Positions 1-64,000 of a stretch of DNA of 64,000 bases are shown one piece after another. Source of the DNA: Desulfobacterales bacterium (lineage in GTDB: Bacteria > Desulfobacterota > Desulfobacteria > Desulfobacterales > Desulfosalsimonadaceae); NCBI GenBank assembly GCA_018335195.1, contig JAGXKN010000006.1, positions 1 to 64,000 of the forward strand. Direction: 5' to 3'. A program made the translations under genes and the position numbers. Below the pieces are notes generated by a model. That model ran no database searches. It saw only the letters and a list, made by a program, of their open reading frames with translations, and was not told the origin of the DNA. Numbering within the stretch: the stretch's first letter is position 1; each line of letters begins with the position of its first letter.

Positions 1-39
1 TAGTTAGACATTATTTTTCCTCCCCCCCCCCTGTTTGGC

Positions 40-81
40 AAAAGCCGCGGGCGAATCTGATTCGCCCGCGGCTTTTGTTTT
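40..81. terminator. Perfect 17-bp hairpin terminator
   Basis: Positions 40-56 and 60-76 are exact reverse complements around a 3-base loop (ctg). The core is GC-rich, with A4 before it and T4 plus further Ts after it, so it can act in either direction. A run of about ten C precedes it at 22-31. It most likely ends transcription of a gene lying left of the window. No gene is visible in positions 1-39. Confidence 0.85.
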
Positions 82-290
82 CCGGCAGATCCTTTGCAAC
101 TGTCATTCGCAATGGGCATCGGTATCGAAATCGAAATCGGGGAGAATGCCGGCCACGAAAACGATAACTTGCCGTTTTCCGGTAATTGCTGCGCTTTCGC
201 GGGCCGGCTTTACAAGAATTCAATATCCTGTTAATAATATGAGGAAATTCTACTCATATCCGAATGAGATGAATAAAGGGGGGAGGAGAT
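82..290. other. Intergenic region, no gene recognised
   Basis: An open frame crosses this stretch but shows no recognisable protein. A short tract of ATCG/AAATCG-like units lies near 120-142, and similar tracts occur in the repeat-rich spacers near 30535 and 62715. The last 20 bases carry the strong ribosome binding site (GGGGGGAGGAG) of the next gene. Confidence 0.5.
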
Positions 291-872
291 ATGGCTTCAA
301 ACGTTGCCCAGCGAAGAAAGGAAATCGAAAACCAGATAATCGCATTGAGGCGCCAGGCTGATGAAATGGATGCCCGGATACGGGCTTACCTGGCGGACCG
401 GCAAAACAAGCCGCATCCGCATCATCAGGAGTTCATCGAAAAAGTTCAGAAATTTCGGATTGATCCGTCAGTTTCCACCAAGTACCTGGAAACCCAGCTT
501 GATAACCTGCAATGGAAGGTTTATTATGCCAGCCGGGCATGGCGACAGTTATGGGATAATGCCGATGCTACAAGGCGCGACGAAAGCCGCCGGCAGCAAA
601 CACAACAGCAGCAGCATTCCTCGGGACAAACCCATAATTCGGATAACCGCCGGATTTATTCGGTTGACAGGCTCTGGGAAATCCAACAGGAAAAGCTTGG
701 CGGGGATTCAGCCGCGGAAACAAAGGATGGCTTTGTTCAGCGGATCAAGGAGCGCTACGGCAGGCTTGCATCTGAAAAAAGTTCTGACGAGGAAATCGTA
801 ATGAGTTTTGATAAAAAGAGCGGGCGCTGTGATTTGTCGCTGAAAAAACGGGATTATCCGCCCGAGCACTAA
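291..872 (+). CDS. Hypothetical coiled-coil protein
   Basis: A 193-residue soluble protein with no signal peptide. Residues 5-40 look like a charged coiled coil (KEIENQIIALRRQADEMDARIR). A Q/H-rich low-complexity linker lies at about 97-115. The C-terminal 45 residues (RIKERYGRLASEKSSDEEIVMSFDK) resemble the C-terminal region of MXAN_5187-type deltaproteobacterial proteins, but that is a weak match from memory. A purine-rich ribosome binding site ends 2 bases before the ATG. The last 4 bases overlap the end of the opposing pseudouridine synthase gene. The function is unknown. Confidence 0.7.
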   Translation: MASNVAQRRKEIENQIIALRRQADEMDARIRAYLADRQNKPHPHHQEFIEKVQKFRIDPSVSTKYLETQLDNLQWKVYYASRAWRQLWDNADATRRDESRRQQTQQQQHSSGQTHNSDNRRIYSVDRLWEIQQEKLGGDSAAETKDGFVQRIKERYGRLASEKSSDEEIVMSFDKKSGRCDLSLKKRDYPPEH

Positions 873-1855
873 GAAACGTCCGCAATGGAAATCCGGAAGG
901 ATTCCATGTCATCTGGCAGGGGGGCTGTGATCGTAAGCATCCGGCCGGTTTGCGGGTGGTTCAGGGAAATTTGCCGGGCATGAAGCATCTGGCGGGGAAC
1001 CTGCCGGATGCTACATGCCAGTTCAGTCTGATCTGCATACAATCGAGACGGATGCTTGTATCCGTATACCGGGTCCCCGACGACTGGGTGACCGATGGCT
1101 GCCAGGTGTACCCGGATTTGATGCGTGCGTCCGGTCTTGATGTCGCATTGCACCATCGAAATTTTTCCGTATCTGGCAAGGATTCGCCAGCGGGTTTCTG
1201 CGTGCCTCCCAAGGCCGGTGTTTTCCAGGTCTGCGGCCATTTTTTTCCGGTGTACCGGATGTCTGTATATGGGCAGCATGATGCTGCCCTCGTCCGGGTC
1301 TGGATTTCCGTGGATAAAAGCCAGATAGGATTTTTCCACTGTGCGGTCCTTGAATTGGCGCGTAATGTGCAGGAAGGCTTCCCGGGTCCGCGCGGCAATG
1401 AGTACGCCCGAGGTGTCCTTGTCCAGGCGGTGCACGATGCCGGGTCGGTTCGGTTCGTGTCCAACATTTTCAAGTTCCGGGAAGTGATAAGCCAGCCCTT
1501 GGGCGAGCGTACCGGAAAAATGCCCGGCAGCCGGATGGACCACCATTGCCGGCGGCTTGTTGATCCCGATAACAGCCGGATCCTTGTAGATCACATCCAG
1601 ATCGATGGGTTGCGGTGTAAATGCCGGAAGAGGCTCCGGGGCGCTGGCAACCGCGGTTACGATATCGCCGGCAGCAAGTCTGTACCCGGGCTTTTTTACG
1701 GTGTGGTTAACCCGGACATCCCCGTTTTGAATGAGTCGGCAAGCAGCGTTTCTTGAGCATCCGGGAATAATTGTGGCAACGAGTTGATCCAGTCGTTGTC
1801 CGGCATCCCCATCACCGGCGTCAAATGTAATGGTTTCCGGTTCCGTGCCGATCAT
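869..1855 (-). CDS. rluD: RluA/RluD-family 23S rRNA pseudouridine synthase
   Basis: Isomerises uridine to pseudouridine in rRNA. An S4 RNA-binding domain covers about residues 18-65. The synthase domain has the motif HRLDKDTSG with catalytic Asp145, followed by GRTHQIRVH typical of the RluA family. The length of 328 residues fits RluD. I use the ATG at 1855, which shares one base with the carD stop (TGATG). A frame extending further upstream would run through carD. The two genes are therefore probably translationally coupled. RluD specificity (helix 69) is inferred from length and the S4 domain; RluC is the alternative. Confidence 0.92.
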   Translation of the reverse strand: MIGTEPETITFDAGDGDAGQRLDQLVATIIPGCSRNAACRLIQNGDVRVNHTVKKPGYRLAAGDIVTAVASAPEPLPAFTPQPIDLDVIYKDPAVIGINKPPAMVVHPAAGHFSGTLAQGLAYHFPELENVGHEPNRPGIVHRLDKDTSGVLIAARTREAFLHITRQFKDRTVEKSYLAFIHGNPDPDEGSIMLPIYRHPVHRKKMAADLENTGLGRHAETRWRILARYGKISMVQCDIKTGRTHQIRVHLAAIGHPVVGDPVYGYKHPSRLYADQTELACSIRQVPRQMLHARQISLNHPQTGRMLTITAPLPDDMESFRISIADVS

Positions 1856-2409
1856 CAGGCATGTTTGCTGCAGTTGCCATTGCCGTTGCTGCCGAAAAGG
1901 GATTCGATCTCTGACCATACCTTTTTTTCATCCTGGTTCTTGGCCGTGCAGATCTCCCGCAGCAAAAGCGCCCGTGCTGTGTCAAGCAGTTTGCGCTCTC
2001 CGAATGAAAGGTCCTTGGTCAGCTTCAGAAGATAGAGATCCCGGAACACGGCAGCCACGTCATAGGGCGAGCCGGTTTTGAGCCTGTCCATGTACTCCTT
2101 GTACCGCCGGTTCCATGTCTGGTTGTCCTGGATGTCTTCCTTTTTTTCCGCAAGAACGTCATAAATTCCCGGAATTTCGTCCTTGCCGACGACCGCGCGC
2201 AATCCGACGGATTCGACATTGTTGGTGGGGATCATGATCACCATCCCGTTGTCCAGGATTTTCATGATATAGAAATCATGCGTGTCTCCGTTGATAACGC
2301 GGCTTTCGATGGACTCAATACGCCCCACTCCGTGGGCCGGGTACACGGCAAGATCCCCGATTTCAAACCGCTTGGCTGTCTCGGTCTGGCATTTTGCTTT
2401 TTGTGCCAT
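1855..2409 (-). CDS. carD: CarD-family transcriptional regulator
   Basis: A 184-residue protein. The N-terminal RNA-polymerase-interacting domain (FEIGDLAVYPAHGVGRIESI) is shared with CarD, CdnL and the Mfd RID. A helical C-terminal DNA-binding domain follows (about 90-165). In Myxococcus and mycobacteria this family binds the RNAP beta subunit and stabilises open promoter complexes. I choose the ATG at 2409 because AGGTG sits six bases before it. The GTG at 2418 would overlap that site. It is the first gene of a two-gene unit with rluD. Confidence 0.93.
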   Translation of the reverse strand: MAQKAKCQTETAKRFEIGDLAVYPAHGVGRIESIESRVINGDTHDFYIMKILDNGMVIMIPTNNVESVGLRAVVGKDEIPGIYDVLAEKKEDIQDNQTWNRRYKEYMDRLKTGSPYDVAAVFRDLYLLKLTKDLSFGERKLLDTARALLLREICTAKNQDEKKVWSEIESLFGSNGNGNCSKHA

Positions 2410-2484
2410 TTTTTTCACCTAAGGGCTATGCAAGGTTTATTCCGTAAAAAACCATTGTTATCATTTTCCGGAAACGAAATCAAT

Positions 2485-2514
2485 AAAAAAAGGGCCGGTA
2501 AAAATCACCGGCCC
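2485..2514 (-). terminator. Intrinsic terminator after hppA
   Basis: GGGCCGGT (2492-2499) pairs perfectly with ACCGGCCC (2507-2514). Read on the minus strand the stem is followed by T7 (2491-2485). It lies just beyond the hppA stop... on the carD side, between hppA-independent carD and the pyrophosphatase: strictly it is upstream of hppA's 3' end by position 2547, so minus-strand transcripts leaving hppA meet it about 33 bases after the stop. Confidence 0.85.
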
Positions 2515-2546
2515 TTTTAAGTGGTTACGTCTTGTAAAGTATTAGA

Positions 2547-4565
2547 TTACAGCAAAAACGGCACCATCAGCAGCGCTACCACGTTGAGGATCTTAATCAT
2601 CGGGTTGACAGCCGGGCCGGCGGTGTCCTTGTAGGGATCGCCCACGGTGTCGCCGGTTACAGCGGCCTTATGTGCGTCGCTGCCTTTGCCGCCGAAGAAA
2701 CCGTCTTCAATGTATTTCTTGGCATTGTCCCATGCCGCGCCGCCGGTGGTCATGGAAATGGCCACGAACACGCCGGTGACGATACTGCCGATGAGCAATC
2801 CGCCCAGGGCGATTTTGCCCAGAAAAGCCCCGACGATCACCGGAGTCAGTACCGGCAGCAGTGCGGGCACGAGCATTTCCTTTAATGCGAACTTGGTGGT
2901 GATGTCCACGCATCTTCCGTAATCCGGCTTGGAAGTGCCTTCCATAATTCCCGGAATCTCCCGGAATTGGCGCCGGACTTCATCAACCACCGCGCCGCCA
3001 GCTCTTCCCACCGCGTTCATGGCGATGGAGGCAAATAGATACGGCAGCAGACCACCGATAAACAGGCCGATAATTACTTTCACATCACTGAGACCGAAGA
3101 CAAGGGCTTCTGCGGCCTCCTCGGTACCCCGGAGGGCGAACTCCTGGACATAGCAGGAGAAAAGCACCAAGGCGGCTAGGCCTGCCGAACCAATGGCATA
3201 TCCCTTGGTAACGGCCTTGGTGGTGTTACCCACCGCATCGAGCGGGTCGGTGACCGCGCGGACGCTTTCATCGAGCTCGGCCATTTCCGCAATGCCGCCG
3301 GCATTGTCCGTGATCGGGCCGTAGGCATCAATGGCGATTACCATGCCGGTCATGGACAGCATGGATACGGCTGCAATGGCAATTCCGTAAAGCTCGGCAA
3401 AGCCGTAAGCCGCGCCGATGGCGGCACAGATGACCAGCACCGGGGCGGCCGTGGACTGCATGCTGATGGCCAGGCCGGTAATGATGTTGGTGCCGTGGCC
3501 GGTGGTGGAAGCTTCGGCCAGGCTTTTCACCGGGCCGTAGGTGCCGGTGTAGTATTCCGTGATAACCACGATCAACACGGTTAGGACCAGTCCGACCAGT
3601 GCGGCGTAAAACAGGTTAATGGCCGGGAATCCGCCGATGGTATCGACAACGCCGATCGTGAAGAAGTAAAACGCAATTGCCGCCAGAACGGCAGCACCGA
3701 ACATGCCCTTGTAGAGGGCGCCCATGATGTACTCGTTTTTACCCATGCGCACAAACAATGTGGCCACGATCGAGGCGACAATGGAGATTGCGCCTAAAAT
3801 CAGCGGATAGAAAACAGCCATGGGTTCTTCTGGGTAAAACAGATGGCCTAGCAGCATTGCCGCAACCACGGTTACCGCGTAGGTTTCAAACAGGTCTGCG
3901 GCCATGCCGGCGCAGTCGCCAACGTTGTCGCCGACGTTGTCAGCGATGGTGGCCGGGTTTCTCGGGTCGTCTTCCGGAATACCGGCTTCGACCTTGCCGA
4001 CCAGGTCTGCGCCCACGTCAGCACCCTTGGTAAAAATGCCACCGCCGAGACGGGCAAAGATGGAAATCAGGCTGCCGCCGAAACCCAGGGCAACCAGGGG
4101 CACCACGTCCTGGACGACGGTGTAGAATCCTGCAATTGATGTCAGCGCCAGGCCGGCCACAAGCATTCCGGTAACCGAACCGCCGCGGAAAGCAACTTTC
4201 AGGCCCGCAGCAAGTCCGCTTTTGGCAGCCTCGGCGGTGCGGAGATTGGCCAGCACAGAAACCCGCATGCCGATGTAGCCCGCCAGGTAAGAGGCGACGG
4301 CGCCAACGGCAAACCCGAGGGCAGTGGTTTTACCCAGGCTGAAAAAGATGATGATAAAAATGGCGATACCGACGATCACGATGGTTTTCAACTGCCGATT
4401 CAAATAAGCAATCGCGCCTTCCTGAATCGCGTTGGCAATTTCTCGCATCTTTTCCGTGCCTGTGGGTGCGCTTTTAATCAGGCCGGCCACGATCAGGGAA
4501 TAAAGAATCCCGAGCGCTCCGACGATGGTGCAAGTCAGCGGAATATTTTCCAGTAGAACTTCCAT
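2547..4565 (-). CDS. hppA: K+-insensitive membrane-bound H+-translocating pyrophosphatase
   Basis: Hydrolyses pyrophosphate and pumps protons across the cytoplasmic membrane. The protein has 672 residues and about 16 membrane segments. The catalytic loop has [13 protein letters not shown], then a [19 protein letters not shown]-type region and a later DNAGGIAEM motif. The sequence [16 protein letters not shown] has Lys and Thr at the two positions that are Ala and Gly/Ala in K+-dependent enzymes. It is therefore the K+-insensitive, proton-pumping class (family knowledge). GGGAGG lies five bases before the ATG. The enzyme would recover energy from PPi made by sulfate activation or biosynthesis. 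Confidence 0.97.
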
Positions 4566-4604
4566 GCCTACCTCCCTAAAGCTTTAGGTTAATAATGGGA
4601 CACC

Positions 4605-5192
4605 CTAAACGATCTGTCTGTGGTTAAACTCGTTCATTGCTTGTGTCACGCCTTTTTTAATAAGCGTGATCACGGCATCCTCGGCATTTTCGAGAGCCGG
4701 TGCAAAGATCCTGGCTTCTTCACCGGTCAATTTACCGAGCACGTAATCCGTAACATCCATCGGGGTCCCGGGACGCCCGATGCCGATGCGAAGTCTCGGA
4801 AAATCGCCAGATCCGAAGACTTCCATGACCGATTTGATTCCGTTGTGCCCTCCGTGACCTCCTTTCTCTTTAATTTTGATTTGACCTTTTTCTATATCCA
4901 TATCATCGTGTATAACCAGTATGTTTTTAAGCGGAATGGCGAAATACCGGGCCAGCTGGTATAGCGGGGGGCCGCTGCGGTTCATGTAGTCCATGGGTTT
5001 GGCAATGGCAAGGCGCCCGTTTTCGCAATGCCCCCGGCCGAATCGGTTTTTGAACTTGTTTTGGTCGATCGGGACTCCGCATCTTCGTGCCACCCGCTCT
5101 GCAGCCATAAAACCCACATTGTGCCGTGTCCGCTCATATTTTCTGCCGGGATTACCCAGTCCGGCAATCAGCCATTGGGCGCTGCTGTTCAT
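4605..5192 (-). CDS. pth: Peptidyl-tRNA hydrolase
   Basis: Releases tRNA from peptidyl-tRNA that has dropped off ribosomes. The length of 195 residues is normal. Landmarks are GLGNPGRKYERTRHNVGF with catalytic His24, KPMDYMNRSG, HDDMD near 95-99 and GGHGGHNGIKS near 111-120. The usual Thr of KPMTYMN is Asp here. No clear ribosome binding site precedes the ATG, which fits expression with rplY, 72 bases upstream on the same strand. The rplY-pth pair is conserved across bacteria. Confidence 0.96.
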   Translation of the reverse strand: MNSSAQWLIAGLGNPGRKYERTRHNVGFMAAERVARRCGVPIDQNKFKNRFGRGHCENGRLAIAKPMDYMNRSGPPLYQLARYFAIPLKNILVIHDDMDIEKGQIKIKEKGGHGGHNGIKSVMEVFGSGDFPRLRIGIGRPGTPMDVTDYVLGKLTGEEARIFAPALENAEDAVITLIKKGVTQAMNEFNHRQIV

Positions 5193-5264
5193 CGTGCCGG
5201 ACTGTCTGGCCTGCGTACTGGTGCGGATACCCTCCGGGCCTGCCGCGGGCCGCAGGGCCGCCCA

Positions 5265-5939
5265 TTATTCCCCGGATTCTTCCGAAGATTCAGATTCTTC
5301 GCCTTCAGCACCTTCAGCACCTTCCTCGCCTTCTTCAAGTGCCTCTTCCTCGACAACTTCTTCTTCCGGTTCTTCCATCTTCGGGCTGACCACCGTCAGG
5401 ATTGTGAAATCGGCTTCATATGGGATCTCCACACCTTCGGCCACCTGGAGTTCGCTGACATGAACCGAGTCCCCGACATCCAGTTCGCTGATGTCGATTT
5501 CAATCTGTTCGGGGATATTGGCCGGCAGGCAGTAGACTTCCAGTTCCCGCCGGATGATCTGCAGGATCCCGCCTTCCTCCACGCCCTTGGATGTCCCGGT
5601 CGTGGTCACCGGGACCATGGTGGCAAGCTTCTGGTCCATCTTGATTTCGTAAAAGTCGATATGGAGGTAATGATCTTTTACCGGGTCCTGCTGGCATTCC
5701 TTGATCATCACGGTCCGCGGCTTGTTGCCGCCGTCGCCGCCCACCAGGTTGATCAGCCCCCGGGTGAATTTGGGATTGTTAAACATCCGTTCAAGCTCCT
5801 GGATGCCCACCGAAAGCGGCTTTGTTTCAATATCGCCGCCGTACAGAACACCGGGTATGCGCCCGGCCCGCCTTAAACTGCGGGCTGCGCCTTTGCCCGT
5901 TTCCTGGCGGGGTTTTGCGTTTAATTTAATAATTTCCAA
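5265..5939 (-). CDS. rplY: 50S ribosomal protein L25 / general stress protein Ctc
   Basis: Binds 5S rRNA in the large ribosomal subunit. At 224 residues this is the long CTC form: an L25 domain (about 1-92), a beta-barrel TL5 domain (about 95-185), and a very acidic Glu/Ser-rich tail (about 190-224). The start is TTG at 5939, preceded by GGAGG with seven bases between. The acidic tail is common in this form and its role is unclear. It sits between prs and pth in the classic translation/nucleotide cluster. Confidence 0.95.
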   Translation of the reverse strand: MEIIKLNAKPRQETGKGAARSLRRAGRIPGVLYGGDIETKPLSVGIQELERMFNNPKFTRGLINLVGGDGGNKPRTVMIKECQQDPVKDHYLHIDFYEIKMDQKLATMVPVTTTGTSKGVEEGGILQIIRRELEVYCLPANIPEQIEIDISELDVGDSVHVSELQVAEGVEIPYEADFTILTVVSPKMEEPEEEVVEEEALEEGEEGAEGAEGEESESSEESGE

Positions 5940-5975
5940 GATTGTTCCTCCAGTATATTTTGTTCTGTGCGGTTA

Positions 5976-6920
5976 TCAGACAAATAAGGATGTTACGGAA
6001 TCTCCGGTATGGCTTCGATAAATGGCCTCCCCGAAGAGTTCGGCAATGCTCAGGACAACGAGTTTTTCGCAGTCCTTTTTGTCCCCGGTCAAAGGGATGG
6101 TATCGGTTGCCACCAGTGTCTTGATGGCCGCATCATTGATGCGCGCCACTGCAGGACCCGAAAGGACCGCATGCGTGCAGCATGCATGTACTTCACTTGC
6201 CCCGTTGGCCACGATGGCGTTTGCTGCCTCGGTCAGGGTCCCGGCGGTATCCACCATATCGTCGAGGATAATTGCCTTTCGGCCTTCCACGTTCCCGATA
6301 ACTGCCATGGCAGTGGCCTTGTTGGGAGAAGAACGCCGCTTGTCGATAATTGCCAGCCCGGCGTTCAGTCTTTTGGCAAACGCCCGGGCCCGCTCCACGC
6401 CGCCGGCATCCGGGGAGATAATGACCAGATCGTCAGAATAATACCTGCGCATGTAGTCAATTAACACGGGAGCCGCAAACAGGTTGTCCACCGGGGTATC
6501 GAAAAAACCCTGAATCTGGCCGGCATGCAGATCCATGGTAATCACCCGGTTGGCCCCGGCGGTTGTCAGCAGATCGGCTGCCAGTTTTGCGCTGATGGGA
6601 ACCCGGGGCGCCACTTTTTTGTCCTGCCGGGCATAGCCGAAATAAGGGATTACCGCTGTGATGCGTTTGGCTGAGGATCGCTTGAGTGCGTCAATCATCA
6701 GCAGCAGTTCCACCAGGTTGTCGTTGACCGGGTGGCAGGTTGACTGGATGACAAAAACGTCTTTCGCCCGGACATTGTCATCGATTTCAATCTGAACCTC
6801 GCCGTCGCTGAATCTTTTGACTTTGGCATTGCCCAGCGGCTGGTTCAGGTATCTGCAGATCGCCTCTGAGAGATCCGGGTTCGATGTGCCGGCAAAAATA
6901 ATATATCCATTGCTGTCCAC
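5976..6920 (-). CDS. prs: Ribose-phosphate pyrophosphokinase (PRPP synthase)
   Basis: Makes PRPP from ribose 5-phosphate and ATP. Landmarks are FSDGEVQIEI, the Mg/ATP region VIPYFGYARQDKK, the PRPP loop VIISPDAGGVERARAFA, and AIILDDMVDTAGTL. I choose the GTG at 6920: GAGGGGG lies seven bases upstream, and the resulting 314 residues match the family. The longer frame starting at 6956 is not needed. It follows the tRNA-Gln gene and precedes rplY. Confidence 0.96.
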   Translation of the reverse strand: MDSNGYIIFAGTSNPDLSEAICRYLNQPLGNAKVKRFSDGEVQIEIDDNVRAKDVFVIQSTCHPVNDNLVELLLMIDALKRSSAKRITAVIPYFGYARQDKKVAPRVPISAKLAADLLTTAGANRVITMDLHAGQIQGFFDTPVDNLFAAPVLIDYMRRYYSDDLVIISPDAGGVERARAFAKRLNAGLAIIDKRRSSPNKATAMAVIGNVEGRKAIILDDMVDTAGTLTEAANAIVANGASEVHACCTHAVLSGPAVARINDAAIKTLVATDTIPLTGDKKDCEKLVVLSIAELFGEAIYRSHTGDSVTSLFV

Positions 6921-6975
6921 TTTTTCGCCCCCCTCTTTGAGGTTGGGGTTAATCATACTGAAGCCGCCTTGGAAT

Positions 6976-7050
6976 TGGCTGGGGCGGGAGGATTCGAACC
7001 TCCGAATGCAGGAACCAAAATCCTGTGTCTTACCGCTTGACGACGCCCCA
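6976..7050 (-). tRNA. tRNA-Gln (anticodon TTG), CCA encoded
   Basis: Reverse-strand cloverleaf. The acceptor stem TGGGGCG pairs with CGCCCCA, followed by discriminator G and a gene-encoded CCA (6978-6976). The anticodon arm is CAGGATTTTGGTTCCTG with anticodon TTG. The T arm is GGAGGTTCGAATCCTCC. It lies between ispE and prs on the same strand, so it is probably cut from the operon transcript. This position is typical of deltaproteobacteria. Confidence 0.97.
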
Positions 7051-7094
7051 GCAACTTCGTGATCCGTAAATTCCCGGCAAAAACGCAGTGTTAC

Positions 7095-8006
7095 TCAGTG
7101 ACCGTCCGAAGGCGTCCGATCTTCGTTCCGGCACGCTTTGCGCAACCGCGTATGGAACACTTGCCAATTGCTGTTTGCGGATAACTTGCGGCAAGCGTTT
7201 TCGGCTTTTTGGGCCTCCTGAAATATCCCGAAAACCGAAGATCCGCTTCCGCTCATGAGTGCGCCGTCAGCCCCGCCTGCAATGAGCGCCTGTTTTGCCG
7301 TTCCGATTTCCGGGCAGAGTTCCATGGCAACCGATTCGAGCACATTGTACAGATGCTTGCTGATATCGGTATACTTGCCCGTTTCAAAAATAAATTTTGT
7401 ATGGATTTTTTTGGTTTTTGTCAATGCCAAATTCAATTTTTTATACACTGCGCCGGTGGACACGGGGCAGCCGGGATATATTAAAACTATCTGCATGTCG
7501 GGGATTTCAAAAAAAGGGGAAAGCTTTTCGCCGATACCCCGGGCTACAGCCGGGCGGCCTGAGATGAAAAACGGCACATCCGCACCCAGGCGGCGCCCCA
7601 GGATCATTAATTGTTTATTCGGCAGCGGAAAACCAAAATGGCGATTCAAACCGGTAAGCACGGCCGCCGCATTGCTGCTGCCACCGCCGAGGCCGGCGCC
7701 CACCGGGATTTGTTTTTCAATGGCAATGGACAGCCCGGGAGGCAGACCGGTTGCCTCGAAAAAGGCCGTAGCCGCGCGATGGGCCAGGTTGTCGGGACCA
7801 GAGGGGACTTCCGGATGATCGCATGCCACTGTGATCCGGTCATCGGCATGCAGGATGTCAAAGGCCAACCGGACGGTATCATGAATCCCGATACAGCACA
7901 TCAGGGAGATCAGTTCATGATAACCGTCCGGTCGTTTTTCGAGCACATCCAGGTACAGATTGATTTTTGCGGGTGCATGAAGCACCATGGGGTATTGCCG
8001 GGTCAT
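7095..8006 (-). CDS. ispE: 4-diphosphocytidyl-2-C-methyl-D-erythritol kinase
   Basis: Phosphorylates CDP-methylerythritol in the non-mevalonate isoprenoid pathway. This GHMP kinase has the N-terminal APAKINLYLDVLEKRPDGYHEL motif, the ATP-binding glycine loop PVGAGLGGGSSNAAAVL and the C-terminal MSGSGSSVFGIF. The length of 303 residues is slightly longer than usual (about 285) because of a C-terminal extension. The ribosome binding site is weak. A second ATG at 7988 is possible but less well supported. Confidence 0.95.
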   Translation of the reverse strand: MTRQYPMVLHAPAKINLYLDVLEKRPDGYHELISLMCCIGIHDTVRLAFDILHADDRITVACDHPEVPSGPDNLAHRAATAFFEATGLPPGLSIAIEKQIPVGAGLGGGSSNAAAVLTGLNRHFGFPLPNKQLMILGRRLGADVPFFISGRPAVARGIGEKLSPFFEIPDMQIVLIYPGCPVSTGAVYKKLNLALTKTKKIHTKFIFETGKYTDISKHLYNVLESVAMELCPEIGTAKQALIAGGADGALMSGSGSSVFGIFQEAQKAENACRKLSANSNWQVFHTRLRKACRNEDRTPSDGH

Positions 8007-8038
8007 GCACTCAAACCGTGCCCTTGGATGGTTCTGGT

Positions 8039-9508
8039 TTATTTGGTCAATTTGATAATGGTAATGCCCTGGCGCGCGCGCAGCACGTAGAAGTACAACG
8101 CGTCTCCCTTTTCGGCTTTGTCAATGGTTTGCCTGAACTCCCGCACCGATTTCACGGGCTGATGGTTGATTTCCCTGATGATGTCGCCCCTTTTAAAGCC
8201 GGCCTCGTAGGCTTTGCTTTCAGGTTCCACATCGGAGACGATCACGCCTTCTGTGTTTTCAAGGTTGTACTGCTTGGCGATCTCTGAGGTGATTTCCGCC
8301 ACGTCCATGCCGAGGGCGGCTTTTGCCGAACCTTCGGGTGTAGCTTCGCTGCGTTCGGCCATTTTTTCCGCCTCCCGCTTGGCCAGGGTTACGGTGGCGG
8401 TTTTGGATTCGCCGTCCCGGATGAACCGGATTTCGGCTTCTTCACCCGGCTGAATATCGGCCACCAGCTTGGAGAGCTCCCGCGGTGAGTCTACCGACTT
8501 GCCGTTGACCGCAGTGATAATGTCATTGGGCTTGATCCCGGCCTCGGCAGCCGGATCGCCGGCAAATACCTGGGTGACCAGCACGCCCTGGTCTACATCG
8601 TAGTATTCCCTGAGCTCCGGATTGAGCTCCTGGATGCCCACACCGAGCCATCCGCGGGTGACTTCGCCGCTTTGCTTCAATTGGGAAATGATGTCCCTGG
8701 CTAGATCCGAGGGGATTGCAAAACCGATGCCCTGGCCGGCGGCCACGATGGCCGTGTTGATGCCGATGACCTCGCCGTTCATGTTCAGCAGCGGCCCGCC
8801 GCTGTTTCCCGGATTAATCGAGGCATCCGTCTGGATAAAATCGTCATACGGGCCGGCGCCGATGACCCGCCCCTTGGCGCTGATAATGCCGGCGGTGACC
8901 GTATGATCCAGGCCAAACGGATTGCCGATGGCAACCACCCATTGTCCGATTTTCGCCTTTTTGGAATTGCCGAGCTCCAGGGTCGGCAGATCCGCTTCCG
9001 GCGGGATCTTGATCAGTGCCAGATCCGTGCTTTCATCCGCGCCGATGATCTCGGCGTCGTATTCCTTGCCGCTTTGAAGCTTGACCTGGATTTCATCGGC
9101 ATCCTTGATGACGTGGTGATTGGTGACAATATGGCCTTCTTTGTCCAGGACAAACCCAGAGCCCAGGCTTCTGCGCTTGAATTCCCTTGGGTTCTGGTCT
9201 CCGAAAAAACGCTCGAAGAATTCATCAAAAGGGCGCTGCTGCTGGTTCGGTCCGTCGGGCCCGAAAAAATGGCGGAACATCTGGCCGCCGCCTTCCACGG
9301 TCTTTACGGTGCGGATGTTTACCACGGCCGCACCTGCGTCTTCTGCCAGCTGGGTGAAATTCCTGGGAACCATCTGTGCCTGTTCCGGCTGGGAGCCGGC
9401 TGCAGAGGTGGTATAATTATCCGGCATCACCAGCATGCCGCCGGCAAGAATTGCAATGGCTGCGATGATCGTCACCAGCCACCCGGTTGGTTTCATATGG
9501 AATTTCAT
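8039..9508 (-). CDS. degP: HtrA/DegP-family periplasmic serine protease
   Basis: Periplasmic protease and chaperone for misfolded envelope proteins. A signal or anchor segment covers residues 10-30. The trypsin-like domain has the triad His132 (TNHHVI), Asp162 (ESTDLAL) and Ser236 (GNSGGPL). Two PDZ domains follow (about 275-370 and 395-485). A Q/F-rich LA-loop insert (about 75-112) resembles the oligomer-regulating loop of DegP. AGGAGG lies about ten bases before the ATG. The DUF1844 gene lies 51 bases upstream. Confidence 0.95.
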   Translation of the reverse strand: MKFHMKPTGWLVTIIAAIAILAGGMLVMPDNYTTSAAGSQPEQAQMVPRNFTQLAEDAGAAVVNIRTVKTVEGGGQMFRHFFGPDGPNQQQRPFDEFFERFFGDQNPREFKRRSLGSGFVLDKEGHIVTNHHVIKDADEIQVKLQSGKEYDAEIIGADESTDLALIKIPPEADLPTLELGNSKKAKIGQWVVAIGNPFGLDHTVTAGIISAKGRVIGAGPYDDFIQTDASINPGNSGGPLLNMNGEVIGINTAIVAAGQGIGFAIPSDLARDIISQLKQSGEVTRGWLGVGIQELNPELREYYDVDQGVLVTQVFAGDPAAEAGIKPNDIITAVNGKSVDSPRELSKLVADIQPGEEAEIRFIRDGESKTATVTLAKREAEKMAERSEATPEGSAKAALGMDVAEITSEIAKQYNLENTEGVIVSDVEPESKAYEAGFKRGDIIREINHQPVKSVREFRQTIDKAEKGDALYFYVLRARQGITIIKLTK

Positions 9509-9559
9509 GGCTTTGCTTCCTCCTTGATTTTTCGGATTCCACGCAATGGGCGGGGAAAA

Positions 9560-9862
9560 TTATTCGCCTTCGGTTTCTTTCACATAGAGCAAACGTAATT
9601 CATAGAGCACGTTTGTCAATAAGCGCCGTTCCTCGTCGGTCAGGTTGCCCTGCGTCTTTTCTGCCAGCATGGCCAGTACATCAATGGTCTGCTTGGCCAC
9701 CGGCAGGCTTTTGGCAGTGGCGCCGGTGGCTGGATCGGCATGCTGGCCGAGGTGGACCAGGGCCGATGAATTCAGCGACAGGATGAAAGTGGTAAAATTG
9801 GCCTCAGGCATTACGTATTGCGATTGCCCGGTTTGTTTTTTTGAGTTGTCGTCCTGTGTCAT
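9560..9862 (-). CDS. DUF1844 domain protein
   Basis: A 100-residue soluble protein. Residues 20-90 (NFTTFILSLNSSALVHLG, then KQTIDVLAMLAEKTQGNLTDEE) match the DUF1844 family, which is common in deltaproteobacteria and has no known function. The ATG at 9862 is fixed by AAGGAGGTGG nine bases upstream; a frame reaching to 9922 would run into the repeat element. It probably shares a transcript with the protease gene downstream. Confidence 0.85.
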   Translation of the reverse strand: MTQDDNSKKQTGQSQYVMPEANFTTFILSLNSSALVHLGQHADPATGATAKSLPVAKQTIDVLAMLAEKTQGNLTDEERRLLTNVLYELRLLYVKETEGE

Positions 9863-9888
9863 ATTTTGACTCCACCTCCTTTTCGGGT

Positions 9889-10010
9889 AAATTCGAAACA
9901 AATTCAAAATCCGAATCGCCAATGATCAAAACGGGTGAAGCCCGTGCTGTTTTGGTCATTCGAATTTGGCAATTCGATATTGCTTCGGATTTCGAATTTC
10001 GGATTTTTTT
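9889..10010. repeat. ATTCG-rich inverted-repeat element, copy B
   Basis: A long imperfect palindrome. The left arm has AAATTCGAAAC, AATCCGAATCGCC and GATCAAAACGGG. The right arm, read in reverse complement, has AAATTCGAAATCCGAAG, ATCGAATTGCC and GACCAAAACAG. The centre is a tight hairpin ACGGG-tgaag-CCCGT. It fills the serA/DUF1844 spacer. Related elements lie at 18128-18280, 50155-50225 and, more weakly, 34151-34245. Confidence 0.7.
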
Positions 10011-10017
10011 ATATTTT

Positions 10018-11598
10018 TTATAGCTCCAGGGTTCTTACTGATTTCACCTGGGGCAGGGCCCGCAATGCCGCTGCAACTTCATCCGGAATGGGGGTGTCCG
10101 TGCGCAGCAGGATGACATTGTGTTCTCCGCCCACTTCCAGGCCCACCTGCATCCTGGAAATATTGATGCCGTGTTGGCCCAGGGTCATTCCGATGTTTCC
10201 GATGGCCCCGGGCTCATCCCGGTTGTGGATCAGTGCCAGGTGCCCCTGGGGGATGATTTCGATCCGGAAATCATCGAGCCGTACAATGCGCGGATCGTTT
10301 TTGCCAAACACCGTGCCCGCAACCGTGGAGGTCTTTTCCGTGCCGATGACCCGGGTGGTAATCAGGTGCAGGAACTCGGTGGCTTCCGGGGAGCTCGATT
10401 CCGTGATTTTAATTCCCCGCTCCTTGGCGATGTAGTGGGCATTGATGGCATTGACTTCATCTCCGAGCTGATAGCTCAGGACCCCCTTGATAAATGCGGA
10501 AGTCACGGGCAGCATGTCGTATCCGAAGAAATCGCCGTTGTACTGGATGTCGATTTCCCTGAGCTGGCCCGTGATGAACTGGGCCTGCAGGCTGCCCATT
10601 TTTTCGGCAAGATCCAGAAAAGGGCTGAGCTGTTCCAGGGCCCGGCCGGAGATGGAAGGCACGTTAACCGCGTTAACCACGTTGTTGTGCACGAGGTACT
10701 CGATGACCTGGTTGGCCACGGCAACGGCTACGTTGGTCTGGGCCTCAAAAGTGGATGCGCCGAGATGCGGTGTGGCTACCACGTTTTCGAGTTTCAGCAG
10801 CGGCAAGTCCGGGGACGGGGGCTCTTCAGCAAAAACGTCCAGGGCGGCTCCGGCCACTTTGCCCAGGGTCAGCCCTTCGTAGAGGGCGTCTTCGTCCACG
10901 ATCCCCCCGCGTGCACAGTTAATGATCATTACGCCGTCTTTCATCTGCGCAATGGCTTCCTTGTTGATCATGTGGGCGGTGTTCTTGTTTTTCGGCACAT
11001 GCACTGTCACGTAATCAGATTGTGCGTAGAGCTCCTCGAGCCGCACACTTTCAAAACCCTGTTTTTCTATGGTTTCGGGCTGAACCACCGGGTCGTACAC
11101 GACCACGCGCATTTTCAGCCCCCTGGCCCGATCGGCGACCACGGAACCGATCTTGCCGAAACCGATGACGCCCAGGGTCTTGTCGCAGATTTCCCGGCCC
11201 AAGAGCTTCTTTTTTTCCCATTGTCCGGACTTGAGCGAGGCGGTGCCCCGGGGAACATTGCGGGTCAGGGAGAGCATCAGGGCCAGGGCATGCTCTGCGG
11301 TGGTGACCACGTTGCCGCCCGGCGTGTTCATGACCACCACGCCCTTTCGGGTAGCTGCCGGGATATCCACGTTATCCAGGCCGATACCCGCGCGGCCCAC
11401 GACCTGCAAATTTTGTGCAGCCTCCAGCAGGTCCGCGGTGACCCGGGTGGCGCTGCGGATCACGAGCGCGTCGTATGGCGCAATGATCGATTTTAGTTCC
11501 TCCGGGGAAAGACCGGTTTTGACATCTACCTCAAATCCGGCAGTCTTGAGAATTTCGATGCCGGTCTCGCCCAGGTTGTCGCTTACAAGAGCCTTCAT
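10018..11598 (-). CDS. serA: D-3-phosphoglycerate dehydrogenase
   Basis: First step of serine synthesis: 3-phosphoglycerate to 3-phosphohydroxypyruvate with NAD+. This is the long 526-residue type. The catalytic domain is split around the NAD domain (GVIGFGKIGSVVADRARGL). Catalytic Arg is in NCARGGIVDE, and HLGASTFEAQ carries the catalytic His. An allosteric substrate-binding domain (about 315-450) and a C-terminal ACT domain (about 453-526, NRDEPGAIGNIGMTLG) follow. GGAGG lies seven bases before the ATG at 11598. The GGDEF gene ends 20 bases upstream, so they probably share a transcript. Confidence 0.97.
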   Translation of the reverse strand: MKALVSDNLGETGIEILKTAGFEVDVKTGLSPEELKSIIAPYDALVIRSATRVTADLLEAAQNLQVVGRAGIGLDNVDIPAATRKGVVVMNTPGGNVVTTAEHALALMLSLTRNVPRGTASLKSGQWEKKKLLGREICDKTLGVIGFGKIGSVVADRARGLKMRVVVYDPVVQPETIEKQGFESVRLEELYAQSDYVTVHVPKNKNTAHMINKEAIAQMKDGVMIINCARGGIVDEDALYEGLTLGKVAGAALDVFAEEPPSPDLPLLKLENVVATPHLGASTFEAQTNVAVAVANQVIEYLVHNNVVNAVNVPSISGRALEQLSPFLDLAEKMGSLQAQFITGQLREIDIQYNGDFFGYDMLPVTSAFIKGVLSYQLGDEVNAINAHYIAKERGIKITESSSPEATEFLHLITTRVIGTEKTSTVAGTVFGKNDPRIVRLDDFRIEIIPQGHLALIHNRDEPGAIGNIGMTLGQHGINISRMQVGLEVGGEHNVILLRTDTPIPDEVAAALRALPQVKSVRTLEL

Positions 11599-11618
11599 GG
11601 TTAAACCTCCGCGGCTTT

Positions 11619-12752
11619 TCAAGATTTATCGTTTGCGTATTCCGATTCCGGCAGCTCCACTTCCGTCCGGTTTCGGCCGTTGGTCTTGGCACGATACAGC
11701 GCGTTGTCAGCCCTGTGAATCATTTTATCAATACTTTCAGCATGGCAATACATGGTAATGCCAGTGGAAATCGTTACCCGAATCGTATCGGGAAATCCAG
11801 CATATCTAACGGTTTCCGCCCTTTTGCGGATTCTTTCCCCGCATTCCTTCGCACCGTCAATATCAGCGTCAAACATGATCACGAGAAATTCTTCGCCTCC
11901 GTAGCGGGCGATGATATCGGTTTCCCGCAGTTCCTTTTTAATTTCATGAACCAAGCCCTTGAGAATCTGATCGCCTTTCTGGTGGCCGAATGCGTCATTG
12001 GCCCACTTGAAATGGTCCAGGTCGAAGATCACGATGGCAATGGGCATGCCGGTTCGGTCGGCAATGCTTTTGCCCCGCCGGAGTTCGGTAAACATTTGGC
12101 GGCGGTTATAGATCCGGGTGAGGTCATCCTGGATTGCGATGGTTTCAATGGTTTTTAATGCATTCGTGAGTTCCCGGTTGGCAGTGGATATACGGCTCCG
12201 CAGATGGCTGATATAGCTGCAGATAAAGGAAAACCAGAAAATTACGGCCCCGAAAATGATAAACTGCAGGATTTCGATTTTCGGTGCCACGGTTGCCGGA
12301 TGATTGTAGAATAGCAAAAGAACGACCAGCCCGTAGCTGCAAAGGGCGAATAGGGCAAAAGCGAGGTACTGCCGTATGTTGAACCGGAAAATACCGAATA
12401 TGAAGGCCACGAAATAGATGAAAAGCATTAAAGCACGAATCCGGTCAGTAAAGTAAATAATGGTCATGGCCGCAATTGTACCGGTGAGCATCTGGGCAAG
12501 GGTCATGCTTGGATCTAAGAATCTCTTGTTTGCACCGGTGCGGATGAGGAGATAGAAGATCGCATTGATGGACAGGAAAAACCCGTATAAAAGGGCCGTC
12601 TCCCGGGGCGCCAGCCGGATGAAGTCCAGAATGTGGCAGTATATAATTAAAACCAGCCACACGAAATAGGTCCCCAGCGCCATGAAAAACCGCCTGAGGC
12701 GCAGGGCCTGTTTCGGGTCATCTTCGGGATACGGTTTGAGGGGAATTCGCAT
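11619..12752 (-). CDS. Membrane-bound GGDEF diguanylate cyclase
   Basis: Makes cyclic di-GMP from two GTP. It has 377 residues. About six membrane helices cover residues 20-195 with no recognised sensor domain, then a short coiled linker (about 195-220) and a GGDEF domain (about 220-370). The active-site motif is intact (RYGGEEFLV). RETD lies exactly five residues before GGEEF and matches the RxxD inhibitory site for product feedback. The ATG shares one base with the phosphomannomutase stop (TGATG). A PilZ protein at 30069 is a possible but unlinked receptor. Confidence 0.93.
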   Translation of the reverse strand: MRIPLKPYPEDDPKQALRLRRFFMALGTYFVWLVLIIYCHILDFIRLAPRETALLYGFFLSINAIFYLLIRTGANKRFLDPSMTLAQMLTGTIAAMTIIYFTDRIRALMLFIYFVAFIFGIFRFNIRQYLAFALFALCSYGLVVLLLFYNHPATVAPKIEILQFIIFGAVIFWFSFICSYISHLRSRISTANRELTNALKTIETIAIQDDLTRIYNRRQMFTELRRGKSIADRTGMPIAIVIFDLDHFKWANDAFGHQKGDQILKGLVHEIKKELRETDIIARYGGEEFLVIMFDADIDGAKECGERIRKRAETVRYAGFPDTIRVTISTGITMYCHAESIDKMIHRADNALYRAKTNGRNRTEVELPESEYANDKS

Positions 12753-14107
12753 CACATTTTTTCTTTGATCGCAGCAATCGTGTTTTCCACGGTTTTGCGG
12801 ATTTCGTCCAGCCGGATTTCCGACAGCGCCTCGAACCGCATCACCAGGGCCGGCTGGGTGTTTGAAGCCCGGACAAGACCCCAGCCGTCTTCAAACACGA
12901 TTCTTACGCCATCGATATCAATCACCCGGAACTGTTCAGACAGGGATTTTTTCGCCCTTTCCACCACGTCGAATTTTATCGCGTCCGGGCAGTCCACGCG
13001 GATTTCGGGCGTACTGCAGGTTTCCGGGATCCCTTGGAGCAATTCTGCAATGTTTTTGCCGGTGGCCGAAAGAATTTCCAGCAGCCGGCATGAGGCGTAA
13101 ATCGCATCATCAAACCCGAAATAGCGGTCTGCAAAGAACATGTGTCCGCTCATTTCTCCTGCCAGGGCCGCGTCTTCTTCCTTCATCTTTTCCTTGATCA
13201 GGGAGTGGCCGGTTTTCCACATGACGGCCCGGCCGCCGTGGGCCTCGATATCGTCGTACATGGTCTTGGAGCACTTGACCTCGGAAATAAAGGTGGCCTC
13301 CGGCCTGCGGGCCAGGATTTCCCTGGCAAAGATGATCATGAGTTGATCGCCGTATATGATCCGCCCCAGATGGTCCACCACGCCGATGCGGTCTCCGTCG
13401 CCGTCATAGCCGATACCCGCATCCAGTCCGTTGTTTTTGACCAGGGCGATAAGATCGGAGAGGTTGTCAATGACCGTGGGATCAGCCTCGTGATTGGGAA
13501 ACCGGCCGTCCATGTCGCAGTATAAGGCATGCACCTCGCAGCCGAGGCTTTTGAGCAGGGGGACGGCCACGACCCCGGCTGTACCGTTGCCCGCATCAAT
13601 TCCCACCCGCAGCGGTCGTTCAATGGTAATGTTGTTTTCGATGTAATCGCGGTAGGGCGTTACTGCATCGGCTTCGGAGACGCTCGCCCGGCCTGCGGCA
13701 AAATGGCCGTTTTCGGCAATCTCCCGGATTTTTTGGATTTGGCTGCCGTGCACCGATTCGGTGCCCTTGCAGATTTTAAAGCCGTTGTATTCCGGCGGAT
13801 TGTGACTGGCCGTGACCATGACGCCGCCGTGGCTATTGAAATGCCGGATGGAAAAATAGAGCACCGGGGTGGGGCAGGTGCCGATCCAAAGGATCTCGCA
13901 GCCGGTATCCACAAGGCCCTGGATGAGCTTTTCCGTATACCGTTTTGAACTCATGCGGCAGTCCCGGCCCACGGTGAGCCTGGTGCAGCCGTTTTCCCGC
14001 ATATACGTCCCGATCGCCCTGCCCAGGTTGTATACGTCCTGCTCGCCCAAATCCGCGTTCGCAATCCCGCGGATGTCATATTCCCTGAAAATCGCCGGAT
14101 TCACAGT
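12752..14107 (-). CDS. Phosphomannomutase / phosphoglucomutase (AlgC type)
   Basis: Interconverts hexose 1- and 6-phosphates for surface polysaccharide or glycogen precursors. Landmarks are FREYDIRG, the phosphoserine loop VTASHNPPEYNG (Ser100), the metal loop DGDGDRIG, and the sugar-binding GEMSGH. The length is 451 residues using GTG at 14107, which has a purine-rich site (GGAAAGGG) nine bases upstream. The frame open to 14170 has no such site. Whether mannose or glucose is preferred cannot be told from sequence. It is the first gene of a phosphomannomutase / GGDEF / serA run. Confidence 0.93.
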   Translation of the reverse strand, partial: TVNPAIFREYDIRGIANADLGEQDVYNLGRAIGTYMRENGCTRLTVGRDCRMSSKRYTEKLIQGLVDTGCEILWIGTCPTPVLYFSIRHFNSHGGVMVTASHNPPEYNGFKICKGTESVHGSQIQKIREIAENGHFAAGRASVSEADAVTPYRDYIENNITIERPLRVGIDAGNGTAGVVAVPLLKSLGCEVHALYCDMDGRFPNHEADPTVIDNLSDLIALVKNNGLDAGIGYDGDGDRIGVVDHLGRIIYGDQLMIIFAREILARRPEATFISEVKCSKTMYDDIEAHGGRAVMWKTGHSLIKEKMKEEDAALAGEMSGHMFFADRYFGFDDAIYASCRLLEILSATGKNIAELLQGIPETCSTPEIRVDCPDAIKFDVVERAKKSLSEQFRVIDIDGVRIVFEDGWGLVRASNTQPALVMRFEALSEIRLDEIRKTVENTIAAIKEKM

Positions 14108-14146
14108 GTTTTTCCCTTTCCTGGCTGTATTTAAAAGCACTATCCA

Positions 14147-14233
14147 AACCACAGAGTGCACGAAGGACACGAAGTCGATTCGTTTTTGATTTTACAATTT
14201 TTTGCCTTCGTGGGCTTCGTGATCTTCGTGGTT
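14147..14233. repeat. CACGAAG inverted-repeat element
   Basis: The left arm (14147-14174) reads AACCACAGAG then CACGAAGGACACGAAG. The right arm (14205-14233) is its imperfect reverse complement, CCTTCGTGGGCTTCGTG then CTTCGTGGTT. The spacer is A/T-rich. CACGAAG-unit repeats are common between genes in this kind of genome. It separates rtcB from the phosphomannomutase gene and could fold in RNA. Confidence 0.75.
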
Positions 14234-14245
14234 GAACTTTTTGTC

Positions 14246-15679
14246 TCAGCCCTTGACCACGGCAACGGGGCGTAGTTTGGCCACCTTTCTTGAGATGCCC
14301 GAGCCGTGGACCGCCTCGACCACTTCGGTGACATTTTTATACGCCTCGGGCATTTCTTCTGCCATGGTCCCTTTTCCGGAAGCGCGGACGAGCACCCCTT
14401 GTTGCTCGAGTTCCTGTGCCAGGGATCGGCCCTTTGCCGCCTTTTTTGCAGCCTTTCGGCTCATTACGCGGCCGGCCCCGTGACACGTGGAGCCAAAGGT
14501 CTGGTCCATTGCCTCCTGCGTGCCCACTAGCACATAGGAAGCGGTCCCCATGTCCCCGGGGATCAGGATGGGCTGGCCGACATCCCGGCAAGCTCTGTTC
14601 AATGCCGGATGGCCGGGTGCAAACGCCCGCGTGGCACCCTTGCGATGAACGCACACCTCGCGTTGTCTGCCGTCGATCACGTGGGTTTCAATCTTGGCGA
14701 TGTTGTGGCAGACATCGTACACCAGGTGCATGGCCAGTTCGCGGGGACTGATGTCGAGGGTTTCCATAAACACGTCTCTGGCCAGATGCATGAGGACCTG
14801 CCGGTTGGCCCAGGCAAAATTGGCGGCACATGCCATGGCGTTGTAATATGCCCTGCCGCCGGCGGAATTGATCGGCATGCAGGCCAACTGCCGGTCCGGG
14901 ATCCTGATGCCAGTCTGGTGGACCTTTTTGGTCATGGCGGCCAGAAAGTCGTCGCAGACCTGATGGCCCAGGCCCCGGGAGCCGGTATGGATCAGCAGGG
15001 TGACGTGGCCGGGGCGCAGGCCAAAGGCATCGGCCACTGCGGGGTCATAAATCGTGTCCACCACGCCGATTTCCATGAAATGGTTGCCCGAGCCCAGTGT
15101 CCCCAGCTGCCTGCGCCCCCGTTCCACGGCCCGGTTGCTGACAGCCCCCGGGTCGGCATTGGCCATGCACCCGCCTTCTTCTGTATGGTCTGCATCCGCA
15201 GCATCCCCGTATCCCTGATCAATGATCCGGGGGCTGCCCTGGCTCAAAACTTTTTTAAGCTGCTTTTCGGTGAGCTTCAGCGGACCGGTGGATCCCACGC
15301 CCGATGGAATATCACGATAAATGGCAGTGGCCAGGTCCGCCAGCTTCGGCCGGATTTCTTTTTCATTCAGGCCGGTTGCAGCCAGGCGCACGCCGCAGTT
15401 GATGTCGTATCCCACTCCGCCCGGGGAGATTACGCCGTTTTCCGTTTCAAAGGCGGCCACCCCGCCGATGGGAAAACCGTATCCCCAGTGGATATCCGGC
15501 ATGGCCATGGCGTACTTGACGATTCCCGGCAACTGGGCCACGTTGACCAGCTGTTTGAAGGTTTCCTCCTTTTTCACCGCCTCGATCAGGGCATCGCTGG
15601 AATATATCCGGGCCGGAACGTTCATGGGCCTGCTTTGGGGGATCTCCCAGAGATAGTCGTTTATTTTGTTAATTTCCAT
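14246..15679 (-). CDS. rtcB: RNA-splicing ligase RtcB
   Basis: Joins RNA 2',3'-cyclic phosphate or 3'-phosphate ends to 5'-OH ends using GTP and Mn2+. The 477 residues match the family length. Visible motifs are GGVGYDINCGVRL (metal-binding Asp and Cys), GTLGSGNHFMEIGVVD, HTGSRGLGHQVCDDF, and STCHGAGRVMSR with the His that becomes guanylylated. Archease is encoded 17 bases upstream, so enzyme and activator are cotranscribed. The role is likely tRNA or rRNA repair, since no intron was seen in the single tRNA gene here. Confidence 0.97.
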   Translation of the reverse strand: MEINKINDYLWEIPQSRPMNVPARIYSSDALIEAVKKEETFKQLVNVAQLPGIVKYAMAMPDIHWGYGFPIGGVAAFETENGVISPGGVGYDINCGVRLAATGLNEKEIRPKLADLATAIYRDIPSGVGSTGPLKLTEKQLKKVLSQGSPRIIDQGYGDAADADHTEEGGCMANADPGAVSNRAVERGRRQLGTLGSGNHFMEIGVVDTIYDPAVADAFGLRPGHVTLLIHTGSRGLGHQVCDDFLAAMTKKVHQTGIRIPDRQLACMPINSAGGRAYYNAMACAANFAWANRQVLMHLARDVFMETLDISPRELAMHLVYDVCHNIAKIETHVIDGRQREVCVHRKGATRAFAPGHPALNRACRDVGQPILIPGDMGTASYVLVGTQEAMDQTFGSTCHGAGRVMSRKAAKKAAKGRSLAQELEQQGVLVRASGKGTMAEEMPEAYKNVTEVVEAVHGSGISRKVAKLRPVAVVKG

Positions 15680-15696
15680 GGCGATCCTCCGGGCGT

Positions 15697-16110
15697 TCAG
15701 ACATCAAATATCACGCTGGTTTCCCAGTGTCCGTGGCGGCAGATGATCTCCGCGCCGTGATATGTCACCGCCTTGATATCTGTATAAAGCACATGTTTTT
15801 CCGGGTCAAAGGGTTGTGTCCAAACCGTTGCCCGCAGATTTGTATCGGATAACTCAGAGATCTGCGCGGATGCCACCAGTTCCCGGTCCGCGCTCCAAAG
15901 CATCAGCAATTCCCGGAGCCAGTTAATTAGAAGATCGGTCTGATCAATTCCCTCGACGGACAGTTTTTCGGTTTTGACGGGTGTCACCCGGTAGTTGTCG
16001 GTGATCAGTTCAAACATGGCCCGGCAGGCCTCGGCAAAAAGCCCGGTAGGCGTGCCTGCCCATACCCGGATTCCGGTATCTGCCGTATGATCAATGACTT
16101 CGTATGGCAT
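15697..16110 (-). CDS. Archease (RtcB activator)
   Basis: A 137-residue archease-family protein. It starts YEVIDHTADTGIRVWAGT, the conserved N-terminal signature with a metal-binding Asp. The rest follows the family: an L-I-N-W-L-R-E-L-L helix and a C-terminal TYHGAEI near a final ...FDV. In other organisms archease speeds up RtcB guanylylation and widens nucleotide use. Its ATG shares one base with the stop of the upstream moeA-type gene (TGATG), and it is followed closely by rtcB. Confidence 0.95.
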   Translation of the reverse strand: MPYEVIDHTADTGIRVWAGTPTGLFAEACRAMFELITDNYRVTPVKTEKLSVEGIDQTDLLINWLRELLMLWSADRELVASAQISELSDTNLRATVWTQPFDPEKHVLYTDIKAVTYHGAEIICRHGHWETSVIFDV

Positions 16111-18047
16111 CAGGATTGTGTCCGGATCATTTTTCCCGTATTTTTCGTGTGGTATCCGCCAAGCGCATTTACCCGCTCCGTGAAATCCCGGGAACCGATG
16201 ACTTCCATCAGCAGTTGAATCCCGGGAAGATCCATGAACGCCTCAGGGATCACCAGATCATAGGATTCGGTGACCACCGGGATAAACTCCAGGCCCAGGG
16301 CATTGGCTGCTGCAAAGATCCCCAGTCCGGCATCCGCGGTCTGACCCAGAACCGCCACTGCAACGGCCATATGGGTGAATTCCTCTTTTTCATAGCCCCG
16401 GATCTCATCCGGGTCAATACCAAGCTGATCCAGTCGGTAATCGAGCAGGACCCGGGTGCCTGCTCCGGACTGCCGGTTGATAAACCCGATGTCGTCCCTT
16501 TGCAGGTCGTTTATGCCGGAAATCCGTTTGGGGTTGCCCTGGGCCACGATCAGCCCCTGATCGCGTTCCACGAGGCGCACCAGGCGGACGGGTGTTTCCG
16601 GCAGATACTTGCGGATGTAAGAGATGTTATAGGAGCCGTCTTCCGCATCAAGCAGGTGGGATCCGGCAAAGTGGCACAATCCGTTTTGAAGGGCCATCAA
16701 TCCGCCAATGGAGCCCACGTGGCTTGAAGACAGGTTGTAGCGGTTGCTTCTGGACCGGATCAGATCCGCGAGCACGTCAATGGTATTGTCGTGGCTGCCA
16801 ACGGCCACGATGGTGTTTTCCACGGACGTGCGCGGTTTGAGCAGCCGTGCGCGAACTGATTCGTTTTCCCGGATTCCTTCCTTGTCTGCAGGGATGCGGA
16901 TGATGCCGTCTGCCTCGGTGATGCTGGTGATGGTACCGGCGCCCCGGGGCAGGGGAGTGGCCACGATCTGCGGGCCCACCCGGCCGAGCTTGACCCGGAC
17001 GAATTGTTCCATGCCCAGCTTGCCGGCGATTTTTCTGGCGGGCCGGGCTGCCGTGGTTTCTTCCGGCATCTCTTCCTGGCCCAGCATGGAAGCGATCAAG
17101 GGGGCGACAAACTGTTCAAAGGCCATGATTGCGGAAACCGGGTATCCGGGAATGCCGAATGCGGGTTTGCCCTTGATTTCTCCGATTACTGTCGGCTTTC
17201 CCGGCATCATGGCCACGCCGTGCACAAGGACCCGGCCCATGGTTTCGATGACCTGCCGGGAGAAATCCTCTGTGCCTGCCGAGGATCCGCCCATGATCAG
17301 GATCATGTCGCAGTCTTCGTCTTCTGCGGCGCGGGCCACGGTTTTTTGAATGTGTTCCGGTGCGTCTGGCAGAATCGGGTGTCGCGTATAGGATGCGCCG
17401 CATTTTTCCGCCATTTTGCCCAGCACGTGGGAGTTGGACTCGATGACCCGCCCCGGCGCCGGATTCCGCGGGGCATCCTGATATTCCAGAAGTTCCGGAC
17501 CGGTGGGCACGAGAAACAGCTGCGGCTTTTCAAGGACCGCAACCTCGGATATGCCGCCGGCGATCAGCGCGCCCAGGCAGTAAGGGGTAATCCGATGGTG
17601 CCTGGGAAAGAGCAGTTCCGTGGCCACGATATCCTCTCCCATCCGGCGCACGTGCTGCCAGGGAAAGGCCGGGGCCTCGATCCGGATGCGCCCTTCATCC
17701 AGGATCTGGAGGTCTTCGATCATGATTACGGCATTCGTGTTTTCCGGCATTACGTGACCCGTGTTGACAAATACGGCATCCGTGCCGGCTGCCAGAATTT
17801 TGGGATCTGCCTCGGTTGCCCCGAAGGTGGTTTCCGCCTTAACCGCCGCCCCGTCCATGGCCGCGGCGTGGAAGCCCGGCGAGGAAAGCCTTGCATAGGC
17901 CGGCCGGGCAAGCACCCGGTCGACAGCTTCGGTGACATCCACGGTTTGCTCTGAGACCCGGAGCACGGGGGCGAGTTCGCGAAACAGGATTTCCCGGGCT
18001 TCTTCCACGGTATTCATCCGGAGATATATATTGCGCTTTTGATTCAT
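16110..18047 (-). CDS. MoeA-like molybdopterin protein with C-terminal PBP-like domain
   Basis: A 645-residue fusion. The first ~410 residues are MoeA-like: the domain I/II entry SSPGFHAAAMDGAAV, domain III VFLVPTGPELLE-type strand and IMGGSSAGTEDF, then MMPGKPTVIG and a domain IV. The remaining ~230 residues form a periplasmic-binding-protein-like domain (IVAVGSHDNTIDVLADLI, FINRQSGAGTRVLLD) of the kind found in PBP-like regulators of Mo/W genes. MoeA inserts molybdate or tungstate into molybdopterin. The attached domain is thought to bind a ligand, possibly oxyanion or cofactor. No clear ribosome binding site supports either ATG (18047 or 18014). Confidence 0.88.
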   Translation of the reverse strand: MNQKRNIYLRMNTVEEAREILFRELAPVLRVSEQTVDVTEAVDRVLARPAYARLSSPGFHAAAMDGAAVKAETTFGATEADPKILAAGTDAVFVNTGHVMPENTNAVIMIEDLQILDEGRIRIEAPAFPWQHVRRMGEDIVATELLFPRHHRITPYCLGALIAGGISEVAVLEKPQLFLVPTGPELLEYQDAPRNPAPGRVIESNSHVLGKMAEKCGASYTRHPILPDAPEHIQKTVARAAEDEDCDMILIMGGSSAGTEDFSRQVIETMGRVLVHGVAMMPGKPTVIGEIKGKPAFGIPGYPVSAIMAFEQFVAPLIASMLGQEEMPEETTAARPARKIAGKLGMEQFVRVKLGRVGPQIVATPLPRGAGTITSITEADGIIRIPADKEGIRENESVRARLLKPRTSVENTIVAVGSHDNTIDVLADLIRSRSNRYNLSSSHVGSIGGLMALQNGLCHFAGSHLLDAEDGSYNISYIRKYLPETPVRLVRLVERDQGLIVAQGNPKRISGINDLQRDDIGFINRQSGAGTRVLLDYRLDQLGIDPDEIRGYEKEEFTHMAVAVAVLGQTADAGLGIFAAANALGLEFIPVVTESYDLVIPEAFMDLPGIQLLMEVIGSRDFTERVNALGGYHTKNTGKMIRTQS

Positions 18048-18127
18048 CAGTATATGATTTCTCGTGATCGGTTATTGGAAACTGTTTTCCATGCCTTGGA
18101 GGCCGTGGCCGATTTTTATCCATAAAT

Positions 18128-18280
18128 GCGAAGCACGAAGCACGAAATTCTAAACAAATTCGAATCCCGAATTGCCAAAAATGGAAACAAAACTGTTGTC
18201 GTCTCCTGGCTTTTGTTTTTTGCGCATTCGGGTTTTTGTCATTGTTTCGTGCTTCGGGATTTGGAGTTCGAATTTTCAGG
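18128..18280. repeat. ATTCG-rich inverted-repeat element, copy A
   Basis: Left arm: CGAAGCACGAAGCACGAAATTC, then AAATTCGAATCCCGAATTGCC. Right arm in reverse complement: CCCGAAGCACGAAACAATGAC, then AAAAACCCGAATGCGC. The two arms pair imperfectly around a ~15-base centre. It fills the gap between the two moeA genes. Its right arm closely matches 50161-50215 (shared GTTTTTGT-ATTGTTTCG then GTGCTTCG). Confidence 0.72.
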
Positions 18281-18290
18281 TTTACCCGGG

Positions 18291-19526
18291 TTACCGCATC
18301 GGAATCACCGATACGGTTTCGCCTTGTTCGATTCCCTCTGTGTTCATGTCGATCTCGATCAGACCGTCGGCTTCCACCATGGTGCGGATCAGGCCCGAGG
18401 GACCGAGAATCGGTTCTGCATGGTACTGCCCGTCTTTTTCCGCGATCCGGGTGCGGATGTAATCGGTCCGGCCCTGGACAGACGGCAGGTTGCGGGTCAG
18501 GATCGCCGATATCCGGTAATTATGCTGCAAAAATACTGCACTGCCCCCGATATGTCGAACAAACGGCACCACAATCCGGTCAAAAACCACCATGGCGGAT
18601 GTGATTTGTCCGGGAAGGCCCCATAATGCCTTTCCTCCGGATTTTGCCAGGATGGTGGGTTTTCCGGGACGCACCGGAATGCCGTGGAACATGATCTGTG
18701 ATTCGGGCAGGGATTCGATCACCTCCATTGTCAGGTCCCGGGTGCCCACGGAACTGCCCCCGGAAATCAGGACCATGTCGGTTTCCGCCAGGGCGCGGCG
18801 GCAGACCGCCAGAAGGTGTTCGTACTGGTCTGCAACAATGCCGTAGGTCCTGGGAAGGCCGCCGGCATTGGCCGCCATTGCTGAAAGCGTGTAAGTGTTG
18901 ACATCCCGGATCCGGCCCGGCGGCGGAACCTGATCCACTTCCACGAGTTCATCGCCTGTGGAGATGATGCCGATGATCGGCTTTTGGTACACCCGGATCT
19001 CGTTTCTGCCAAGGGCGGCCAGCAGCCCTATTTCCTGGGGCCGGAGGGGCGCGCCAGCAGACAAAACCTCACGATTTTTGGCAAAGTCCTCATCTGCGGC
19101 CACGGTGTTGGTACCGGGCGCCACGGCTTTATACACTTCAAGGGTGGTTTCATCAATTTCGGTGGTTTGTTCAATCATCACCACCGCGTCAGCGCCGGGC
19201 GGAAGCATGCCGCCTGTTGCAATCCGCGCGGACTGGACTTGTCCGATATTCAACGCAGGTGTATCGCCCATGTCAACTTTTCCGCAGATGGTCAGATATG
19301 CGGGATTGAACTCGGAGGCGCCGAATGTGGCACTCGCCCGCACCGCGTAGCCGTCCATGGTGGCGCGGGCAAAACCCGGCACGTCAATGTCAGCGACGAT
19401 ATTTTCGGCCAGCACCCGGGTGCTGGCTTGTGTTATGGATAGGGTATCGGCGCCGACCCGGGGAAATTCGGCAATCCGCTCAAATACTTCGCGGACCGGG
19501 GTCACAGTGAAAAACTCCTTGCTCAT
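18291..19526 (-). CDS. moeA: Molybdopterin molybdenumtransferase MoeA
   Basis: Inserts molybdate (or tungstate) into adenylylated molybdopterin. It has 411 residues with the normal MoeA domain set. Visible motifs are DVPGFARATMDGYAVRA, GGMLPPGADAVVMIE, GIISTGDELVE, LISGGSSVGTRD and VRPGKPTILA. AAGAGG lies eight bases before the ATG. It sits 29 bases after the dapF homologue and ~240 bases before a second MoeA-type gene. Two MoeA paralogues often mark separate Mo and W routes in anaerobes; which is which cannot be told here. Confidence 0.94.
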   Translation of the reverse strand: MSKEFFTVTPVREVFERIAEFPRVGADTLSITQASTRVLAENIVADIDVPGFARATMDGYAVRASATFGASEFNPAYLTICGKVDMGDTPALNIGQVQSARIATGGMLPPGADAVVMIEQTTEIDETTLEVYKAVAPGTNTVAADEDFAKNREVLSAGAPLRPQEIGLLAALGRNEIRVYQKPIIGIISTGDELVEVDQVPPPGRIRDVNTYTLSAMAANAGGLPRTYGIVADQYEHLLAVCRRALAETDMVLISGGSSVGTRDLTMEVIESLPESQIMFHGIPVRPGKPTILAKSGGKALWGLPGQITSAMVVFDRIVVPFVRHIGGSAVFLQHNYRISAILTRNLPSVQGRTDYIRTRIAEKDGQYHAEPILGPSGLIRTMVEADGLIEIDMNTEGIEQGETVSVIPMR

Positions 19527-19555
19527 AAAAGTGGCCTCTTGTTTTGCAGTGCGCC

Positions 19556-20416
19556 CTACATCGCGGCGTCGAGCGCCGGCTGGGCAAACAGCTCGGAATG
19601 CATGTGTCCGCCGGCAATGCGGGTGACCGGACCGGTCATCGAGATGGAATAGTCTTCATGGATCCGGATATCGAGCTTACCGCCCGGCATGTGTACCGTG
19701 ATGTCCGGATCGCAAAGGCCGAGACGGCGCGCCACGGCCGCCGTGGCCGATGCGCTGCTTCCGGAGGCAAGGGTATAGCCCGCGCCGCGTTCCCAGATCT
19801 CAACTGCTATGCTGGTGCGGTCGAGGATTCTTGCGAACTGCACGTTGGTGCGGTTGGGAAACAGCGCATGGGTCTCGATAAACGGCCCTAGCCGGCGGGT
19901 CTGCTCGGGTGAGATTTCATCCTGAACAATGACGCAGTGGGGGTTGCCGATGGTGGCGGCACAAAACTGAAGCTTTTCCTCACCTGCTTCCAGAAATTCG
20001 TTGATGACTTCCCGATGGGCTCCGGTGACCGGGATCTTACTGCTGTCAAAAGAAACAGTCCCCATGTCCACGGAAACCGTAAGTCCGCTGTCGCTGACCT
20101 TGGCCGTGACAGGGCCGCCGGATGTGGCGATCTCAAAAGGGGCTTGCGTGACCCTTTCCCGATCATAGAGGTAGCGGGCGAAAATGCGCAGGCCGTTGCC
20201 GCTTTTTTCCGCCTCGCTGCCGTCCGGGTTGAATATGCGGACCGCCAGGGCGCCGCTTTCGTGGGCAAACGGACCGAACAGGATGCCGTCAGATCCGATG
20301 CCGCAGTGGCGGTGGCAGATTCGCCGGATTTGTCCGGCTTCGAGACTCTCACCGAATTCCAGCGGGTCCAGCACGATATAGTCATTTCCGAGTCCGTGAT
20401 ATTTGTAAAAACGCAT
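19556..20416 (-). CDS. DapF-family epimerase homologue with Ser/Ser active site
   Basis: A 286-residue member of the diaminopimelate epimerase fold. It has MRFYKYHGLGNDYIVLD, IFNPDGSEAEKSGNGLRIFARY, IGNPHCVI and ERGAGYTLASGSSASA. In DapF the two catalytic bases are Cys, in the CGNG and ACGSGA motifs. Here both are Ser (Ser72, codon AGC; Ser218, codon TCC), and the next conserved Gly is also Ser. It may therefore act on another substrate, be very slow, or be inactive. The ATG at 20416 follows AAGGATACTG; the frame upstream of it is not needed. It heads the moeA chain. Confidence 0.85.
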   Translation of the reverse strand: MRFYKYHGLGNDYIVLDPLEFGESLEAGQIRRICHRHCGIGSDGILFGPFAHESGALAVRIFNPDGSEAEKSGNGLRIFARYLYDRERVTQAPFEIATSGGPVTAKVSDSGLTVSVDMGTVSFDSSKIPVTGAHREVINEFLEAGEEKLQFCAATIGNPHCVIVQDEISPEQTRRLGPFIETHALFPNRTNVQFARILDRTSIAVEIWERGAGYTLASGSSASATAAVARRLGLCDPDITVHMPGGKLDIRIHEDYSISMTGPVTRIAGGHMHSELFAQPALDAAM

Positions 20417-20555
20417 CAGTATCCTTTTTTCATTGCAGGTGGACCTTTGGAGACGATTGTATGCCAATAGCCGTTCATGGTGCAAACAAAAAAATAATCA
20501 CCATGGCCGTCCGGGATTTACGCTGTGGCATGTGACAGCAGGGAGGATTTCTTTC

Positions 20556-20585
20556 TTGACATTCAAACACTTGTTTCATACGAAT
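20556..20585 (+). promoter_or_regulatory. Probable tetR promoter with palindromic operator
   Basis: TTGACA at 20556-20561 is a perfect -35 box. A weak -10 (TACGAA) follows after 17 bases. Between them lies AAACACTTGTTT, an AAACA/TGTTT inverted repeat, inside a looser CATTC...GAATG pair. A palindrome filling a promoter directly before a TetR gene is the usual layout for autorepression; binding is inferred. Confidence 0.55.
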
Positions 20586-20640
20586 GTTTTAATCGGGAAC
20601 GGACAGTTCAATCCATTCCGTCCATCCACGGGAGAACAAG

Positions 20641-21279
20641 GTGGCAGAAGCAGAAGACAATACGCGGGAACGGCTGCTGGATCAAGGCGAACGGCTCTTT
20701 GCGGAAAAGGGCTTTTCCGCTGTCAGCGTACGGGAGATCACTGCAGCGGCAAACTGCAACCTGGCGGCAATCAATTACCATTTCGGCAGCAAGCAGCGTC
20801 TCTACCTGGCGGTGTTCCGCGAAAGGTGGGCGCATCGGGCCCGCAGGGTACGGCAGCACTTCTTGGAAACACTTGCCGGCAAACCCCGCCGGGGTCTTGA
20901 AGACGTGATCGGCGCCATGGCAAATGCTTTCCTGGAAGGGCCGATGTCCGAGGCTGAAAGACGGTGCCACATTCAGCTCATGCAGCGGGAAATGGCTGAT
21001 CCCGGGGATGCGCTGAACATGGTGATTGAAGAGGTTATGCGTCCGTATATCCTGGAGATTACCGATATGGTACGCCCTCACTTGAATGGCTTCGTGGATG
21101 AAAGACGATTGCGGCTTTCCGTTTTGAGCATTCTGGGCGTGATCCTGTATTTTTTTCTGGCACGTCCGGCCGTGTCCCGGGTCGTGGAGCAGGAATATGA
21201 CAGCCGGTTTAAGCCGGAACTGGTCTCTCACATCACGGCATTTTCCCTGCACGGCATCCATTCGCTGAACCAGGAGTGA
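20641..21279 (+). CDS. TetR/AcrR-family transcriptional regulator
   Basis: Probable repressor of the efflux genes that follow. It has 212 residues. The N-terminal helix-turn-helix domain covers about 8-55 (RLLDQGERLFAEKGFSAVSVREIT, then NLAAINYHFGSK). A ligand/dimer domain resembling CerR/YbiH-type regulators (DUF1956-like) follows. The start is GTG with GGGAG six bases upstream. The stop codon TGA is also the first three bases of the inserted MITE, so the element joined on exactly at the end of the reading frame. Confidence 0.92.
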   Translation: MAEAEDNTRERLLDQGERLFAEKGFSAVSVREITAAANCNLAAINYHFGSKQRLYLAVFRERWAHRARRVRQHFLETLAGKPRRGLEDVIGAMANAFLEGPMSEAERRCHIQLMQREMADPGDALNMVIEEVMRPYILEITDMVRPHLNGFVDERRLRLSVLSILGVILYFFLARPAVSRVVEQEYDSRFKPELVSHITAFSLHGIHSLNQE

Positions 21280-21502
21280 TAAGCCTGTAAAAAGTCTTTT
21301 TTACAGGCAGTGTGAAGTTTTAAGTGATTAAGTGTTTAAGTAAAATCAAAATTTTATATTTTCATTGCTTGGCGGACAGAACATTTTTTAGCCTTCTAAG
21401 GAAATCTTTTTTTGCACCGCCGATCAGCCAAGGCGCTTACGGATTTCTTTTGTTGCAAAAATACCGCCCTGGCGGGCTAAGCAGCTTTTTGGGAATTCAT
21501 CA
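21277..21502. mobile_element. MITE-like element, copy 1 (226 bp, TSD GGAG)
   Basis: Starts TGATAAGCCTGTAAAAAGTC and ends GGGAATTCATCA. The right end, reverse-complemented, is TGATGAATTCCCAAAAAGC, an imperfect terminal inverted repeat. GGAG lies on both sides (21273-21276 and 21503-21506). The first ~120 bases match the element at 61122-61255; ~90 extra bases sit near the right end. It contains no gene. A hairpin lies near the left end (CCTGTAAAAA / TTTTTTACAGG). Removing it would put CAGGAG about nine bases before the tolC-like ATG, directly after tetR. Confidence 0.8.
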
Positions 21503-21515
21503 GGAGTGATAAACA

Positions 21516-22952
21516 ATGAGACGGAATCCTGCATACCTTCTGCCCGGGTTCGTTTTTGCCCTGGTATTGGCATCGGCCGGGTGCATGCGGCTGGGTCCGG
21601 ATTACAGCCGCCCGGATGCCGGCTTTACGATTCCCTCGCATTTCCTCTCCGGTAAACAGGCCGAAACCGCCGCGTATGTTCCACAGGACAAGTGGTGGGA
21701 AGCATTCGGCGATTCCGGGTTAAACCGGGTTGTTTCGGCTGTTGTCAAAAATAATCCGGATATTGCCCAGGCTGCCGCGGGAGTTATGGAGGCACGGGCG
21801 GCTGTAACGCAGACAGGAGCGGATCAATATCCCGCCCTGAATCTGGAGGCCCGGGCCGCAACCCAGGAGCAGCAGTACATTAACCCGATCACCCGGAAAA
21901 AAGAATCAGTGGAGATCGACACGTACAGCCTGTCGCTTCCGGCCTCCTTTGAACTGGACCTCTGGGGCCGGCTGGCCAGAGCCAGCCAGGCCGCCCGGGC
22001 CGAGCTTCTGGCTGCTGAGCAAAACCGCAGAACAGTGGTTCAGTCGCTGGTTGCCGAAGCGGTGAGCCTGTATCTGCGGATCGGATTTCTCGAAGGCCAG
22101 ATCGATATCACCGAAAGCATGGTGTCAAGCTACAAGCAAAACCTGGAACTCGTTGAAGCGCGTTACCAGCGGGGCCTGAGCTCTGTGCTCGACGTACACC
22201 AGGCACGGCGATCCCTGGCCCGGGCCGAGTCCGAGCTGCCGTCGTTGATCGAGGCAAAAGGCAAAGCCCGGCATGCACTTTCGATTCTTCAGGGCAAATA
22301 CCCTGAAAACAGCAAGCCGGAAGATACGGATTGCCAGCCGCCGGACTTTCGCGTGCCGCCCCCGGTACCTGCGGGCCTGCCCGCGGAGATGTTGAATCGA
22401 CGTCCGGACATCCGATCGGCCGAGGCCGCCCTGGAGGCTGCCTGCGCCCGCATCGGCGTGGCCAGGGCAAGCCGTTTGCCGCAGATCACGCTTACCGGCA
22501 GTTTCGGATACACCAGCGAGGCGCTTGAATCCCTGTTTGAGCCGGAGAGCCAGTTGTGGCGGCTGGCAGCCGGCGGCGTGCAACCCCTGTTTGATGCAGG
22601 CCGGCGCGCGGCAGCCGAACGCGCGGCCCGGGCCCGGTATGAAAAACAGCTCGCCGCGTATGCCAAGACGGTGTTAAATGCGTTTGCCGAGGTGGAGGAC
22701 GCCCTGCTGGCCCGCCAGCAGCTGCTCAAGCGACGAAATCGGCTGGTTCATCTGCGCTCCGAAGCCGGGGCCACCCTGAAAAGTGCCCTGGACCGGTATC
22801 AAAGGGGATTGACCCCTTACCTGAACGTGCTTGATGCCCGGCAATCCCTGTACCAGGCCAGGCTGGACCTGGCTGAGGCCGAACACAGCATCTATAGCAA
22901 CCGGGTAAAACTGCACCGGGCCCTGGGCGGGGGATGGGACCGGATTGAGTAA
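21516..22952 (+). CDS. Outer-membrane efflux lipoprotein (NodT/OprM type)
   Basis: Outer-membrane channel of the tripartite RND pump. The lipoprotein signal ends LASAGC, with Cys23 for lipidation. Two repeated OEP domains follow (about 70-260 and 275-470). Family motifs visible are RPDIRSAEAALEAACARIGVARA and the repeat QRGL(S/T)...LDV/LNVLDARQSLYQA. The length of 478 residues is typical. AGGAG lies nine bases before the ATG. The MITE now separates this gene from tetR, which may reduce coupling to it. Confidence 0.94.
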   Translation: MRRNPAYLLPGFVFALVLASAGCMRLGPDYSRPDAGFTIPSHFLSGKQAETAAYVPQDKWWEAFGDSGLNRVVSAVVKNNPDIAQAAAGVMEARAAVTQTGADQYPALNLEARAATQEQQYINPITRKKESVEIDTYSLSLPASFELDLWGRLARASQAARAELLAAEQNRRTVVQSLVAEAVSLYLRIGFLEGQIDITESMVSSYKQNLELVEARYQRGLSSVLDVHQARRSLARAESELPSLIEAKGKARHALSILQGKYPENSKPEDTDCQPPDFRVPPPVPAGLPAEMLNRRPDIRSAEAALEAACARIGVARASRLPQITLTGSFGYTSEALESLFEPESQLWRLAAGGVQPLFDAGRRAAAERAARARYEKQLAAYAKTVLNAFAEVEDALLARQQLLKRRNRLVHLRSEAGATLKSALDRYQRGLTPYLNVLDARQSLYQARLDLAEAEHSIYSNRVKLHRALGGGWDRIE

Positions 22953-22970
22953 ATTTTACAGGAAAACGTC

Positions 22971-24146
22971 ATGGACCGTAAAATCAGGATTCTCATTCAT
23001 GTTTTGCTGGTATTGGCCGTGCTCGGCCTCGGGGTTGCCGGTTTTTACAAGCTGAAATCCGGCCGGGAGGCCCTCAGTCGGCAGTCGCCGGAAGCTTCCC
23101 TGCCGCTGGTGCGAACGGTACCGGTCAAGATCAGGGATATGGAAATGACGCTCTCAGGTGAGGGCACCGTTCGTCCGTTGGCAGAAACACAGATCACCCC
23201 CCAGGTCAGCGGAAAAGTGGTGCATATTTCCGATGAACTGGTCAACGGGGGGGCATTTCAAAAAGGCGAGCTCATGCTTGCCATTGCGGAAGCGGATTAT
23301 GAAATCGCGGTAACCCTTGCCCGGGCCGGGCTCCGGGAGGCGGAAAACAAGTATGAGAACGCACTGGCGGAAAGCCAGGCAGCCATAAGTGAATGGAAAA
23401 GCCTGCATCCGGACAGGGAGCCCCCGCGGCTTGTGGCAAAAAAGCCGCAACTAAAAGCCGCCAAAGCCAACCTTGAGGCCCAGCAGGCCAACCTGGAAAA
23501 AGCGCGCTTGAATCTCAGGCGCACGAAAATACACGCCCCCTTTAATTGCCGGGTCAGCGCAGAACAGGTGGACATGGGCCAGTACGTATCCCCGGGCCAG
23601 GCGCTGGCCACGGTGTATGCCACGGATGCCTTTGAAATCGTGGTTCCCATGGAAGGCAGATCCCTGAAGTGGTTCGATCTGCCGGGTTTTACCACGGACG
23701 GCAAAAAAGGCGCTTCAGCCACGGTCACCGCACAGGTGGCAGGAGATCGCCATTCCTGGGAAGGTGAAGTGATGCGGGTCCAGGGAAAAATTGATCCCAA
23801 TACCCGGATGGTCAACGTGGTGATCCGGGTGCCCGATCCATATGCAAGCACGCCGCCGTTGGCTCCGGGCCAGTTTGCCGAGGTCGAAATTACCGGGCAG
23901 ACAATTGCCGATGCGGCCTTGATACCCGTTAATGCGATCCGCGGGGAAAATACGGTCTGGGCGGTCAATCCGGTATATGACCGGCTGCATATCCGAGAGG
24001 TGGACATTGCATACATGGATGAGCAGGGAGCCGTGGTGCAGAGCGGGCTCAAAGACGGAGAATATGTAGCGGTTTCTTCCATCAAGGGTGTTACCGAAGG
24101 CATGAAGGTGAAGTACGTGGATATCACCGCGGGGGACGATTCATGA
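22971..24146 (+). CDS. RND efflux periplasmic adaptor (MFP/HlyD family)
   Basis: Links the inner-membrane pump to the outer-membrane channel. It has 391 residues with an N-terminal membrane anchor (about 6-26). The biotinyl-lipoyl-like half-motifs flank an alpha-hairpin: GEGTVRPLAETQITPQVSGKV, then NLRRTKIHAPFNCRVS. A beta-barrel and membrane-proximal domain follow (GQFAEVEITGQT, AVVQSGLKDGEYV). It starts 18 bases after the channel gene and overlaps the pump gene by four bases (ATGA), so the three are translationally coupled. Confidence 0.94.
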   Translation: MDRKIRILIHVLLVLAVLGLGVAGFYKLKSGREALSRQSPEASLPLVRTVPVKIRDMEMTLSGEGTVRPLAETQITPQVSGKVVHISDELVNGGAFQKGELMLAIAEADYEIAVTLARAGLREAENKYENALAESQAAISEWKSLHPDREPPRLVAKKPQLKAAKANLEAQQANLEKARLNLRRTKIHAPFNCRVSAEQVDMGQYVSPGQALATVYATDAFEIVVPMEGRSLKWFDLPGFTTDGKKGASATVTAQVAGDRHSWEGEVMRVQGKIDPNTRMVNVVIRVPDPYASTPPLAPGQFAEVEITGQTIADAALIPVNAIRGENTVWAVNPVYDRLHIREVDIAYMDEQGAVVQSGLKDGEYVAVSSIKGVTEGMKVKYVDITAGDDS

Positions 24147-27100
24147 GATCGGTGGTTGCCTGGTTTGCGGAAAATCATGTCGCGGCCAACCTGTTGATGG
24201 TTTTTATCCTGCTGGCCGGCCTCGCGGTTGCCGTGGGGATCAAGCTTGAAATTTTCCCGGAAACCGAGCTGGATAAAATCAGTGTTAGCGTGGAATATCC
24301 CGGTGCTTCCCCCTCGGAAGTCGAAGAAGGGGTGATCCGGCGCATCGAGGAAAAGGTTGCAGGTATCGAGGGCATCAAGCGCATGGACTCTGTGGCCAGG
24401 GAGGGCATGGGCCGGGTCACCATCGAGCTCATGACCAGAGGGGACATCAAGAAGCTGCTGGATGATGTCAAGTCCGAGGTGGACCGGATCACCACACTTC
24501 CAGAAGAGGCCGAGGAGCCGGAAGTCCGCGAGATGACCCGCCGGATCCAGGTCATCAGCGTGGCGGTGTATGGAAATACTTCCGAGCAGACCCTCAAGCA
24601 TCTGGCGCAGACGGTCAAGGACGATCTGACCAACCTCGAGGGCATCACCCAGGCGGAAGTCTCGGCGGTGCGCGAAAATGAAATTCACCTGGAAATCCCC
24701 GAAAAAACCCTTCGCCAATACAGCCTCACCCTGAGCGCGGTGGCCGACGCGGTGGCCAAAAACAGCCTGGACCTGCCCGCGGGTAGCGTGGATGCAAAAG
24801 AAGGAGAGGTGCTTATCCGGGCCAAGGGCAGGCGGTATTATGCAGGCGAGTACCGGGATATCCCGGTAATTACCCGGCCTGACGGCACCCGCATCACCGT
24901 GGGGGACCTGGCCGTGCTCAAGGAGGGGTTTGCCGACCTGGACATGGCCGCCAGTTTCCAGGGCAAGCCGGCCGTTATTATTAATGTCTACCGGGTGGCC
25001 GACCAGAGCGCACTGGAGGTGTCCCGGAAAGTACGCCAATACGTGGAACGCGCCCGCCCCGGGCTTCCCCGGGGCGTGGGCATTGACACATACCAGGACA
25101 TGTCAACAATTTTAAAAAGCCGTATCGAATTGTTGACCAAGAACCTGTTTTACGGGCTCATCCTGGTCTCCTTTTTGCTGGGGGCGTTTTTAAACGTTCG
25201 CCTGGCCTTCTGGGTCACCCTGGGCATTCCCATCAGCTTTGCCTTCGGCCTGATGCTGCTGCCCCAGTATGGGGTATCGCTGAACATGATCTCCCTGTTT
25301 GCCTTTATCATGGTGCTGGGCATCGTGGTCGATGATGCCATTATTGTCGGGGAAAATGTTTTTCGCAAGCAGGAAGCGGGTATGGGGCAGCTTTCGGCCG
25401 CCGTGGAGGGGACACTGGAGGTGGGCCGCCCCGTGATATTTTCCGTGCTGACCACCATGGTGGCCTTTGCGCCGCTGCTGGCCATTGGCGGCACCATGGG
25501 CAAGCTCATGCGCGATATTCCGGTGGTGGTGATCCTGGTACTGCTGGGATCCCTGGTGGAATCCCTGCTGATTCTTCCCTGCCACCTGGCCTACAGCAAG
25601 GCCGCGGGCAATGGAAACGGGCGCAGGCCCAAGCGGATGACCCGGTTGCTCCAATGGGTGGTGGTTCATCCCTATCGCCGGGCGCTGTCGGTTTGTATTC
25701 GATGGCGGTATGCCGTGGTGGCCCTGGGCATGACGACGCTGCTTCTGACCTTCGGCCTGTATGCCGCCGGCAAGATCAAGTTCACGTTCTTTCCCAAGGT
25801 CGAGGGCAACATGATGCAGTGCATGATTACCATGCCCGTGGGCACCCCCATGGATCGTACCCAGGAGGTGGTCAGGAAGGTGGAAAGGACCGCGGAAATT
25901 ATGCTTGCCGAAAAAGACGCACAGCGTCCGGATCAGGCCCCGCCCCTGCTGGAGTATACCGCCTCGGTGGTGGGCGCCCATTTAGCAGATCGCGGAGCCG
26001 GCGGGGATTCCGGCGGTCATCTTGCCCATGTGTTTGTCCAGATCCTGGAAGGCGAAAAGCGCGATATCAGCGCCCTGGAGCTGACCAACATGTGGCGCAA
26101 CCAGATGGGCAAGATCCCGGATGCCGAGTCGCTGGTCTATAAAAGCGAGATTCACAGCGCAGGCAATCCGGTAGAAGTTCATTTGTCCCTGGATGACCAT
26201 GAACGCCTTGAGCAAGCGGTAAATGATTTACAGGATGAACTGGAGGCGTTTTCCGGGGTGTTTGATATCACTGACAGTTTTCTGCCGGGCAAGACGGAGA
26301 TGCAGCTTTCCTTAAAGCCCGAGGCCGCCAGCCTGGGCCTGAAGTTAAACGATCTGGCCCGCCAGGTCAGGCACGCCTTTTACGGGGCCGAGGCCCTGCG
26401 ATTTCAGCGGGATAAAAACGAGGTCAAGGTCCTGGTGCGCTATCCGGAAGAAGAGCGGCGTTCTCTGGGAAGTATGCAGAACATGCGTATCCGCACCTCC
26501 AGCGGTCATGAAGTGCCGTTTGCAAAGGTCGCGGACGTCAGTATGGCCCGCGGATACTCCAGTATCGAGCGCGCCCAGCGGCAACGGGTCATCAAGGTCA
26601 TGGCGGATGTCGATGAAGATATCACCAATGCCAATGAGGTCCGGCAGTACCTGGTCAATAAATACCTGCCGGGCCTGAAGACCCGTTATCAGGGGCTTCG
26701 TTACACCATTGAGGGTGAAGGCCAGGAACAAAAGGAGGTGCTCGATGACGTGCAGCGAGGATTCGTTATCGTGCTGTTCTGCATATACGCCCTGCTGGCC
26801 GTGCCGTTTCGTTCCTATTCCCAGCCGTTTGTGGTGATGTTTGCCATTCCGTTCGGCATGGTGGGCGCGGTGCTGGGGCACATGGCCATGGGATATAACA
26901 TCAGCATGATGAGCCTGCTGGGCATGGTGGGACTGGCCGGCGTGGTGGTCAATGATTCCCTGATCCTGGTCCACCGGGTCAATGAACTGCACCGGGCACA
27001 AGGCTGCAGCATCCGGGAGGCCGTGGTCGAAGGGGGAAAACTGCGCTTTCGGGCCGTAATTCTCACCTCCCTGACCACCTTCGGCGGGCTGACCCCCATG

Positions 27101-27292
27101 ATGCTCGAGCAAAGCCTCCAGGCCCGTTTTCTGATTCCCATGGCCATCAGCCTGGGATTCGGCGTGCTTTTTGCCACCCTGGTTACCCTTCTGCTGGTGC
27201 CATGCGGCTACCTGATCCTCAATGACATCCACCGGGCCGGGCATTGGTTTACGCAAAAGATGCGGCAGCCTGCCGGCGCAGTCGATGGTTGA
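24143..27292 (+). CDS. RND efflux pump permease (AcrB/HAE family)
   Basis: Proton-driven inner-membrane drug or metabolite exporter. It has 1049 residues, 12 predicted helices and two large periplasmic loops. The N-terminus FAENHVAANLLMVFILLAG belongs to the HAE-type subfamily found beside NodT/MFP genes in deltaproteobacteria. Helix 4 carries GIVVDDAIIVGENVFR with the proton-relay Asp pair, and the C-terminal half repeats the pattern (GLAGVVVNDSLILVHRVNE). The substrate is unknown. The last 44 bases overlap the end of the opposite-strand aminopeptidase gene. Confidence 0.95.
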   Translation: MRSVVAWFAENHVAANLLMVFILLAGLAVAVGIKLEIFPETELDKISVSVEYPGASPSEVEEGVIRRIEEKVAGIEGIKRMDSVAREGMGRVTIELMTRGDIKKLLDDVKSEVDRITTLPEEAEEPEVREMTRRIQVISVAVYGNTSEQTLKHLAQTVKDDLTNLEGITQAEVSAVRENEIHLEIPEKTLRQYSLTLSAVADAVAKNSLDLPAGSVDAKEGEVLIRAKGRRYYAGEYRDIPVITRPDGTRITVGDLAVLKEGFADLDMAASFQGKPAVIINVYRVADQSALEVSRKVRQYVERARPGLPRGVGIDTYQDMSTILKSRIELLTKNLFYGLILVSFLLGAFLNVRLAFWVTLGIPISFAFGLMLLPQYGVSLNMISLFAFIMVLGIVVDDAIIVGENVFRKQEAGMGQLSAAVEGTLEVGRPVIFSVLTTMVAFAPLLAIGGTMGKLMRDIPVVVILVLLGSLVESLLILPCHLAYSKAAGNGNGRRPKRMTRLLQWVVVHPYRRALSVCIRWRYAVVALGMTTLLLTFGLYAAGKIKFTFFPKVEGNMMQCMITMPVGTPMDRTQEVVRKVERTAEIMLAEKDAQRPDQAPPLLEYTASVVGAHLADRGAGGDSGGHLAHVFVQILEGEKRDISALELTNMWRNQMGKIPDAESLVYKSEIHSAGNPVEVHLSLDDHERLEQAVNDLQDELEAFSGVFDITDSFLPGKTEMQLSLKPEAASLGLKLNDLARQVRHAFYGAEALRFQRDKNEVKVLVRYPEEERRSLGSMQNMRIRTSSGHEVPFAKVADVSMARGYSSIERAQRQRVIKVMADVDEDITNANEVRQYLVNKYLPGLKTRYQGLRYTIEGEGQEQKEVLDDVQRGFVIVLFCIYALLAVPFRSYSQPFVVMFAIPFGMVGAVLGHMAMGYNISMMSLLGMVGLAGVVVNDSLILVHRVNELHRAQGCSIREAVVEGGKLRFRAVILTSLTTFGGLTPMMLEQSLQARFLIPMAISLGFGVLFATLVTLLLVPCGYLILNDIHRAGHWFTQKMRQPAGAVDG

Positions 27293-29765
27293 TGTCGAGC
27301 TTTTCCAGCGACATCCGGATGGCGTCTTTTGCCTGCGGGTTTTGCCTGAGTTCGGCTTCGAACCAGGCAGTGACCGATTCGGCCTGTTCCAGGCCGCAGA
27401 CCGGAACGATGGCCGCGATGATCCGTTCGTAAATAATGGGGTGGATGGATTTCAATGCATCCGCGTGGTTTACGTACCAGCCCCACATGTGGCCCACGGC
27501 CGCTGGATTGCGGGCCATCTGGGCAATTGGAATGAACTTGTTGCGCTCCGGCACCTTTTCCATGATATAGGAAAGCGCCTGTTGAATCAGCCCGGGATCT
27601 GAAAAGCATCCCAGGGCCCGCAGGCAGTTGATCCGGTCCTGCTCGGATTTGGCAGTTTCCATCCGTTCGACAAGCCACGAAAAGGTTTTTTCATCCCCGG
27701 TATGTGCCCCGACCTGCATGACGCCCCGCAGGATATCCGGCGGAATTTCCCGGCCGCCCTGAAGCTGTTCAAACCGGACCTGCGCGGCTTCCACGGTGCC
27801 TTTGATGTTGTGCAGCGCTGCCTGCCAGAACAGAAGGTTCCTGAGCCTGGATTTTCCGTGGGGCTCTCCTGCTTCCGGCTCATGGCCCACGCGGTTGAGC
27901 GCGGCTGTCAGGTGCATGGCGGCTGCAGCCGATACGGTTTTTCGGGCACGGCTTTCGGTGATGAGCATCAGATCGTGCAGATGGCCCATTTTTCCGGAGA
28001 TGGGCAGTGCGGCGGCCTCGGTTTCAAAATACCGCAGAAAATCCAGGTACGCGGTCAGGGGGATGCGGTTGGAGACGGCAAGTGCAAACAGGTCGTTTTC
28101 CAGTCCCCACCGGTCGATTTCCGGCAGGGTCCCGTCTGCAGTCATTTCCCCGAGTCGTTCCAGGTTGTGCGGATCCTGGTACCATACCCGGTAAAATCCG
28201 GTATGCATGGCGTTGATTTTATAGGCCCGGACATCGGGGTCGAGTTTGACCTCGGTTTCCGGGCTTTCAAAGATGATGTTTTTTTCTCGGCTTGCCCCGT
28301 TTTCATCATAGATGCGCATGCTCACGGGTATGGGCCAGGTCTGGTCATACGGGGCGGACACCGGCAGGTAGGTAAATCGCTGCTGGGTAAGTAGGATGCT
28401 TTGCCCCCTGCGTTCGGCGCAGACCAGTGGATGGCCGGGCTGGGTGATCCAGCCCTTCATGATGTGCCGGACCGGCAGCCCGGATTCTGACTCCATGCTG
28501 TCCCACAGGTCCGTGCTTCCGGCACATCCGTAAGAATGGGCGGAAAGAAAATTCTGAAGCGCGCCCTGAAATTCTTCTCCCCCCACGTATCCTTCAATCT
28601 GCCGGAGGATGCTGCCGCCCTTGCTGTATATGATGGGCGCGGTGGCGCTGTTGATCACCACGTGGCTGCCGCCGGGAATTTCAATGGAAGTGGTTTCGCT
28701 CAGGCCGTCGCGGGCAATGGCCGGGGCGGTCTGAGATTCCAGGAATTCGTCCCAGACCTTCCAGTCCGGGTGATAGGCATCCACCACCCGGTAGGCGAAA
28801 TAAGTGGCAAAGCTTTCGTTGAGCCACAGGAATTTCCAGTCCTCGGGCGTGACTAGGTTGCCGAACCACTGGTGGACGATCTCGTGGGCAATGACTTCGC
28901 ATATGCGTTCCTCTTCGTCCACCGCGGTATGCTGCGGGTCATAGAGCAGCAGGTTTTCCCGGAACGTGATTGCGCCCCAGTTTTCCATGGCGCCGAAGGC
29001 AAAGTCCGGCACCGCGATCAGGTCCAGCTTGGGCAGGGGGTAGGCGATCCGGTAATAAGTTTCGCAGTAATTGAGCGCCTTTCTGGCAAAGGCCAGCCCG
29101 TATTGAACGGCCGATTCCATGCCCGGAAGTACGGCCGCCCGTACGCGCCGGTCAAGCTCGTCGGTGATGCGGCAAAAGGGGCCCACGCCGAAAAAGAGAA
29201 GATAAGTGGACATCACGGGAGTTTTTTCAAAAACCACCCGTTTTTTCCCGCCGTTTTCATGCGTTTCGAAGGAAATCGGCATATTGCTTACAGCGGCCAT
29301 GTCCCGGTCAATTAAAAGGGAAATGTCAAAGCGGGCCTTGAAACGCGGATGATCCATGCAGGGAAATGCCCTTCGGGCGTCGCTTTCCTGGAACTGGGTG
29401 ACGGCGATGATCTCGGTTTGTTCTCCACGCCGGTGGGCACTGCGATAAAACCCGGCCATCTGCTGATTGATCCGTCCGTAATAATCGATCCGGATTTCGA
29501 TGGGGCCTTCGAGTGCCGAGGGCAGGTCCATTTCAAGGATTTCGTTTTCCGGATCCATGGCAAACCGGCAGGGAATCCATTTTTCCGCCATCCGGCATTC
29601 GCACTGCCGGATGGCCAGGTCCAGGCTGTTTAAGCGGATCCGGGAGACCGGTTCGCCGGCTTGGAAGACGACGTAAAGATTTCCGGCAAAGTCCAGGCGA
29701 GCGATGTCCGGGGAGATGGTCACCTGGTAGTATTGTGCCTGCACGGCATGTTCCGGTTGCGGCAT
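27249..29765 (-). CDS. M1-family zinc aminopeptidase
   Basis: Removes N-terminal residues from peptides, probably in the cytoplasm since no signal peptide is seen. The length is 838 residues. GAMENWG (about 258-264) binds the substrate N-terminus. HEIVHQWFGNL (His294, His298) with the following WLNESFA Glu supplies the zinc ligands and catalytic Glu. An ERAP1-like C-terminal helical domain covers about 490-820. It resembles puromycin-sensitive/ERAP-type enzymes more than E. coli PepN in length. Its 3' end runs 44 bases into the pump gene on the other strand. Confidence 0.95.
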   Translation of the reverse strand: MPQPEHAVQAQYYQVTISPDIARLDFAGNLYVVFQAGEPVSRIRLNSLDLAIRQCECRMAEKWIPCRFAMDPENEILEMDLPSALEGPIEIRIDYYGRINQQMAGFYRSAHRRGEQTEIIAVTQFQESDARRAFPCMDHPRFKARFDISLLIDRDMAAVSNMPISFETHENGGKKRVVFEKTPVMSTYLLFFGVGPFCRITDELDRRVRAAVLPGMESAVQYGLAFARKALNYCETYYRIAYPLPKLDLIAVPDFAFGAMENWGAITFRENLLLYDPQHTAVDEEERICEVIAHEIVHQWFGNLVTPEDWKFLWLNESFATYFAYRVVDAYHPDWKVWDEFLESQTAPAIARDGLSETTSIEIPGGSHVVINSATAPIIYSKGGSILRQIEGYVGGEEFQGALQNFLSAHSYGCAGSTDLWDSMESESGLPVRHIMKGWITQPGHPLVCAERRGQSILLTQQRFTYLPVSAPYDQTWPIPVSMRIYDENGASREKNIIFESPETEVKLDPDVRAYKINAMHTGFYRVWYQDPHNLERLGEMTADGTLPEIDRWGLENDLFALAVSNRIPLTAYLDFLRYFETEAAALPISGKMGHLHDLMLITESRARKTVSAAAAMHLTAALNRVGHEPEAGEPHGKSRLRNLLFWQAALHNIKGTVEAAQVRFEQLQGGREIPPDILRGVMQVGAHTGDEKTFSWLVERMETAKSEQDRINCLRALGCFSDPGLIQQALSYIMEKVPERNKFIPIAQMARNPAAVGHMWGWYVNHADALKSIHPIIYERIIAAIVPVCGLEQAESVTAWFEAELRQNPQAKDAIRMSLEKLDINHRLRRQAAASFA

Positions 29766-30068
29766 GGCGGGCTCCTTTTATGTTGAAATGGCAGTGTATC
29801 AGGCCTGATAGATCCGGCCGGGATTTTAAAACAGCGGAAATGAGATATTTATCAGACCGCGCATGCATTGCGCAAGGCGGAACTTTCGCGGCGGATTTGT
29901 TATCGAGATGGTTGTCGGGATCGGAATCGGTTTTTTCCTGCGCATTCGATGCCGATTTTGTTTTCGGGCCCGGGCCGGATGATTTTATCTTTGCAAATGA
30001 TTCGAAATGGGATAATAATGAGGTATATCAATTTTTTGTACCATAGACCGGAAAATAAGGATGAAGAG
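29766..30068. other. Divergent intergenic region
   Basis: Separates the aminopeptidase (minus) from the PilZ gene (plus), so both promoters should be here. I see no convincing -35/-10 pair. An open frame crosses it into the PilZ gene but looks non-coding. The 3' third is A/T-rich (near 29985-30045). A GATCGGAATCGG-type tract near 29915 resembles ones in other spacers. Confidence 0.45.
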
Positions 30069-30470
30069 ATGGCAGAGTCCAGGAAAATCAAAAGGGAGTT
30101 GACGGTATCGCCCCTTGCCTCGGAGCTGATTGATGCCGTGGTAAAAATGTCCCCGGAGCAACAGCGGGAGCTGTTGGCCGAGTTAATGGCCAGCAAGGGC
30201 GCCGCCCGGCGAAAATATTCCAGGCATCCCTACCGTCACGAAGTCCAGTTTTCCGTAGACGGGAAACTCTTCACCGGCTTTATCAGGAACGTAAGCGACG
30301 GAGGGGCTTTTGTGGAAACCCTGCGCTCGGACCTGGGCCGGCTTGACCGGGGCCGGCAGGTAACCATGTCCTTTGAACATCCCGTTAACCAGAAGAATAT
30401 CAAGCGCACCGGTGAGATCGCCCGCACCAGCCAGGACGGCATCGGCGTTGCCTTCGACAAGCTCCTGTAG
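30069..30470 (+). CDS. PilZ-domain protein
   Basis: Likely cyclic di-GMP receptor. It has 133 residues. A short helical N-terminus (KRELTVSPLASELIDAVVKMSPEQQ) precedes a PilZ domain with both ligand motifs: RKYSR (RxxxR) and NVSDGGAFVE (the D/NxSxxG strand). I choose the ATG at 30069, with AAGGA seven bases upstream; an upstream in-frame ATG at 30018 has no such site. The same window encodes a diguanylate cyclase (11619-12752), but nothing links the two directly. Confidence 0.9.
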   Translation: MAESRKIKRELTVSPLASELIDAVVKMSPEQQRELLAELMASKGAARRKYSRHPYRHEVQFSVDGKLFTGFIRNVSDGGAFVETLRSDLGRLDRGRQVTMSFEHPVNQKNIKRTGEIARTSQDGIGVAFDKLL

Positions 30471-30650
30471 GCGCTAAGGCCGTACCCGCCACTCCGTCCC
30501 CCCATTTCCCCAACCGGCAGACGTTTCCTGTTGTCGAAATCGAATTCGGATGAAACATACCGATTCCGATCGCGAAAACGACGACGAATTATCATGTGGT
30601 TGCCGTTGCTTTTCCCTTTTGCCCCGTAAAAAAGCAAATTGACGCTTCCT

Positions 30651-30751
30651 GGATTTTCGCAGGGTCGGACCGGCGGGGAAGTTTGCGCATCTGCCGTCCG
30701 CTTTCGCGCCCGATGCATCTGCGCAAAACACCTCGCCGTCCCGCCCTGTCC
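30651..30751 (+). repeat. Foldback repeat (block 1), copy 1
   Basis: 101 bases, aligned without gaps to 62826-62926 with seven differences by hand count. The left arm GGGTCGGACCGGCGGGG plus GTTTGCGCATCTGC pairs with the right arm GCATCTGCGCAAAAC plus CGCCGTCCCGCCC, giving a long imperfect hairpin. A CCGTAAAAAAG leader precedes it, as in the other copy. It codes for nothing recognisable. Confidence 0.8.
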
Positions 30752-30862
30752 TAACCCCCCTGCAGTTGCCACCGTCCAGTTCCGAAAGGCTTCAAAATCC
30801 CCGGAGTTCAAAGACAAACCCTCTGGATTTGCAAGCCTGAATCAGCCCGTGGTAAGCTAGTC

Positions 30863-31135
30863 GGATTTTCTCGTGCGGAGATTGCCGGGGCTGCCGCATG
30901 GCGCATTGCACGAGGGTCGGAGCAGCTCTTGGCAAAGCTGAGCAGGCGGCCGGGTTTGTTTGAGCCGACAAGCGAGTTTGCCGAGCCGCCACGATGCGAG
31001 CCATAGAGATGCCCGGCCCGAGTGCAGCGACAGGCGGTTGCCCCGGCAAGCAAAGAATGCGGCGCGGCATTGAAGGCTGTTTTTCCCAGAGGCTTTCAAT
31101 ATTGTCAGGCTTTGCAAAAAAATCGGGGAGCCTGG
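30863..31135 (+). repeat. Conserved non-coding segment (block 2), copy 1
   Basis: Aligns with 63081-63355. The first ~104 bases differ at eight positions (hand count) and similarity continues to the GCAAAAAAAT motif near the end. Stems that can form in both copies include GCTGC/GCAGC (near 30891 and 30923), AGCT-TT/AAAGCT, and GGCGGC (30946) with GCCGCC (30986). A minus-strand frame stays open in both copies, but most base changes alter its residues. That argues for an RNA or DNA element rather than a protein. Strand is arbitrary. Confidence 0.6.
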
Positions 31136-31220
31136 TTTTCCGGGGCGGGAAGTCGGGGCAATGATACCGGGTCGGGTTTGTGCTTGCAAAGCCGGTCGTT
31201 TTCCCATAAAAAATGGGCTT

Positions 31221-32003
31221 ATGAGTTACGTGTTTGATTTTCATGATGCGCAGGATTACGAGCGCTGGCTGGCAGACGAAAAAAACCGGATGATACTGGA
31301 TCTGCAGCAGCGGCTCATGGTGGGGATGATGCGTCCCGGAGTTGCCCAGAGCATCCTCGATATAGGGTGCGGCACCGGGGCAAGCCTGATGCCTTTTTTA
31401 AATAAGGGCATTGAGCTCACCGGGATCGATCCTTCGCCCTACATGCTGGATGCGGCCGGCAGAAACCTGGGCCATCGCGCGGATCTGCACCGGGGTTTTG
31501 CCGAGGATCTCCCGTTTGCGGATAATTCCTTTCATTACAGTGTGATTTTTCTGACCCTGGAGTTCTGCGATGATCCCCGCAGGGCACTGGAAGAGGCCTG
31601 CCGCGTGACAAAGGATCGGTTGTTTGTCGGCATTTTCAATCGCTTTTCCCTGTATGCGGCCCATCGCCGGATGATGCGGCTGCTTAAACCGTCCGTTTAT
31701 TCGTATGCCCGGTTTTTCAGCATCGGTGAAATCCGCCGGATGATCTTCGCTCACCTCGGAAAAGTCCCTCTGGAATGGAAAACCGTGTTCCAGCTGCCCT
31801 GGCTCCCCTCAGAGCTTACACACAGAATCGAGTCCACGAAAATGTTTCAATCCAGCCCGTTTGGCGGATTTGCCGGTATCACGGCAGATCCCGTCCCCCG
31901 GTTTCGGGCGTTTCCGTTGGCCCTCAAATGCCGGGTCAATCATGCAGGTTGCTCAGGTGAACGGGTGGCCAGTTGTGCCGGTGACTACCAGAATGAACAA
32001 TGA
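31221..32003 (+). CDS. Class I SAM-dependent methyltransferase
   Basis: A 260-residue protein of the methyltransferase 11/25 type. The SAM-binding site is seen in SILDIGCGTGASLMPF, then ELTGIDPSPYML, and HYSVIFLTLEFCDDPRRALEEACRV. The substrate is unknown. A C-terminal part rich in aromatic and basic residues (VPLEWKTVFQLPWLPSELTHRIE) resembles methyltransferases near radical SAM genes. I choose the ATG at 31221. No good ribosome binding site precedes it, and the non-coding repeat ends about 85 bases upstream, so the true 5' end is uncertain. Confidence 0.82.
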   Translation: MSYVFDFHDAQDYERWLADEKNRMILDLQQRLMVGMMRPGVAQSILDIGCGTGASLMPFLNKGIELTGIDPSPYMLDAAGRNLGHRADLHRGFAEDLPFADNSFHYSVIFLTLEFCDDPRRALEEACRVTKDRLFVGIFNRFSLYAAHRRMMRLLKPSVYSYARFFSIGEIRRMIFAHLGKVPLEWKTVFQLPWLPSELTHRIESTKMFQSSPFGGFAGITADPVPRFRAFPLALKCRVNHAGCSGERVASCAGDYQNEQ

Positions 32004-32075
32004 AAATTGACAACTCGAGCAAGCGCTACCAGAATTAAGAAAAGGCAAGGGGCAAGTTTTTAAAAGGAGAGGGAT

Positions 32076-33092
32076 ATGGAAGCGCGGCTCTATGAACAGC
32101 AGGCGGAAAACAAGGTTCAGTGCAATTTGTGCAGCCACCGGTGCGAGATAAAGCCGGGCAAGCGGGGCAAATGCAACGTTCGGGAAAACCGGGAGGGAAG
32201 TCTGTATACCCTGGTATATGACCGGATTATTGCCCGTCACGTGGATCCAATTGAAAAGAAGCCGCTTTTTCACTTTTATCCGACAAGCCTAGCTTATTCC
32301 ATCGGTACCGTGGGGTGCAATTTCCGTTGCAAGTTTTGTCAGAATGCCGATATTGCCCATATGGCCACGGATCACCAGGGACGCATCATGGGCAAGGCGT
32401 TTACGCCCGAACAGATCGTGGAGGAAGCCGAGATCACCGGCTGTAAATCGATCGCCTATACATACACCGAGCCCACGATTTTTTTTGAACTCGCTTATGA
32501 CGCGGCCCGGGCTGCACATGAAAAAGGCATCAAGAACGTGTTCGTGACCAACGGATACATGACTGGCGAGGCCCTGGAGATGATCAGCCCATACCTGGAT
32601 GCGGCCAACGTGGACTTGAAGGCCTTTACCGACGATTTTTACAGAAAATTCTGCAGCGCCCGGTTAACCCCGGTGCTGGATTCAATGAGAAAGATGAGGG
32701 AAATGGGGGTGTTTCTGGAAGTCACCACCCTTTTGATTCCGGGGCTAAACGACGATGCAGACGAGCTCAGGGCAATGGCCGAATTCATGGTCACAGAGCT
32801 CGGTGATTGTACGCCCTGGCATGTCAGCCGCTTTCATCCCACCTACCGCCTGACCGACAGACCGTCCACGCCGGTGGAAACACTTCGAAAGGCACGGGAA
32901 ATCGGTCTTTCCGCCGGGCTGAAATATGTTTACACCGGCAATATGCCCGGCGAGGCCTCTGAGTGTACATACTGCCCGAAATGCAGTGCAAACGTGATTC
33001 AGAGAAGGGGTTTTACCGTGGTGGAAAACCGGGTGCAGGATGATAAGTGCCCGGATTGCGGAGCTCCAATAGAAGGGGTGGGGCTTTCCTAA
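32076..33092 (+). CDS. amrS: AmmeMemoRadiSam system radical SAM enzyme
   Basis: A 338-residue radical SAM protein of the PflA-like AmrS family. The cluster motif is CNFRCKFC (Cys81, Cys85, Cys88). An N-terminal CNLCSHRC and two C-terminal Cys pairs (CTYCPKC, CPDCG) could hold zinc or another cluster. The family name comes from fused or neighbouring AMMECR1 and Memo domains; neither is encoded nearby. The reaction is unknown. AGGAGAGGG lies just before the ATG. It is followed directly by a second radical SAM gene. Confidence 0.92.
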   Translation: MEARLYEQQAENKVQCNLCSHRCEIKPGKRGKCNVRENREGSLYTLVYDRIIARHVDPIEKKPLFHFYPTSLAYSIGTVGCNFRCKFCQNADIAHMATDHQGRIMGKAFTPEQIVEEAEITGCKSIAYTYTEPTIFFELAYDAARAAHEKGIKNVFVTNGYMTGEALEMISPYLDAANVDLKAFTDDFYRKFCSARLTPVLDSMRKMREMGVFLEVTTLLIPGLNDDADELRAMAEFMVTELGDCTPWHVSRFHPTYRLTDRPSTPVETLRKAREIGLSAGLKYVYTGNMPGEASECTYCPKCSANVIQRRGFTVVENRVQDDKCPDCGAPIEGVGLS

Positions 33093-34151
33093 TTGTTTTC
33101 TGCTTCCAGGAAAACCGGATGCTGGCAAAACCTGTTGGCACAAAGCCCGGCCAGCGCATCTGAGCTGGCCTCCTGCCTGGGGATCGCCGCAGATGAGATC
33201 CGGGATGTGATGATACGATACCCAGCCCGGATCAATTCATACGCCCTGGACCTGCTCGGGCGCACCGGCGAGCCGATATGGCGGCAGCTGGTACCCCACC
33301 GGGAAGAGTTGGATGAAGCCGGCCTGCCTGAAGCCGATCCGCTGTGTGAAACCGAACAGTCTCCGGCTGACGGGATTATTCATCGCTACCCGGACCGGGT
33401 ATTGTTCACCGTGTCAACACAGTGCGCCGTTTATTGCCGCCACTGCATGCGAAAGCGCGAGGTGGGATCAGGCACGCCGGGGACCGCAAAGCTCGTGGGT
33501 GCCGGTCTTGCCTATATCGCAGACACTCCCGCGATAAAAGAGGTGATTCTTTCGGGCGGCGATCCCTTAATGCTCGGTGATGACCGCCTGTCTTACATTC
33601 TGGCCCGGATCCGTGCCATTGACCACGTGGAGCTGGTCCGGATCCACACCCGCGCGCCCGCCATGCTGCCCGCCCGGATCACAAATGACCTGGTCCGGGT
33701 GCTCAGCCGGTTTCATCCCCTGTATGTAAATATCCAGTTCAATCATCCCGACGAGCTCTCCTCGGATGCGGTTGAGGCCTGCAGCCGGCTGGCGGATGCA
33801 GGCATTCCCCTGGGAGCGCAGAGTGTCCTGCTGGCCGGAGTCAACGATGATTCCGGGGTAATGACCGTTTTGATGCGAAAGCTGCTTGCCGCCCGGGTTC
33901 GGCCCTATTACCTGCACCATCCCGATCCGATCAAGGGTACGGCCCATTTCCGGGTGCCGCTGGAAAGGGGACTGTCGATCCTCGAGGCCCTGCGGGGAAG
34001 AGTTTCGGGCATGGGCGTGCCCCAGTACATGATCGACCTGCCGGGCGGAGGCGGCAAAGTGCCGCTTCTGCCGCAATACTTGCAGGATCATACCGGGCGG
34101 CACCTTGTGGTGTACAACTTCGAGAAAAAGCGCTATACATATCCATTATAA
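33093..34151 (+). CDS. KamA-family radical SAM protein (lysine 2,3-aminomutase-like)
   Basis: A 352-residue PLP- and SAM-dependent aminomutase homologue. The cluster motif is CAVYCRHC (Cys111, Cys115, Cys118). SGGDPLM and the PLP-lysine loop DLPGGGGK are conserved. The short C-terminus resembles EpmB, which beta-lysylates elongation factor P, more than clostridial lysine aminomutase (~416 residues). The substrate cannot be decided from sequence. The start is TTG, immediately after the amrS stop, with no spacer. The two are almost certainly cotranscribed. Confidence 0.88.
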   Translation: MFSASRKTGCWQNLLAQSPASASELASCLGIAADEIRDVMIRYPARINSYALDLLGRTGEPIWRQLVPHREELDEAGLPEADPLCETEQSPADGIIHRYPDRVLFTVSTQCAVYCRHCMRKREVGSGTPGTAKLVGAGLAYIADTPAIKEVILSGGDPLMLGDDRLSYILARIRAIDHVELVRIHTRAPAMLPARITNDLVRVLSRFHPLYVNIQFNHPDELSSDAVEACSRLADAGIPLGAQSVLLAGVNDDSGVMTVLMRKLLAARVRPYYLHHPDPIKGTAHFRVPLERGLSILEALRGRVSGMGVPQYMIDLPGGGGKVPLLPQYLQDHTGRHLVVYNFEKKRYTYPL

Positions 34152-34245
34152 ATTCGAAACACGAAAGCCGAAAATCGCGGGAAGCATCCCGCCGGGGAGA
34201 AACAGTACGAACAACTGAAATTCGCGGTTTTTGAACTCTTTCCGG
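34151..34245. repeat. Possible degenerate ATTCG-rich element, copy C
   Basis: Starts AATTCGAAACACGAAAG then CCGAAAATCGCGGG, and ends with TGAAATTCGCGG and TTTTTGAAC. The ends loosely match the left and right arms of the elements at 9889 and 18128, and a short CGGGA/TCCCG hairpin lies in the middle. The match is weak. It lies between the KamA-family gene and the next gene. Confidence 0.4.
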
Positions 34246-34252
34246 AGAATCC

Positions 34253-35995
34253 ATGACGTTGCAACATGATCCGTTTGCCGAACTTTCCCAGGCCGACAAG
34301 TCCCGGCTGGCTATCCGCACGTTTAAAACCATTGCGGATGCCGCGCTGCTGCGCGGCTATTACCGGATGGGCGGCCGGACCGGAAATACCCTGGAAAGCG
34401 CCCTGCGAACCCTGAGCCCGGAGATTTACGGGAGCATCAACGACGCCCGGAGCATCGAGTTAAAGGGCCTGGAATATGTCATCGATCGCCTGCCCAGGGG
34501 AATCGAGGGCTGCCACCGGATCGTGATGACCGGCCGGGAGGATTACGAGGGGGCCAGCTTCGAGAAAATCCAGCCGCTAAAGCGCCGCCGGCTTTCCTAC
34601 CGCATCAGTGCCAGGGAAATGAGTTTTGTCGTCACGCGCGGCCACAGTGAAATATATGACATTCTCACCCACATCACGTTCTTATACGTGGAGGCCAAAA
34701 AAGTGCGCAGCAAGATGCGCGATGATTACGGCTTGGTCACCACCGAGTGGAGCACGCTGGAAAAGCATCTTTCCGCCACCGACGAAATGCGCGGCAAGGA
34801 GCTCGACCAGGCCCTGTGGAACCTGAGCTTGCTGCTGGGCCGCACGTTTGATGAAACCAAGGAAACCTATCTGTATCTGGAAAAAAACCGCCGGGAGGCA
34901 AATGCCAACAGCGGACTTTTTCATATCATATACAACATGGGCAAATGTGCGGACGAAGAGGTCAATGAAAAGGACCAGGCGGTAGCCGTGCATTTCACGC
35001 CTTCGCTGAGCGCGCTCATATTGAACCGGACCCATGCCCGGAAATGGGCGGCGGCGGTCAAGCAGCGCCTGATCGAACTCGGGCTGGAAAAGCGCCCCCT
35101 GCACATTATCAGTGCCAACCTGCACAGCGTTATTAACCTGATATACGGATTTGCCGCCACACAAAATCAGGGCGGGGACGAAAACACCGGGAATCTCTAC
35201 GAGTTTATACGCTCGCTTCGCCACAGAAGCGAGCAGGTCAGCGCGTTTGCCTGCGAGCGCGGGTGCTGCATGCTGCCGGATAAGAGCGGGTCCCAGATCG
35301 ACTGCCAGATTATTGATATGGTCGAGGCGCTTTCGCTATCCCCGCATCCGGAGCTTTGCCTGGACCGCGAGCGAATTGAAAACGAGCAGCCCGTGCTTTT
35401 GGTCATGGATTATGCTTTCGGGGAGCAGGCCTTCGAAGTGCTGGACGAGCTGCTATATCCGTGGGAGGCCAACGGCCGGCCCCGCATGCTTAACACCCGG
35501 TCCATTTCCGTAATCGGCAAGGCGGGGATTCTTCCGGGCAAAAAAGGCGATATCATGCTGGCCACAGCCCATGTCCTGGAGGGCACGCCGCATAATTACA
35601 TCATCCGCAACGATTTGACTCACAGCGATTTCGGAGACCAGGATTTTGACGAGAGCATCGGGATCTATACCGGCCCCCTGATTACGGTGCTGGGCACATC
35701 CCTGCAAAACCGGTATGTTCTGAAAAAATTTCAGGATTCCACCTGGGGCGCAGTGGGTCTGGAAATGGAGGGAGGGCATTATCAGCGGGCCATTAACGCG
35801 GCCTTTATCCGGGGGCATATCTCCGGGGACATCAAGATCATGTATGCCTATTACGCATCGGACAATCCGTTAAAAAGCGGGCAGACCCTGGCCTCGGGGA
35901 GCATGGGAGAGGAAGGAGTAATGCCCACCTACCTGATTACCCGTCGAATCCTGGAAAAAATCCTGGGACCCTGCCCGGAGACCGGCGGGCGTTAA
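34253..35995 (+). CDS. Large uncharacterised protein, possibly phosphorylase-like C-terminus
   Basis: A 580-residue soluble protein with no signal peptide. The N-terminal ~230 residues are helical and highly charged (RLAIRTFKTIADAALLRGYY, LKRRRLSYRISAREMSFVV). The C-terminal third has GKAGILPGKKGDIMLAT, LITVLGTSLQNRYVL and GAVGLEMEGGHYQRA, reminiscent of nucleosidase/phosphorylase folds where an E-M-E motif binds ribose. It may be the DUF6909-type family; that is recall, not proof. GGAG lies six bases before the ATG. The last four bases overlap the end of the opposing rseC-like gene. Confidence 0.75.
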   Translation: MTLQHDPFAELSQADKSRLAIRTFKTIADAALLRGYYRMGGRTGNTLESALRTLSPEIYGSINDARSIELKGLEYVIDRLPRGIEGCHRIVMTGREDYEGASFEKIQPLKRRRLSYRISAREMSFVVTRGHSEIYDILTHITFLYVEAKKVRSKMRDDYGLVTTEWSTLEKHLSATDEMRGKELDQALWNLSLLLGRTFDETKETYLYLEKNRREANANSGLFHIIYNMGKCADEEVNEKDQAVAVHFTPSLSALILNRTHARKWAAAVKQRLIELGLEKRPLHIISANLHSVINLIYGFAATQNQGGDENTGNLYEFIRSLRHRSEQVSAFACERGCCMLPDKSGSQIDCQIIDMVEALSLSPHPELCLDRERIENEQPVLLVMDYAFGEQAFEVLDELLYPWEANGRPRMLNTRSISVIGKAGILPGKKGDIMLATAHVLEGTPHNYIIRNDLTHSDFGDQDFDESIGIYTGPLITVLGTSLQNRYVLKKFQDSTWGAVGLEMEGGHYQRAINAAFIRGHISGDIKIMYAYYASDNPLKSGQTLASGSMGEEGVMPTYLITRRILEKILGPCPETGGR

Positions 35996-36462
35996 CGGCA
36001 CAGTTCGCATTTTTCCGTGCGGGCCTGCGGTGCGCGTTTTGCGCTGATGATGGTCGGTTTGTATTTATCCGAGTGCCGGGCTTTTTTTTCCAGGGCCAGC
36101 AAAACCCCCAGGGAGAGAAACAATGCGGCAAATCCCAGTACGGCCGCGAGTATGGACGGATCCGCACCCAGTGCCGGGGCCGCGCTATCCCCGATAATGG
36201 CCCCCGCGAGCAATGCAATAATGGGAAATATATAGAGCAGCAGTGACAGCTGCAGCATCCGGCCGGTAGCGTATTCCAGGGTGACTCTGTCGCCGATTTT
36301 CGCCTGGACCGGGTTGAGCGCCACGATTTCCATCTCCCGGGATCCGCCCATGCTGTGGCATGTGCTTTTCTCCGAGCAACCCTCGCACGCAGTGGCCCGC
36401 TGCGTTTTGACCACCGCGCTGTCTTCTTTTATTTTTGTGATCACGCCGACTTCTCTGGCCAT
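35992..36462 (-). CDS. rseC: RseC/MucC-family membrane protein
   Basis: A 156-residue protein of the SoxR-reducing-system RseC family. An N-terminal cytoplasmic cysteine motif (CEGCSEKSTCHSMGG) may bind a cluster or metal. Two transmembrane helices follow (about 70-93 and 102-125). In E. coli RseC works with Rnf/Rsx to reduce SoxR; in deltaproteobacteria it often accompanies redox proteins. Here the RnfB-GltD fusion lies ~390 bases away on the same strand, which fits that link. Confidence 0.88.
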   Translation of the reverse strand: MAREVGVITKIKEDSAVVKTQRATACEGCSEKSTCHSMGGSREMEIVALNPVQAKIGDRVTLEYATGRMLQLSLLLYIFPIIALLAGAIIGDSAAPALGADPSILAAVLGFAALFLSLGVLLALEKKARHSDKYKPTIISAKRAPQARTEKCELCR

Positions 36463-36570
36463 GGCAGTGCCCCCCTCATTTTAAGCAAAGCGGGATTTAC
36501 GTCACGAAGCGCACACGTAGTATACGAAAAAATACAGAATGAAAAGATCATTCCTTCTTTGGCTTCGGGG

Positions 36571-36587
36571 CTGTGATAACATCACAG
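36571..36587. promoter_or_regulatory. Perfect palindrome, CRP/FNR-like
   Basis: CTGTGAT-aac-ATCACAG: seven-base arms, three-base spacer, about 110 bases upstream of rseC. The core TGTGA/TCACA is the half-site of CRP/FNR-family regulators, with a spacing of five rather than six. A bound regulator is inferred, not shown. Confidence 0.4.
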
Positions 36588-36703
36588 CGGCTTTTCCCGT
36601 GACGTGCAATAAAGCCGGTTCCGGGTCCGGCAAATCGGTTTTTCTAATGGTCCTTTTGTATAAGTAAGGTCTGCGGGCACTGGTGTCAAGCATGCGGGCA
36701 ATT

Positions 36704-36733
36704 AAAAAACGGCCCCGGAAGTGCCGGGGCCGT
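36704..36733 (-). terminator. Intrinsic terminator of the RnfB-GltD gene
   Basis: ACGGCCCCGG (36709-36718) pairs perfectly with CCGGGGCCGT (36724-36733) around a 5-base loop. On the minus strand the stem is followed by T6. It lies about 115 bases past the stop at 36849. Confidence 0.88.
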
Positions 36734-36765
36734 CTGGGAGTGCGTAAGCAGAAGCGAATCTGTTT

Positions 36766-36828
36766 GTTCGTCCTTACCCGGGGCGAACCCGCGGGTTCGC
36801 CCTTACAGATATATGTCTGTCAGTGTCT
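36766..36828. repeat. REP-like GGGCGAACC element, copy 1
   Basis: Contains GGGCGAACCCGCGGGTTCGCCC (perfect 11-bp arms, given by its half-site GGGCGAACCCG). TACAGATATATGTCTGTCAGTG follows, which resembles TACGGATATTCATTTGTCAATG beside the copy at 62981. A third copy is near 60205. Confidence 0.75.
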
Positions 36829-36848
36829 GTATTGTTTTACCAAAATTA

Positions 36849-38936
36849 TTACGCGGTCCGGGCGGGTTGCTTTTCCGGAATACCTTCATCGCCCGTTTTT
36901 GCATCATAGCAGATGACCCCGCAGCGCAGGCACCGGTTGGCCTCGATTGTCGCCTGCTGTTGGGAATATCCCAGTTCGACTTCCGGGCACCTGTCGGGCA
37001 CGTCCTCCGGCGGGCACGCGGGCATGATCTGCCGGCCCGAAGGGTCCACCCCTTCAAGCCCGGAGACGGTCTGAATGACCGAATCCCCGGATATAATATT
37101 TTCCGGCAGTTCGAGATCCAGGTCGTACATGATCTTGTGGATCGATGCCGCCGACCTGCGCCCGGCTGCGATGGCACGAATCGCGGCGCTGTAATCTGTA
37201 ATCGGATCCGCCTCTGAAAGCAGACCCTTTTCTTCGCTGTAAACCGGGTTTTTGTAGGGCTGGATGCCTTCCCAGCGTGCGGGCGCATCCGGGGCCGCCG
37301 GCTGGCCTTCTTCCTCGGGAAGATCCATGCGCCGGAAGATCGTTTCCGGCAGCCGGCCCGCGTCAATGAAGAGGCTGCCGGCGGCAATCTCAACGCTTTC
37401 GCCGGTTTCAAAGTCGTTATATTCCACGGCTTCAAGGCGGTCATCGTCGCCGATCAGACGGGAGAGACCCACGTTGAATTTCACGGATGCCCCCGCGTGC
37501 TCAATTGCCCGGATCTGTTCGGCGGTAAGCGGCATTTTCTCCCGAGACTTGCGGAACACTAGCGTGATGTTTTCCGCGCCCAGGTGCTTGCAGAGTTTGA
37601 CGCTTTTTTCAGCGGATTTGCCGCCGCCGGCGATCACCACGTCGGATCGGACCGGGATTTGATACTTGTTGTCCATTCCCGAGCGCAGCAGGTCAATCAT
37701 CAGGAAAACGCCGGGTACCGGCTGTTCAAGCTCCGAGGGCGCGGTTCGCCCGATCCGGCTGTCCCACCCCCCGGTGGCCAGGAGCACGGCTTCAAATCCC
37801 TTTTGAAGCAGGGAGGCAATCGTAAAATCTCGGCCCATGGTCATGTTCGTTTTTGTTGTCACGCCCAGGTCTTCGATTCCGGCAATGTCCCAGTCCAGTA
37901 CATGCCCCGGCAGACGCTCACGGGTGATCGCCATTCGCAGCAGGCCGCCGAGGGTGCCGGTGGCTTCGAAAACCGTGGGGCTGTGACCCAGCCGGGCAGA
38001 GAAAAAGGCTGCGGAAAGCCCCTCGATACCGCCGCCGATCACCGCAATCTGTCGGCCGGTCTCAGGGGCGGCATACGGCTGGGAGCGCCGGTTTTCCGCC
38101 ATTTCATAGTCCGCTGCATAGCGTTTCAGATAATTAATGGCCACGGGTTCGTCCACCAGGTTGCGCCGGCAGGCGGTTTCACACGGCCTGGGGCATATGC
38201 GGCCGATGAGCGTGGGAAACGGATTGCGCTCCTTTATGGTCTGGACCGCACCGGAATAATCGCCCCGGGAGACCTGCTCAATATAGGTGCTGATATTGAT
38301 TCCCGCCGGGCACGCCCGCTGGCAGGGGGTCGTGCAGTCGTCTGTGGCATATTCCTTGAGAATCCTGCGAGTGACGGATGAAAGCTTGATAATGTGTTTG
38401 GGACAGACCCGTTCACAGGTGCCGCATCCGGTGCAGCGCTGCTCGTCAACCACCGGCAGGCCGCTTTTGCTCATGGAAATAGCGTCAAACGGGCAGGCTT
38501 TCATGCAGGAGCCCAGGCCCAGGCAGCCGATATGGCAGACCTTCATTCCGCCATATAGCAGGGCGGCGGCCTGGCAATCGCTTAATCCCTGATATTCGTA
38601 CTTGACATCCGCCTCGCCGACCCCGTAGGTGCAGCCGGGCAGGGCAATATCGGGCTCTTTTGCCTCGATGGACATGCCCAGGACGGCCGCAATGGTTTCA
38701 GCCAAATCGGGCCCGCCGGCAACGCATGAATCGGGAGGTGACTTGCCTGCGACGATGGCTTCGGCATTCTGGCCGCAGCCGGGATATCCGCATCCGCCGC
38801 AGTTGGCCCCGGGCAGCAGATCGTCAACCTTTTCCACCAGGGGATCGACGTAAACATAGAAAATTTTGGATGCCAGGGCCAGCGCCGAGCCGATTACCAG
38901 GCCGAGCCCGCCCATCATCAGTATTGCATCAAACAT
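36849..38936 (-). CDS. RnfB-type ferredoxin protein fused to GltD-like FAD oxidoreductase
   Basis: A 695-residue fusion. The first ~45 residues hold the RnfB membrane helix and DDLLPGANCGGCGYPGCG. Cys46, Cys49, Cys54 and Cys71 bind a 4Fe-4S cluster. Two ferredoxin-type clusters follow (CLGLGSCMKACP, CTGCGTCERVCP). From about residue 200 the protein is GltD-like: CQRACPAGI and CETACRR cysteines, FAD loop IAVIGGGIEGLSAAF, and pyridine-nucleotide loop VVIAGGGKSAEKSV. It could pass electrons between ferredoxin or Rnf partners and NAD(P)H. No other rnf gene is in the window. Confidence 0.92.
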   Translation of the reverse strand: MFDAILMMGGLGLVIGSALALASKIFYVYVDPLVEKVDDLLPGANCGGCGYPGCGQNAEAIVAGKSPPDSCVAGGPDLAETIAAVLGMSIEAKEPDIALPGCTYGVGEADVKYEYQGLSDCQAAALLYGGMKVCHIGCLGLGSCMKACPFDAISMSKSGLPVVDEQRCTGCGTCERVCPKHIIKLSSVTRRILKEYATDDCTTPCQRACPAGINISTYIEQVSRGDYSGAVQTIKERNPFPTLIGRICPRPCETACRRNLVDEPVAINYLKRYAADYEMAENRRSQPYAAPETGRQIAVIGGGIEGLSAAFFSARLGHSPTVFEATGTLGGLLRMAITRERLPGHVLDWDIAGIEDLGVTTKTNMTMGRDFTIASLLQKGFEAVLLATGGWDSRIGRTAPSELEQPVPGVFLMIDLLRSGMDNKYQIPVRSDVVIAGGGKSAEKSVKLCKHLGAENITLVFRKSREKMPLTAEQIRAIEHAGASVKFNVGLSRLIGDDDRLEAVEYNDFETGESVEIAAGSLFIDAGRLPETIFRRMDLPEEEGQPAAPDAPARWEGIQPYKNPVYSEEKGLLSEADPITDYSAAIRAIAAGRRSAASIHKIMYDLDLELPENIISGDSVIQTVSGLEGVDPSGRQIMPACPPEDVPDRCPEVELGYSQQQATIEANRCLRCGVICYDAKTGDEGIPEKQPARTA

Positions 38937-39096
38937 TGCATGCTCCGCTTCGTGTGATTTGTGGCACGATATTCATCCGGTGTTAAAATGGCCATATACC
39001 ATGATTTAAACCGGGAGTCCAATCCGAAAAATATTCTTTTTCCACATCCCGCCCCGGGTGTCAACAGATCTGTCCGACCCCCTGAAGATAGAGTGC

Positions 39097-39123
39097 TTGA
39101 CGGAATGATATTTCCTGTATAAA
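39097..39123 (+). promoter_or_regulatory. Candidate sigma70 promoter for the pnp operon
   Basis: TTGACG (39097-39102), then 15 bases, then TATAAA (39118-39123). The spacing is short for sigma70, but the boxes are close to consensus, and the stretch is A/T-rich. It lies ~95 bases before pnp. Confidence 0.5.
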
Positions 39124-39216
39124 AATAAAATCTTTATAACTTCCGATTTTTTTCCGGGTATTTCTGTGAAAATACCGGCAACTTAACAGATCAGAGAGGA
39201 GGAACGTCTGCCGACG

Positions 39217-40053
39217 ATGGGATATCCCGGCAATGACAATTACTGGCACGAGGTTCAGGAGGCGGCCGCATATCTGCAGTCGCAGATCACCGGAAGCCCG
39301 GAAATCGGCTTGATGTCCGGAACCGGCCTGGGCGGCAGCACGGCGTCCATGGCGGTCGACTTTGAAATCGACTATGCAGATATCCCCCATTTTCCGGTTT
39401 CAACGGTTGTGAGCCACGCCGGTCGCATGGTTTCCGGGCGGATGCATGGCAGGTATGTTATGGTCATGCAGGGACGGTTTCATCTATATGAAGGCTACCC
39501 GCCCGGCGCGGTGACGTTTCCGGTGCGGGTCATGCAGGCTCTGGGCGTAAAGACATTGATCGTCACCAATGCCGCCGGTGGACTGAACCCGGAGTTTGCA
39601 CCCGGCGATATCATGGCCATTGTCGATCATATCAACCTGACCGGAGAAAACCCCTTGGTGGGAACGAATAACGAGGATTGGGGGGTGCGTTTTCCCGATA
39701 TGTCCGCAGTATACAGTCCGGAATTAATACAGCTTGCCGGAAATGTTGCTGAAAAAAATGGGTTGCGGATGAAAAAGGGCGTTTATGTTGGACTCAAGGG
39801 GCCCAGCCTGGAGACTCCGGCGGAAACGCGGTTTATCCGGAAGATCGGCGCGGATGCAGTGGGACTTTCCACGGTCCAGGAAGTTATAGCCGCAGTGCAT
39901 GCAGGTATGCGCATACTGGGACTTTCCATTATCACCAATATAAACGATCCGGATCGTCCGGAGCCGGCAACAGTGGAAGAAATTATCGGGGTTGCAAAAA
40001 ACGCCGCCCCCTTTCTGGCGCAATTGATCAGCGGCGTTGCAGAGGAGATGTAA
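39217..40053 (+). CDS. Purine nucleoside phosphorylase (class I)
   Basis: Cleaves purine nucleosides with phosphate. It has 278 residues with GLMSGTGLGG (phosphate loop), VTNAAGGLNPEFAPGDIM, GLKGPSLETPAETRF, and GLSTVQEVIAA plus SIITN for base binding. This is the trimeric PNP-I / MTAP fold. Because the next gene deaminates methylthioadenosine or adenosyl-homocysteine, its likely substrates include inosine-type products such as methylthioinosine. AGGAGG is 14 bases before the ATG; a CTG start at 39208 would give better spacing. Confidence 0.93.
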   Translation: MGYPGNDNYWHEVQEAAAYLQSQITGSPEIGLMSGTGLGGSTASMAVDFEIDYADIPHFPVSTVVSHAGRMVSGRMHGRYVMVMQGRFHLYEGYPPGAVTFPVRVMQALGVKTLIVTNAAGGLNPEFAPGDIMAIVDHINLTGENPLVGTNNEDWGVRFPDMSAVYSPELIQLAGNVAEKNGLRMKKGVYVGLKGPSLETPAETRFIRKIGADAVGLSTVQEVIAAVHAGMRILGLSIITNINDPDRPEPATVEEIIGVAKNAAPFLAQLISGVAEEM

Positions 40054-41421
40054 ATGACGATTTTCCACGACCTGCTAATTGTCAACGGCACCCTCGTGAC
40101 CATGGATGAAGCCGATACCGTGATTGAAAACGGCGCGGTGGCGGTATCCGGAGATGCCATTGGCTCGGTGGGACCGGCCGACACAGTGGATGTCAAAAGT
40201 GCAGCCCGGATTATCGACGCAGACGGCGGAATTATTATGCCGGGCCTGGTCAACACGCACACGCATGCGGCCATGACCTGCTTTCGGGGCCTGGCCGACG
40301 ACATGGAACTGATGACCTGGCTCAATGATTATATTTTTCCGGCAGAGGCCAGGCTGGATCATGACAAGGTCTATACCGGCGCCTTGCTGGCATGTGCGGA
40401 AATGGCGCTTTCCGGCACAACGTGTTTTTCCGATATGTACCTTTTCGAGGGCGCCGTTGCCGAGGCGGCCAGTCATGCCGGGATGCGTGCCGTGGTGGGC
40501 GAGGTTCTCTATGACTTTGATTCGCCCAACTACGGTCCGATTGAAAAAGGTTTCGAGTATACGGAAGATTTGATTCACCAATGGCAGAATGATCCGTTGA
40601 TCACCATTGCCGTGGAGCCGCACTCGCCTTATTTGTGCGCACCGCAATTGCTGCAGCGCGCCTCGGCCATTTCCCAACAGTACGGGATCCCCATAATTGT
40701 CCATGTGGCAGAAACCCGGGCGGAGGCCGAAACCATGAAAAACCGGTATAATTTAAGCCCGGTGGCCCATCTGGCAGATATCGGTGTGCTTTCCCCCCGG
40801 CTGGTGACCTGCCACTGTGTGGCTGTCAACAAGGAAGATATCGAACTGCTCAGGGCGCATGACGTCAAGGTTTCCCATAACCCGGAAAGCAACATGAAAC
40901 TGGCTTCAGGAATCGCCCCGGTGCCGGATATGCTCAGTTCGGGGGTGTGCGTGGGCTTGGGCACGGACGGCCCCACAAGCAACAATAACCTGGACATGTT
41001 CATGGAAATGGATGCCGCTGCCAAGATCCACAAAGCCCGGAGCCTGGATCCCACGGTAATGGATGCCCGCAGCGTGCTGCGCATGGCTACCATCGATGCG
41101 GCGCGAACCCTCGGCCTGGACCATGAGATCGGATCTCTGGAGCCGGGCAAGAAGGCAGATATTATTTTGATTGATACGAAAAAGCCGCACCTCACACCGA
41201 TGTATAATGTGTATTCCCATCTGGTTTACGCGGTCTCCGGCCATGACGTACATGCCACTATCATCAACGGCGTGCCGGTGGTTACGGAAGGACGGATGAC
41301 CACGTTTGATACCGATCGGGTCATGGATGCGATGAAGCCCATTGCCGAGGAAATCCGGCATCTTCACGACTGGGACGGCAGTCGCGCTGCGGCCCGGAAG
41401 AAACCCGGAAATAAAAGATGA
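40054..41421 (+). CDS. mtaD: 5-methylthioadenosine / S-adenosylhomocysteine deaminase
   Basis: Amidohydrolase that deaminates MTA, SAH or adenosine-type compounds. It has 455 residues. Metal motifs are VNTHTHAAM (HxH) and later His (VHVAETRAEAE; LVTCHCVAV), with catalytic Asp in GLGTDGPTSNN. HLPGLV-type entry PGLVNTHTH is typical. The ATG follows the pnp stop directly, with GAGGAG eight bases upstream. The pair can convert SAM by-products to hypoxanthine-type bases. The specific substrate (MTA or SAH) is inferred from family. Confidence 0.92.
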   Translation: MTIFHDLLIVNGTLVTMDEADTVIENGAVAVSGDAIGSVGPADTVDVKSAARIIDADGGIIMPGLVNTHTHAAMTCFRGLADDMELMTWLNDYIFPAEARLDHDKVYTGALLACAEMALSGTTCFSDMYLFEGAVAEAASHAGMRAVVGEVLYDFDSPNYGPIEKGFEYTEDLIHQWQNDPLITIAVEPHSPYLCAPQLLQRASAISQQYGIPIIVHVAETRAEAETMKNRYNLSPVAHLADIGVLSPRLVTCHCVAVNKEDIELLRAHDVKVSHNPESNMKLASGIAPVPDMLSSGVCVGLGTDGPTSNNNLDMFMEMDAAAKIHKARSLDPTVMDARSVLRMATIDAARTLGLDHEIGSLEPGKKADIILIDTKKPHLTPMYNVYSHLVYAVSGHDVHATIINGVPVVTEGRMTTFDTDRVMDAMKPIAEEIRHLHDWDGSRAAARKKPGNKR

Positions 41422-41477
41422 TTGTCGACCACCGGAGACAAGGGGGAAAACCCCCGGACCAGGGCGGAGGAAAAACG

Positions 41478-42293
41478 TTGGACAGGCGAAAAGTTCGGTT
41501 TTGCTGCGGGATCGTCTGCATGTTTCTGCTTGTGACCGTTTTGTTTTTATTCCCGGCTGCCACACAGGCGGTGTATGCCCAGCAGTCCGGGGCGATGACC
41601 ACGGGCGCTCGGCAGGCCGAGGAACCGGGTGAACAGAGCGACTTTGAGGGGTTTGCGGAATTTGATACCGGAGGTGACTCCGGGCAGGGCGAGGTCTTTG
41701 ACCCCCTTTCCGGATACAACCGTTTCATGACCCGGGTAAATGACAAGTTCTATTTCTGGGTGTTGAAACCGGCAGCCAGCGGTTATGCAAAGGTGACCCC
41801 GGCAGTGATGCGGCGTTCGGTGGGTCGCTTTTTCAAAAACCTGGGGTATCCTGTGCGTTTCGTCAACAACCTGCTGCAGCTCAAAGTCAAGCGGGCGGGG
41901 GTGGAAACCGCCCGCTTTTTGGTCAATACGACTGTGGGCGTGGCCGGGTTTGCCGACCCGGCCGAGGCTTGGATGGATCTCGAGGCCTATCCGGAGGATT
42001 TCGGCCAGACCCTGGGCGTCTATGGGGTGGGCAGTGGATTTCATCTAGTGCTGCCGCTGATGGGGCCGTCAAATTTGCGCGATGCCGTTGCCCGGGTGCC
42101 GGACGTGTTTCTGGATCCGTTGTATTATGTCGAGCCCTCGGAGCTGGCTATCGGGATTTCCGCGTATAACCGGGTCAACTACACCTCGCTTCATCTGGGC
42201 GAATATGCGGAATTGAAAAAGGATGCCGTGGATTGGTATGTTTTCCTTCGAAGCGCATATGAGCAAAATCGCAGGAAGAAAATCGAGAAATAG
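41478..42293 (+). CDS. mlaA: MlaA/VacJ-family outer-membrane lipoprotein-like protein
   Basis: Takes part in phospholipid transport between membranes. It has 271 residues. The signal peptide ends near residue 34 (FLFPAATQAVYA), and no lipobox cysteine is seen. The MlaA signature follows: FDPLSGYNRFMTRVNDKFY, LGYPVRFVNNLLQLK, GVYGVGSGFHLVLPLMGPSNLRDAV. I choose TTG at 41478, which has GGAGG seven bases upstream. The alternative ATG at 41418 overlaps the mtaD stop (ATGA) but has no site. It is cotranscribed with mlaC. Confidence 0.9.
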   Translation: MDRRKVRFCCGIVCMFLLVTVLFLFPAATQAVYAQQSGAMTTGARQAEEPGEQSDFEGFAEFDTGGDSGQGEVFDPLSGYNRFMTRVNDKFYFWVLKPAASGYAKVTPAVMRRSVGRFFKNLGYPVRFVNNLLQLKVKRAGVETARFLVNTTVGVAGFADPAEAWMDLEAYPEDFGQTLGVYGVGSGFHLVLPLMGPSNLRDAVARVPDVFLDPLYYVEPSELAIGISAYNRVNYTSLHLGEYAELKKDAVDWYVFLRSAYEQNRRKKIEK

Positions 42294-42301
42294 GGGGGAG
42301 C

Positions 42302-42907
42302 ATGAAAAAGCTTTTATGCACGGGATTGATTGTGCTGGTAAGCTGGGTTGCAGCCGGTCCGGCAGCAGCCGCAAATGACCCGGAAACGGCCAGGGACCTG
42401 CTCAAAAGCAAGATTGACAGCGTGCTGCAGGTGCTGGAGCAAAAAGAACTATCCGATGCAGAAAAGCGCGAAAAGGTCGAGTCCATCGTGGACCCGGTGT
42501 TTCATTACGAGCTTATGGCAAAACTGTCTCTGGGGCCCAGACACTGGCCGAAGCTGAGTTCCGAGCAGCAGGAAATTTTTTCCAAGCGTTTCATCCAGCG
42601 GGTAAAAGCTTCCTATTTTGATAAGATCTCCATGTATTCCGGAGACGCGGACGCGGCATTTACTTATGAGCCCATACGCACGAGAAACGGCAAGGTGCAT
42701 GTCCCCCTTCAGGTCCGGACCGAGAACAACAAGATTGATATGGTGTATAAGTTTTACCGGACCGGTGATTCCTGGCGGATCTATGATGCGGAAGTAAACG
42801 GGGTAAGCATTGTTCAGAGCTACAGGTCGCAGTTTAATCAGATCCTGGCAGAGTCAACCGTTGAGATGCTGCTCAAGGATTTGAAATCCGATGAGAATCT
42901 GCAATAA
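42302..42907 (+). CDS. mlaC: MlaC-family periplasmic phospholipid-binding protein
   Basis: Periplasmic lipid shuttle. It has 201 residues with a cleavable signal (ends AAAA near residue 24). The Tol-Pal/Ttg2D-like body includes DPVFHYELMAKLSLGPRHWPKLS and VYKFYRTGDSWRIYDAEVNGVSIVQSYRSQF, the standard MlaC C-terminal signature. It lies nine bases after mlaA and 42 bases before an MMPL exporter. The ABC parts (MlaBDEF) are not in this window, so the shuttle may work with the RND-type partner here. Confidence 0.93.
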   Translation: MKKLLCTGLIVLVSWVAAGPAAAANDPETARDLLKSKIDSVLQVLEQKELSDAEKREKVESIVDPVFHYELMAKLSLGPRHWPKLSSEQQEIFSKRFIQRVKASYFDKISMYSGDADAAFTYEPIRTRNGKVHVPLQVRTENNKIDMVYKFYRTGDSWRIYDAEVNGVSIVQSYRSQFNQILAESTVEMLLKDLKSDENLQ

Positions 42908-42949
42908 GACCGGTTTTCCGGTTTCACCCGAAAAGATCTGTCCAAATCC

Positions 42950-45490
42950 ATGATGCAGCGGTTTTCCCCCATAAACTGGTTTTACGACCGGGTGCTGTTT
43001 GCCCGGCCCGTAGTTGTGCTGGTCTGCTTTTTTGCGGCAATCGGCATTCTTGCCGGATATGCCGTAAATTTTGAAATTGAGGCCTCGCCCAACACCCTGG
43101 TGCAGCAGGACAATCAGGACTACCTGTACTATCAGGAAATCATCGACCGGTTCGGATTCGAGGATTTCTTGGTCATCACGTACAGCCCGGATGAAAAAGA
43201 TCTGCTTTCCAGGCAGGTGCTTTCGCGTATCGGAGAACTCCGGGACGCGGTGGAAGCCGTGGGCGGGGTGGATTCCGTGATGACCCTGCTGGACGTGCCG
43301 CTTCTGGAAAGTCCGCCCATGCCGCTTTCGGAACTGGTGGATAATATCCGGACACTTTCGGATCCGGATGTGGACCTTGAAATGGCCGAAAAAGAGCTCA
43401 AAACCAGCCCGCTGTACCGCAACCTGCTGGTCAGCCCGGATCTGGAAACAACCGGCCTGCAGATCAACCTGGAGAGCAACCCCGAATATGAAAAGCTCTG
43501 GGACAGGCGGCAGGATTTGCGGGAAAAAGCCGCTGATCAGGGATTGAGCCGAAACGAAAAGCACGAGATGGAAAACGTGGCCGCGCAGATGGATGCCCTG
43601 TGGAACCGGATGGAAGCTGATCGGGCGGAAATCATTTCCGGCATCCGGGCGGTCATGAAAAAGCATGATGACCGGGCAGACCTGTTTCTCGGCGGCATCA
43701 CCATGATTGCAAACGACCTGATGCACTTTATCAAAAATGATCTCAAGGTCTATGGCGGCGGCGTGGTGCTTTTTCTGGTCCTGGTGCTGGGGCTGATTTT
43801 CCGGCAGGCGCGCTGGGTGATTCTGCCGCTGGCGAGCTGCGCCTTTGCCGCCATTGCCATGGCGGGACTGCTCGGCTTGTTCGGGTGGAAGGTTACGGTG
43901 GTTTCCTCGAATTTCATTTCCCTTCAGTTGATTATCACCATGGCGATTTCCATTCACCTGGTGGTGCGCTACAGGGAGCTTATCATAAAGGAATCGCACC
44001 AGAGCCACCCGGAGTTGACCCGGCAGATGGTCATGGACATGAAAATCCCGTGCTTTTACGCCGTGCTGACAACCATTGCCGGCTTCGGCTCGCTGATATT
44101 CGCGGATATCAAGCCCGTGGAAACCTTTGGATGGATGATGGCCGCAGGAATCCTTGTATCGCTGGTGGTCACGTTTGTCTTTTTCCCGGCCGCCCTGGTG
44201 CTGTTTAAAAAGCCCCCGCCGCCTGCGGGCGGATTGACGAGATTTTCTTTTACCCGGGGGCTGTCGCGGTTTACCGAGTCCCGCGGCCGCCTGGTGCTGG
44301 TGCTAAGCGCCGCGGCGCTGGTCGTGAGCGTGGCCGGCGTTTCCCGGCTCCAGGTGGAAAACGCGTTTATCAATTATTTCAAGTCCTCAACGGAAATCTA
44401 CCAGGGTATGAAGGTCATTGACCGCCAGCTCGGAGGGACAACACCGCTGGATGTGATTATTGATTTTGATGCTGCCGGCGACCTTCCACCGGCAGCCGTG
44501 GAATCGCAGCCGGCCAAGGGCGGGGGGGGAGCCGACGACGAGTTCGGCGCGTTTTCCGAATTTGAAGAGCCGGCCGATGCGGACAAATACTGGTTTACCC
44601 CGCACCGGCTATCGCGGATCGAGTCGGCCCATGATTATCTCGATGGCCTTGAAGACACGGGCAAGGTGCTTTCTCTGGCCACGCTGACCAAGGTGGCCGA
44701 GCGCGTCACCGGCGAACCGCTGGACAGCTTTGACCTGAGCCTGCTGTTTAACGAGTTTCCGGAAGAATACCGGCAGATGCTGATTGAACCGTATGCCTCT
44801 ATTAAACACAACCAGGCCCGGATCAGTCTGCGCATCATTGATTCCAGGCCTGGGCTTCAGCGCAACACCCTGCTGGAAGAAATTCGGGGCGGACTGACGG
44901 GGCAGGCCGGATTTGAAGCCGGCGATGTGCATTTGACCGGCATGCTAGTCTTGTACAACGATGTGCTGCAAAGCCTGTTTGACTCCCAGATCCGGACCCT
45001 GGGGCTGGTTTTGCTGGCCTTGATGACGATGTTTCTGGTTTTGTTTCGATCCGTGAAAATCGCCTTGATCGCCATTTTCCCCAACCTGCTGGCCACCGGC
45101 GTGGTGCTCGGGGCCATGGGATGGATCGGCATTCCGCTCGATATCATGACCATCACCATTGCCTCGGTCTGCATGGGCATTGCGGTGGATGACACCATTC
45201 ATTACATCCACCGGTTCAGGCGCGAAATCGGGGCGGACCGCAGCTATATCCAGGCCATGCACCGGTGCCACGGAAGCATCGGCTATGCCATGTACTATAC
45301 CTCGATTGCCATTATTATCGGTTTTTCCATCCTGGCCACCTCGAATTTTATTCCGACCATTATTTTCGGCGTTTTCACGGGCCTTGCCATGTTTATCGCA
45401 CTGATATCCGCCCTGACGCTGCTGCCGCAGCTCATTGTCTGGATCAAGCCGTTTGGCCCGGAAGGCGGTACTGCGGAGGCGCAGCATTAA
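42950..45490 (+). CDS. MMPL/RND-family exporter (HpnN-like)
   Basis: An 846-residue inner-membrane RND transporter with 12 predicted helices in two halves and two large periplasmic loops. The first loop is long and charged (about 45-260). The second has an acidic, Gly-rich insert (AKGGGGADDEFGAFSEFEEP). Family motifs include SLQLIITMAISIHLVVRYREL and VCMGIAVDDTIHYIHRFRRE with the paired Asp. It resembles HpnN and MMPL lipid exporters. Placement after mlaA and mlaC suggests it moves lipids to the outer membrane. The cargo is not determined. Confidence 0.9.
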   Translation: MMQRFSPINWFYDRVLFARPVVVLVCFFAAIGILAGYAVNFEIEASPNTLVQQDNQDYLYYQEIIDRFGFEDFLVITYSPDEKDLLSRQVLSRIGELRDAVEAVGGVDSVMTLLDVPLLESPPMPLSELVDNIRTLSDPDVDLEMAEKELKTSPLYRNLLVSPDLETTGLQINLESNPEYEKLWDRRQDLREKAADQGLSRNEKHEMENVAAQMDALWNRMEADRAEIISGIRAVMKKHDDRADLFLGGITMIANDLMHFIKNDLKVYGGGVVLFLVLVLGLIFRQARWVILPLASCAFAAIAMAGLLGLFGWKVTVVSSNFISLQLIITMAISIHLVVRYRELIIKESHQSHPELTRQMVMDMKIPCFYAVLTTIAGFGSLIFADIKPVETFGWMMAAGILVSLVVTFVFFPAALVLFKKPPPPAGGLTRFSFTRGLSRFTESRGRLVLVLSAAALVVSVAGVSRLQVENAFINYFKSSTEIYQGMKVIDRQLGGTTPLDVIIDFDAAGDLPPAAVESQPAKGGGGADDEFGAFSEFEEPADADKYWFTPHRLSRIESAHDYLDGLEDTGKVLSLATLTKVAERVTGEPLDSFDLSLLFNEFPEEYRQMLIEPYASIKHNQARISLRIIDSRPGLQRNTLLEEIRGGLTGQAGFEAGDVHLTGMLVLYNDVLQSLFDSQIRTLGLVLLALMTMFLVLFRSVKIALIAIFPNLLATGVVLGAMGWIGIPLDIMTITIASVCMGIAVDDTIHYIHRFRREIGADRSYIQAMHRCHGSIGYAMYYTSIAIIIGFSILATSNFIPTIIFGVFTGLAMFIALISALTLLPQLIVWIKPFGPEGGTAEAQH

Positions 45491-45831
45491 TCCCAACCTC
45501 CGGCGGAAAAGCGCGGCCATTGCCGGTACAAGGCAAATCCGTTTTGTTGTCCCTGATAGCCGGGCGACATTGCCGGGAATTTGTTTTCATTGTCGGTGTT
45601 TTTTTCGACACCGGTTGCGATTGCAATAGCGAATATCCGGTTGTTGCCGGGGGATGAAGGCGTCACCGGGAGACCGGGTGCCGGGAGGTGTCGTTTTGAC
45701 GAAGTGTCTCCGGGTATTTATGTTTATCCTATATGATGTTTCATAACGGATTTCAGCCGGCCTGCCGGTGATTGCACCTGCATTCTGAATTTCTTTACAG
45801 CAGTTTTTTCCAGACAAGGCCTTTTTTACTC
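45491..45831. other. Intergenic region before the glycogen operon
   Basis: No gene is seen in ~340 bases. A small hairpin (GTCGGTGT / ACACCGG around T-rich loop) lies near 45594-45616, and a promoter-like pair is at 45696-45724. The rest is ordinary spacer. A frame extends 60 bases upstream of the debranching-enzyme ATG without support. Confidence 0.5.
45696..45724 (+). promoter_or_regulatory. Candidate sigma70 promoter of the glycogen operon
   Basis: TTGACG (45696-45701), 17 bases, then TATGTT (45719-45724), followed by an A/T-rich start region. It lies about 107 bases upstream of the debranching-enzyme ATG. It is the best promoter match in this spacer. Confidence 0.5.
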
Positions 45832-48800
45832 ATGACGGTATCCGAAACCATTATCCAGCAGCCATCTCCCGGCACCCGGATAATCGCCTTCAGGGGAGAC
45901 GTGTGGTGTCTGCGGCTGCAGGTTCCACTCGATCAGCACGGTACCGCGTGGGTGCGGACCAATATCGGCCGCGCCCATCCGGCCAGGCGGGAGGTCATCG
46001 TCCACGTGGAGCAAAACGAGGCCCTGCTGCACCACGACTGGTCGGATATTGAAATGAAGCCTGCAGGCGACGGGGAGTTTGAAATCTGTCTGGCGCTTTG
46101 CGAAGTCGGCCATTTTGAGGCCAAGGCCTACTTCCTGCCCGAGCAGACCGGCCAGCCGGTCTGGCCGCCGGGTGAAAACGCTGTTATCAACGTGGAGCCG
46201 GCTGAAACGGTTTGCGGCAATATCATCTATAATGCGTTTGTCCGCCAGCTCGGCCCCAATAAGCATCAGCGCAGGCATTCGCCCAGGGATCTGGATTTTA
46301 AGGCCCTGGATGAGCAGGGATATACGGTGATTCCGCCTTCAGGCAAGTTCCGGGACGTAATCCGGGAACTCGATTTTATTCTCCACGAGCTGGGATGCCG
46401 GTTTATTCAACTGATGCCGGTCAATTCCACCCCAACCACCTACGGCCGGATGGGCCGTTTTGGCAGCCCTTATGCGGCCCAGCGCTTTACGGCCGTGGAT
46501 CCGGCAATGGCCGAGTTTGACCCCAGGGCCACGCCGCTGGAGCAGTTCATGGAGCTGGTGGATGCAATCCACCGCAGGCACGCAAGGGTCATCCTCGACA
46601 TTGCCATCAACCATACCGGGTGGGGCGCGGCCATTCATGAAACCCATCCTCACTGGCTGGACCGGAGCGAGGACGGCAAGATCCGGATGCCCGGGGCCTG
46701 GGGTGTGGTGTGGGAGGATTTGACCAAGCTGGATTTCCGGCACCGGGACTTGTGGCAGTACATGGCGGATGTGTTTCTGACCTGGTGCCGCCGGGGCGTG
46801 GACGGATTCCGGTGTGATGCGGGCTACATGATTCCGGTGGCGGCCTGGTCTTATATTGTCTCCCGGGTGCGCGAGGAATTTCCGGACACGATTTTTTTCC
46901 TGGAAGGCCTGGGCGGAAAGATTTCCGCGACGCGTCACATACTGAATACGGCCAATTTCAACTGGGCCTATTCGGAACTGTTTCAAAATTACGACCGGCA
47001 TCAGGTTACGCATCACCTGGCACTGGCAGATGATATTTCGGCTGCCGACGGGATCATGATCCATTTTGCCGAAACCCATGACAATAACCGCCTGGCCGCG
47101 GTTTCCAAGGGGTATGCCAGGATGCGCACGGCCTTGTGCGCGTTGCTTTCCCGGGCCGGCGGATTTGCTTTTGCCAACGGCGTGGAGTGGTTTGCCACCG
47201 AGAAAATCGACGTTCACGGGGCGCCTGCGCTCAACTGGGGGGCTGAGGACAATCAGGTGGCCCATATCCGGCGCTTGAGCACGTTGCTGAAAAACCACCC
47301 GGTGTTTTTCGGAAACACGGCGCATCAATGGATTATGGCCTCGGAAGGAAACTTTATCGCAGTGCTGCGATCATGCCCGGATTTAAAAAAGGCCCTGGTC
47401 GTGGTGATAAACCTGGACCATGAACATGAAGTCACCGCCCGTTGGCATGCAAATCCGGAATCTTTGGCAGGCGATCACTTCATCGACTTGATCACGGGGC
47501 AGCAGGTGGATGCGGAGGCATCCGGCGATGCCTGGCAGCGCCGCCTGGCCCCGGCCGAAGTGCTTTGCCTGAGCACCGACCCGGCGGATCTTTCCAGGAT
47601 CGAGGCATCCGAAAGCGGTTTTTCCAAAAATCCCGTCCGCAGCGCGTCCCAGCAGCTTCGGGCGGCAGGGCTTGATGTGTTTTCCCATTATCATGGCACG
47701 GTGCATATCGGAGATTTTGATCCGGATGCGGCCGCAGCGGAAATGTACCGGGACCCGGAGGGTTTCTGCAGGCGCATGAACCCGTATAGCGAGGAGTCCC
47801 GGGTGGTATGCTGGCAGTGGCCCGCAGATATCCGCCGGGAGGTCATGGTGCCGCCCGGCCATTTCGTGCTGGTCCGGGCGCCGGTGCATTTTCGGGTGCA
47901 CCTGGTGAGAAGCAATCGCACGTATTGGACCGGATTCGCCCTGACAGCGGCGGACGGCGGGCATTTTCTGCTTATTCCGCCCATGACGGCCCCTGCCGAT
48001 CACGTGCAGTCGGTTTTGAAAATGACGGTTTACGGGGAAGACCGGTGCGTGCACGAATCCGCGTATTTGCTCCACCTGGCCGATCCCGGAGGGCTTTGCG
48101 TCAATCGGGTCATCCAGCGGCAGGACCTGATTTCCAGGCCGTTTGTTTTTCTGGCCACCAACGGCCGCGGGGCAATGACGCGAACGGCCACGTATCCCAG
48201 GCGCATGCGTTCACGCTATGATGCCCTGCTGGCGGCCAATCTTCATGATCAGATGCCTGTGGATCGCTGGATTATGTTTTCCCGGTGCCGGGCCTGGGTG
48301 GTTTACCAGGATTATTCCCAGGCCGTGCGCACGGACTGCCTGCAGCGTTTTGTCTATGATTACGAAAATCACGGGCAGTGGCAGTTTATGATTCCCACCG
48401 GCCTGGGCCGGCATATCCGGCTTTCCATGCAGGTGGAAATGATTCCGGGGCAAAACCGGGTGCGGCTGCATTTTACCCGCCATCTGCAGCAGGAGGCCGA
48501 TCAACTGGAAGACGGGCGGCCGGTGTGGCTCATTCTCCGGCCGGACATGGAAAACCGCAGCTTTCATGAAACCACCAAGGCATTTACCGGGCCGGAGCAC
48601 ACGTTTCCGGAAGCCGTGAAGACCGGCAGGGCGGGCTTTGTCTTTTGCCCGGACGAAAATCACCGGATCGAACTGGCCGCTGCGGTCGCCGAGTTTGTCT
48701 TTGAGCCGGAATGGCATTATATGGTCCATCGCCCCGTGGAAGCCGAGCGGGGCCTGGATGCCAATTCCGATCTGTTCAGCCCGGGCTATTTTCGGGCCCG

Positions 48801-50124
48801 CATGGCCGGGGGCGACTCTCTGAGCCTGGAGGCGGCTGCAGGTGAGATCGGCGCCCGTGATGCGGGCGAGGCGACTGAGATGCCGGAACCGGAAGCAGAT
48901 CGGCTTTCTTCCCTTCCGGTTGCCGAGGCGATGCGCCGGGCCATGAAGCATTACGTGGTCGCGCGCGGACCGCATCAGTCCGTGATCGCCGGGTATCCCT
49001 GGTTTCTGGACTGGGGCCGCGATTCATTGATTTTCTGTCGGGGCTTGATTGCCGAGGGGGCATATCCGGAAGCGCTTTCAATCATCCGCCTGTTCGGGCA
49101 GTTCGAGGATCACGGCACGCTTCCCAACATGATTCAGGGCGAGGATGCGGCAAACCGGGACACCTCGGATGCGCCACTGTGGCTGATAATTGCGTGCCGG
49201 GATCTTGCAAAGGCTTCGGGGGGTTTTGACTTTCTGGAAGAATCCCTGGGCGGCCGGAGCCTGCGGCAGATTCTGTTTTCCATTGCAGGCGGATACATGC
49301 GGGGTACGCCCAACGGCATACGAATGGATCCGGAAACCGGACTGGTATTCAGCCCGGCGCATTTTACCTGGATGGACACCAATTTTCCCGCAGCTACGCC
49401 CAGGCAGGGATACCCGATAGAAATTCAGGCGCTCTGGCATGCAGGGCTCGGATTTTTAGCCGAGCTGGACCCGCCGGAAAACGCCGCGGCCGGGTTTAAT
49501 CCCGAAGCACTCGCCAGCCGGGTGGCCAAATCCGTCACGGATTGTTATTTTAACGAAAAGCTGGGGTATCTGTCGGACTGCCTGCACTGCGATCCGGGCA
49601 TGCCGGCGAAAAATGCTGCGGCAGATGACGCGTTGCGTCCCAACCAGTTGTTTGCCGTCACCATGGATGCACTTGATGATCCGGCGATCTGCCGGTCCGT
49701 TCTGGCATCCTGCCGGGAGCTGCTGGTGCCGGGCGCTATCCGCAGCCTTGCTGACCGCCGGGTTGACTGGCCCGTGGAAATCCGCCATGATGGGGAGTTG
49801 CTTGGAGATTCCGATTATCCCTACCGTGGGCGGTATGCCGGTGACGAGGATACCAGCCGGAAACCCGCATATCATAACGGAACGGCATGGACCTGGGTGT
49901 TTCCATCATTTTGCGAGGCCTGGGTCAGGGTGTACGGGGGTGCAGCCCGGCCTGCGGCCCTGGCTTGGCTGGGCAGTGCCACACGGCTGATCAGTGAAGG
50001 ATGTCTCGGTCACGTGCCTGAAATCCTCGACGGGGACTTTCCGCATCACCAGCGCGGCTGCGATGCCCAGGCGTGGGCAGTCAGCGAACTTTACCGGGTG
50101 TGGCGGCAGATATCCGCGGATTAA
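45832..50124 (+). CDS. Bifunctional glycogen debranching enzyme (GH13 + GH133)
   Basis: A 1430-residue fusion. An N-terminal beta domain (about 1-120) precedes a GH13 alpha-amylase-type barrel (about 140-620) with all catalytic residues: INHTG, nucleophile Asp329 (GFRCD), acid/base Glu358 (FFLEG) and His416-Asp417 (THDNN). A middle domain (about 620-1040) contains the GDE N-terminal motif (GRGAMTRTATYPRRMRSRYD). The C-terminal GH133 amylo-1,6-glucosidase domain starts at about 1053 with PWFLDWGRDSL. Transferase plus glucosidase in one chain mirrors animal and yeast AGL. ATG at 45832; no strong ribosome binding site. Confidence 0.9.
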   Translation: MTVSETIIQQPSPGTRIIAFRGDVWCLRLQVPLDQHGTAWVRTNIGRAHPARREVIVHVEQNEALLHHDWSDIEMKPAGDGEFEICLALCEVGHFEAKAYFLPEQTGQPVWPPGENAVINVEPAETVCGNIIYNAFVRQLGPNKHQRRHSPRDLDFKALDEQGYTVIPPSGKFRDVIRELDFILHELGCRFIQLMPVNSTPTTYGRMGRFGSPYAAQRFTAVDPAMAEFDPRATPLEQFMELVDAIHRRHARVILDIAINHTGWGAAIHETHPHWLDRSEDGKIRMPGAWGVVWEDLTKLDFRHRDLWQYMADVFLTWCRRGVDGFRCDAGYMIPVAAWSYIVSRVREEFPDTIFFLEGLGGKISATRHILNTANFNWAYSELFQNYDRHQVTHHLALADDISAADGIMIHFAETHDNNRLAAVSKGYARMRTALCALLSRAGGFAFANGVEWFATEKIDVHGAPALNWGAEDNQVAHIRRLSTLLKNHPVFFGNTAHQWIMASEGNFIAVLRSCPDLKKALVVVINLDHEHEVTARWHANPESLAGDHFIDLITGQQVDAEASGDAWQRRLAPAEVLCLSTDPADLSRIEASESGFSKNPVRSASQQLRAAGLDVFSHYHGTVHIGDFDPDAAAAEMYRDPEGFCRRMNPYSEESRVVCWQWPADIRREVMVPPGHFVLVRAPVHFRVHLVRSNRTYWTGFALTAADGGHFLLIPPMTAPADHVQSVLKMTVYGEDRCVHESAYLLHLADPGGLCVNRVIQRQDLISRPFVFLATNGRGAMTRTATYPRRMRSRYDALLAANLHDQMPVDRWIMFSRCRAWVVYQDYSQAVRTDCLQRFVYDYENHGQWQFMIPTGLGRHIRLSMQVEMIPGQNRVRLHFTRHLQQEADQLEDGRPVWLILRPDMENRSFHETTKAFTGPEHTFPEAVKTGRAGFVFCPDENHRIELAAAVAEFVFEPEWHYMVHRPVEAERGLDANSDLFSPGYFRARMAGGDSLSLEAAAGEIGARDAGEATEMPEPEADRLSSLPVAEAMRRAMKHYVVARGPHQSVIAGYPWFLDWGRDSLIFCRGLIAEGAYPEALSIIRLFGQFEDHGTLPNMIQGEDAANRDTSDAPLWLIIACRDLAKASGGFDFLEESLGGRSLRQILFSIAGGYMRGTPNGIRMDPETGLVFSPAHFTWMDTNFPAATPRQGYPIEIQALWHAGLGFLAELDPPENAAAGFNPEALASRVAKSVTDCYFNEKLGYLSDCLHCDPGMPAKNAAADDALRPNQLFAVTMDALDDPAICRSVLASCRELLVPGAIRSLADRRVDWPVEIRHDGELLGDSDYPYRGRYAGDEDTSRKPAYHNGTAWTWVFPSFCEAWVRVYGGAARPAALAWLGSATRLISEGCLGHVPEILDGDFPHHQRGCDAQAWAVSELYRVWRQISAD

Positions 50125-50155
50125 CGCAATTAATCCGCGTTTCAATGTTTTTTTT
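50115..50155 (+). terminator. Hairpin overlapping the debranching-enzyme stop codon
   Basis: CGCGGATTAA (50115-50124) pairs perfectly with TTAATCCGCG (50130-50139) around a 5-base loop, followed by a T-rich tail with T8. The stop codon lies inside the stem. It probably lowers, rather than ends, transcription into glgP. Confidence 0.8.
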
Positions 50156-50225
50156 ATTTGAGCATTTGCGTTTTTGTTATTGTTTCGGAATTCGTGCTTC
50201 GAATTTCGAATTCCGGGGTTTCAAG
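50155..50225. repeat. ATTCG-rich element, copy D (half element)
   Basis: GCATTTGCGTTTTTGTTATTG then GTTTCGGAATTCGTGCTTCG then AATTTCGAATTCCGG. It matches the right arm of the element at 18128-18280 over about 50 bases. A matching left arm is not seen, so it is a half copy. It lies in the debranching-enzyme/glgP spacer, after the terminator. Confidence 0.68.
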
Positions 50226-50287
50226 CGAATCGGGGTGTTGGCAAAGCGCAATATTTTTATTCCGGAAAACGACTGACAGGGGAGGTT

Positions 50288-52840
50288 ATGAACACCTTGA
50301 AGACATATCAAGTATATCCGCGGATTCCCGAGCGGCTGCAGTTTCTCGAGACATTGGCCCGCAACTTGTGGTGGTGCTGGCGGCTGGATGCCATCGAGCT
50401 TTTCCGGCGCGTGGATCCGAGACTGTGGGAGCAGTCCGGCCGTAATCCGATCGTGTTTGCCACGATGATGTCCCAGGAGCGATTCGAGCGGGGAGCCCGG
50501 GATGAGAGCTTTCTGGCCCATTTGGACAGGGTGCAGAAAACTTTTGAAGACGAGATCAAAAGCCCGGTGGATTCTTCCCAGACCAGGTATGGCCGGGATA
50601 AGCGGGTAGCTTATTTTTCCATGGAATTTGGCATCCATGAAAGCCTTCCGTTTTTTTCCGGCGGGCTGGGGGTGCTGGCCGGTGATCACTTAAAGGCTGC
50701 ATCTGATCTGCAGATTCCCATGGTGGCAGTGGGCCTGCTTTACAGAAAAGGTTATTTTCACCAGTACCTGGATCACGAGGGCTGGCAGCAGGAGGATTAT
50801 GCGGAGACCGATATTTTTCACCTGCCGGTCAACCTTGCCAAGGACGCTGATGGAAAGGAGTTGACGGTTACAGTGGACGGGCCCGGCGGTCCGATCCATG
50901 CACAGGTCTGGGTGGTTAAAATCGGGCGCGTGCCCCTGTACCTGCTGGATACCAATATTGCGGAAAATTCGCCGGAAGTAAGGGAGATCACCGCCCGGCT
51001 CTACCCGGGCGAGTCGCCCAACCGGCTGGCCCAGGAGGTGGTTCTGGGTATCGGCGGGATGAAGATCCTGGAACTGCTCAATATCGATCCTTCGGTTTGC
51101 CACATGAACGAGGGACATTCCGCTTTTGCCTGCATTGAACGCATTGCCCAGGTTATGGAAACCTGCCATGTGGATTTGAAGACCGCCCTGGAGATCGTGC
51201 CCAGAAGTATGGTTTTTACCACACATACGCCGGTGGCCGCCGGGCATGACGAGTTTTCCGTTGATGAGGTCCGCCCCTACCTGGCCTCTTATGAAAAACG
51301 CCTTGGCACCTCCATGGATACCATTCTTTCCTGGGGCCAGACCGATAACGAATTTGATCCTGCGGGCAAGATCTGCATGTTTGTCCTGGCCCTGACGTTT
51401 TCGCAGTTCTGCAACGGGGTCAGCCGGCTTCACGGCAGCGTGGCCCGGCAGATGTGGCAGTATGTCTGGCCCAAGCGGCCGGTGGAGGAAGTGCCGATTT
51501 CCCATGTCACCAACGGGGTCCATATTCCTTCCTGGATTTCCATTGAAAATCACATGCTTTTTGAACGTTACCTGGGCCCGGACTGGTATCTGAACAACGC
51601 CCATACCGACCTGTCAAGCCGGATCGATCAGATCTACAACGAAGAAATCTGGCGTGCCCGGGAAATGAGCCGATCCCGGCTGGTACGAAGCTGCCGGTCC
51701 ATGATGGTCAGGCAGTGCGGCCGCAGAAATGCGCCCAAGGCGGTCATGAAGGAAGCAGAATCCGTGCTGGATCCTGAAATTCTGACCATCGGGTTCGCAC
51801 GGCGGTTTGCCACCTATAAACGGGCCTATTTGCTGTTTATGGAACCGGAGCGCCTGGAAAAGATGATTAAGTCGAGTACCATGCCGGTTCAGTTCATATT
51901 TGCCGGCAAGGCGCATCCCAAGGACAACGAGGGAAAGGAGCTGATCAAGCAGGTGGTGCAGTTTTCCAGGCGCCAGGGCCTGAGCCGCAGAATTATTTTC
52001 CTGGAAAATTATGATATCAACATTGCCCGCCACCTGGTGCAGGGGGTGGATGTATGGCTCAATACCCCCCGCCGGCCCATGGAGGCATGCGGCACTTCCG
52101 GAATGAAGGCGGCGGTCAACGGCGTGCTCAATCTCAGTATTCTGGATGGATGGTGGGCAGAAGGATATTGCCAGAGGTGCGGATGGAGCATCGGCAGCGG
52201 AGAGGAATACCAGGATCATGCCTACCAGGATGCCGTCGAGGCCCGGGCCCTGTACAATATCTTGGAAAACGATGTAATCCCTGCTTTTTACGATAGACAC
52301 GAAGGCGACACCCCGGAGCGGTGGGTGGAGATGATGAAGGAATCCATGAAGCTGGTGCTGAAAAATTTCTGCGCCCACAGCATGGTTCAGAAGTATGAAG
52401 GCAATTATTATTTGCCGGCGGTGGATAATTATGCCCGGCTTGCCGCTGACCAGGGCCGGGCCGCGCAGGAGCTGGTATCGCAAAGACGCCGCATCGAGCA
52501 GGAATGGCCCAAAGTGCGGATACTAAGCCCGGAAAGCGAAACCGATGTGTTCTACCGCGTCGGGGACACGTTTCAGGTGACCACCGAAGTGCACCTGGGC
52601 GGATTGACCCCGGATGATGTGGAGGTCGAGCTTTACTACGGCCAGTTGAAAAGCGTGGAGGAACTCAAGGATGCCAAAGTCGTGAAAATGTCCATGATCG
52701 AGGACCTGGGGGAAGGCTCCTACCGGTACGCATGTGACGTGCCATGCGAGCATGCGGGACGGTTCGGTTTTACCGCGCGGGTCATGCCCACGGGGGATGA
52801 TTATCTGAAATACGCCCCGGGCTTTCTGACCTGGGCGTAG
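50288..52840 (+). CDS. glgP: Alpha-glucan phosphorylase
   Basis: Releases glucose 1-phosphate from glycogen chain ends. It has 850 residues and belongs to the shorter bacterial GT35 subfamily. The PLP site lies in MEACGTSGMKAAVNGVLNLS, with the active-site Lys. Other landmarks are YFSMEFGIHESLPFFSGGLGVLAGD, VCHMNEGHSAF and the C-terminal beta domain (about 760-850). The ATG follows AGGGGAGGTT, with tight spacing. GlgP cannot pass branch points, so it needs the debranching enzyme encoded just upstream. Confidence 0.95.
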   Translation: MNTLKTYQVYPRIPERLQFLETLARNLWWCWRLDAIELFRRVDPRLWEQSGRNPIVFATMMSQERFERGARDESFLAHLDRVQKTFEDEIKSPVDSSQTRYGRDKRVAYFSMEFGIHESLPFFSGGLGVLAGDHLKAASDLQIPMVAVGLLYRKGYFHQYLDHEGWQQEDYAETDIFHLPVNLAKDADGKELTVTVDGPGGPIHAQVWVVKIGRVPLYLLDTNIAENSPEVREITARLYPGESPNRLAQEVVLGIGGMKILELLNIDPSVCHMNEGHSAFACIERIAQVMETCHVDLKTALEIVPRSMVFTTHTPVAAGHDEFSVDEVRPYLASYEKRLGTSMDTILSWGQTDNEFDPAGKICMFVLALTFSQFCNGVSRLHGSVARQMWQYVWPKRPVEEVPISHVTNGVHIPSWISIENHMLFERYLGPDWYLNNAHTDLSSRIDQIYNEEIWRAREMSRSRLVRSCRSMMVRQCGRRNAPKAVMKEAESVLDPEILTIGFARRFATYKRAYLLFMEPERLEKMIKSSTMPVQFIFAGKAHPKDNEGKELIKQVVQFSRRQGLSRRIIFLENYDINIARHLVQGVDVWLNTPRRPMEACGTSGMKAAVNGVLNLSILDGWWAEGYCQRCGWSIGSGEEYQDHAYQDAVEARALYNILENDVIPAFYDRHEGDTPERWVEMMKESMKLVLKNFCAHSMVQKYEGNYYLPAVDNYARLAADQGRAAQELVSQRRRIEQEWPKVRILSPESETDVFYRVGDTFQVTTEVHLGGLTPDDVEVELYYGQLKSVEELKDAKVVKMSMIEDLGEGSYRYACDVPCEHAGRFGFTARVMPTGDDYLKYAPGFLTWA

Positions 52841-52862
52841 GTGTGAATCAAGGGAGGGGATT

Positions 52863-54401
52863 TTGCCGGCACAAAAGCGCAACCCCCGGGTGCTGATCGT
52901 AACCCCGGAAGTGACATACCTGCCCCAGGGAATGGGCAATATCGCCAATTACCTGTCGGCAAAGGCCGGCGGCCTGGCCGATGTATCGGCCGCGCTGATC
53001 AGCAAGCTTTTTACCCTGGGCGCGGACGTTCACGTGGCCATGCCGGATTACCGGGGTATTTTTCACAAGAATATCGGCCCGCTGTGGGATCTCTACAGGA
53101 AGGAACTGGAGACCTACCAGAAGTATTTACCCGAAGAGCGCCTGCACCTTGCCGAGGACCGGGTGTTTTACTATGTGCATCATGTGTATTCCGATTTTAC
53201 CCAGGAAAATATCAAGATCGCCCTGGCCTTTCAGCGGGAGGTGATCAACAACATTCTGCCAAGGGTGCGACCGGATCTGATTCACTGCAACGACTGGATG
53301 ACCGGGCTGATCCCGGGGTATTCCAGAATGGTGGGCGTCCCCGCCCTTTTTACGATTCACAACATTCATACGGTCAAGGCCACGCTGGCCGAGATCGAGG
53401 ACCGGGGCATTGATGCGGCCGAGTTCTGGCAGCATCTTTATTATGATTACATGGCGGTCAACTACGAGGAAACCCGGGAGACCAACCCGGTGGATTTTTT
53501 GGTCAGCGGCGTGTTTGGCGCGCATTTCGTCAATACGGTCAGCCCCACGTTTCTGCGCGAAATCGTTTCCGGCCGGCATGATTTTGTTTCTCATGCCCTG
53601 CGGCAGGAACTGACCAACAAGGATCATTCGCAATGCGCCTACGGCATTTTAAACGCGCCGGATGCATCCTATGAGCCGGCAAGCGATCCGGAGCTGGTTC
53701 AAAACTATACCCCGGAAGACTGGACTGCGGGCAAGCGTGCCAACAAGCTTTACCTGCAGAAGCATATCGGCTTGATTGAAAACCCCGATGCCCCGATATT
53801 TTTCTGGCCCTCCCGGCTGGATCCCTTGCAGAAGGGATGTCAGCTTCTTGCCGATATCCTCTATCACATGGTTGCAAAGTACTGGCAGCAGCATCTCCAG
53901 GTGGTTTTCGTGGCAAGCGGCGTGTTTCAGCGGCATTTTCTGTCGATCGTGAATTTCCACGGCATAGAGGACCGGGTGGCTGTCTGCAGTTTCAGCGAGC
54001 CCCTGTCGCGTCTGAGTTATGCGGCGGCCGATTTTCTGTTGATGCCTTCGAGCTTTGAGCCGTGCGGCCTGCCCCAGATGATCGGTCCCAAGTACGGCAC
54101 CCTGCCGGTTGCCCATGATACCGGGGGCATTCACGACACCGTGCAGCACCTGGACCTGGCCCGAAACCGCGGGAAGGGGTTTTTATTTCAGGTGTTTGAC
54201 AGTGCCGGCCTGATGTGGGCCGTGGACGAGGCCATGGATTTTTACCGGCGGCCCGCGGAGGTCCGGGCACCGCAGGTCCGGCGGATCATGCAGGAAGCCG
54301 CAGAGGCCTTCAATCATGAGGTCACGGCCGGTCACTATATTGAGTTGTATGAAAAAATGCTTCAGCGCCCATTGATCACGGAAGCCTATGAAACCGCATA
54401 A
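52863..54401 (+). CDS. glgA: Glycogen synthase (GT5)
   Basis: Extends alpha-1,4-glucan from ADP- or UDP-glucose. It has 512 residues. The N-terminal KAGGLADVSAAL binds the sugar nucleotide, and the C-terminal Rossmann domain has FWPSRLDPLQKGCQL and PSSFEPCGLPQM with the catalytic Glu. An extra ~20-residue segment precedes KAGGLADV (VTYLPQGMGNIANYLS), as in some anaerobe synthases. Start TTG at 52863 with AGGGAGGGG upstream. Its 3' end overlaps glgB by 14 bases. Confidence 0.93.
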   Translation: MPAQKRNPRVLIVTPEVTYLPQGMGNIANYLSAKAGGLADVSAALISKLFTLGADVHVAMPDYRGIFHKNIGPLWDLYRKELETYQKYLPEERLHLAEDRVFYYVHHVYSDFTQENIKIALAFQREVINNILPRVRPDLIHCNDWMTGLIPGYSRMVGVPALFTIHNIHTVKATLAEIEDRGIDAAEFWQHLYYDYMAVNYEETRETNPVDFLVSGVFGAHFVNTVSPTFLREIVSGRHDFVSHALRQELTNKDHSQCAYGILNAPDASYEPASDPELVQNYTPEDWTAGKRANKLYLQKHIGLIENPDAPIFFWPSRLDPLQKGCQLLADILYHMVAKYWQQHLQVVFVASGVFQRHFLSIVNFHGIEDRVAVCSFSEPLSRLSYAAADFLLMPSSFEPCGLPQMIGPKYGTLPVAHDTGGIHDTVQHLDLARNRGKGFLFQVFDSAGLMWAVDEAMDFYRRPAEVRAPQVRRIMQEAAEAFNHEVTAGHYIELYEKMLQRPLITEAYETA

Positions 54402-56421
54402 GACAGGAGCAAACGAGCCGTGGCAGCGGCTTTTACGACTTGATCCGGAGTTGGCGCCTTATTCACAGGTGATTGCCGGGCGTGCCCGAAGGATCCGGGA
54501 CACGGAAAACCGCCTGACCGGCGGCGACATCACCCTGTCGGATTTTGCCTCCGGCCACGAATATTTCGGCCTCCATTTTCGCGAAAGCCAATGGGTCTTC
54601 CGGGAGTGGGCGCCGAATGCCACGGCCATTTACCTGGTCGGCGACATGACCGGATGGCGGGAGGAAAAGAAGTATGCGCTTGAAAAAAATGATTCTCCGG
54701 GCGTTTGGGAAATCCGGATGCCGGCTGACCGGCTAGCGCACGGCGATCATTACAGGCTTCGCATCCACTGGCCCGGCGGCAGCGGAGATCGGCTCCCGGC
54801 TTATGCCCGCCGGGTGGTCCAGGACCCGGAAACCTTGATTTTTGCCGCCCAGGTGTGGCGGCCGGAACGTCCCTACCAGTGGCGCCGGCCCCGCTTCCGA
54901 TGTCCGGCGCAGGCGCCGCTGATTTACGAGGTACACGTGGGCATGGCCCAGGAAGAAGAAAAAATCGGCACCTACCGGGAGTTTACCCGGAATGTGCTGC
55001 CGCGCATTGTGGATCTGGGCTACAATACCATCCAGTTAATGGCGGTCCAGGAACATCCTTATTACGGCTCCTTCGGGTACCAGGTGTCGAATTTTTTTGC
55101 CGCATCCTCGCGGTTCGGCACACCGGAGGACTTAAAGGAACTGGTGGATACGGCCCACGAAGCCGGGCTCTGCGTGCTGATGGATCTTGTGCATTCCCAT
55201 GCGGTCACCAATGAGGCAGAGGGCTTAAGCCGGTTTGACGGCACCCTGTACCAGTATTTTCATGCAGGCGACCGGGGCCACCATCCCAGCTGGGATTCCC
55301 GGCTGTTTGACTACGGCAGAATTGAGGTCCTGCATTTTCTGCTTTCCAACTGCCGGTTCTGGCTGGATGAATACAAGTTTGACGGTTTTCGTTTCGACGG
55401 CATCACCAGCATGCTCTACACCCATCACGGCCTGCAAAAGGCTTTTGTTTCCTATGATGACTATTTTGACACCAACGTGGATGAAGATGCGCTTGTCTAC
55501 CTGACTCTGGCCAACAAACTGATCCATGCGCTGCGGCCCGATGCAATCACCATTGCAGAGGATGTCAGCGGCATGCCGGGCCTGGCGCTGTCCAATGAAT
55601 CCGGTGGCACCGGTTTTGACTATCGTTTTGCCATGGGCATTCCGGATTACTGGATCCGGATTTTAAAGGAATACAGGGATGAACAATGGCCACTGGGCGG
55701 GATATGGCACGAACTGACCAACCGCAGGGCCGAGGAAAAGACCATCAGCTATGCCGAGTCCCACGACCAGGCGCTGGTGGGGGATCAGACTCTGATTTTC
55801 CGCCTGATCGGTGCGGACATGTACGAACACATGCGCAGGGATGATCCGCACCCGGGGGTGGAGCGGGGCATGGCCCTGCACAAGATGATCCGGCTGATTA
55901 CCCTGTCCACGGCCGGACACGGGTATCTCAATTTCATGGGCAACGAGTTCGGCCATCCCGAGTGGATCGATTTTCCCAGGCAGGACAATGAATGGTCCTA
56001 CCGGTATGCCCGCCGGCAGTGGCATCTGGCCGATGCAGATCATCTCAAATACCGTGATCTGCTACGCTTTGACAGGGACATGATTGCAATGGCCCGGAAT
56101 TATGAAATTCCGGGCAAGCCGGAGCCGCACCTGATACATGAGCACACGGACAACATGGTGCTGGCCTTTGAGCGAAACGGTTTGATCTTTGTGTTTAATC
56201 TTCATCCCGCCGCGTCTTATACGGATTATTCCATCAGCGCCCCTGCGGGAAAATATCAGATGATTCTGGATTCAGACGCTTCGGAATGCGGCGGTCACGG
56301 GCGCCTGGCTCCGGGGCAGATCCATTTGACAATGAATGAAAATACGGAAAAAGGGGGAGGGGAGGTGTTAAAGCTGTATTTGCCAACCCGGACCGCGCTC
56401 GTGCTGGCACCGGTGTCGTGA
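54388..56421 (+). CDS. glgB: 1,4-alpha-glucan branching enzyme, eukaryote-like (GH13_8)
   Basis: Makes alpha-1,6 branches. It has 677 residues. A CBM48 domain (about 50-150) precedes the GH13 barrel. Motifs are EHPYYGSFGYQVSNFFAASSRFGTPEDLKELVD and KFDGFRFDGITSMLYTHHG, which match the plant/animal branching-enzyme type rather than E. coli GlgB. Catalytic residues are the Asp in FRFDGI, the Glu in TIAEDVSG and the His-Asp in ESHDQA. The start overlaps glgA by 14 bases (translational coupling). Confidence 0.94.
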   Translation: MKPHKTGANEPWQRLLRLDPELAPYSQVIAGRARRIRDTENRLTGGDITLSDFASGHEYFGLHFRESQWVFREWAPNATAIYLVGDMTGWREEKKYALEKNDSPGVWEIRMPADRLAHGDHYRLRIHWPGGSGDRLPAYARRVVQDPETLIFAAQVWRPERPYQWRRPRFRCPAQAPLIYEVHVGMAQEEEKIGTYREFTRNVLPRIVDLGYNTIQLMAVQEHPYYGSFGYQVSNFFAASSRFGTPEDLKELVDTAHEAGLCVLMDLVHSHAVTNEAEGLSRFDGTLYQYFHAGDRGHHPSWDSRLFDYGRIEVLHFLLSNCRFWLDEYKFDGFRFDGITSMLYTHHGLQKAFVSYDDYFDTNVDEDALVYLTLANKLIHALRPDAITIAEDVSGMPGLALSNESGGTGFDYRFAMGIPDYWIRILKEYRDEQWPLGGIWHELTNRRAEEKTISYAESHDQALVGDQTLIFRLIGADMYEHMRRDDPHPGVERGMALHKMIRLITLSTAGHGYLNFMGNEFGHPEWIDFPRQDNEWSYRYARRQWHLADADHLKYRDLLRFDRDMIAMARNYEIPGKPEPHLIHEHTDNMVLAFERNGLIFVFNLHPAASYTDYSISAPAGKYQMILDSDASECGGHGRLAPGQIHLTMNENTEKGGGEVLKLYLPTRTALVLAPVS

Positions 56422-56438
56422 TATCCGGGCGGGCTTGC

Positions 56439-56966
56439 CTAAGTCTTCAGGGGCTGAATCTTTTCGCGGCAGCGCCGGCAGAATGCCGTATCCTTGTTGT
56501 CCGTGTCTTCCACTGAGTTGGAAAACCGCATTACGCATTCCTCATTGTTGCAATGGGAAAGTCCCCAAGTGTGGGCGAGTTCATGAACCACCTCCTTTAA
56601 AACCCTGTACCGGACAAGGCATTTATCCTCGTCGAGTTCGTAGAAGTCCGAGCGAAGGCGGGGAAGGGCGACAAAGGATTCCCGGGCGTTGACGGACGCA
56701 TATCCGAAAATAAAATTGAGATCCTGACTGTAGCAGTCCTGGTCAATGAGTCCGACAAGGCGCTCGGCCTCGGGGCAGGAAACGCCTTGCAGCAGTTGTA
56801 TGATGGCATCTGCCGTATACTGCTGTCTTTGTTCGTTATACCCCTGCCGCGGAAGAGGTACAGCTTTTCCGGTTTTAACGGGACGATACACATAAAGCCC
56901 GAGTTTGTCTTCAAGCCATGAGATTAGGTGTATGGGGATCGGGCCGATCGGAACCAGGAGAATCAT
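56439..56966 (-). CDS. Archaemetzincin-family zinc protease
   Basis: A 175-residue metalloprotease-like protein. The motif HELAHTWGLSHC (His128, His132, His138, Cys139) is followed by NNEECVM and the CxxC pair CRRC, the archaemetzincin pattern. Archaemetzincins bind one catalytic and one structural zinc. Physiological substrates are unknown. I choose ATG at 56966, with AAGGAGG eight bases upstream; a GTG three codons earlier overlaps that site. It is convergent with glgB (17 bases apart). Confidence 0.92.
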   Translation of the reverse strand: MILLVPIGPIPIHLISWLEDKLGLYVYRPVKTGKAVPLPRQGYNEQRQQYTADAIIQLLQGVSCPEAERLVGLIDQDCYSQDLNFIFGYASVNARESFVALPRLRSDFYELDEDKCLVRYRVLKEVVHELAHTWGLSHCNNEECVMRFSNSVEDTDNKDTAFCRRCREKIQPLKT

Positions 56967-57077
56967 GCCGCTCACCTCCTTTTTCCCAGTATATTTGCCA
57001 AAACCCGGAACCTTAAGGATAAAATATTTTCAACCATAGAGCAATGCTGAAAAAAATGCAAGTTTCCCGCGGAAAAC

Positions 57078-57142
57078 CCCCGTGAGTCAAGCCGGCCCCC
57101 CTGCGGAAATTCGGCAAGATGCGCGTTTCTTTTTTGCAGGGC
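57078..57142 (-). repeat. Partial foldback repeat (block 1), minus strand
   Basis: Read on the minus strand it has CCCTGCAAAAAAGAAACGCG then CTTGCCGAATTTCCGCAGGG. This matches the leader and left end of the copies at 62800-62840 and 30625-30668. The rest of the foldback is absent, so it is a remnant. It lies upstream of the small membrane protein, in a spacer with no other gene. Confidence 0.6.
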
Positions 57143-57261
57143 CCGGGCTCCATGAATATATTCAATGAATAAGTGAAGAGATAAATACGGCGGGTTTGAG
57201 CCGGGATGCAGAACGGCACAAACCTGTGGCTGGTATGTTTTTAAAAAGGAGGTTCGCTGAT

Positions 57262-57495
57262 ATGGGTAAGTTCAGGGAGTTGAGTCAGGCATGCAGGGAT
57301 GAGAAGGTTTTCGGCAGATTGCTGGGAGGCTTTTTCCTGCTGCTCGGGTTGGTGTTTTTAATTATCGGGGTAACGGTGCTTCCGGTTTTCGGCATTGTTG
57401 TCGGCATCGTCCTTTTGGCCCTGGGTTTTTATTTTTTCAGAAAATCCCCAGGCGAGGACAAGGCATGCGAAACCGATTTTACAAAAAGGACGTGA
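57262..57495 (+). CDS. Small membrane protein
   Basis: A 77-residue protein. A charged N-terminus (MGKFRELSQACRDEKVF) precedes two hydrophobic helices (about 20-60), joined by a short VLPVFG turn, and a hydrophilic tail. AAGGAGG lies nine bases before the ATG at 57262. The open frame begins further left at 57196 without a site. No family is recognised. It is convergent with the UspA gene. Confidence 0.75.
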   Translation: MGKFRELSQACRDEKVFGRLLGGFFLLLGLVFLIIGVTVLPVFGIVVGIVLLALGFYFFRKSPGEDKACETDFTKRT

Positions 57496-57525
57496 GATTG
57501 TTTTTCGTCAGTACCCGATTGCAGG

Positions 57526-58434
57526 CTATCCAAACAACTGCTGGAAGAATTTTTTCCCTTCATGATGCTTGACGACGAGCACAGGGAGTTCTTTTTGCAT
57601 GCGCCGCAGGGATTCGGAGATGTTTCCGAGCAGTGAGGTTTCCGTGCCGGTGTTCCCTGCGGCGCCGATAATGATGAGCTCCGCGCTTTCATCTTCTGCA
57701 GCCTGATAGATTTTCTCCGCTTCGCTGGTCAACTCGTCGGTGGTTTCAATCCGGCACGGGAAATTGTCCGGATCTCGTTGAAATGATTCAATAAATTCCC
57801 GGTATTTCTTTCCCGCCCGGCTCTGACTGCGATCCGCGCTTTTCTGGGTGGAGGCCGGAAAATACGCCTTGGTTTTATCCTGGATAAAGTGGCATATCAC
57901 GGAAGACCCCTTGTTTTCGCTTAAATACAGCGCGCGGTCAAAGGCAGCCTTCGATTGCGCGGAGAAATCAATGGCGCAGAGCACCTTGCGGGCAGAACTG
58001 GAGTGAGTTTCCGGCACAAAGATAATATCGCACGGCGCCTGGGCCGCCACCTTGCCGCCGTATACGGCCTTTCGGTCTTCGCCGGATTTCTGGCCCAGCA
58101 GCAGGATATCGGCCGCGTTTTCCTCCACACAGGAAAGAATGCCTTCTGCAGCGTCTTCCTCTTCGATCCGTACCTCGACCTCGGTGTTGTGGGTCTGGCG
58201 GAAACGGGGATCAATACGCTGATCCAATTCATCGTGGACCATCTTGTTCAGCGAGGTTTTTAGATCCGGAAAAGACTTGCTTGATTTTTTCGGCAGGTCG
58301 TATGCTTGGATGACATGCGTGAAAATGACGTTTTCGGCTTCAAACGCATTGGCGATAAACGCGGCGTAATCGATCAAGCCCGCGTCGATTTCGGTAAGAT
58401 CCAGGCAGGCCATGATGTTTTTGATTATTTCCAT
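57526..58434 (-). CDS. Tandem universal stress protein
   Basis: A 302-residue protein made of two UspA folds (about 1-145 and 150-290). The second has the ATP-binding-type signature IIIGAAGNTG then LLGNISESLRRM. The first has LLLGQKSGEDRKAVYGGKVA, less canonical. It starts 29 bases after the BCCT transporter gene on the same strand. This BCCT/UspA pairing is frequent and suggests a stress or regulatory role for the transporter. Confidence 0.92.
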   Translation of the reverse strand: MEIIKNIMACLDLTEIDAGLIDYAAFIANAFEAENVIFTHVIQAYDLPKKSSKSFPDLKTSLNKMVHDELDQRIDPRFRQTHNTEVEVRIEEEDAAEGILSCVEENAADILLLGQKSGEDRKAVYGGKVAAQAPCDIIFVPETHSSSARKVLCAIDFSAQSKAAFDRALYLSENKGSSVICHFIQDKTKAYFPASTQKSADRSQSRAGKKYREFIESFQRDPDNFPCRIETTDELTSEAEKIYQAAEDESAELIIIGAAGNTGTETSLLGNISESLRRMQKELPVLVVKHHEGKKFFQQLFG

Positions 58435-58462
58435 AATCGGTTATCCTGTTTTTATTATTCGG

Positions 58463-60067
58463 TTACGAAGCGGTGTGCTTATCAATCAGGTTCTGGATAA
58501 GCTCCTCGTAGCTTTCGCGTTCAATGGCCCGCTCGCGGAGCCGTTCGGTTTCGTATTCTTTTTCCAGCCCTTTTCTCAGGCTGAAGGCCATGAGAATCAA
58601 TATCACCGCAAAAGGCAGGCCGGTGGTAATCGAGGCTGTCTGAAGAGCTCCGAGCCCGCCGCCGACAAGCAGAACCGCGGCCACTGCGCCCTCCATGGAG
58701 GCCCAGAAAACGCGCTGGGTGACCGGGGAATTGAGCTTGCCGCCCGAGGTAAAGGCATCCACTACCAGGGAGCCGGAGTCCGATGAGGTGATAAAAAAGC
58801 TGACTACCAGCATGATTGCGGCAAAATTGGCGATCATGGATAGGGGGAGATGCTCCAGCAGGGCATATATCGAAATGGCCACGTTTTCCTGCACGGCTTG
58901 GGCAATCCGGCCCGTTCCCTCGAGTTCCAGCAGCAAAGCGGATCCTCCGAAGGCCGTAATCCAGAGAAACGTCAAAAGCGAGGGGATTATCAATACGCTG
59001 AGCACAAATTCCCGCAGCGTGCGCCCCTTGGAAATCCTTGCGATGAACATGCCCACAAAAGGCGACCAGGCAATCCACCAGGACCAGTAGAAGATCGTCC
59101 AGGAATTCTGCCAATCCGTGTCCCGGTAACCCTCGGCCCATAAGCTGATTTCGAAGAACTCGTTGATGTACACGCCGGTGTTCTGCACGAACGTATCCAG
59201 GATAAACAGGGTGGGACCCGCGAGCAGGATGAATATCAGCAGAATGGCGCCAATATTGAGGTTGAGTTCGGACAGGCGTTTTACGCCCTGGTCGAGTCCG
59301 GAAACCACGGAAATGGTTGCCGCTGCTGTAATTGCTGCCACCAGCAGCACCTGGACATATACGCTGTCGGGCAGGCCGAAGAGGTGATGCAGCCCGGAGT
59401 TGACCTGCTGTACGCCGAATCCCAGGGATGTGGCCAGCCCGAACAGGGTGGAGAGCACGGCCAGCACGTCGATGACATCTCCCCATATTCCGTATACCCG
59501 GTCGCCGAGTAGGGGATAAAATATGGAGCGGATGGCCAGGGGCAGCCCCCGGTTGAAAGCGAAAAAGGCCAGTGACATGCCCACCAGGGCATAAATTCCC
59601 CACGGATGCAGGCCCCAGTGCAAAAAGGTGGTTTTCATGGCCTGTTTTGCCGCTTCCGTGCCCTCGCTGGCAAACACGGGATCGCTGAAGTGGAAAATGG
59701 GCTCTGCCACGCTCCAGAAAAGAATCCCGATGCCCATGCCCGCGGAAAAGAGCATGGCAAACCAGGACAGGCGGGAAAATTCGGGCACGGCGTTTTTGCC
59801 GCCCAGCCGGATGTTGCCGTACTTGCTGAAAGCGATGTAGAGCATCATCAGCAGGTAGAAATTTACCGAGATGATTAAAAACCACCCGAAGTTATTCGAA
59901 ATAGCGTTCTGGGTGCTGGAAAACGCGCGTTCCATGGGCTCGCCGACCGCAAGGGTGACGGCGATAAAAATGCCCAGCAGGATTGTCGTGGGCCAGAATA
60001 CGGGCGGATGGATGTCAAAGTAGCGATGCGTTCGCCTGGGTTCGGTTTGAGCGCCTCTGTCGTTCAT
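58463..60067 (-). CDS. BCCT-family betaine/carnitine/choline transporter
   Basis: Sodium- or proton-coupled uptake of a quaternary ammonium osmolyte, probably glycine betaine. It has 534 residues and 12 predicted helices. The signatures GMGIGILFWSVAEPIFHF and the Trp box WTIFYWSWWIAWSPFVGMFIARISKGRT are complete. The short charged C-terminus (about 495-534) could sense osmotic state, as in BetP. Cotranscribed with the UspA gene downstream. Upstream promoter elements should lie in 60068-60300, but I see no clear pair. Confidence 0.95.
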   Translation of the reverse strand: MNDRGAQTEPRRTHRYFDIHPPVFWPTTILLGIFIAVTLAVGEPMERAFSSTQNAISNNFGWFLIISVNFYLLMMLYIAFSKYGNIRLGGKNAVPEFSRLSWFAMLFSAGMGIGILFWSVAEPIFHFSDPVFASEGTEAAKQAMKTTFLHWGLHPWGIYALVGMSLAFFAFNRGLPLAIRSIFYPLLGDRVYGIWGDVIDVLAVLSTLFGLATSLGFGVQQVNSGLHHLFGLPDSVYVQVLLVAAITAAATISVVSGLDQGVKRLSELNLNIGAILLIFILLAGPTLFILDTFVQNTGVYINEFFEISLWAEGYRDTDWQNSWTIFYWSWWIAWSPFVGMFIARISKGRTLREFVLSVLIIPSLLTFLWITAFGGSALLLELEGTGRIAQAVQENVAISIYALLEHLPLSMIANFAAIMLVVSFFITSSDSGSLVVDAFTSGGKLNSPVTQRVFWASMEGAVAAVLLVGGGLGALQTASITTGLPFAVILILMAFSLRKGLEKEYETERLRERAIERESYEELIQNLIDKHTAS

Positions 60068-60204
60068 GGTCGATTGCCTGGCCTGTGGATTGCACGCCGG
60101 GTATAAGAAGGTTTTTTACAGCCGGCGCGGTGTTATGAAATATTACCAATATTTGAAAATCGGACAGTCATCAACGGTTTTGCCTGGGCACGCGGCACCG
60201 TATG

Positions 60205-60224
60205 GGCGAACCAGTGGGTTCGCC
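60205..60224. repeat. REP-like GGGCGAACC element, copy 2 (short)
   Basis: GGCGAACC (60205-60212) pairs perfectly with GGTTCGCC (60217-60224) around AGTG. It shares the arm of the elements at 36766 and 62981 but has no flanking match. Confidence 0.55.
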
Positions 60225-60314
60225 TTGCTTATTGTTCAAATCATGGCTATTGTGGAGTTTTTTGTCAAGAGATTGCTGCAGTGCCCGGCATAAGGGGGAC
60301 AGAAGGCATGCAAC

Positions 60315-60348
60315 AAAAATTGCCGCCGGGGGGTTGCATCCGGCGGCA
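60315..60348 (-). terminator. Orphan hairpin with minus-strand T-tail
   Basis: TGCCGCCGG (60321-60329) pairs with CCGGCGGCA (60340-60348); on the minus strand T5 follows (60319-60315). No minus-strand gene lies upstream of it before larA. ATGCAA (60308-60313) can pair instead with TTGCAT in the loop (60334-60339), giving an alternative fold. Confidence 0.5.
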
Positions 60349-60600
60349 GGATATATTATGTTAAAGCAAACACATACAGAAGAAATTCATCAAGGTCGTT
60401 CATTTCAATCTTAAAACCCGTCTGGAAACAAATTTCAAGCCATTTCGACAACTGAAAACGGCCGGAACGAAGTCTTCCTGTTCCCACCAGTGCTTTTTTG
60501 CCGGTTCGACGGATGTATTCCCGCATCCGGGAGCATTCGTACCGGGCTTTAAAAAAGGCTTGCGGGAGGGATTTTTATTAATCGAGAAAGGAGAATGATT

Positions 60601-61029
60601 ATGACACAGGCAAAATCAGGTGACAACGTGAAAATCCATTACAAAGGCAAGCTGGATGACGGCTCGGTCTTTGACAGCTCCGAGGGCAAGGATCCCCTGG
60701 AGTTTAAAGTCGGGGAAGGCAATATTATCCCCGGTGTCGAAGAGGCGGTTGTCGGAATGTCTCCGGAAGAGACCAAGGAGACCACGATCCCGCCGGATAA
60801 GGCCTACGGAGAGTACCGCGATGATATGGTCATCGAGGTGGACCGGTCCCAGTTCCCCGAGCACATTACGCCCGAGCTCGGGCAGCAGCTGGAACTCAAG
60901 CAGTCCGAAGGCGAAAACATCGTGGTAACCGTGACCGACGTGGGAGAGGAAAAGGTTACCCTGGATGCCAACCATCCCCTGGCAGGCAAGGATCTGACTT
61001 TCGAGATCACTCTGCAGGAAATCGACTAG
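60601..61029 (+). CDS. SlyD-like FKBP-type peptidyl-prolyl isomerase
   Basis: A 142-residue folding helper. The FKBP part has VKIHYKGKLDDGSVFDSS and GNIIPGVEEAVVGM, and the IF chaperone insert covers about 65-120 (TIPPDKAYGEYRDDMVIEVDRSQFP, then DANHPLAGKDLTFEI). It lacks the His-rich metal tail of E. coli SlyD. ATG at 60601 has AAAGGAG seven bases upstream; the ATG six bases before it would overlap that site. Followed by its own terminator. Confidence 0.95.
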   Translation: MTQAKSGDNVKIHYKGKLDDGSVFDSSEGKDPLEFKVGEGNIIPGVEEAVVGMSPEETKETTIPPDKAYGEYRDDMVIEVDRSQFPEHITPELGQQLELKQSEGENIVVTVTDVGEEKVTLDANHPLAGKDLTFEITLQEID

Positions 61030-61060
61030 GATCGTGCAGTATCCGGCAGACGCGATAAAG

Positions 61061-61108
61061 CGGCCGCAGCCCGGGCGATTTGCCCATGGCATGCGGCCGT
61101 TTTTGTTT
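61061..61108 (+). terminator. Intrinsic terminator of the FKBP gene
   Basis: CGGCCGCA (61061-61068) pairs with TGCGGCCG (61092-61099), with an inner GCCC/GGGC pairing. TTTTTGTTT follows directly. It starts 32 bases after the stop codon. Confidence 0.85.
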
Positions 61109-61121
61109 CGTGCTTGAATAT

Positions 61122-61255
61122 TGATAAGCCTGTAAAAAGTCCTTTTTACAGGCAGTGTTAAGTTTGAAGTGATTAAGTGTTTAAGTAAAATCAGAGACTT
61201 ATCTTTTTATTGCTTGGCGGGCATAACATTTTTAGGACTTTTTCCGAAGCCATCA
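61122..61255. mobile_element. MITE-like element, copy 2 (134 bp, TSD ATAT)
   Basis: Starts TGATAAGCCTGTAAAAAGTCC and ends GGACTTTTTCCGAAGCCATCA. The end, reverse-complemented, is TGATGGCTTCGGAAAAAGTCC, a 21-bp imperfect terminal inverted repeat with 14 matches. ATAT flanks both sides (61118-61121 and 61256-61259). The first ~100 bases match the element at 21277. No gene inside. It lies between the FKBP terminator and larA. Confidence 0.82.
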
Positions 61256-61266
61256 ATATAGCCTCG

Positions 61267-62589
61267 TTATGCATCGCTTTTTTCAATTACCGGAAACGTG
61301 GCCCCGCCGTCGGGAAATATCGCCACCCGGGCGTTTTTCTTGAGCTTTTTTGCACCGGCTGAAATGACCGCTTCAGGGGTCTTGCAGTTGTGAAAAAAAC
61401 CCAGGTGCCGGACTTCGGTATCCGAAAGTGCGGGCACATGGAAAAACAGCCGGTATTCCCGGATCAGGCGCATGGAGTAATAGGTCAGAAACCGCTCCTC
61501 CACGTTTAAGCCCTTTTTGATGGTATTTAAAAACCCCATCACGTTGGATTTGCCCACGGCCTTCAGGATGGTGCGCAAAACCGCAAGGGGCGGGGGCTTG
61601 TCCGGCAGCGGGATGTCGTCCATCCCCCGTGCGGCGCGCAGAAAGCCCATCACGACACCGCCGGGCTGCAGCGCCGGCAGGGCGTTGCCCACGCACTTCA
61701 TGCTCTGCTTGAAGTTGATGTCCATTGGATGGGAATTTACGATCACCGCATCCATGGGACCATCCAGCCGGACGCCCGCCACTTTCCGGTTGAATTCCAC
61801 GCCCCTGCGGTGGGCGGAAACCGGGTCGCCGGCAAAAGCGGCCGCGATTTTCCGGTTTTCATCAAGCAGAACGTTTAAAGCAAAAATATCCGCCCGGATC
61901 AGATTCCTTGTTTCTTCCAGGTCCTGTCTGAACGTGTTTTCATCCGGTGCCATGCCCACCCGGTTAAACCGGTAGGGCGGCTCGGCGATCATGCCGTGGT
62001 GATGGCCGATGGCCTCGGCTGCGGCAACGCCGGGAAACAGGTTTTTCATCCCGCCGCCGAAGCCGGCCCAGAGATGTGGCTCGATCATGCCCGCCAGGAT
62101 CACCAGGTCGCTTTCATGCACTTTTTTATCCAGCACGACCGGTGTTGCCCGGCTTGTTTTGCCGAAATCGTGATGGCGGGAGGGATCAAAAGCATCCGGG
62201 TTGGACCAGGAAACGCGCTTCAGGTTGTCCGCCCCGATTTTTTCAGCCATTTCTGACTCGGTCATTGGGGTGTGAATGCCCAGGGCCGGCATTACGTGAA
62301 TTTTTCCGGTCCCGACCCGTTCCAGGGAATCAAGCAGCAGGTGGAAGAAACGATGGGCCGGCGTGGGCCGGGTATTATCATCCACGATGATCAGAACCGT
62401 TTTGCCGGAAAGGTCCTTTTCGGAAAGCGCCCGGCTGTCTTCCGGGTTTTCCAGGGCGGTCTGCACGATTTCGGTTTCTTCTTCCCGGACCCGCCCGGAG
62501 ATGTCCACGCGCTCCGGCAGGTGCACCTGCCAGGAATCAGGCAGCGAAAGTGCCAGAAATTCTTCTCCCCATGGCAGTTTGATTTCCAT
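61267..62589 (-). CDS. larA: LarA-family lactate-racemase-like protein
   Basis: Nickel-pincer-cofactor racemase/epimerase fold (DUF2088/LarA). It has 440 residues. The pincer-linked and catalytic positions are kept: DDNTRP at 71-76, His106 (GIHTPMT), His172 (EPHLW) and Lys182 (GGGMKNLFPG), offset by two from the Lactobacillus enzyme. The substrate is unknown, as LarA homologues act on several 2-hydroxyacids. No larB, larC or larE is nearby. The ATG at 62589 has GAGG seven bases upstream; the frame continuing upstream is not needed. Confidence 0.9.
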   Translation of the reverse strand: MEIKLPWGEEFLALSLPDSWQVHLPERVDISGRVREEETEIVQTALENPEDSRALSEKDLSGKTVLIIVDDNTRPTPAHRFFHLLLDSLERVGTGKIHVMPALGIHTPMTESEMAEKIGADNLKRVSWSNPDAFDPSRHHDFGKTSRATPVVLDKKVHESDLVILAGMIEPHLWAGFGGGMKNLFPGVAAAEAIGHHHGMIAEPPYRFNRVGMAPDENTFRQDLEETRNLIRADIFALNVLLDENRKIAAAFAGDPVSAHRRGVEFNRKVAGVRLDGPMDAVIVNSHPMDINFKQSMKCVGNALPALQPGGVVMGFLRAARGMDDIPLPDKPPPLAVLRTILKAVGKSNVMGFLNTIKKGLNVEERFLTYYSMRLIREYRLFFHVPALSDTEVRHLGFFHNCKTPEAVISAGAKKLKKNARVAIFPDGGATFPVIEKSDA

Positions 62590-62825
62590 TTTGCGGCCTC
62601 TTTGTTTTGACGGGTGAGCGACTTGGAATCCTGTTACTGATTGATATATCAGATCATTGACTTTTGTCCCACAGGTTTTTTCAAGCACAGCATTTCCCCC
62701 TTTTCCTTGTCGAAATCGGTATCGGACGAAAAATACCGATATCGACAACGGCAACGCCTTGTGGCTTGATTGGCGTTATTTTTTAGATCCGCTGCGCCCT
62801 GTAAAAAAGAAACCCGACTCTTTCC

Positions 62826-62926
62826 GGATTTTCGCAGGGTCGGGACGGCGGGGAAGTTTGTGCATATGCCGTCCGCTATCGCGCCCGATGCATCTGCGCA
62901 AACCACCCCGCCGTCCCGCCCTGTCC
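62826..62926 (+). repeat. Foldback repeat (block 1), copy 2
   Basis: Same 101-base element as at 30651-30751. Here the hairpin is nearly perfect: left arm GGGTCGGGACGGCGGGG plus GTTTGTGCATATGC; right arm GCATCTGCGCAAAC plus CCCCGCCGTCCCG. It begins 237 bases upstream of larA, in a 919-base gap without genes (62590-63508). Confidence 0.8.
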
Positions 62927-62980
62927 AACCTCCTCGACAATTCCACCAATATAGTCCCGAAAGGCTTCAATTGTCCTGGC

Positions 62981-63050
62981 GTAGGGGCGAACCCGTGTGT
63001 TCGCCCTCTCTCCGATCAAAGATACAGGTTCGCCCCTACGGATATTCATT
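62981..63050. repeat. REP-like GGGCGAACC element, copy 3
   Basis: GTAGGGGCGAACC (62981-62993) pairs perfectly with GGTTCGCCCCTAC (63027-63039). Within it, GGGCGAACC-CGTGT-GTTCGCCC forms a second pairing. TACGGATATTCATTTGTCAATG follows and resembles the flank at 36800. It is the most complete copy in the window. Confidence 0.8.
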
Positions 63051-63080
63051 TGTCAATGTTTGCGCCTGAAGGAGCTGTCA

Positions 63081-63355
63081 GGATATTATCGTGCGGGGAT
63101 TGACGGGGCTGCCGCATGGCGCATTGCACGAGGGGCGGCGCAGCTCTTGGCGAAGCTGAGCAGGCGGCCGGCTTTGTTTGAGCCCGCGATAGCAGGCGAT
63201 TTTGCCGAGCCGCCGCGAAGCGAGCCTTAGAGATGCACGGCCCGAGTGCAGCGACAAGCGGTTGTCCCGGCAAACGACGCTCGCGGATAAGCGTTGACGA
63301 CCCGGGTTTTTTCCAGATGTTTTCAACATAGGAATGCGCTGCAAAAAAATATCAG
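63081..63355 (+). repeat. Conserved non-coding segment (block 2), copy 2
   Basis: Aligns with 30863-31135 along its length, best over the first ~190 bases. An internal hairpin differs in sequence but is still present (GCCCGC-gata-GCAGGC here). The outer GGCGGC/GCCGCC and GCTGC/GCAGC stems are kept. It follows the foldback and the REP-like element at 62981. Strand is arbitrary. Confidence 0.6.
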
Positions 63356-63362
63356 GCTTCAA

Positions 63363-63410
63363 GGCTTTTCGCAGGTTCGGGCCGGCGGGGAAGTCTGCGC
63401 ATCTGCCGTT
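63363..63410 (+). repeat. Foldback repeat left arm, second copy
   Basis: TTTTCGCAGGTTCGGGCCGG then CGGGGAAGTCTGCGCATCTGCC repeats the left arm of the foldback at 62826. Only the left half is present. It lies after block 2, so block 2 is flanked by two left arms, as a composite element would be. Confidence 0.65.
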
Positions 63411-63508
63411 TCATTGCAACCTTTGATCATTTCCCGGCTTTCCTTTTCGACGAATCCGGATTATGATTTATAATTAGCAAATTCGAACGCCTTGCAGGAC
63501 AGCAGCGC

Positions 63509-63916
63509 ATGAAACGAGTGAAAAAATACCTGGCACTCATGGCCACCGGGATTATGGTTGGAGCTAGCGGGCATACTCAAATCCCGGATGACATTATCAA
63601 TCGTTACCTTGCCTACGAGGACATGGACGTCAAGACGCCCTTTATTCACAGGGTGCGGGATCCGAGAATCGAGGGGGTGCTGGTCAACCGCACGACCTAT
63701 GAGCTGCAGGTAAAGGTGAAGCTCTCGTTTTACACGGTATTCCGGGAAGTGCTCGACGAGGTGACCATCACCGCGGATTTTGCCCCCCGGGGAGAACATG
63801 CGTTTAAAAAGGAGCTTTCCAACCGGGATCAGATCGACCGGATCCGCAGGCCATACGGGATCAAATGGGAATTTGATTACCTGGTGGTCGACGGCGAGAA
63901 AATCGATACGCGATAG
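63509..63916 (+). CDS. Hypothetical secreted or lipid-anchored protein
   Basis: A 135-residue protein with a basic N-terminus and a weak hydrophobic stretch (MKRVKKYLALMATGIMVGASG), possibly a signal peptide. The rest (IIEGVLVNRTTYELQVKVKLSFYTVFREVLDEVTITADFAPRGEHAFKKELSNRD is partly visible in the reading frame) has an alternating hydrophobic pattern that suggests beta strands, perhaps an Ig- or NEAT-like domain. No family is recognised. No strong ribosome binding site precedes the ATG (CAGGACAGCAGCGC). It is followed by an 67-base gap to the next start. Confidence 0.65.
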   Translation: MKRVKKYLALMATGIMVGASGHTQIPDDIINRYLAYEDMDVKTPFIHRVRDPRIEGVLVNRTTYELQVKVKLSFYTVFREVLDEVTITADFAPRGEHAFKKELSNRDQIDRIRRPYGIKWEFDYLVVDGEKIDTR

Positions 63917-63983
63917 GCTCACACTCTACCGCCCGGCGGTTTTCTGGTAGCGCCGGGCAAAGCCGACACGAAAGGAGGACGCA

Positions 63984-64000
63984 ATGGGAAATACGCGAGC
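63984..64000 (+). CDS. Start of a truncated gene at the window edge
   Basis: ATG at 63984 with AAAGGAGG directly upstream (about seven bases). Only five codons and two bases are present, MGNTR, so the product cannot be named. Confidence 0.7.

Follow-up and report, generated by a model that had tools for sequence, protein, structure and literature searches.

A long hairpin core carried by MITE-like repeats with differing ends in Desulfobacterales and other bacteria

Two segments of the window (the whole stretch of 64,000 nucleotides of contig JAGXKN010000006.1 that was analysed) resemble each other at 30863-31135 and 63081-63355. The sequence-only reading of this DNA described them as a structured non-coding RNA or an element that moves as DNA, of no known family. 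The question raised by the locus is which of these it is, and why such a segment should be conserved.

The repeat unit in the window and in its own genome

Full-length alignability of the two segments was borne out by local alignment (score 295; the best of 200 dinucleotide shuffles reached 31), and the eight differences counted within their first 104 bases were reproduced exactly. The "distant second copy" was an underestimate: the 273-bp segment, used as a query, matched 31 places in its own genome (3.29-Mb assembly, 99 contigs). Ten of the 31 matches were nearly full length with 78-100% identity, the query itself counted, and several were located at contig ends. In longer copies the similarity started approximately 200-235 bp farther upstream and included additional shared modules; the coordinates 30863-31135 cut a larger unit. 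Contigs C28, C97, C41 and C4 of this genome (G000) start within the repeat, which probably broke the assembly there, and true copy numbers may be higher.

The layout of the unit was determined by comparing 13 copies with their flanks and by running consensus sequences of the modules over the window and 44 further loci, 45 sequences in all. The modules were arranged in the order E-A-B-(C or C2)-D5-D3-E, at times followed by a new A, and many copies were without one or more of them. The segment first noticed corresponds to D5-D3-E. Module A alone gave 45 matches in the genome, and module D was shortened in units L017, L018, L022, L026, L028 and L067. In many units C2 was replaced by module C, a REP-like palindrome (GTAGGGGCGAACC...) that has the look of a small independent repeat lodged within the larger unit. 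The palindrome of module T (TCGAAATCGGTATCGGA...ATACCGATATCGA) was located upstream of both window copies and of two other scanned loci, L019 and L076. Upstream of copy 2 lies a gene for a lactate-racemase-like (Lar_N) protein (61270-62754, minus strand). Features of both copies are collected in Table 1.

Table 1. Positions of the repeat modules and hairpin features in the window
Feature	Position	Strand	Basis or remark
Copy 1, hairpin core	30900..31032	+	covariance model R1, E 3.2e-34 in genome search; long-hairpin fold
Copy 1, module D5, hairpin left arm	30866..30966	+	module scan, 96% identity to consensus
Copy 1, module D3, hairpin right arm	30972..31062	+	module scan, 92%
Copy 1, loop ii 5' side, CTTGGC AAA GC (consensus GAA)	30928..30938	+	column conservation
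Copy 1, loop ii 3' side, GCGAGCC	30996..31002	+	column conservation
Copy 1, loop iii and apical hairpin, TTGTTTGAG ... GCGAGTTT	30956..30979	+	column conservation
Copy 1, module E, tail	31068..31145	+	module scan, 75%
Copy 1, module A, hairpin of ~98 bp	30654..30751	+	module scan
Copy 1, module B	30756..30804	+	module scan
Copy 1, module C2, alternative to C	30802..30852	+	module scan
Copy 1, module T, small palindrome, not always present	30531..30564	+	module scan
Copy 1, stretch without counterpart at the G003 orthologous locus	30509..31171	.	insertion ends approximate
Copy 2, hairpin core	63118..63256	+	R1 match, E 1.8e-36
Copy 2, module D5	63086..63184	+	module scan
Copy 2, module D3	63195..63286	+	module scan
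Copy 2, module E	63294..63375	+	module scan
Copy 2, module A	62829..62926	+	module scan
Copy 2, module C, GTAGGGGCGAACC palindrome, REP-like	62979..63006	+	module scan
Copy 2, module T	62707..62750	+	module scan
Further module A beginning after copy 2	63366..63409	+	module scan

Window copy 1 is an insertion. It lies between a PilZ-domain gene (29868-30467) and a methyltransferase gene (31221-32000), which are adjacent in sister species too. The methyltransferase gene was found in seven of the nine genomes of the genus, own included (G007 and G008 gave no match). All five sister species in which both flanks aligned (G002, G003, G004, G005 and G006) had 64-75 bp between the flanks, as against 663-764 bp in the window; the limits of the absent stretch were wider in G002, G004, G005 and G006 (30432/30433 to 31182/31195) than in G003. 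The repeat was present at the same place in G001, where the contig stops within it. For copy 2 the downstream gene was found in three of nine genomes (own included); G001 has the unit there and G003 a different sequence.

Structure, coding potential and strand of the hairpin core

The plus strands of the two window copies folded better than shuffled sequences (z -5.55 and -3.58), as did the minus strand of copy 1, the copy for which that strand was shuffled (z -3.30). The central part, referred to as the core, is a long hairpin of approximately 135 nt. Twenty cores were aligned with MAFFT without use of structure, and RNAalifold placed 36 pairs on this alignment, 21 of them with changes on both sides. 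Covariance model R1 was made from the same alignment and searched against 85 chosen loci, giving 93 matches. In the resulting alignment, which unlike the 20-core one was fitted to the model, 94.2% of 2779 helix cells were paired, compared with 35-43% when one side was slid. Double changes were present at 31 of the 31 helix pairs counted (five doubtful apical pairs were omitted), and the covariation score was 0.773 as against 0.199 in shuffles. Many copies with compensatory changes, the support asked for in the sequence-only reading, were found, and the core has the conserved, covarying secondary structure expected of a functional RNA. Compensatory changes in long palindromes can also come from templated correction of one arm by the other.

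Two internal loops were nearly invariant. Loop iii has TGTTTGAG before and CGAGTTT after the apical hairpin; its columns (84-91 and 123-128) were nearly invariant in the 86 of 93 rows having the loop. The seven copies without it included all four from G005, G006 and G007. Loop ii, farther down the stem, reads GGC-GAA-GC/GC-RA-GCC, with GCA/AA in place of GAA/GA in G034 and G063. At one loop position each window copy departed from the consensus: copy 1 has AAA instead of GAA, and copy 2 has GATTTT instead of GAGTTT. Each loop consensus could set 5'-GA-3' against 5'-GA-3', a putative tandem G.A motif. From Desulfobacterales to Clostridia the shape of the core appears, from the aligned copies, to be kept more than its sequence.

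Some copies departed from the common form. Diverged copies in G005, G007, G008, G015, G020 and G023 (genus and family) were hairpins of approximately 170-200 nt. In genus g8 many cores were arranged in inverted or divergent pairs, with at least 14 minus-then-plus pairs in G015 whose starts were 300-760 bp apart. Four cores of the same orientation lie within 1.5 kb in G034 (C1:889262-890684). Locus L035, compared with L041 (both G023), has the outer stem of the hairpin without approximately 171 bp inside, probably through a deletion at the hairpin base.

The core is non-coding. Open minus-strand frames over both window copies, as reported in the sequence-only reading, were present (150 and 116 aa in copy 1; 94 and 75 aa in copy 2). 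Among the 83 of 93 aligned copies that had the anchor motif, core lengths were spread over the three remainders of division by three (34, 28 and 21) and no frame was open in more than 43; both results agree with the earlier view that the conserved thing is not a protein. Searching Pfam with the minus-strand frames gave nothing above cut-off (DUF1525 was sub-threshold, E 0.095), and the 116-aa frame had no encoded relative in viral contigs. These open frames and the sub-threshold DUF1525 match are what a coding remnant of a transposon, or a small protein gene, can claim in its favour; with no Pfam match above cut-off, no conserved frame, a core length that is not a multiple of three and nothing related to the 116-aa frame encoded in viral contigs, that explanation was rejected as having next to no probability.

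One strand seems to be constrained, and is probably the favoured one, because G-T mismatches exceed A-C mismatches. The plus-strand fold was more stable than the minus-strand fold in 91 of 93 copies, by a mean of 12 kcal/mol. Mismatches on the 31 helix pairs comprised 55 G-T and 28 A-C cells (of 2779). When the arms of 187 copies were aligned without energy rules, 131 G-T and 71 A-C mismatches were counted (p 3e-5) and more G-T was present in 78 copies, more A-C in 30; as the copies share ancestry, mismatch p-values are optimistic and overstate the evidence. By block, the ratios of G-T to A-C were 14:2 in G034, 12:3 in S144/M17, 9:2 in g8, 4:0 in G001, 18:13 in bin73-type genomes and kin, 8:6 in Clostridia, 2:1 in G008, 1:1 in G000 and 16:16 in the phylum loci; 64 of the 187 copies were outside these blocks. 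An earlier, stricter arm test gave 14 G-T to 6 A-C in 33 copies (p 0.12). An excess of G-T over A-C is likewise expected of single-stranded DNA.

Distribution, carrier elements and neighbourhood

Matches to R1 were found in 23 of 79 genomes of relatives (own included), in 10 of 53 genera, and in 31 of 395 genomes of the phylum (own included; eight candidates per genome were scored). A second model, R2, matched 42 of 391 Clostridia genomes, Fonticella included, some of them by one weak match. Pattern scanning of named genomes gave at least 113 stretches, of which 80 were used as loci. Those listed were mostly from Desulfobacterales, with other "Deltaproteobacteria" and "Pseudomonadota" MAGs, Smithella, Syntrophaceae, and one Thermodesulfovibrionales MAG. 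A copy was listed also for the isolate Fonticella tunisiensis DSM 24455 (Clostridia by taxonomy), where it folds with both loops. R2 matched S144_17 at least 150 times (150 of 150 scored candidates), bin73 66 times, Fonticella 47 times, bin233 38 times, the Thermodesulfovibrionales MAG 33 times, and two Smithella MAGs 7 and 12 times. The loop motif was present in 17 of 19 Clostridia loci inspected. Copies of three subfamilies had no match in plasmids, copies of two subfamilies none in phages, and the exact core pattern none in viral contigs; plasmid or phage cargo was rejected on these results.

Around the core, the terminal inverted repeats (TIRs) of the carrier elements read CAACTTTCGACTTTCA, GTATCTATTCAGCG and CRGGCTGTTGCC. 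The one-contig genome G034 had 18 elements with both ends (236-243 bp, ends CAACTTTCGACTTTCA), and the 19-base form of this end occurred 353 times with at most three mismatches, compared with 0 for the reversed pattern. Target-site duplications (TSDs) of 7-8 bp were perfect in 6 of the 18, five more had one mismatch in 7, and the other seven were without; the mean TSD score was 3.94 as against 0.88 in shuffled pairings (22 loci given, 18 with both ends). In MAGs S144_17 and M17 the ends were GTATCTATTCAG.../...CTGAACAGTTAC, the S144-type element measuring ~227 bp, and a perfect 8-bp duplication flanked 9 of the 13 elements whose two ends were found among 17 cores, compared with 1.3% in shuffles; a single orthologous insertion accounts for two of the nine. 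These ends and the 8-bp duplication are, we assume, reminiscent of the IS66 family. The bin73-type MAGs (titled Deltaproteobacteria, Pseudomonadota, Proteobacteria, Desulfobacterales or Desulfobacteraceae) had ends CRGGCTGTTGCC, and a perfect 4-bp duplication was found in 13 of 27 elements versus 2.0 expected and a maximum of 6.75 in 2000 shuffles; these 27 are the elements with both ends among 34 loci. Of the three TSDs the 4-bp one is the least certain, since its offset and length were picked after a scan. Still other ends surrounded the core in Clostridia genomes. Ends of three or more kinds, which differ in duplication length (4, 7 and 8 bp), thus enclose the same core.

The features by which MITEs are recognized were distributed as follows. 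TIRs were present in G034, S144/M17, bin73-type and Clostridia elements; TSDs were present in related elements of other genomes, as distinct from the window copies; coding capacity was absent; and presence or absence between relatives was seen for window copy 1 (absent in 5 of 5, present in G001). Mean identities of the outer arms within and between copies were 0.62/0.56 in G673, 0.59/0.45 in G556, 0.64/0.57 in G607, 0.60/0.65 in G584 and 0.63/0.45 in G015. Copy-specific outer arms as the sign of a special insertion mechanism were dropped as an idea, the Clostridia outer arms having resembled shared TIRs.

Context was examined at the 60 of 80 named loci with enough flank, frames being kept longest-first. 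Fifty-six of the 60 cores were free of frames of at least 100 aa, and the remaining four were overlapped only by frames of 100-117 aa. The 388 neighbouring frames at 80 cores held no group of similar proteins beyond four loci, with which a single transposase neighbour is still compatible; an autonomous transposon did not turn up in the analysis. Fifty-one loci had genes on both sides, in the same orientation as the core at 13, opposite at 20, convergent at 9 and divergent at 9, without significant bias. Terminators and riboswitches were rejected as candidates for want of a significant orientation preference in this set (60 of 80 loci tested, 51 with flanking genes). Rfam 15 gave only a tRNA when the window was scanned at gathering thresholds, and permissive scans of 8 and 6 loci gave chance-level matches, none over the core. 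Known Rfam RNAs (introns, riboswitches and others) were rejected accordingly, and the statement that no family fits holds within these scans.

Explanations and related repeats

As to the choice left by the sequence-only reading, the empty sites and the TSDs of related elements settle that this is mobile, MITE-like DNA, and the hairpin is indeed conserved; its role as RNA is what we infer. On balance it is probable, with room for doubt, that the repeat is a non-autonomous MITE-like element around a long hairpin core, that the core is common to many MITE families with unrelated ends, and that it functions single-stranded, probably as RNA. The elements would move as DNA by means of transposases supplied in trans, another transposase for each end type. 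The core would be kept since its plus strand, once single-stranded, folds and is bound through the internal loops, each of which could form tandem G.A pairs. The likeliest single strand would be RNA, transcribed either from the element or as read-through of adjacent genes, and serving as a hairpin for protein binding or processing whose presence would render the element tolerable or useful; single-stranded DNA during replication is the second candidate. RNA is favoured over single-stranded DNA because TSDs and TIRs imply that transposition is double-stranded, and a folded strand serves no purpose there. Unrelated elements may have captured the core, or ends may have been exchanged around it. 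A wider proposal is put forward tentatively: a widespread structured RNA with G.A-rich loops could be the cargo module of unrelated non-autonomous transposons, a selfish RNA that repeatedly gains new ends or is acquired by transposons since, once folded, it would engage a conserved host protein and so help the element persist.

These elements could instead be pure DNA foldback MITEs with no single-strand function, whose arms are corrected against each other and whose loops are an accident of common descent. The TIRs and target duplications, the very few wobble pairs (the 55 G-T and 28 A-C of 2779 cells) and the hairpins without their inside (L035 against L041) are all as such elements would have them. 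Correction from arm to arm on double-stranded DNA should, however, be symmetric and erase mismatches in the loops, and neither was seen: the loops hardly vary between Desulfobacterales and Clostridia and the G-T excess is strand-specific. With the same core also carried by unrelated ends, this explanation is judged fairly unlikely. Quite unlikely, in turn, is a core that is the single-stranded DNA substrate of a recombinase or transposase, like attC sites and REP sequences, with the loops as recognition features. It draws on the preference for one strand and on the 5'-GA-3' present on both sides of each loop consensus; 5'-GA-3' opposite 5'-GA-3' pairs well in DNA too. When replication strand was assigned from skew sampled at 20 places per chromosome, the plus strand was lagging in 26 and leading in 10 G034 copies (p 0.011 over the 36 of 42 copies that could be scored, four of which form a local cluster), which is also in its favour, yet the second chromosome, G470, was unbiased (13 lagging and 15 leading among 28 scorable of the 31 copies listed out of 66). 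The direct target duplications and the TIRs suggest enzymes that cut both strands. No neighbouring protein recurred in more than four of 80 loci, and the sole Y1_Tnp match in the own genome has an internal stop. As to integron attC sites, which stand in arrays with an integrase and have R/L boxes, what was observed is that copies of the core are scattered.

A host regulatory RNA family (terminator, riboswitch or RNA thermometer) amplified at gene borders would explain the structure, the intergenic position and the wide distribution. It is disfavoured as very improbable: neighbouring genes are mostly unrelated, related elements have TSDs, copy 1 is absent from five sister species, and the want of an orientation preference towards genes weakens a role as cis-regulatory RNA.

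MITEs, foldback repeats and structured repeats of the bcr1 sort have been described before. Like MITEs, the present elements are short, non-coding, multicopy and intergenic, with inverted-repeat ends and target duplications. Unlike usual MITEs, they share one structured core across unrelated ends and 4-, 7- and 8-bp duplications, and have conserved internal loops with one strand seemingly favoured. BOX elements of Streptococcus are modular, with a fixed order and optional modules, as is the present unit; their sequence and host are different, and we know of no conserved loops in them. Searches of the open literature, sequence words included, brought up no earlier account of the core or of its occurrence between unrelated ends in distant phyla. 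Bacterial MITEs are usually regarded as empty transposon shells. A core whose shape is kept across differing ends and duplications would place the inside of the shell under selection, and the two loops and the one strand would offer a handle on what host protein or transposase recognizes in such repeats, of which a genome may hold up to 150 or more copies. Hairpins of similar shape in unrelated mobile elements of distant bacteria suggest an undescribed role of the folded strand.

The bcr1-bcr3 repeats of the Bacillus cereus group are described as interspersed, intergenic and similar to MITEs in structure and function; the source further reports transcription of bcr copies (all 18 families) for 84 of 165 and 62 of 155 in two strains, and conserved secondary structure in some families (PMC3446304). 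A title cited there gives bcr1 as specific to that group (PMC3446304), whereas the present core, compared with it by description, occurs in Desulfobacterales and Clostridia at the least. The "multicopy nucleotide sequences" of Geobacter are, by their description, unnamed intergenic repeat families of related bacteria, some of them palindromic (PMC2700814, PMC2996986), and are possibly an earlier, unnamed sighting of the core. A Thiomargarita MITE, likewise compared by description, is a long hairpin on more than 100 contigs, some copies of which end in a direct repeat; it is tied to a group I intron, unlike the present core (PMC4853749).

BIME/REP sequences, REPINs and GTAG-tagged REPs (the last the subject of PMC3733652) resemble the core in being palindromes that at times form inverted pairs, and module C starts with GTAG. 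Their palindromes are of 20-40 nt as against approximately 135 nt in the core, and REP/BIME sequences with RAYT are mobilized by a Y1 transposase without target duplication, unlike the relatives of the present elements, which have TSDs and no recurrent neighbouring protein. A REP/RAYT system was rejected for the core on its length, the TSDs and the interruption of the lone Y1_Tnp. That gene, a single RAYT-like match in the own genome (L071, G000:C23:20733-21062) with an internal TGA, may have served the REP-like module C.
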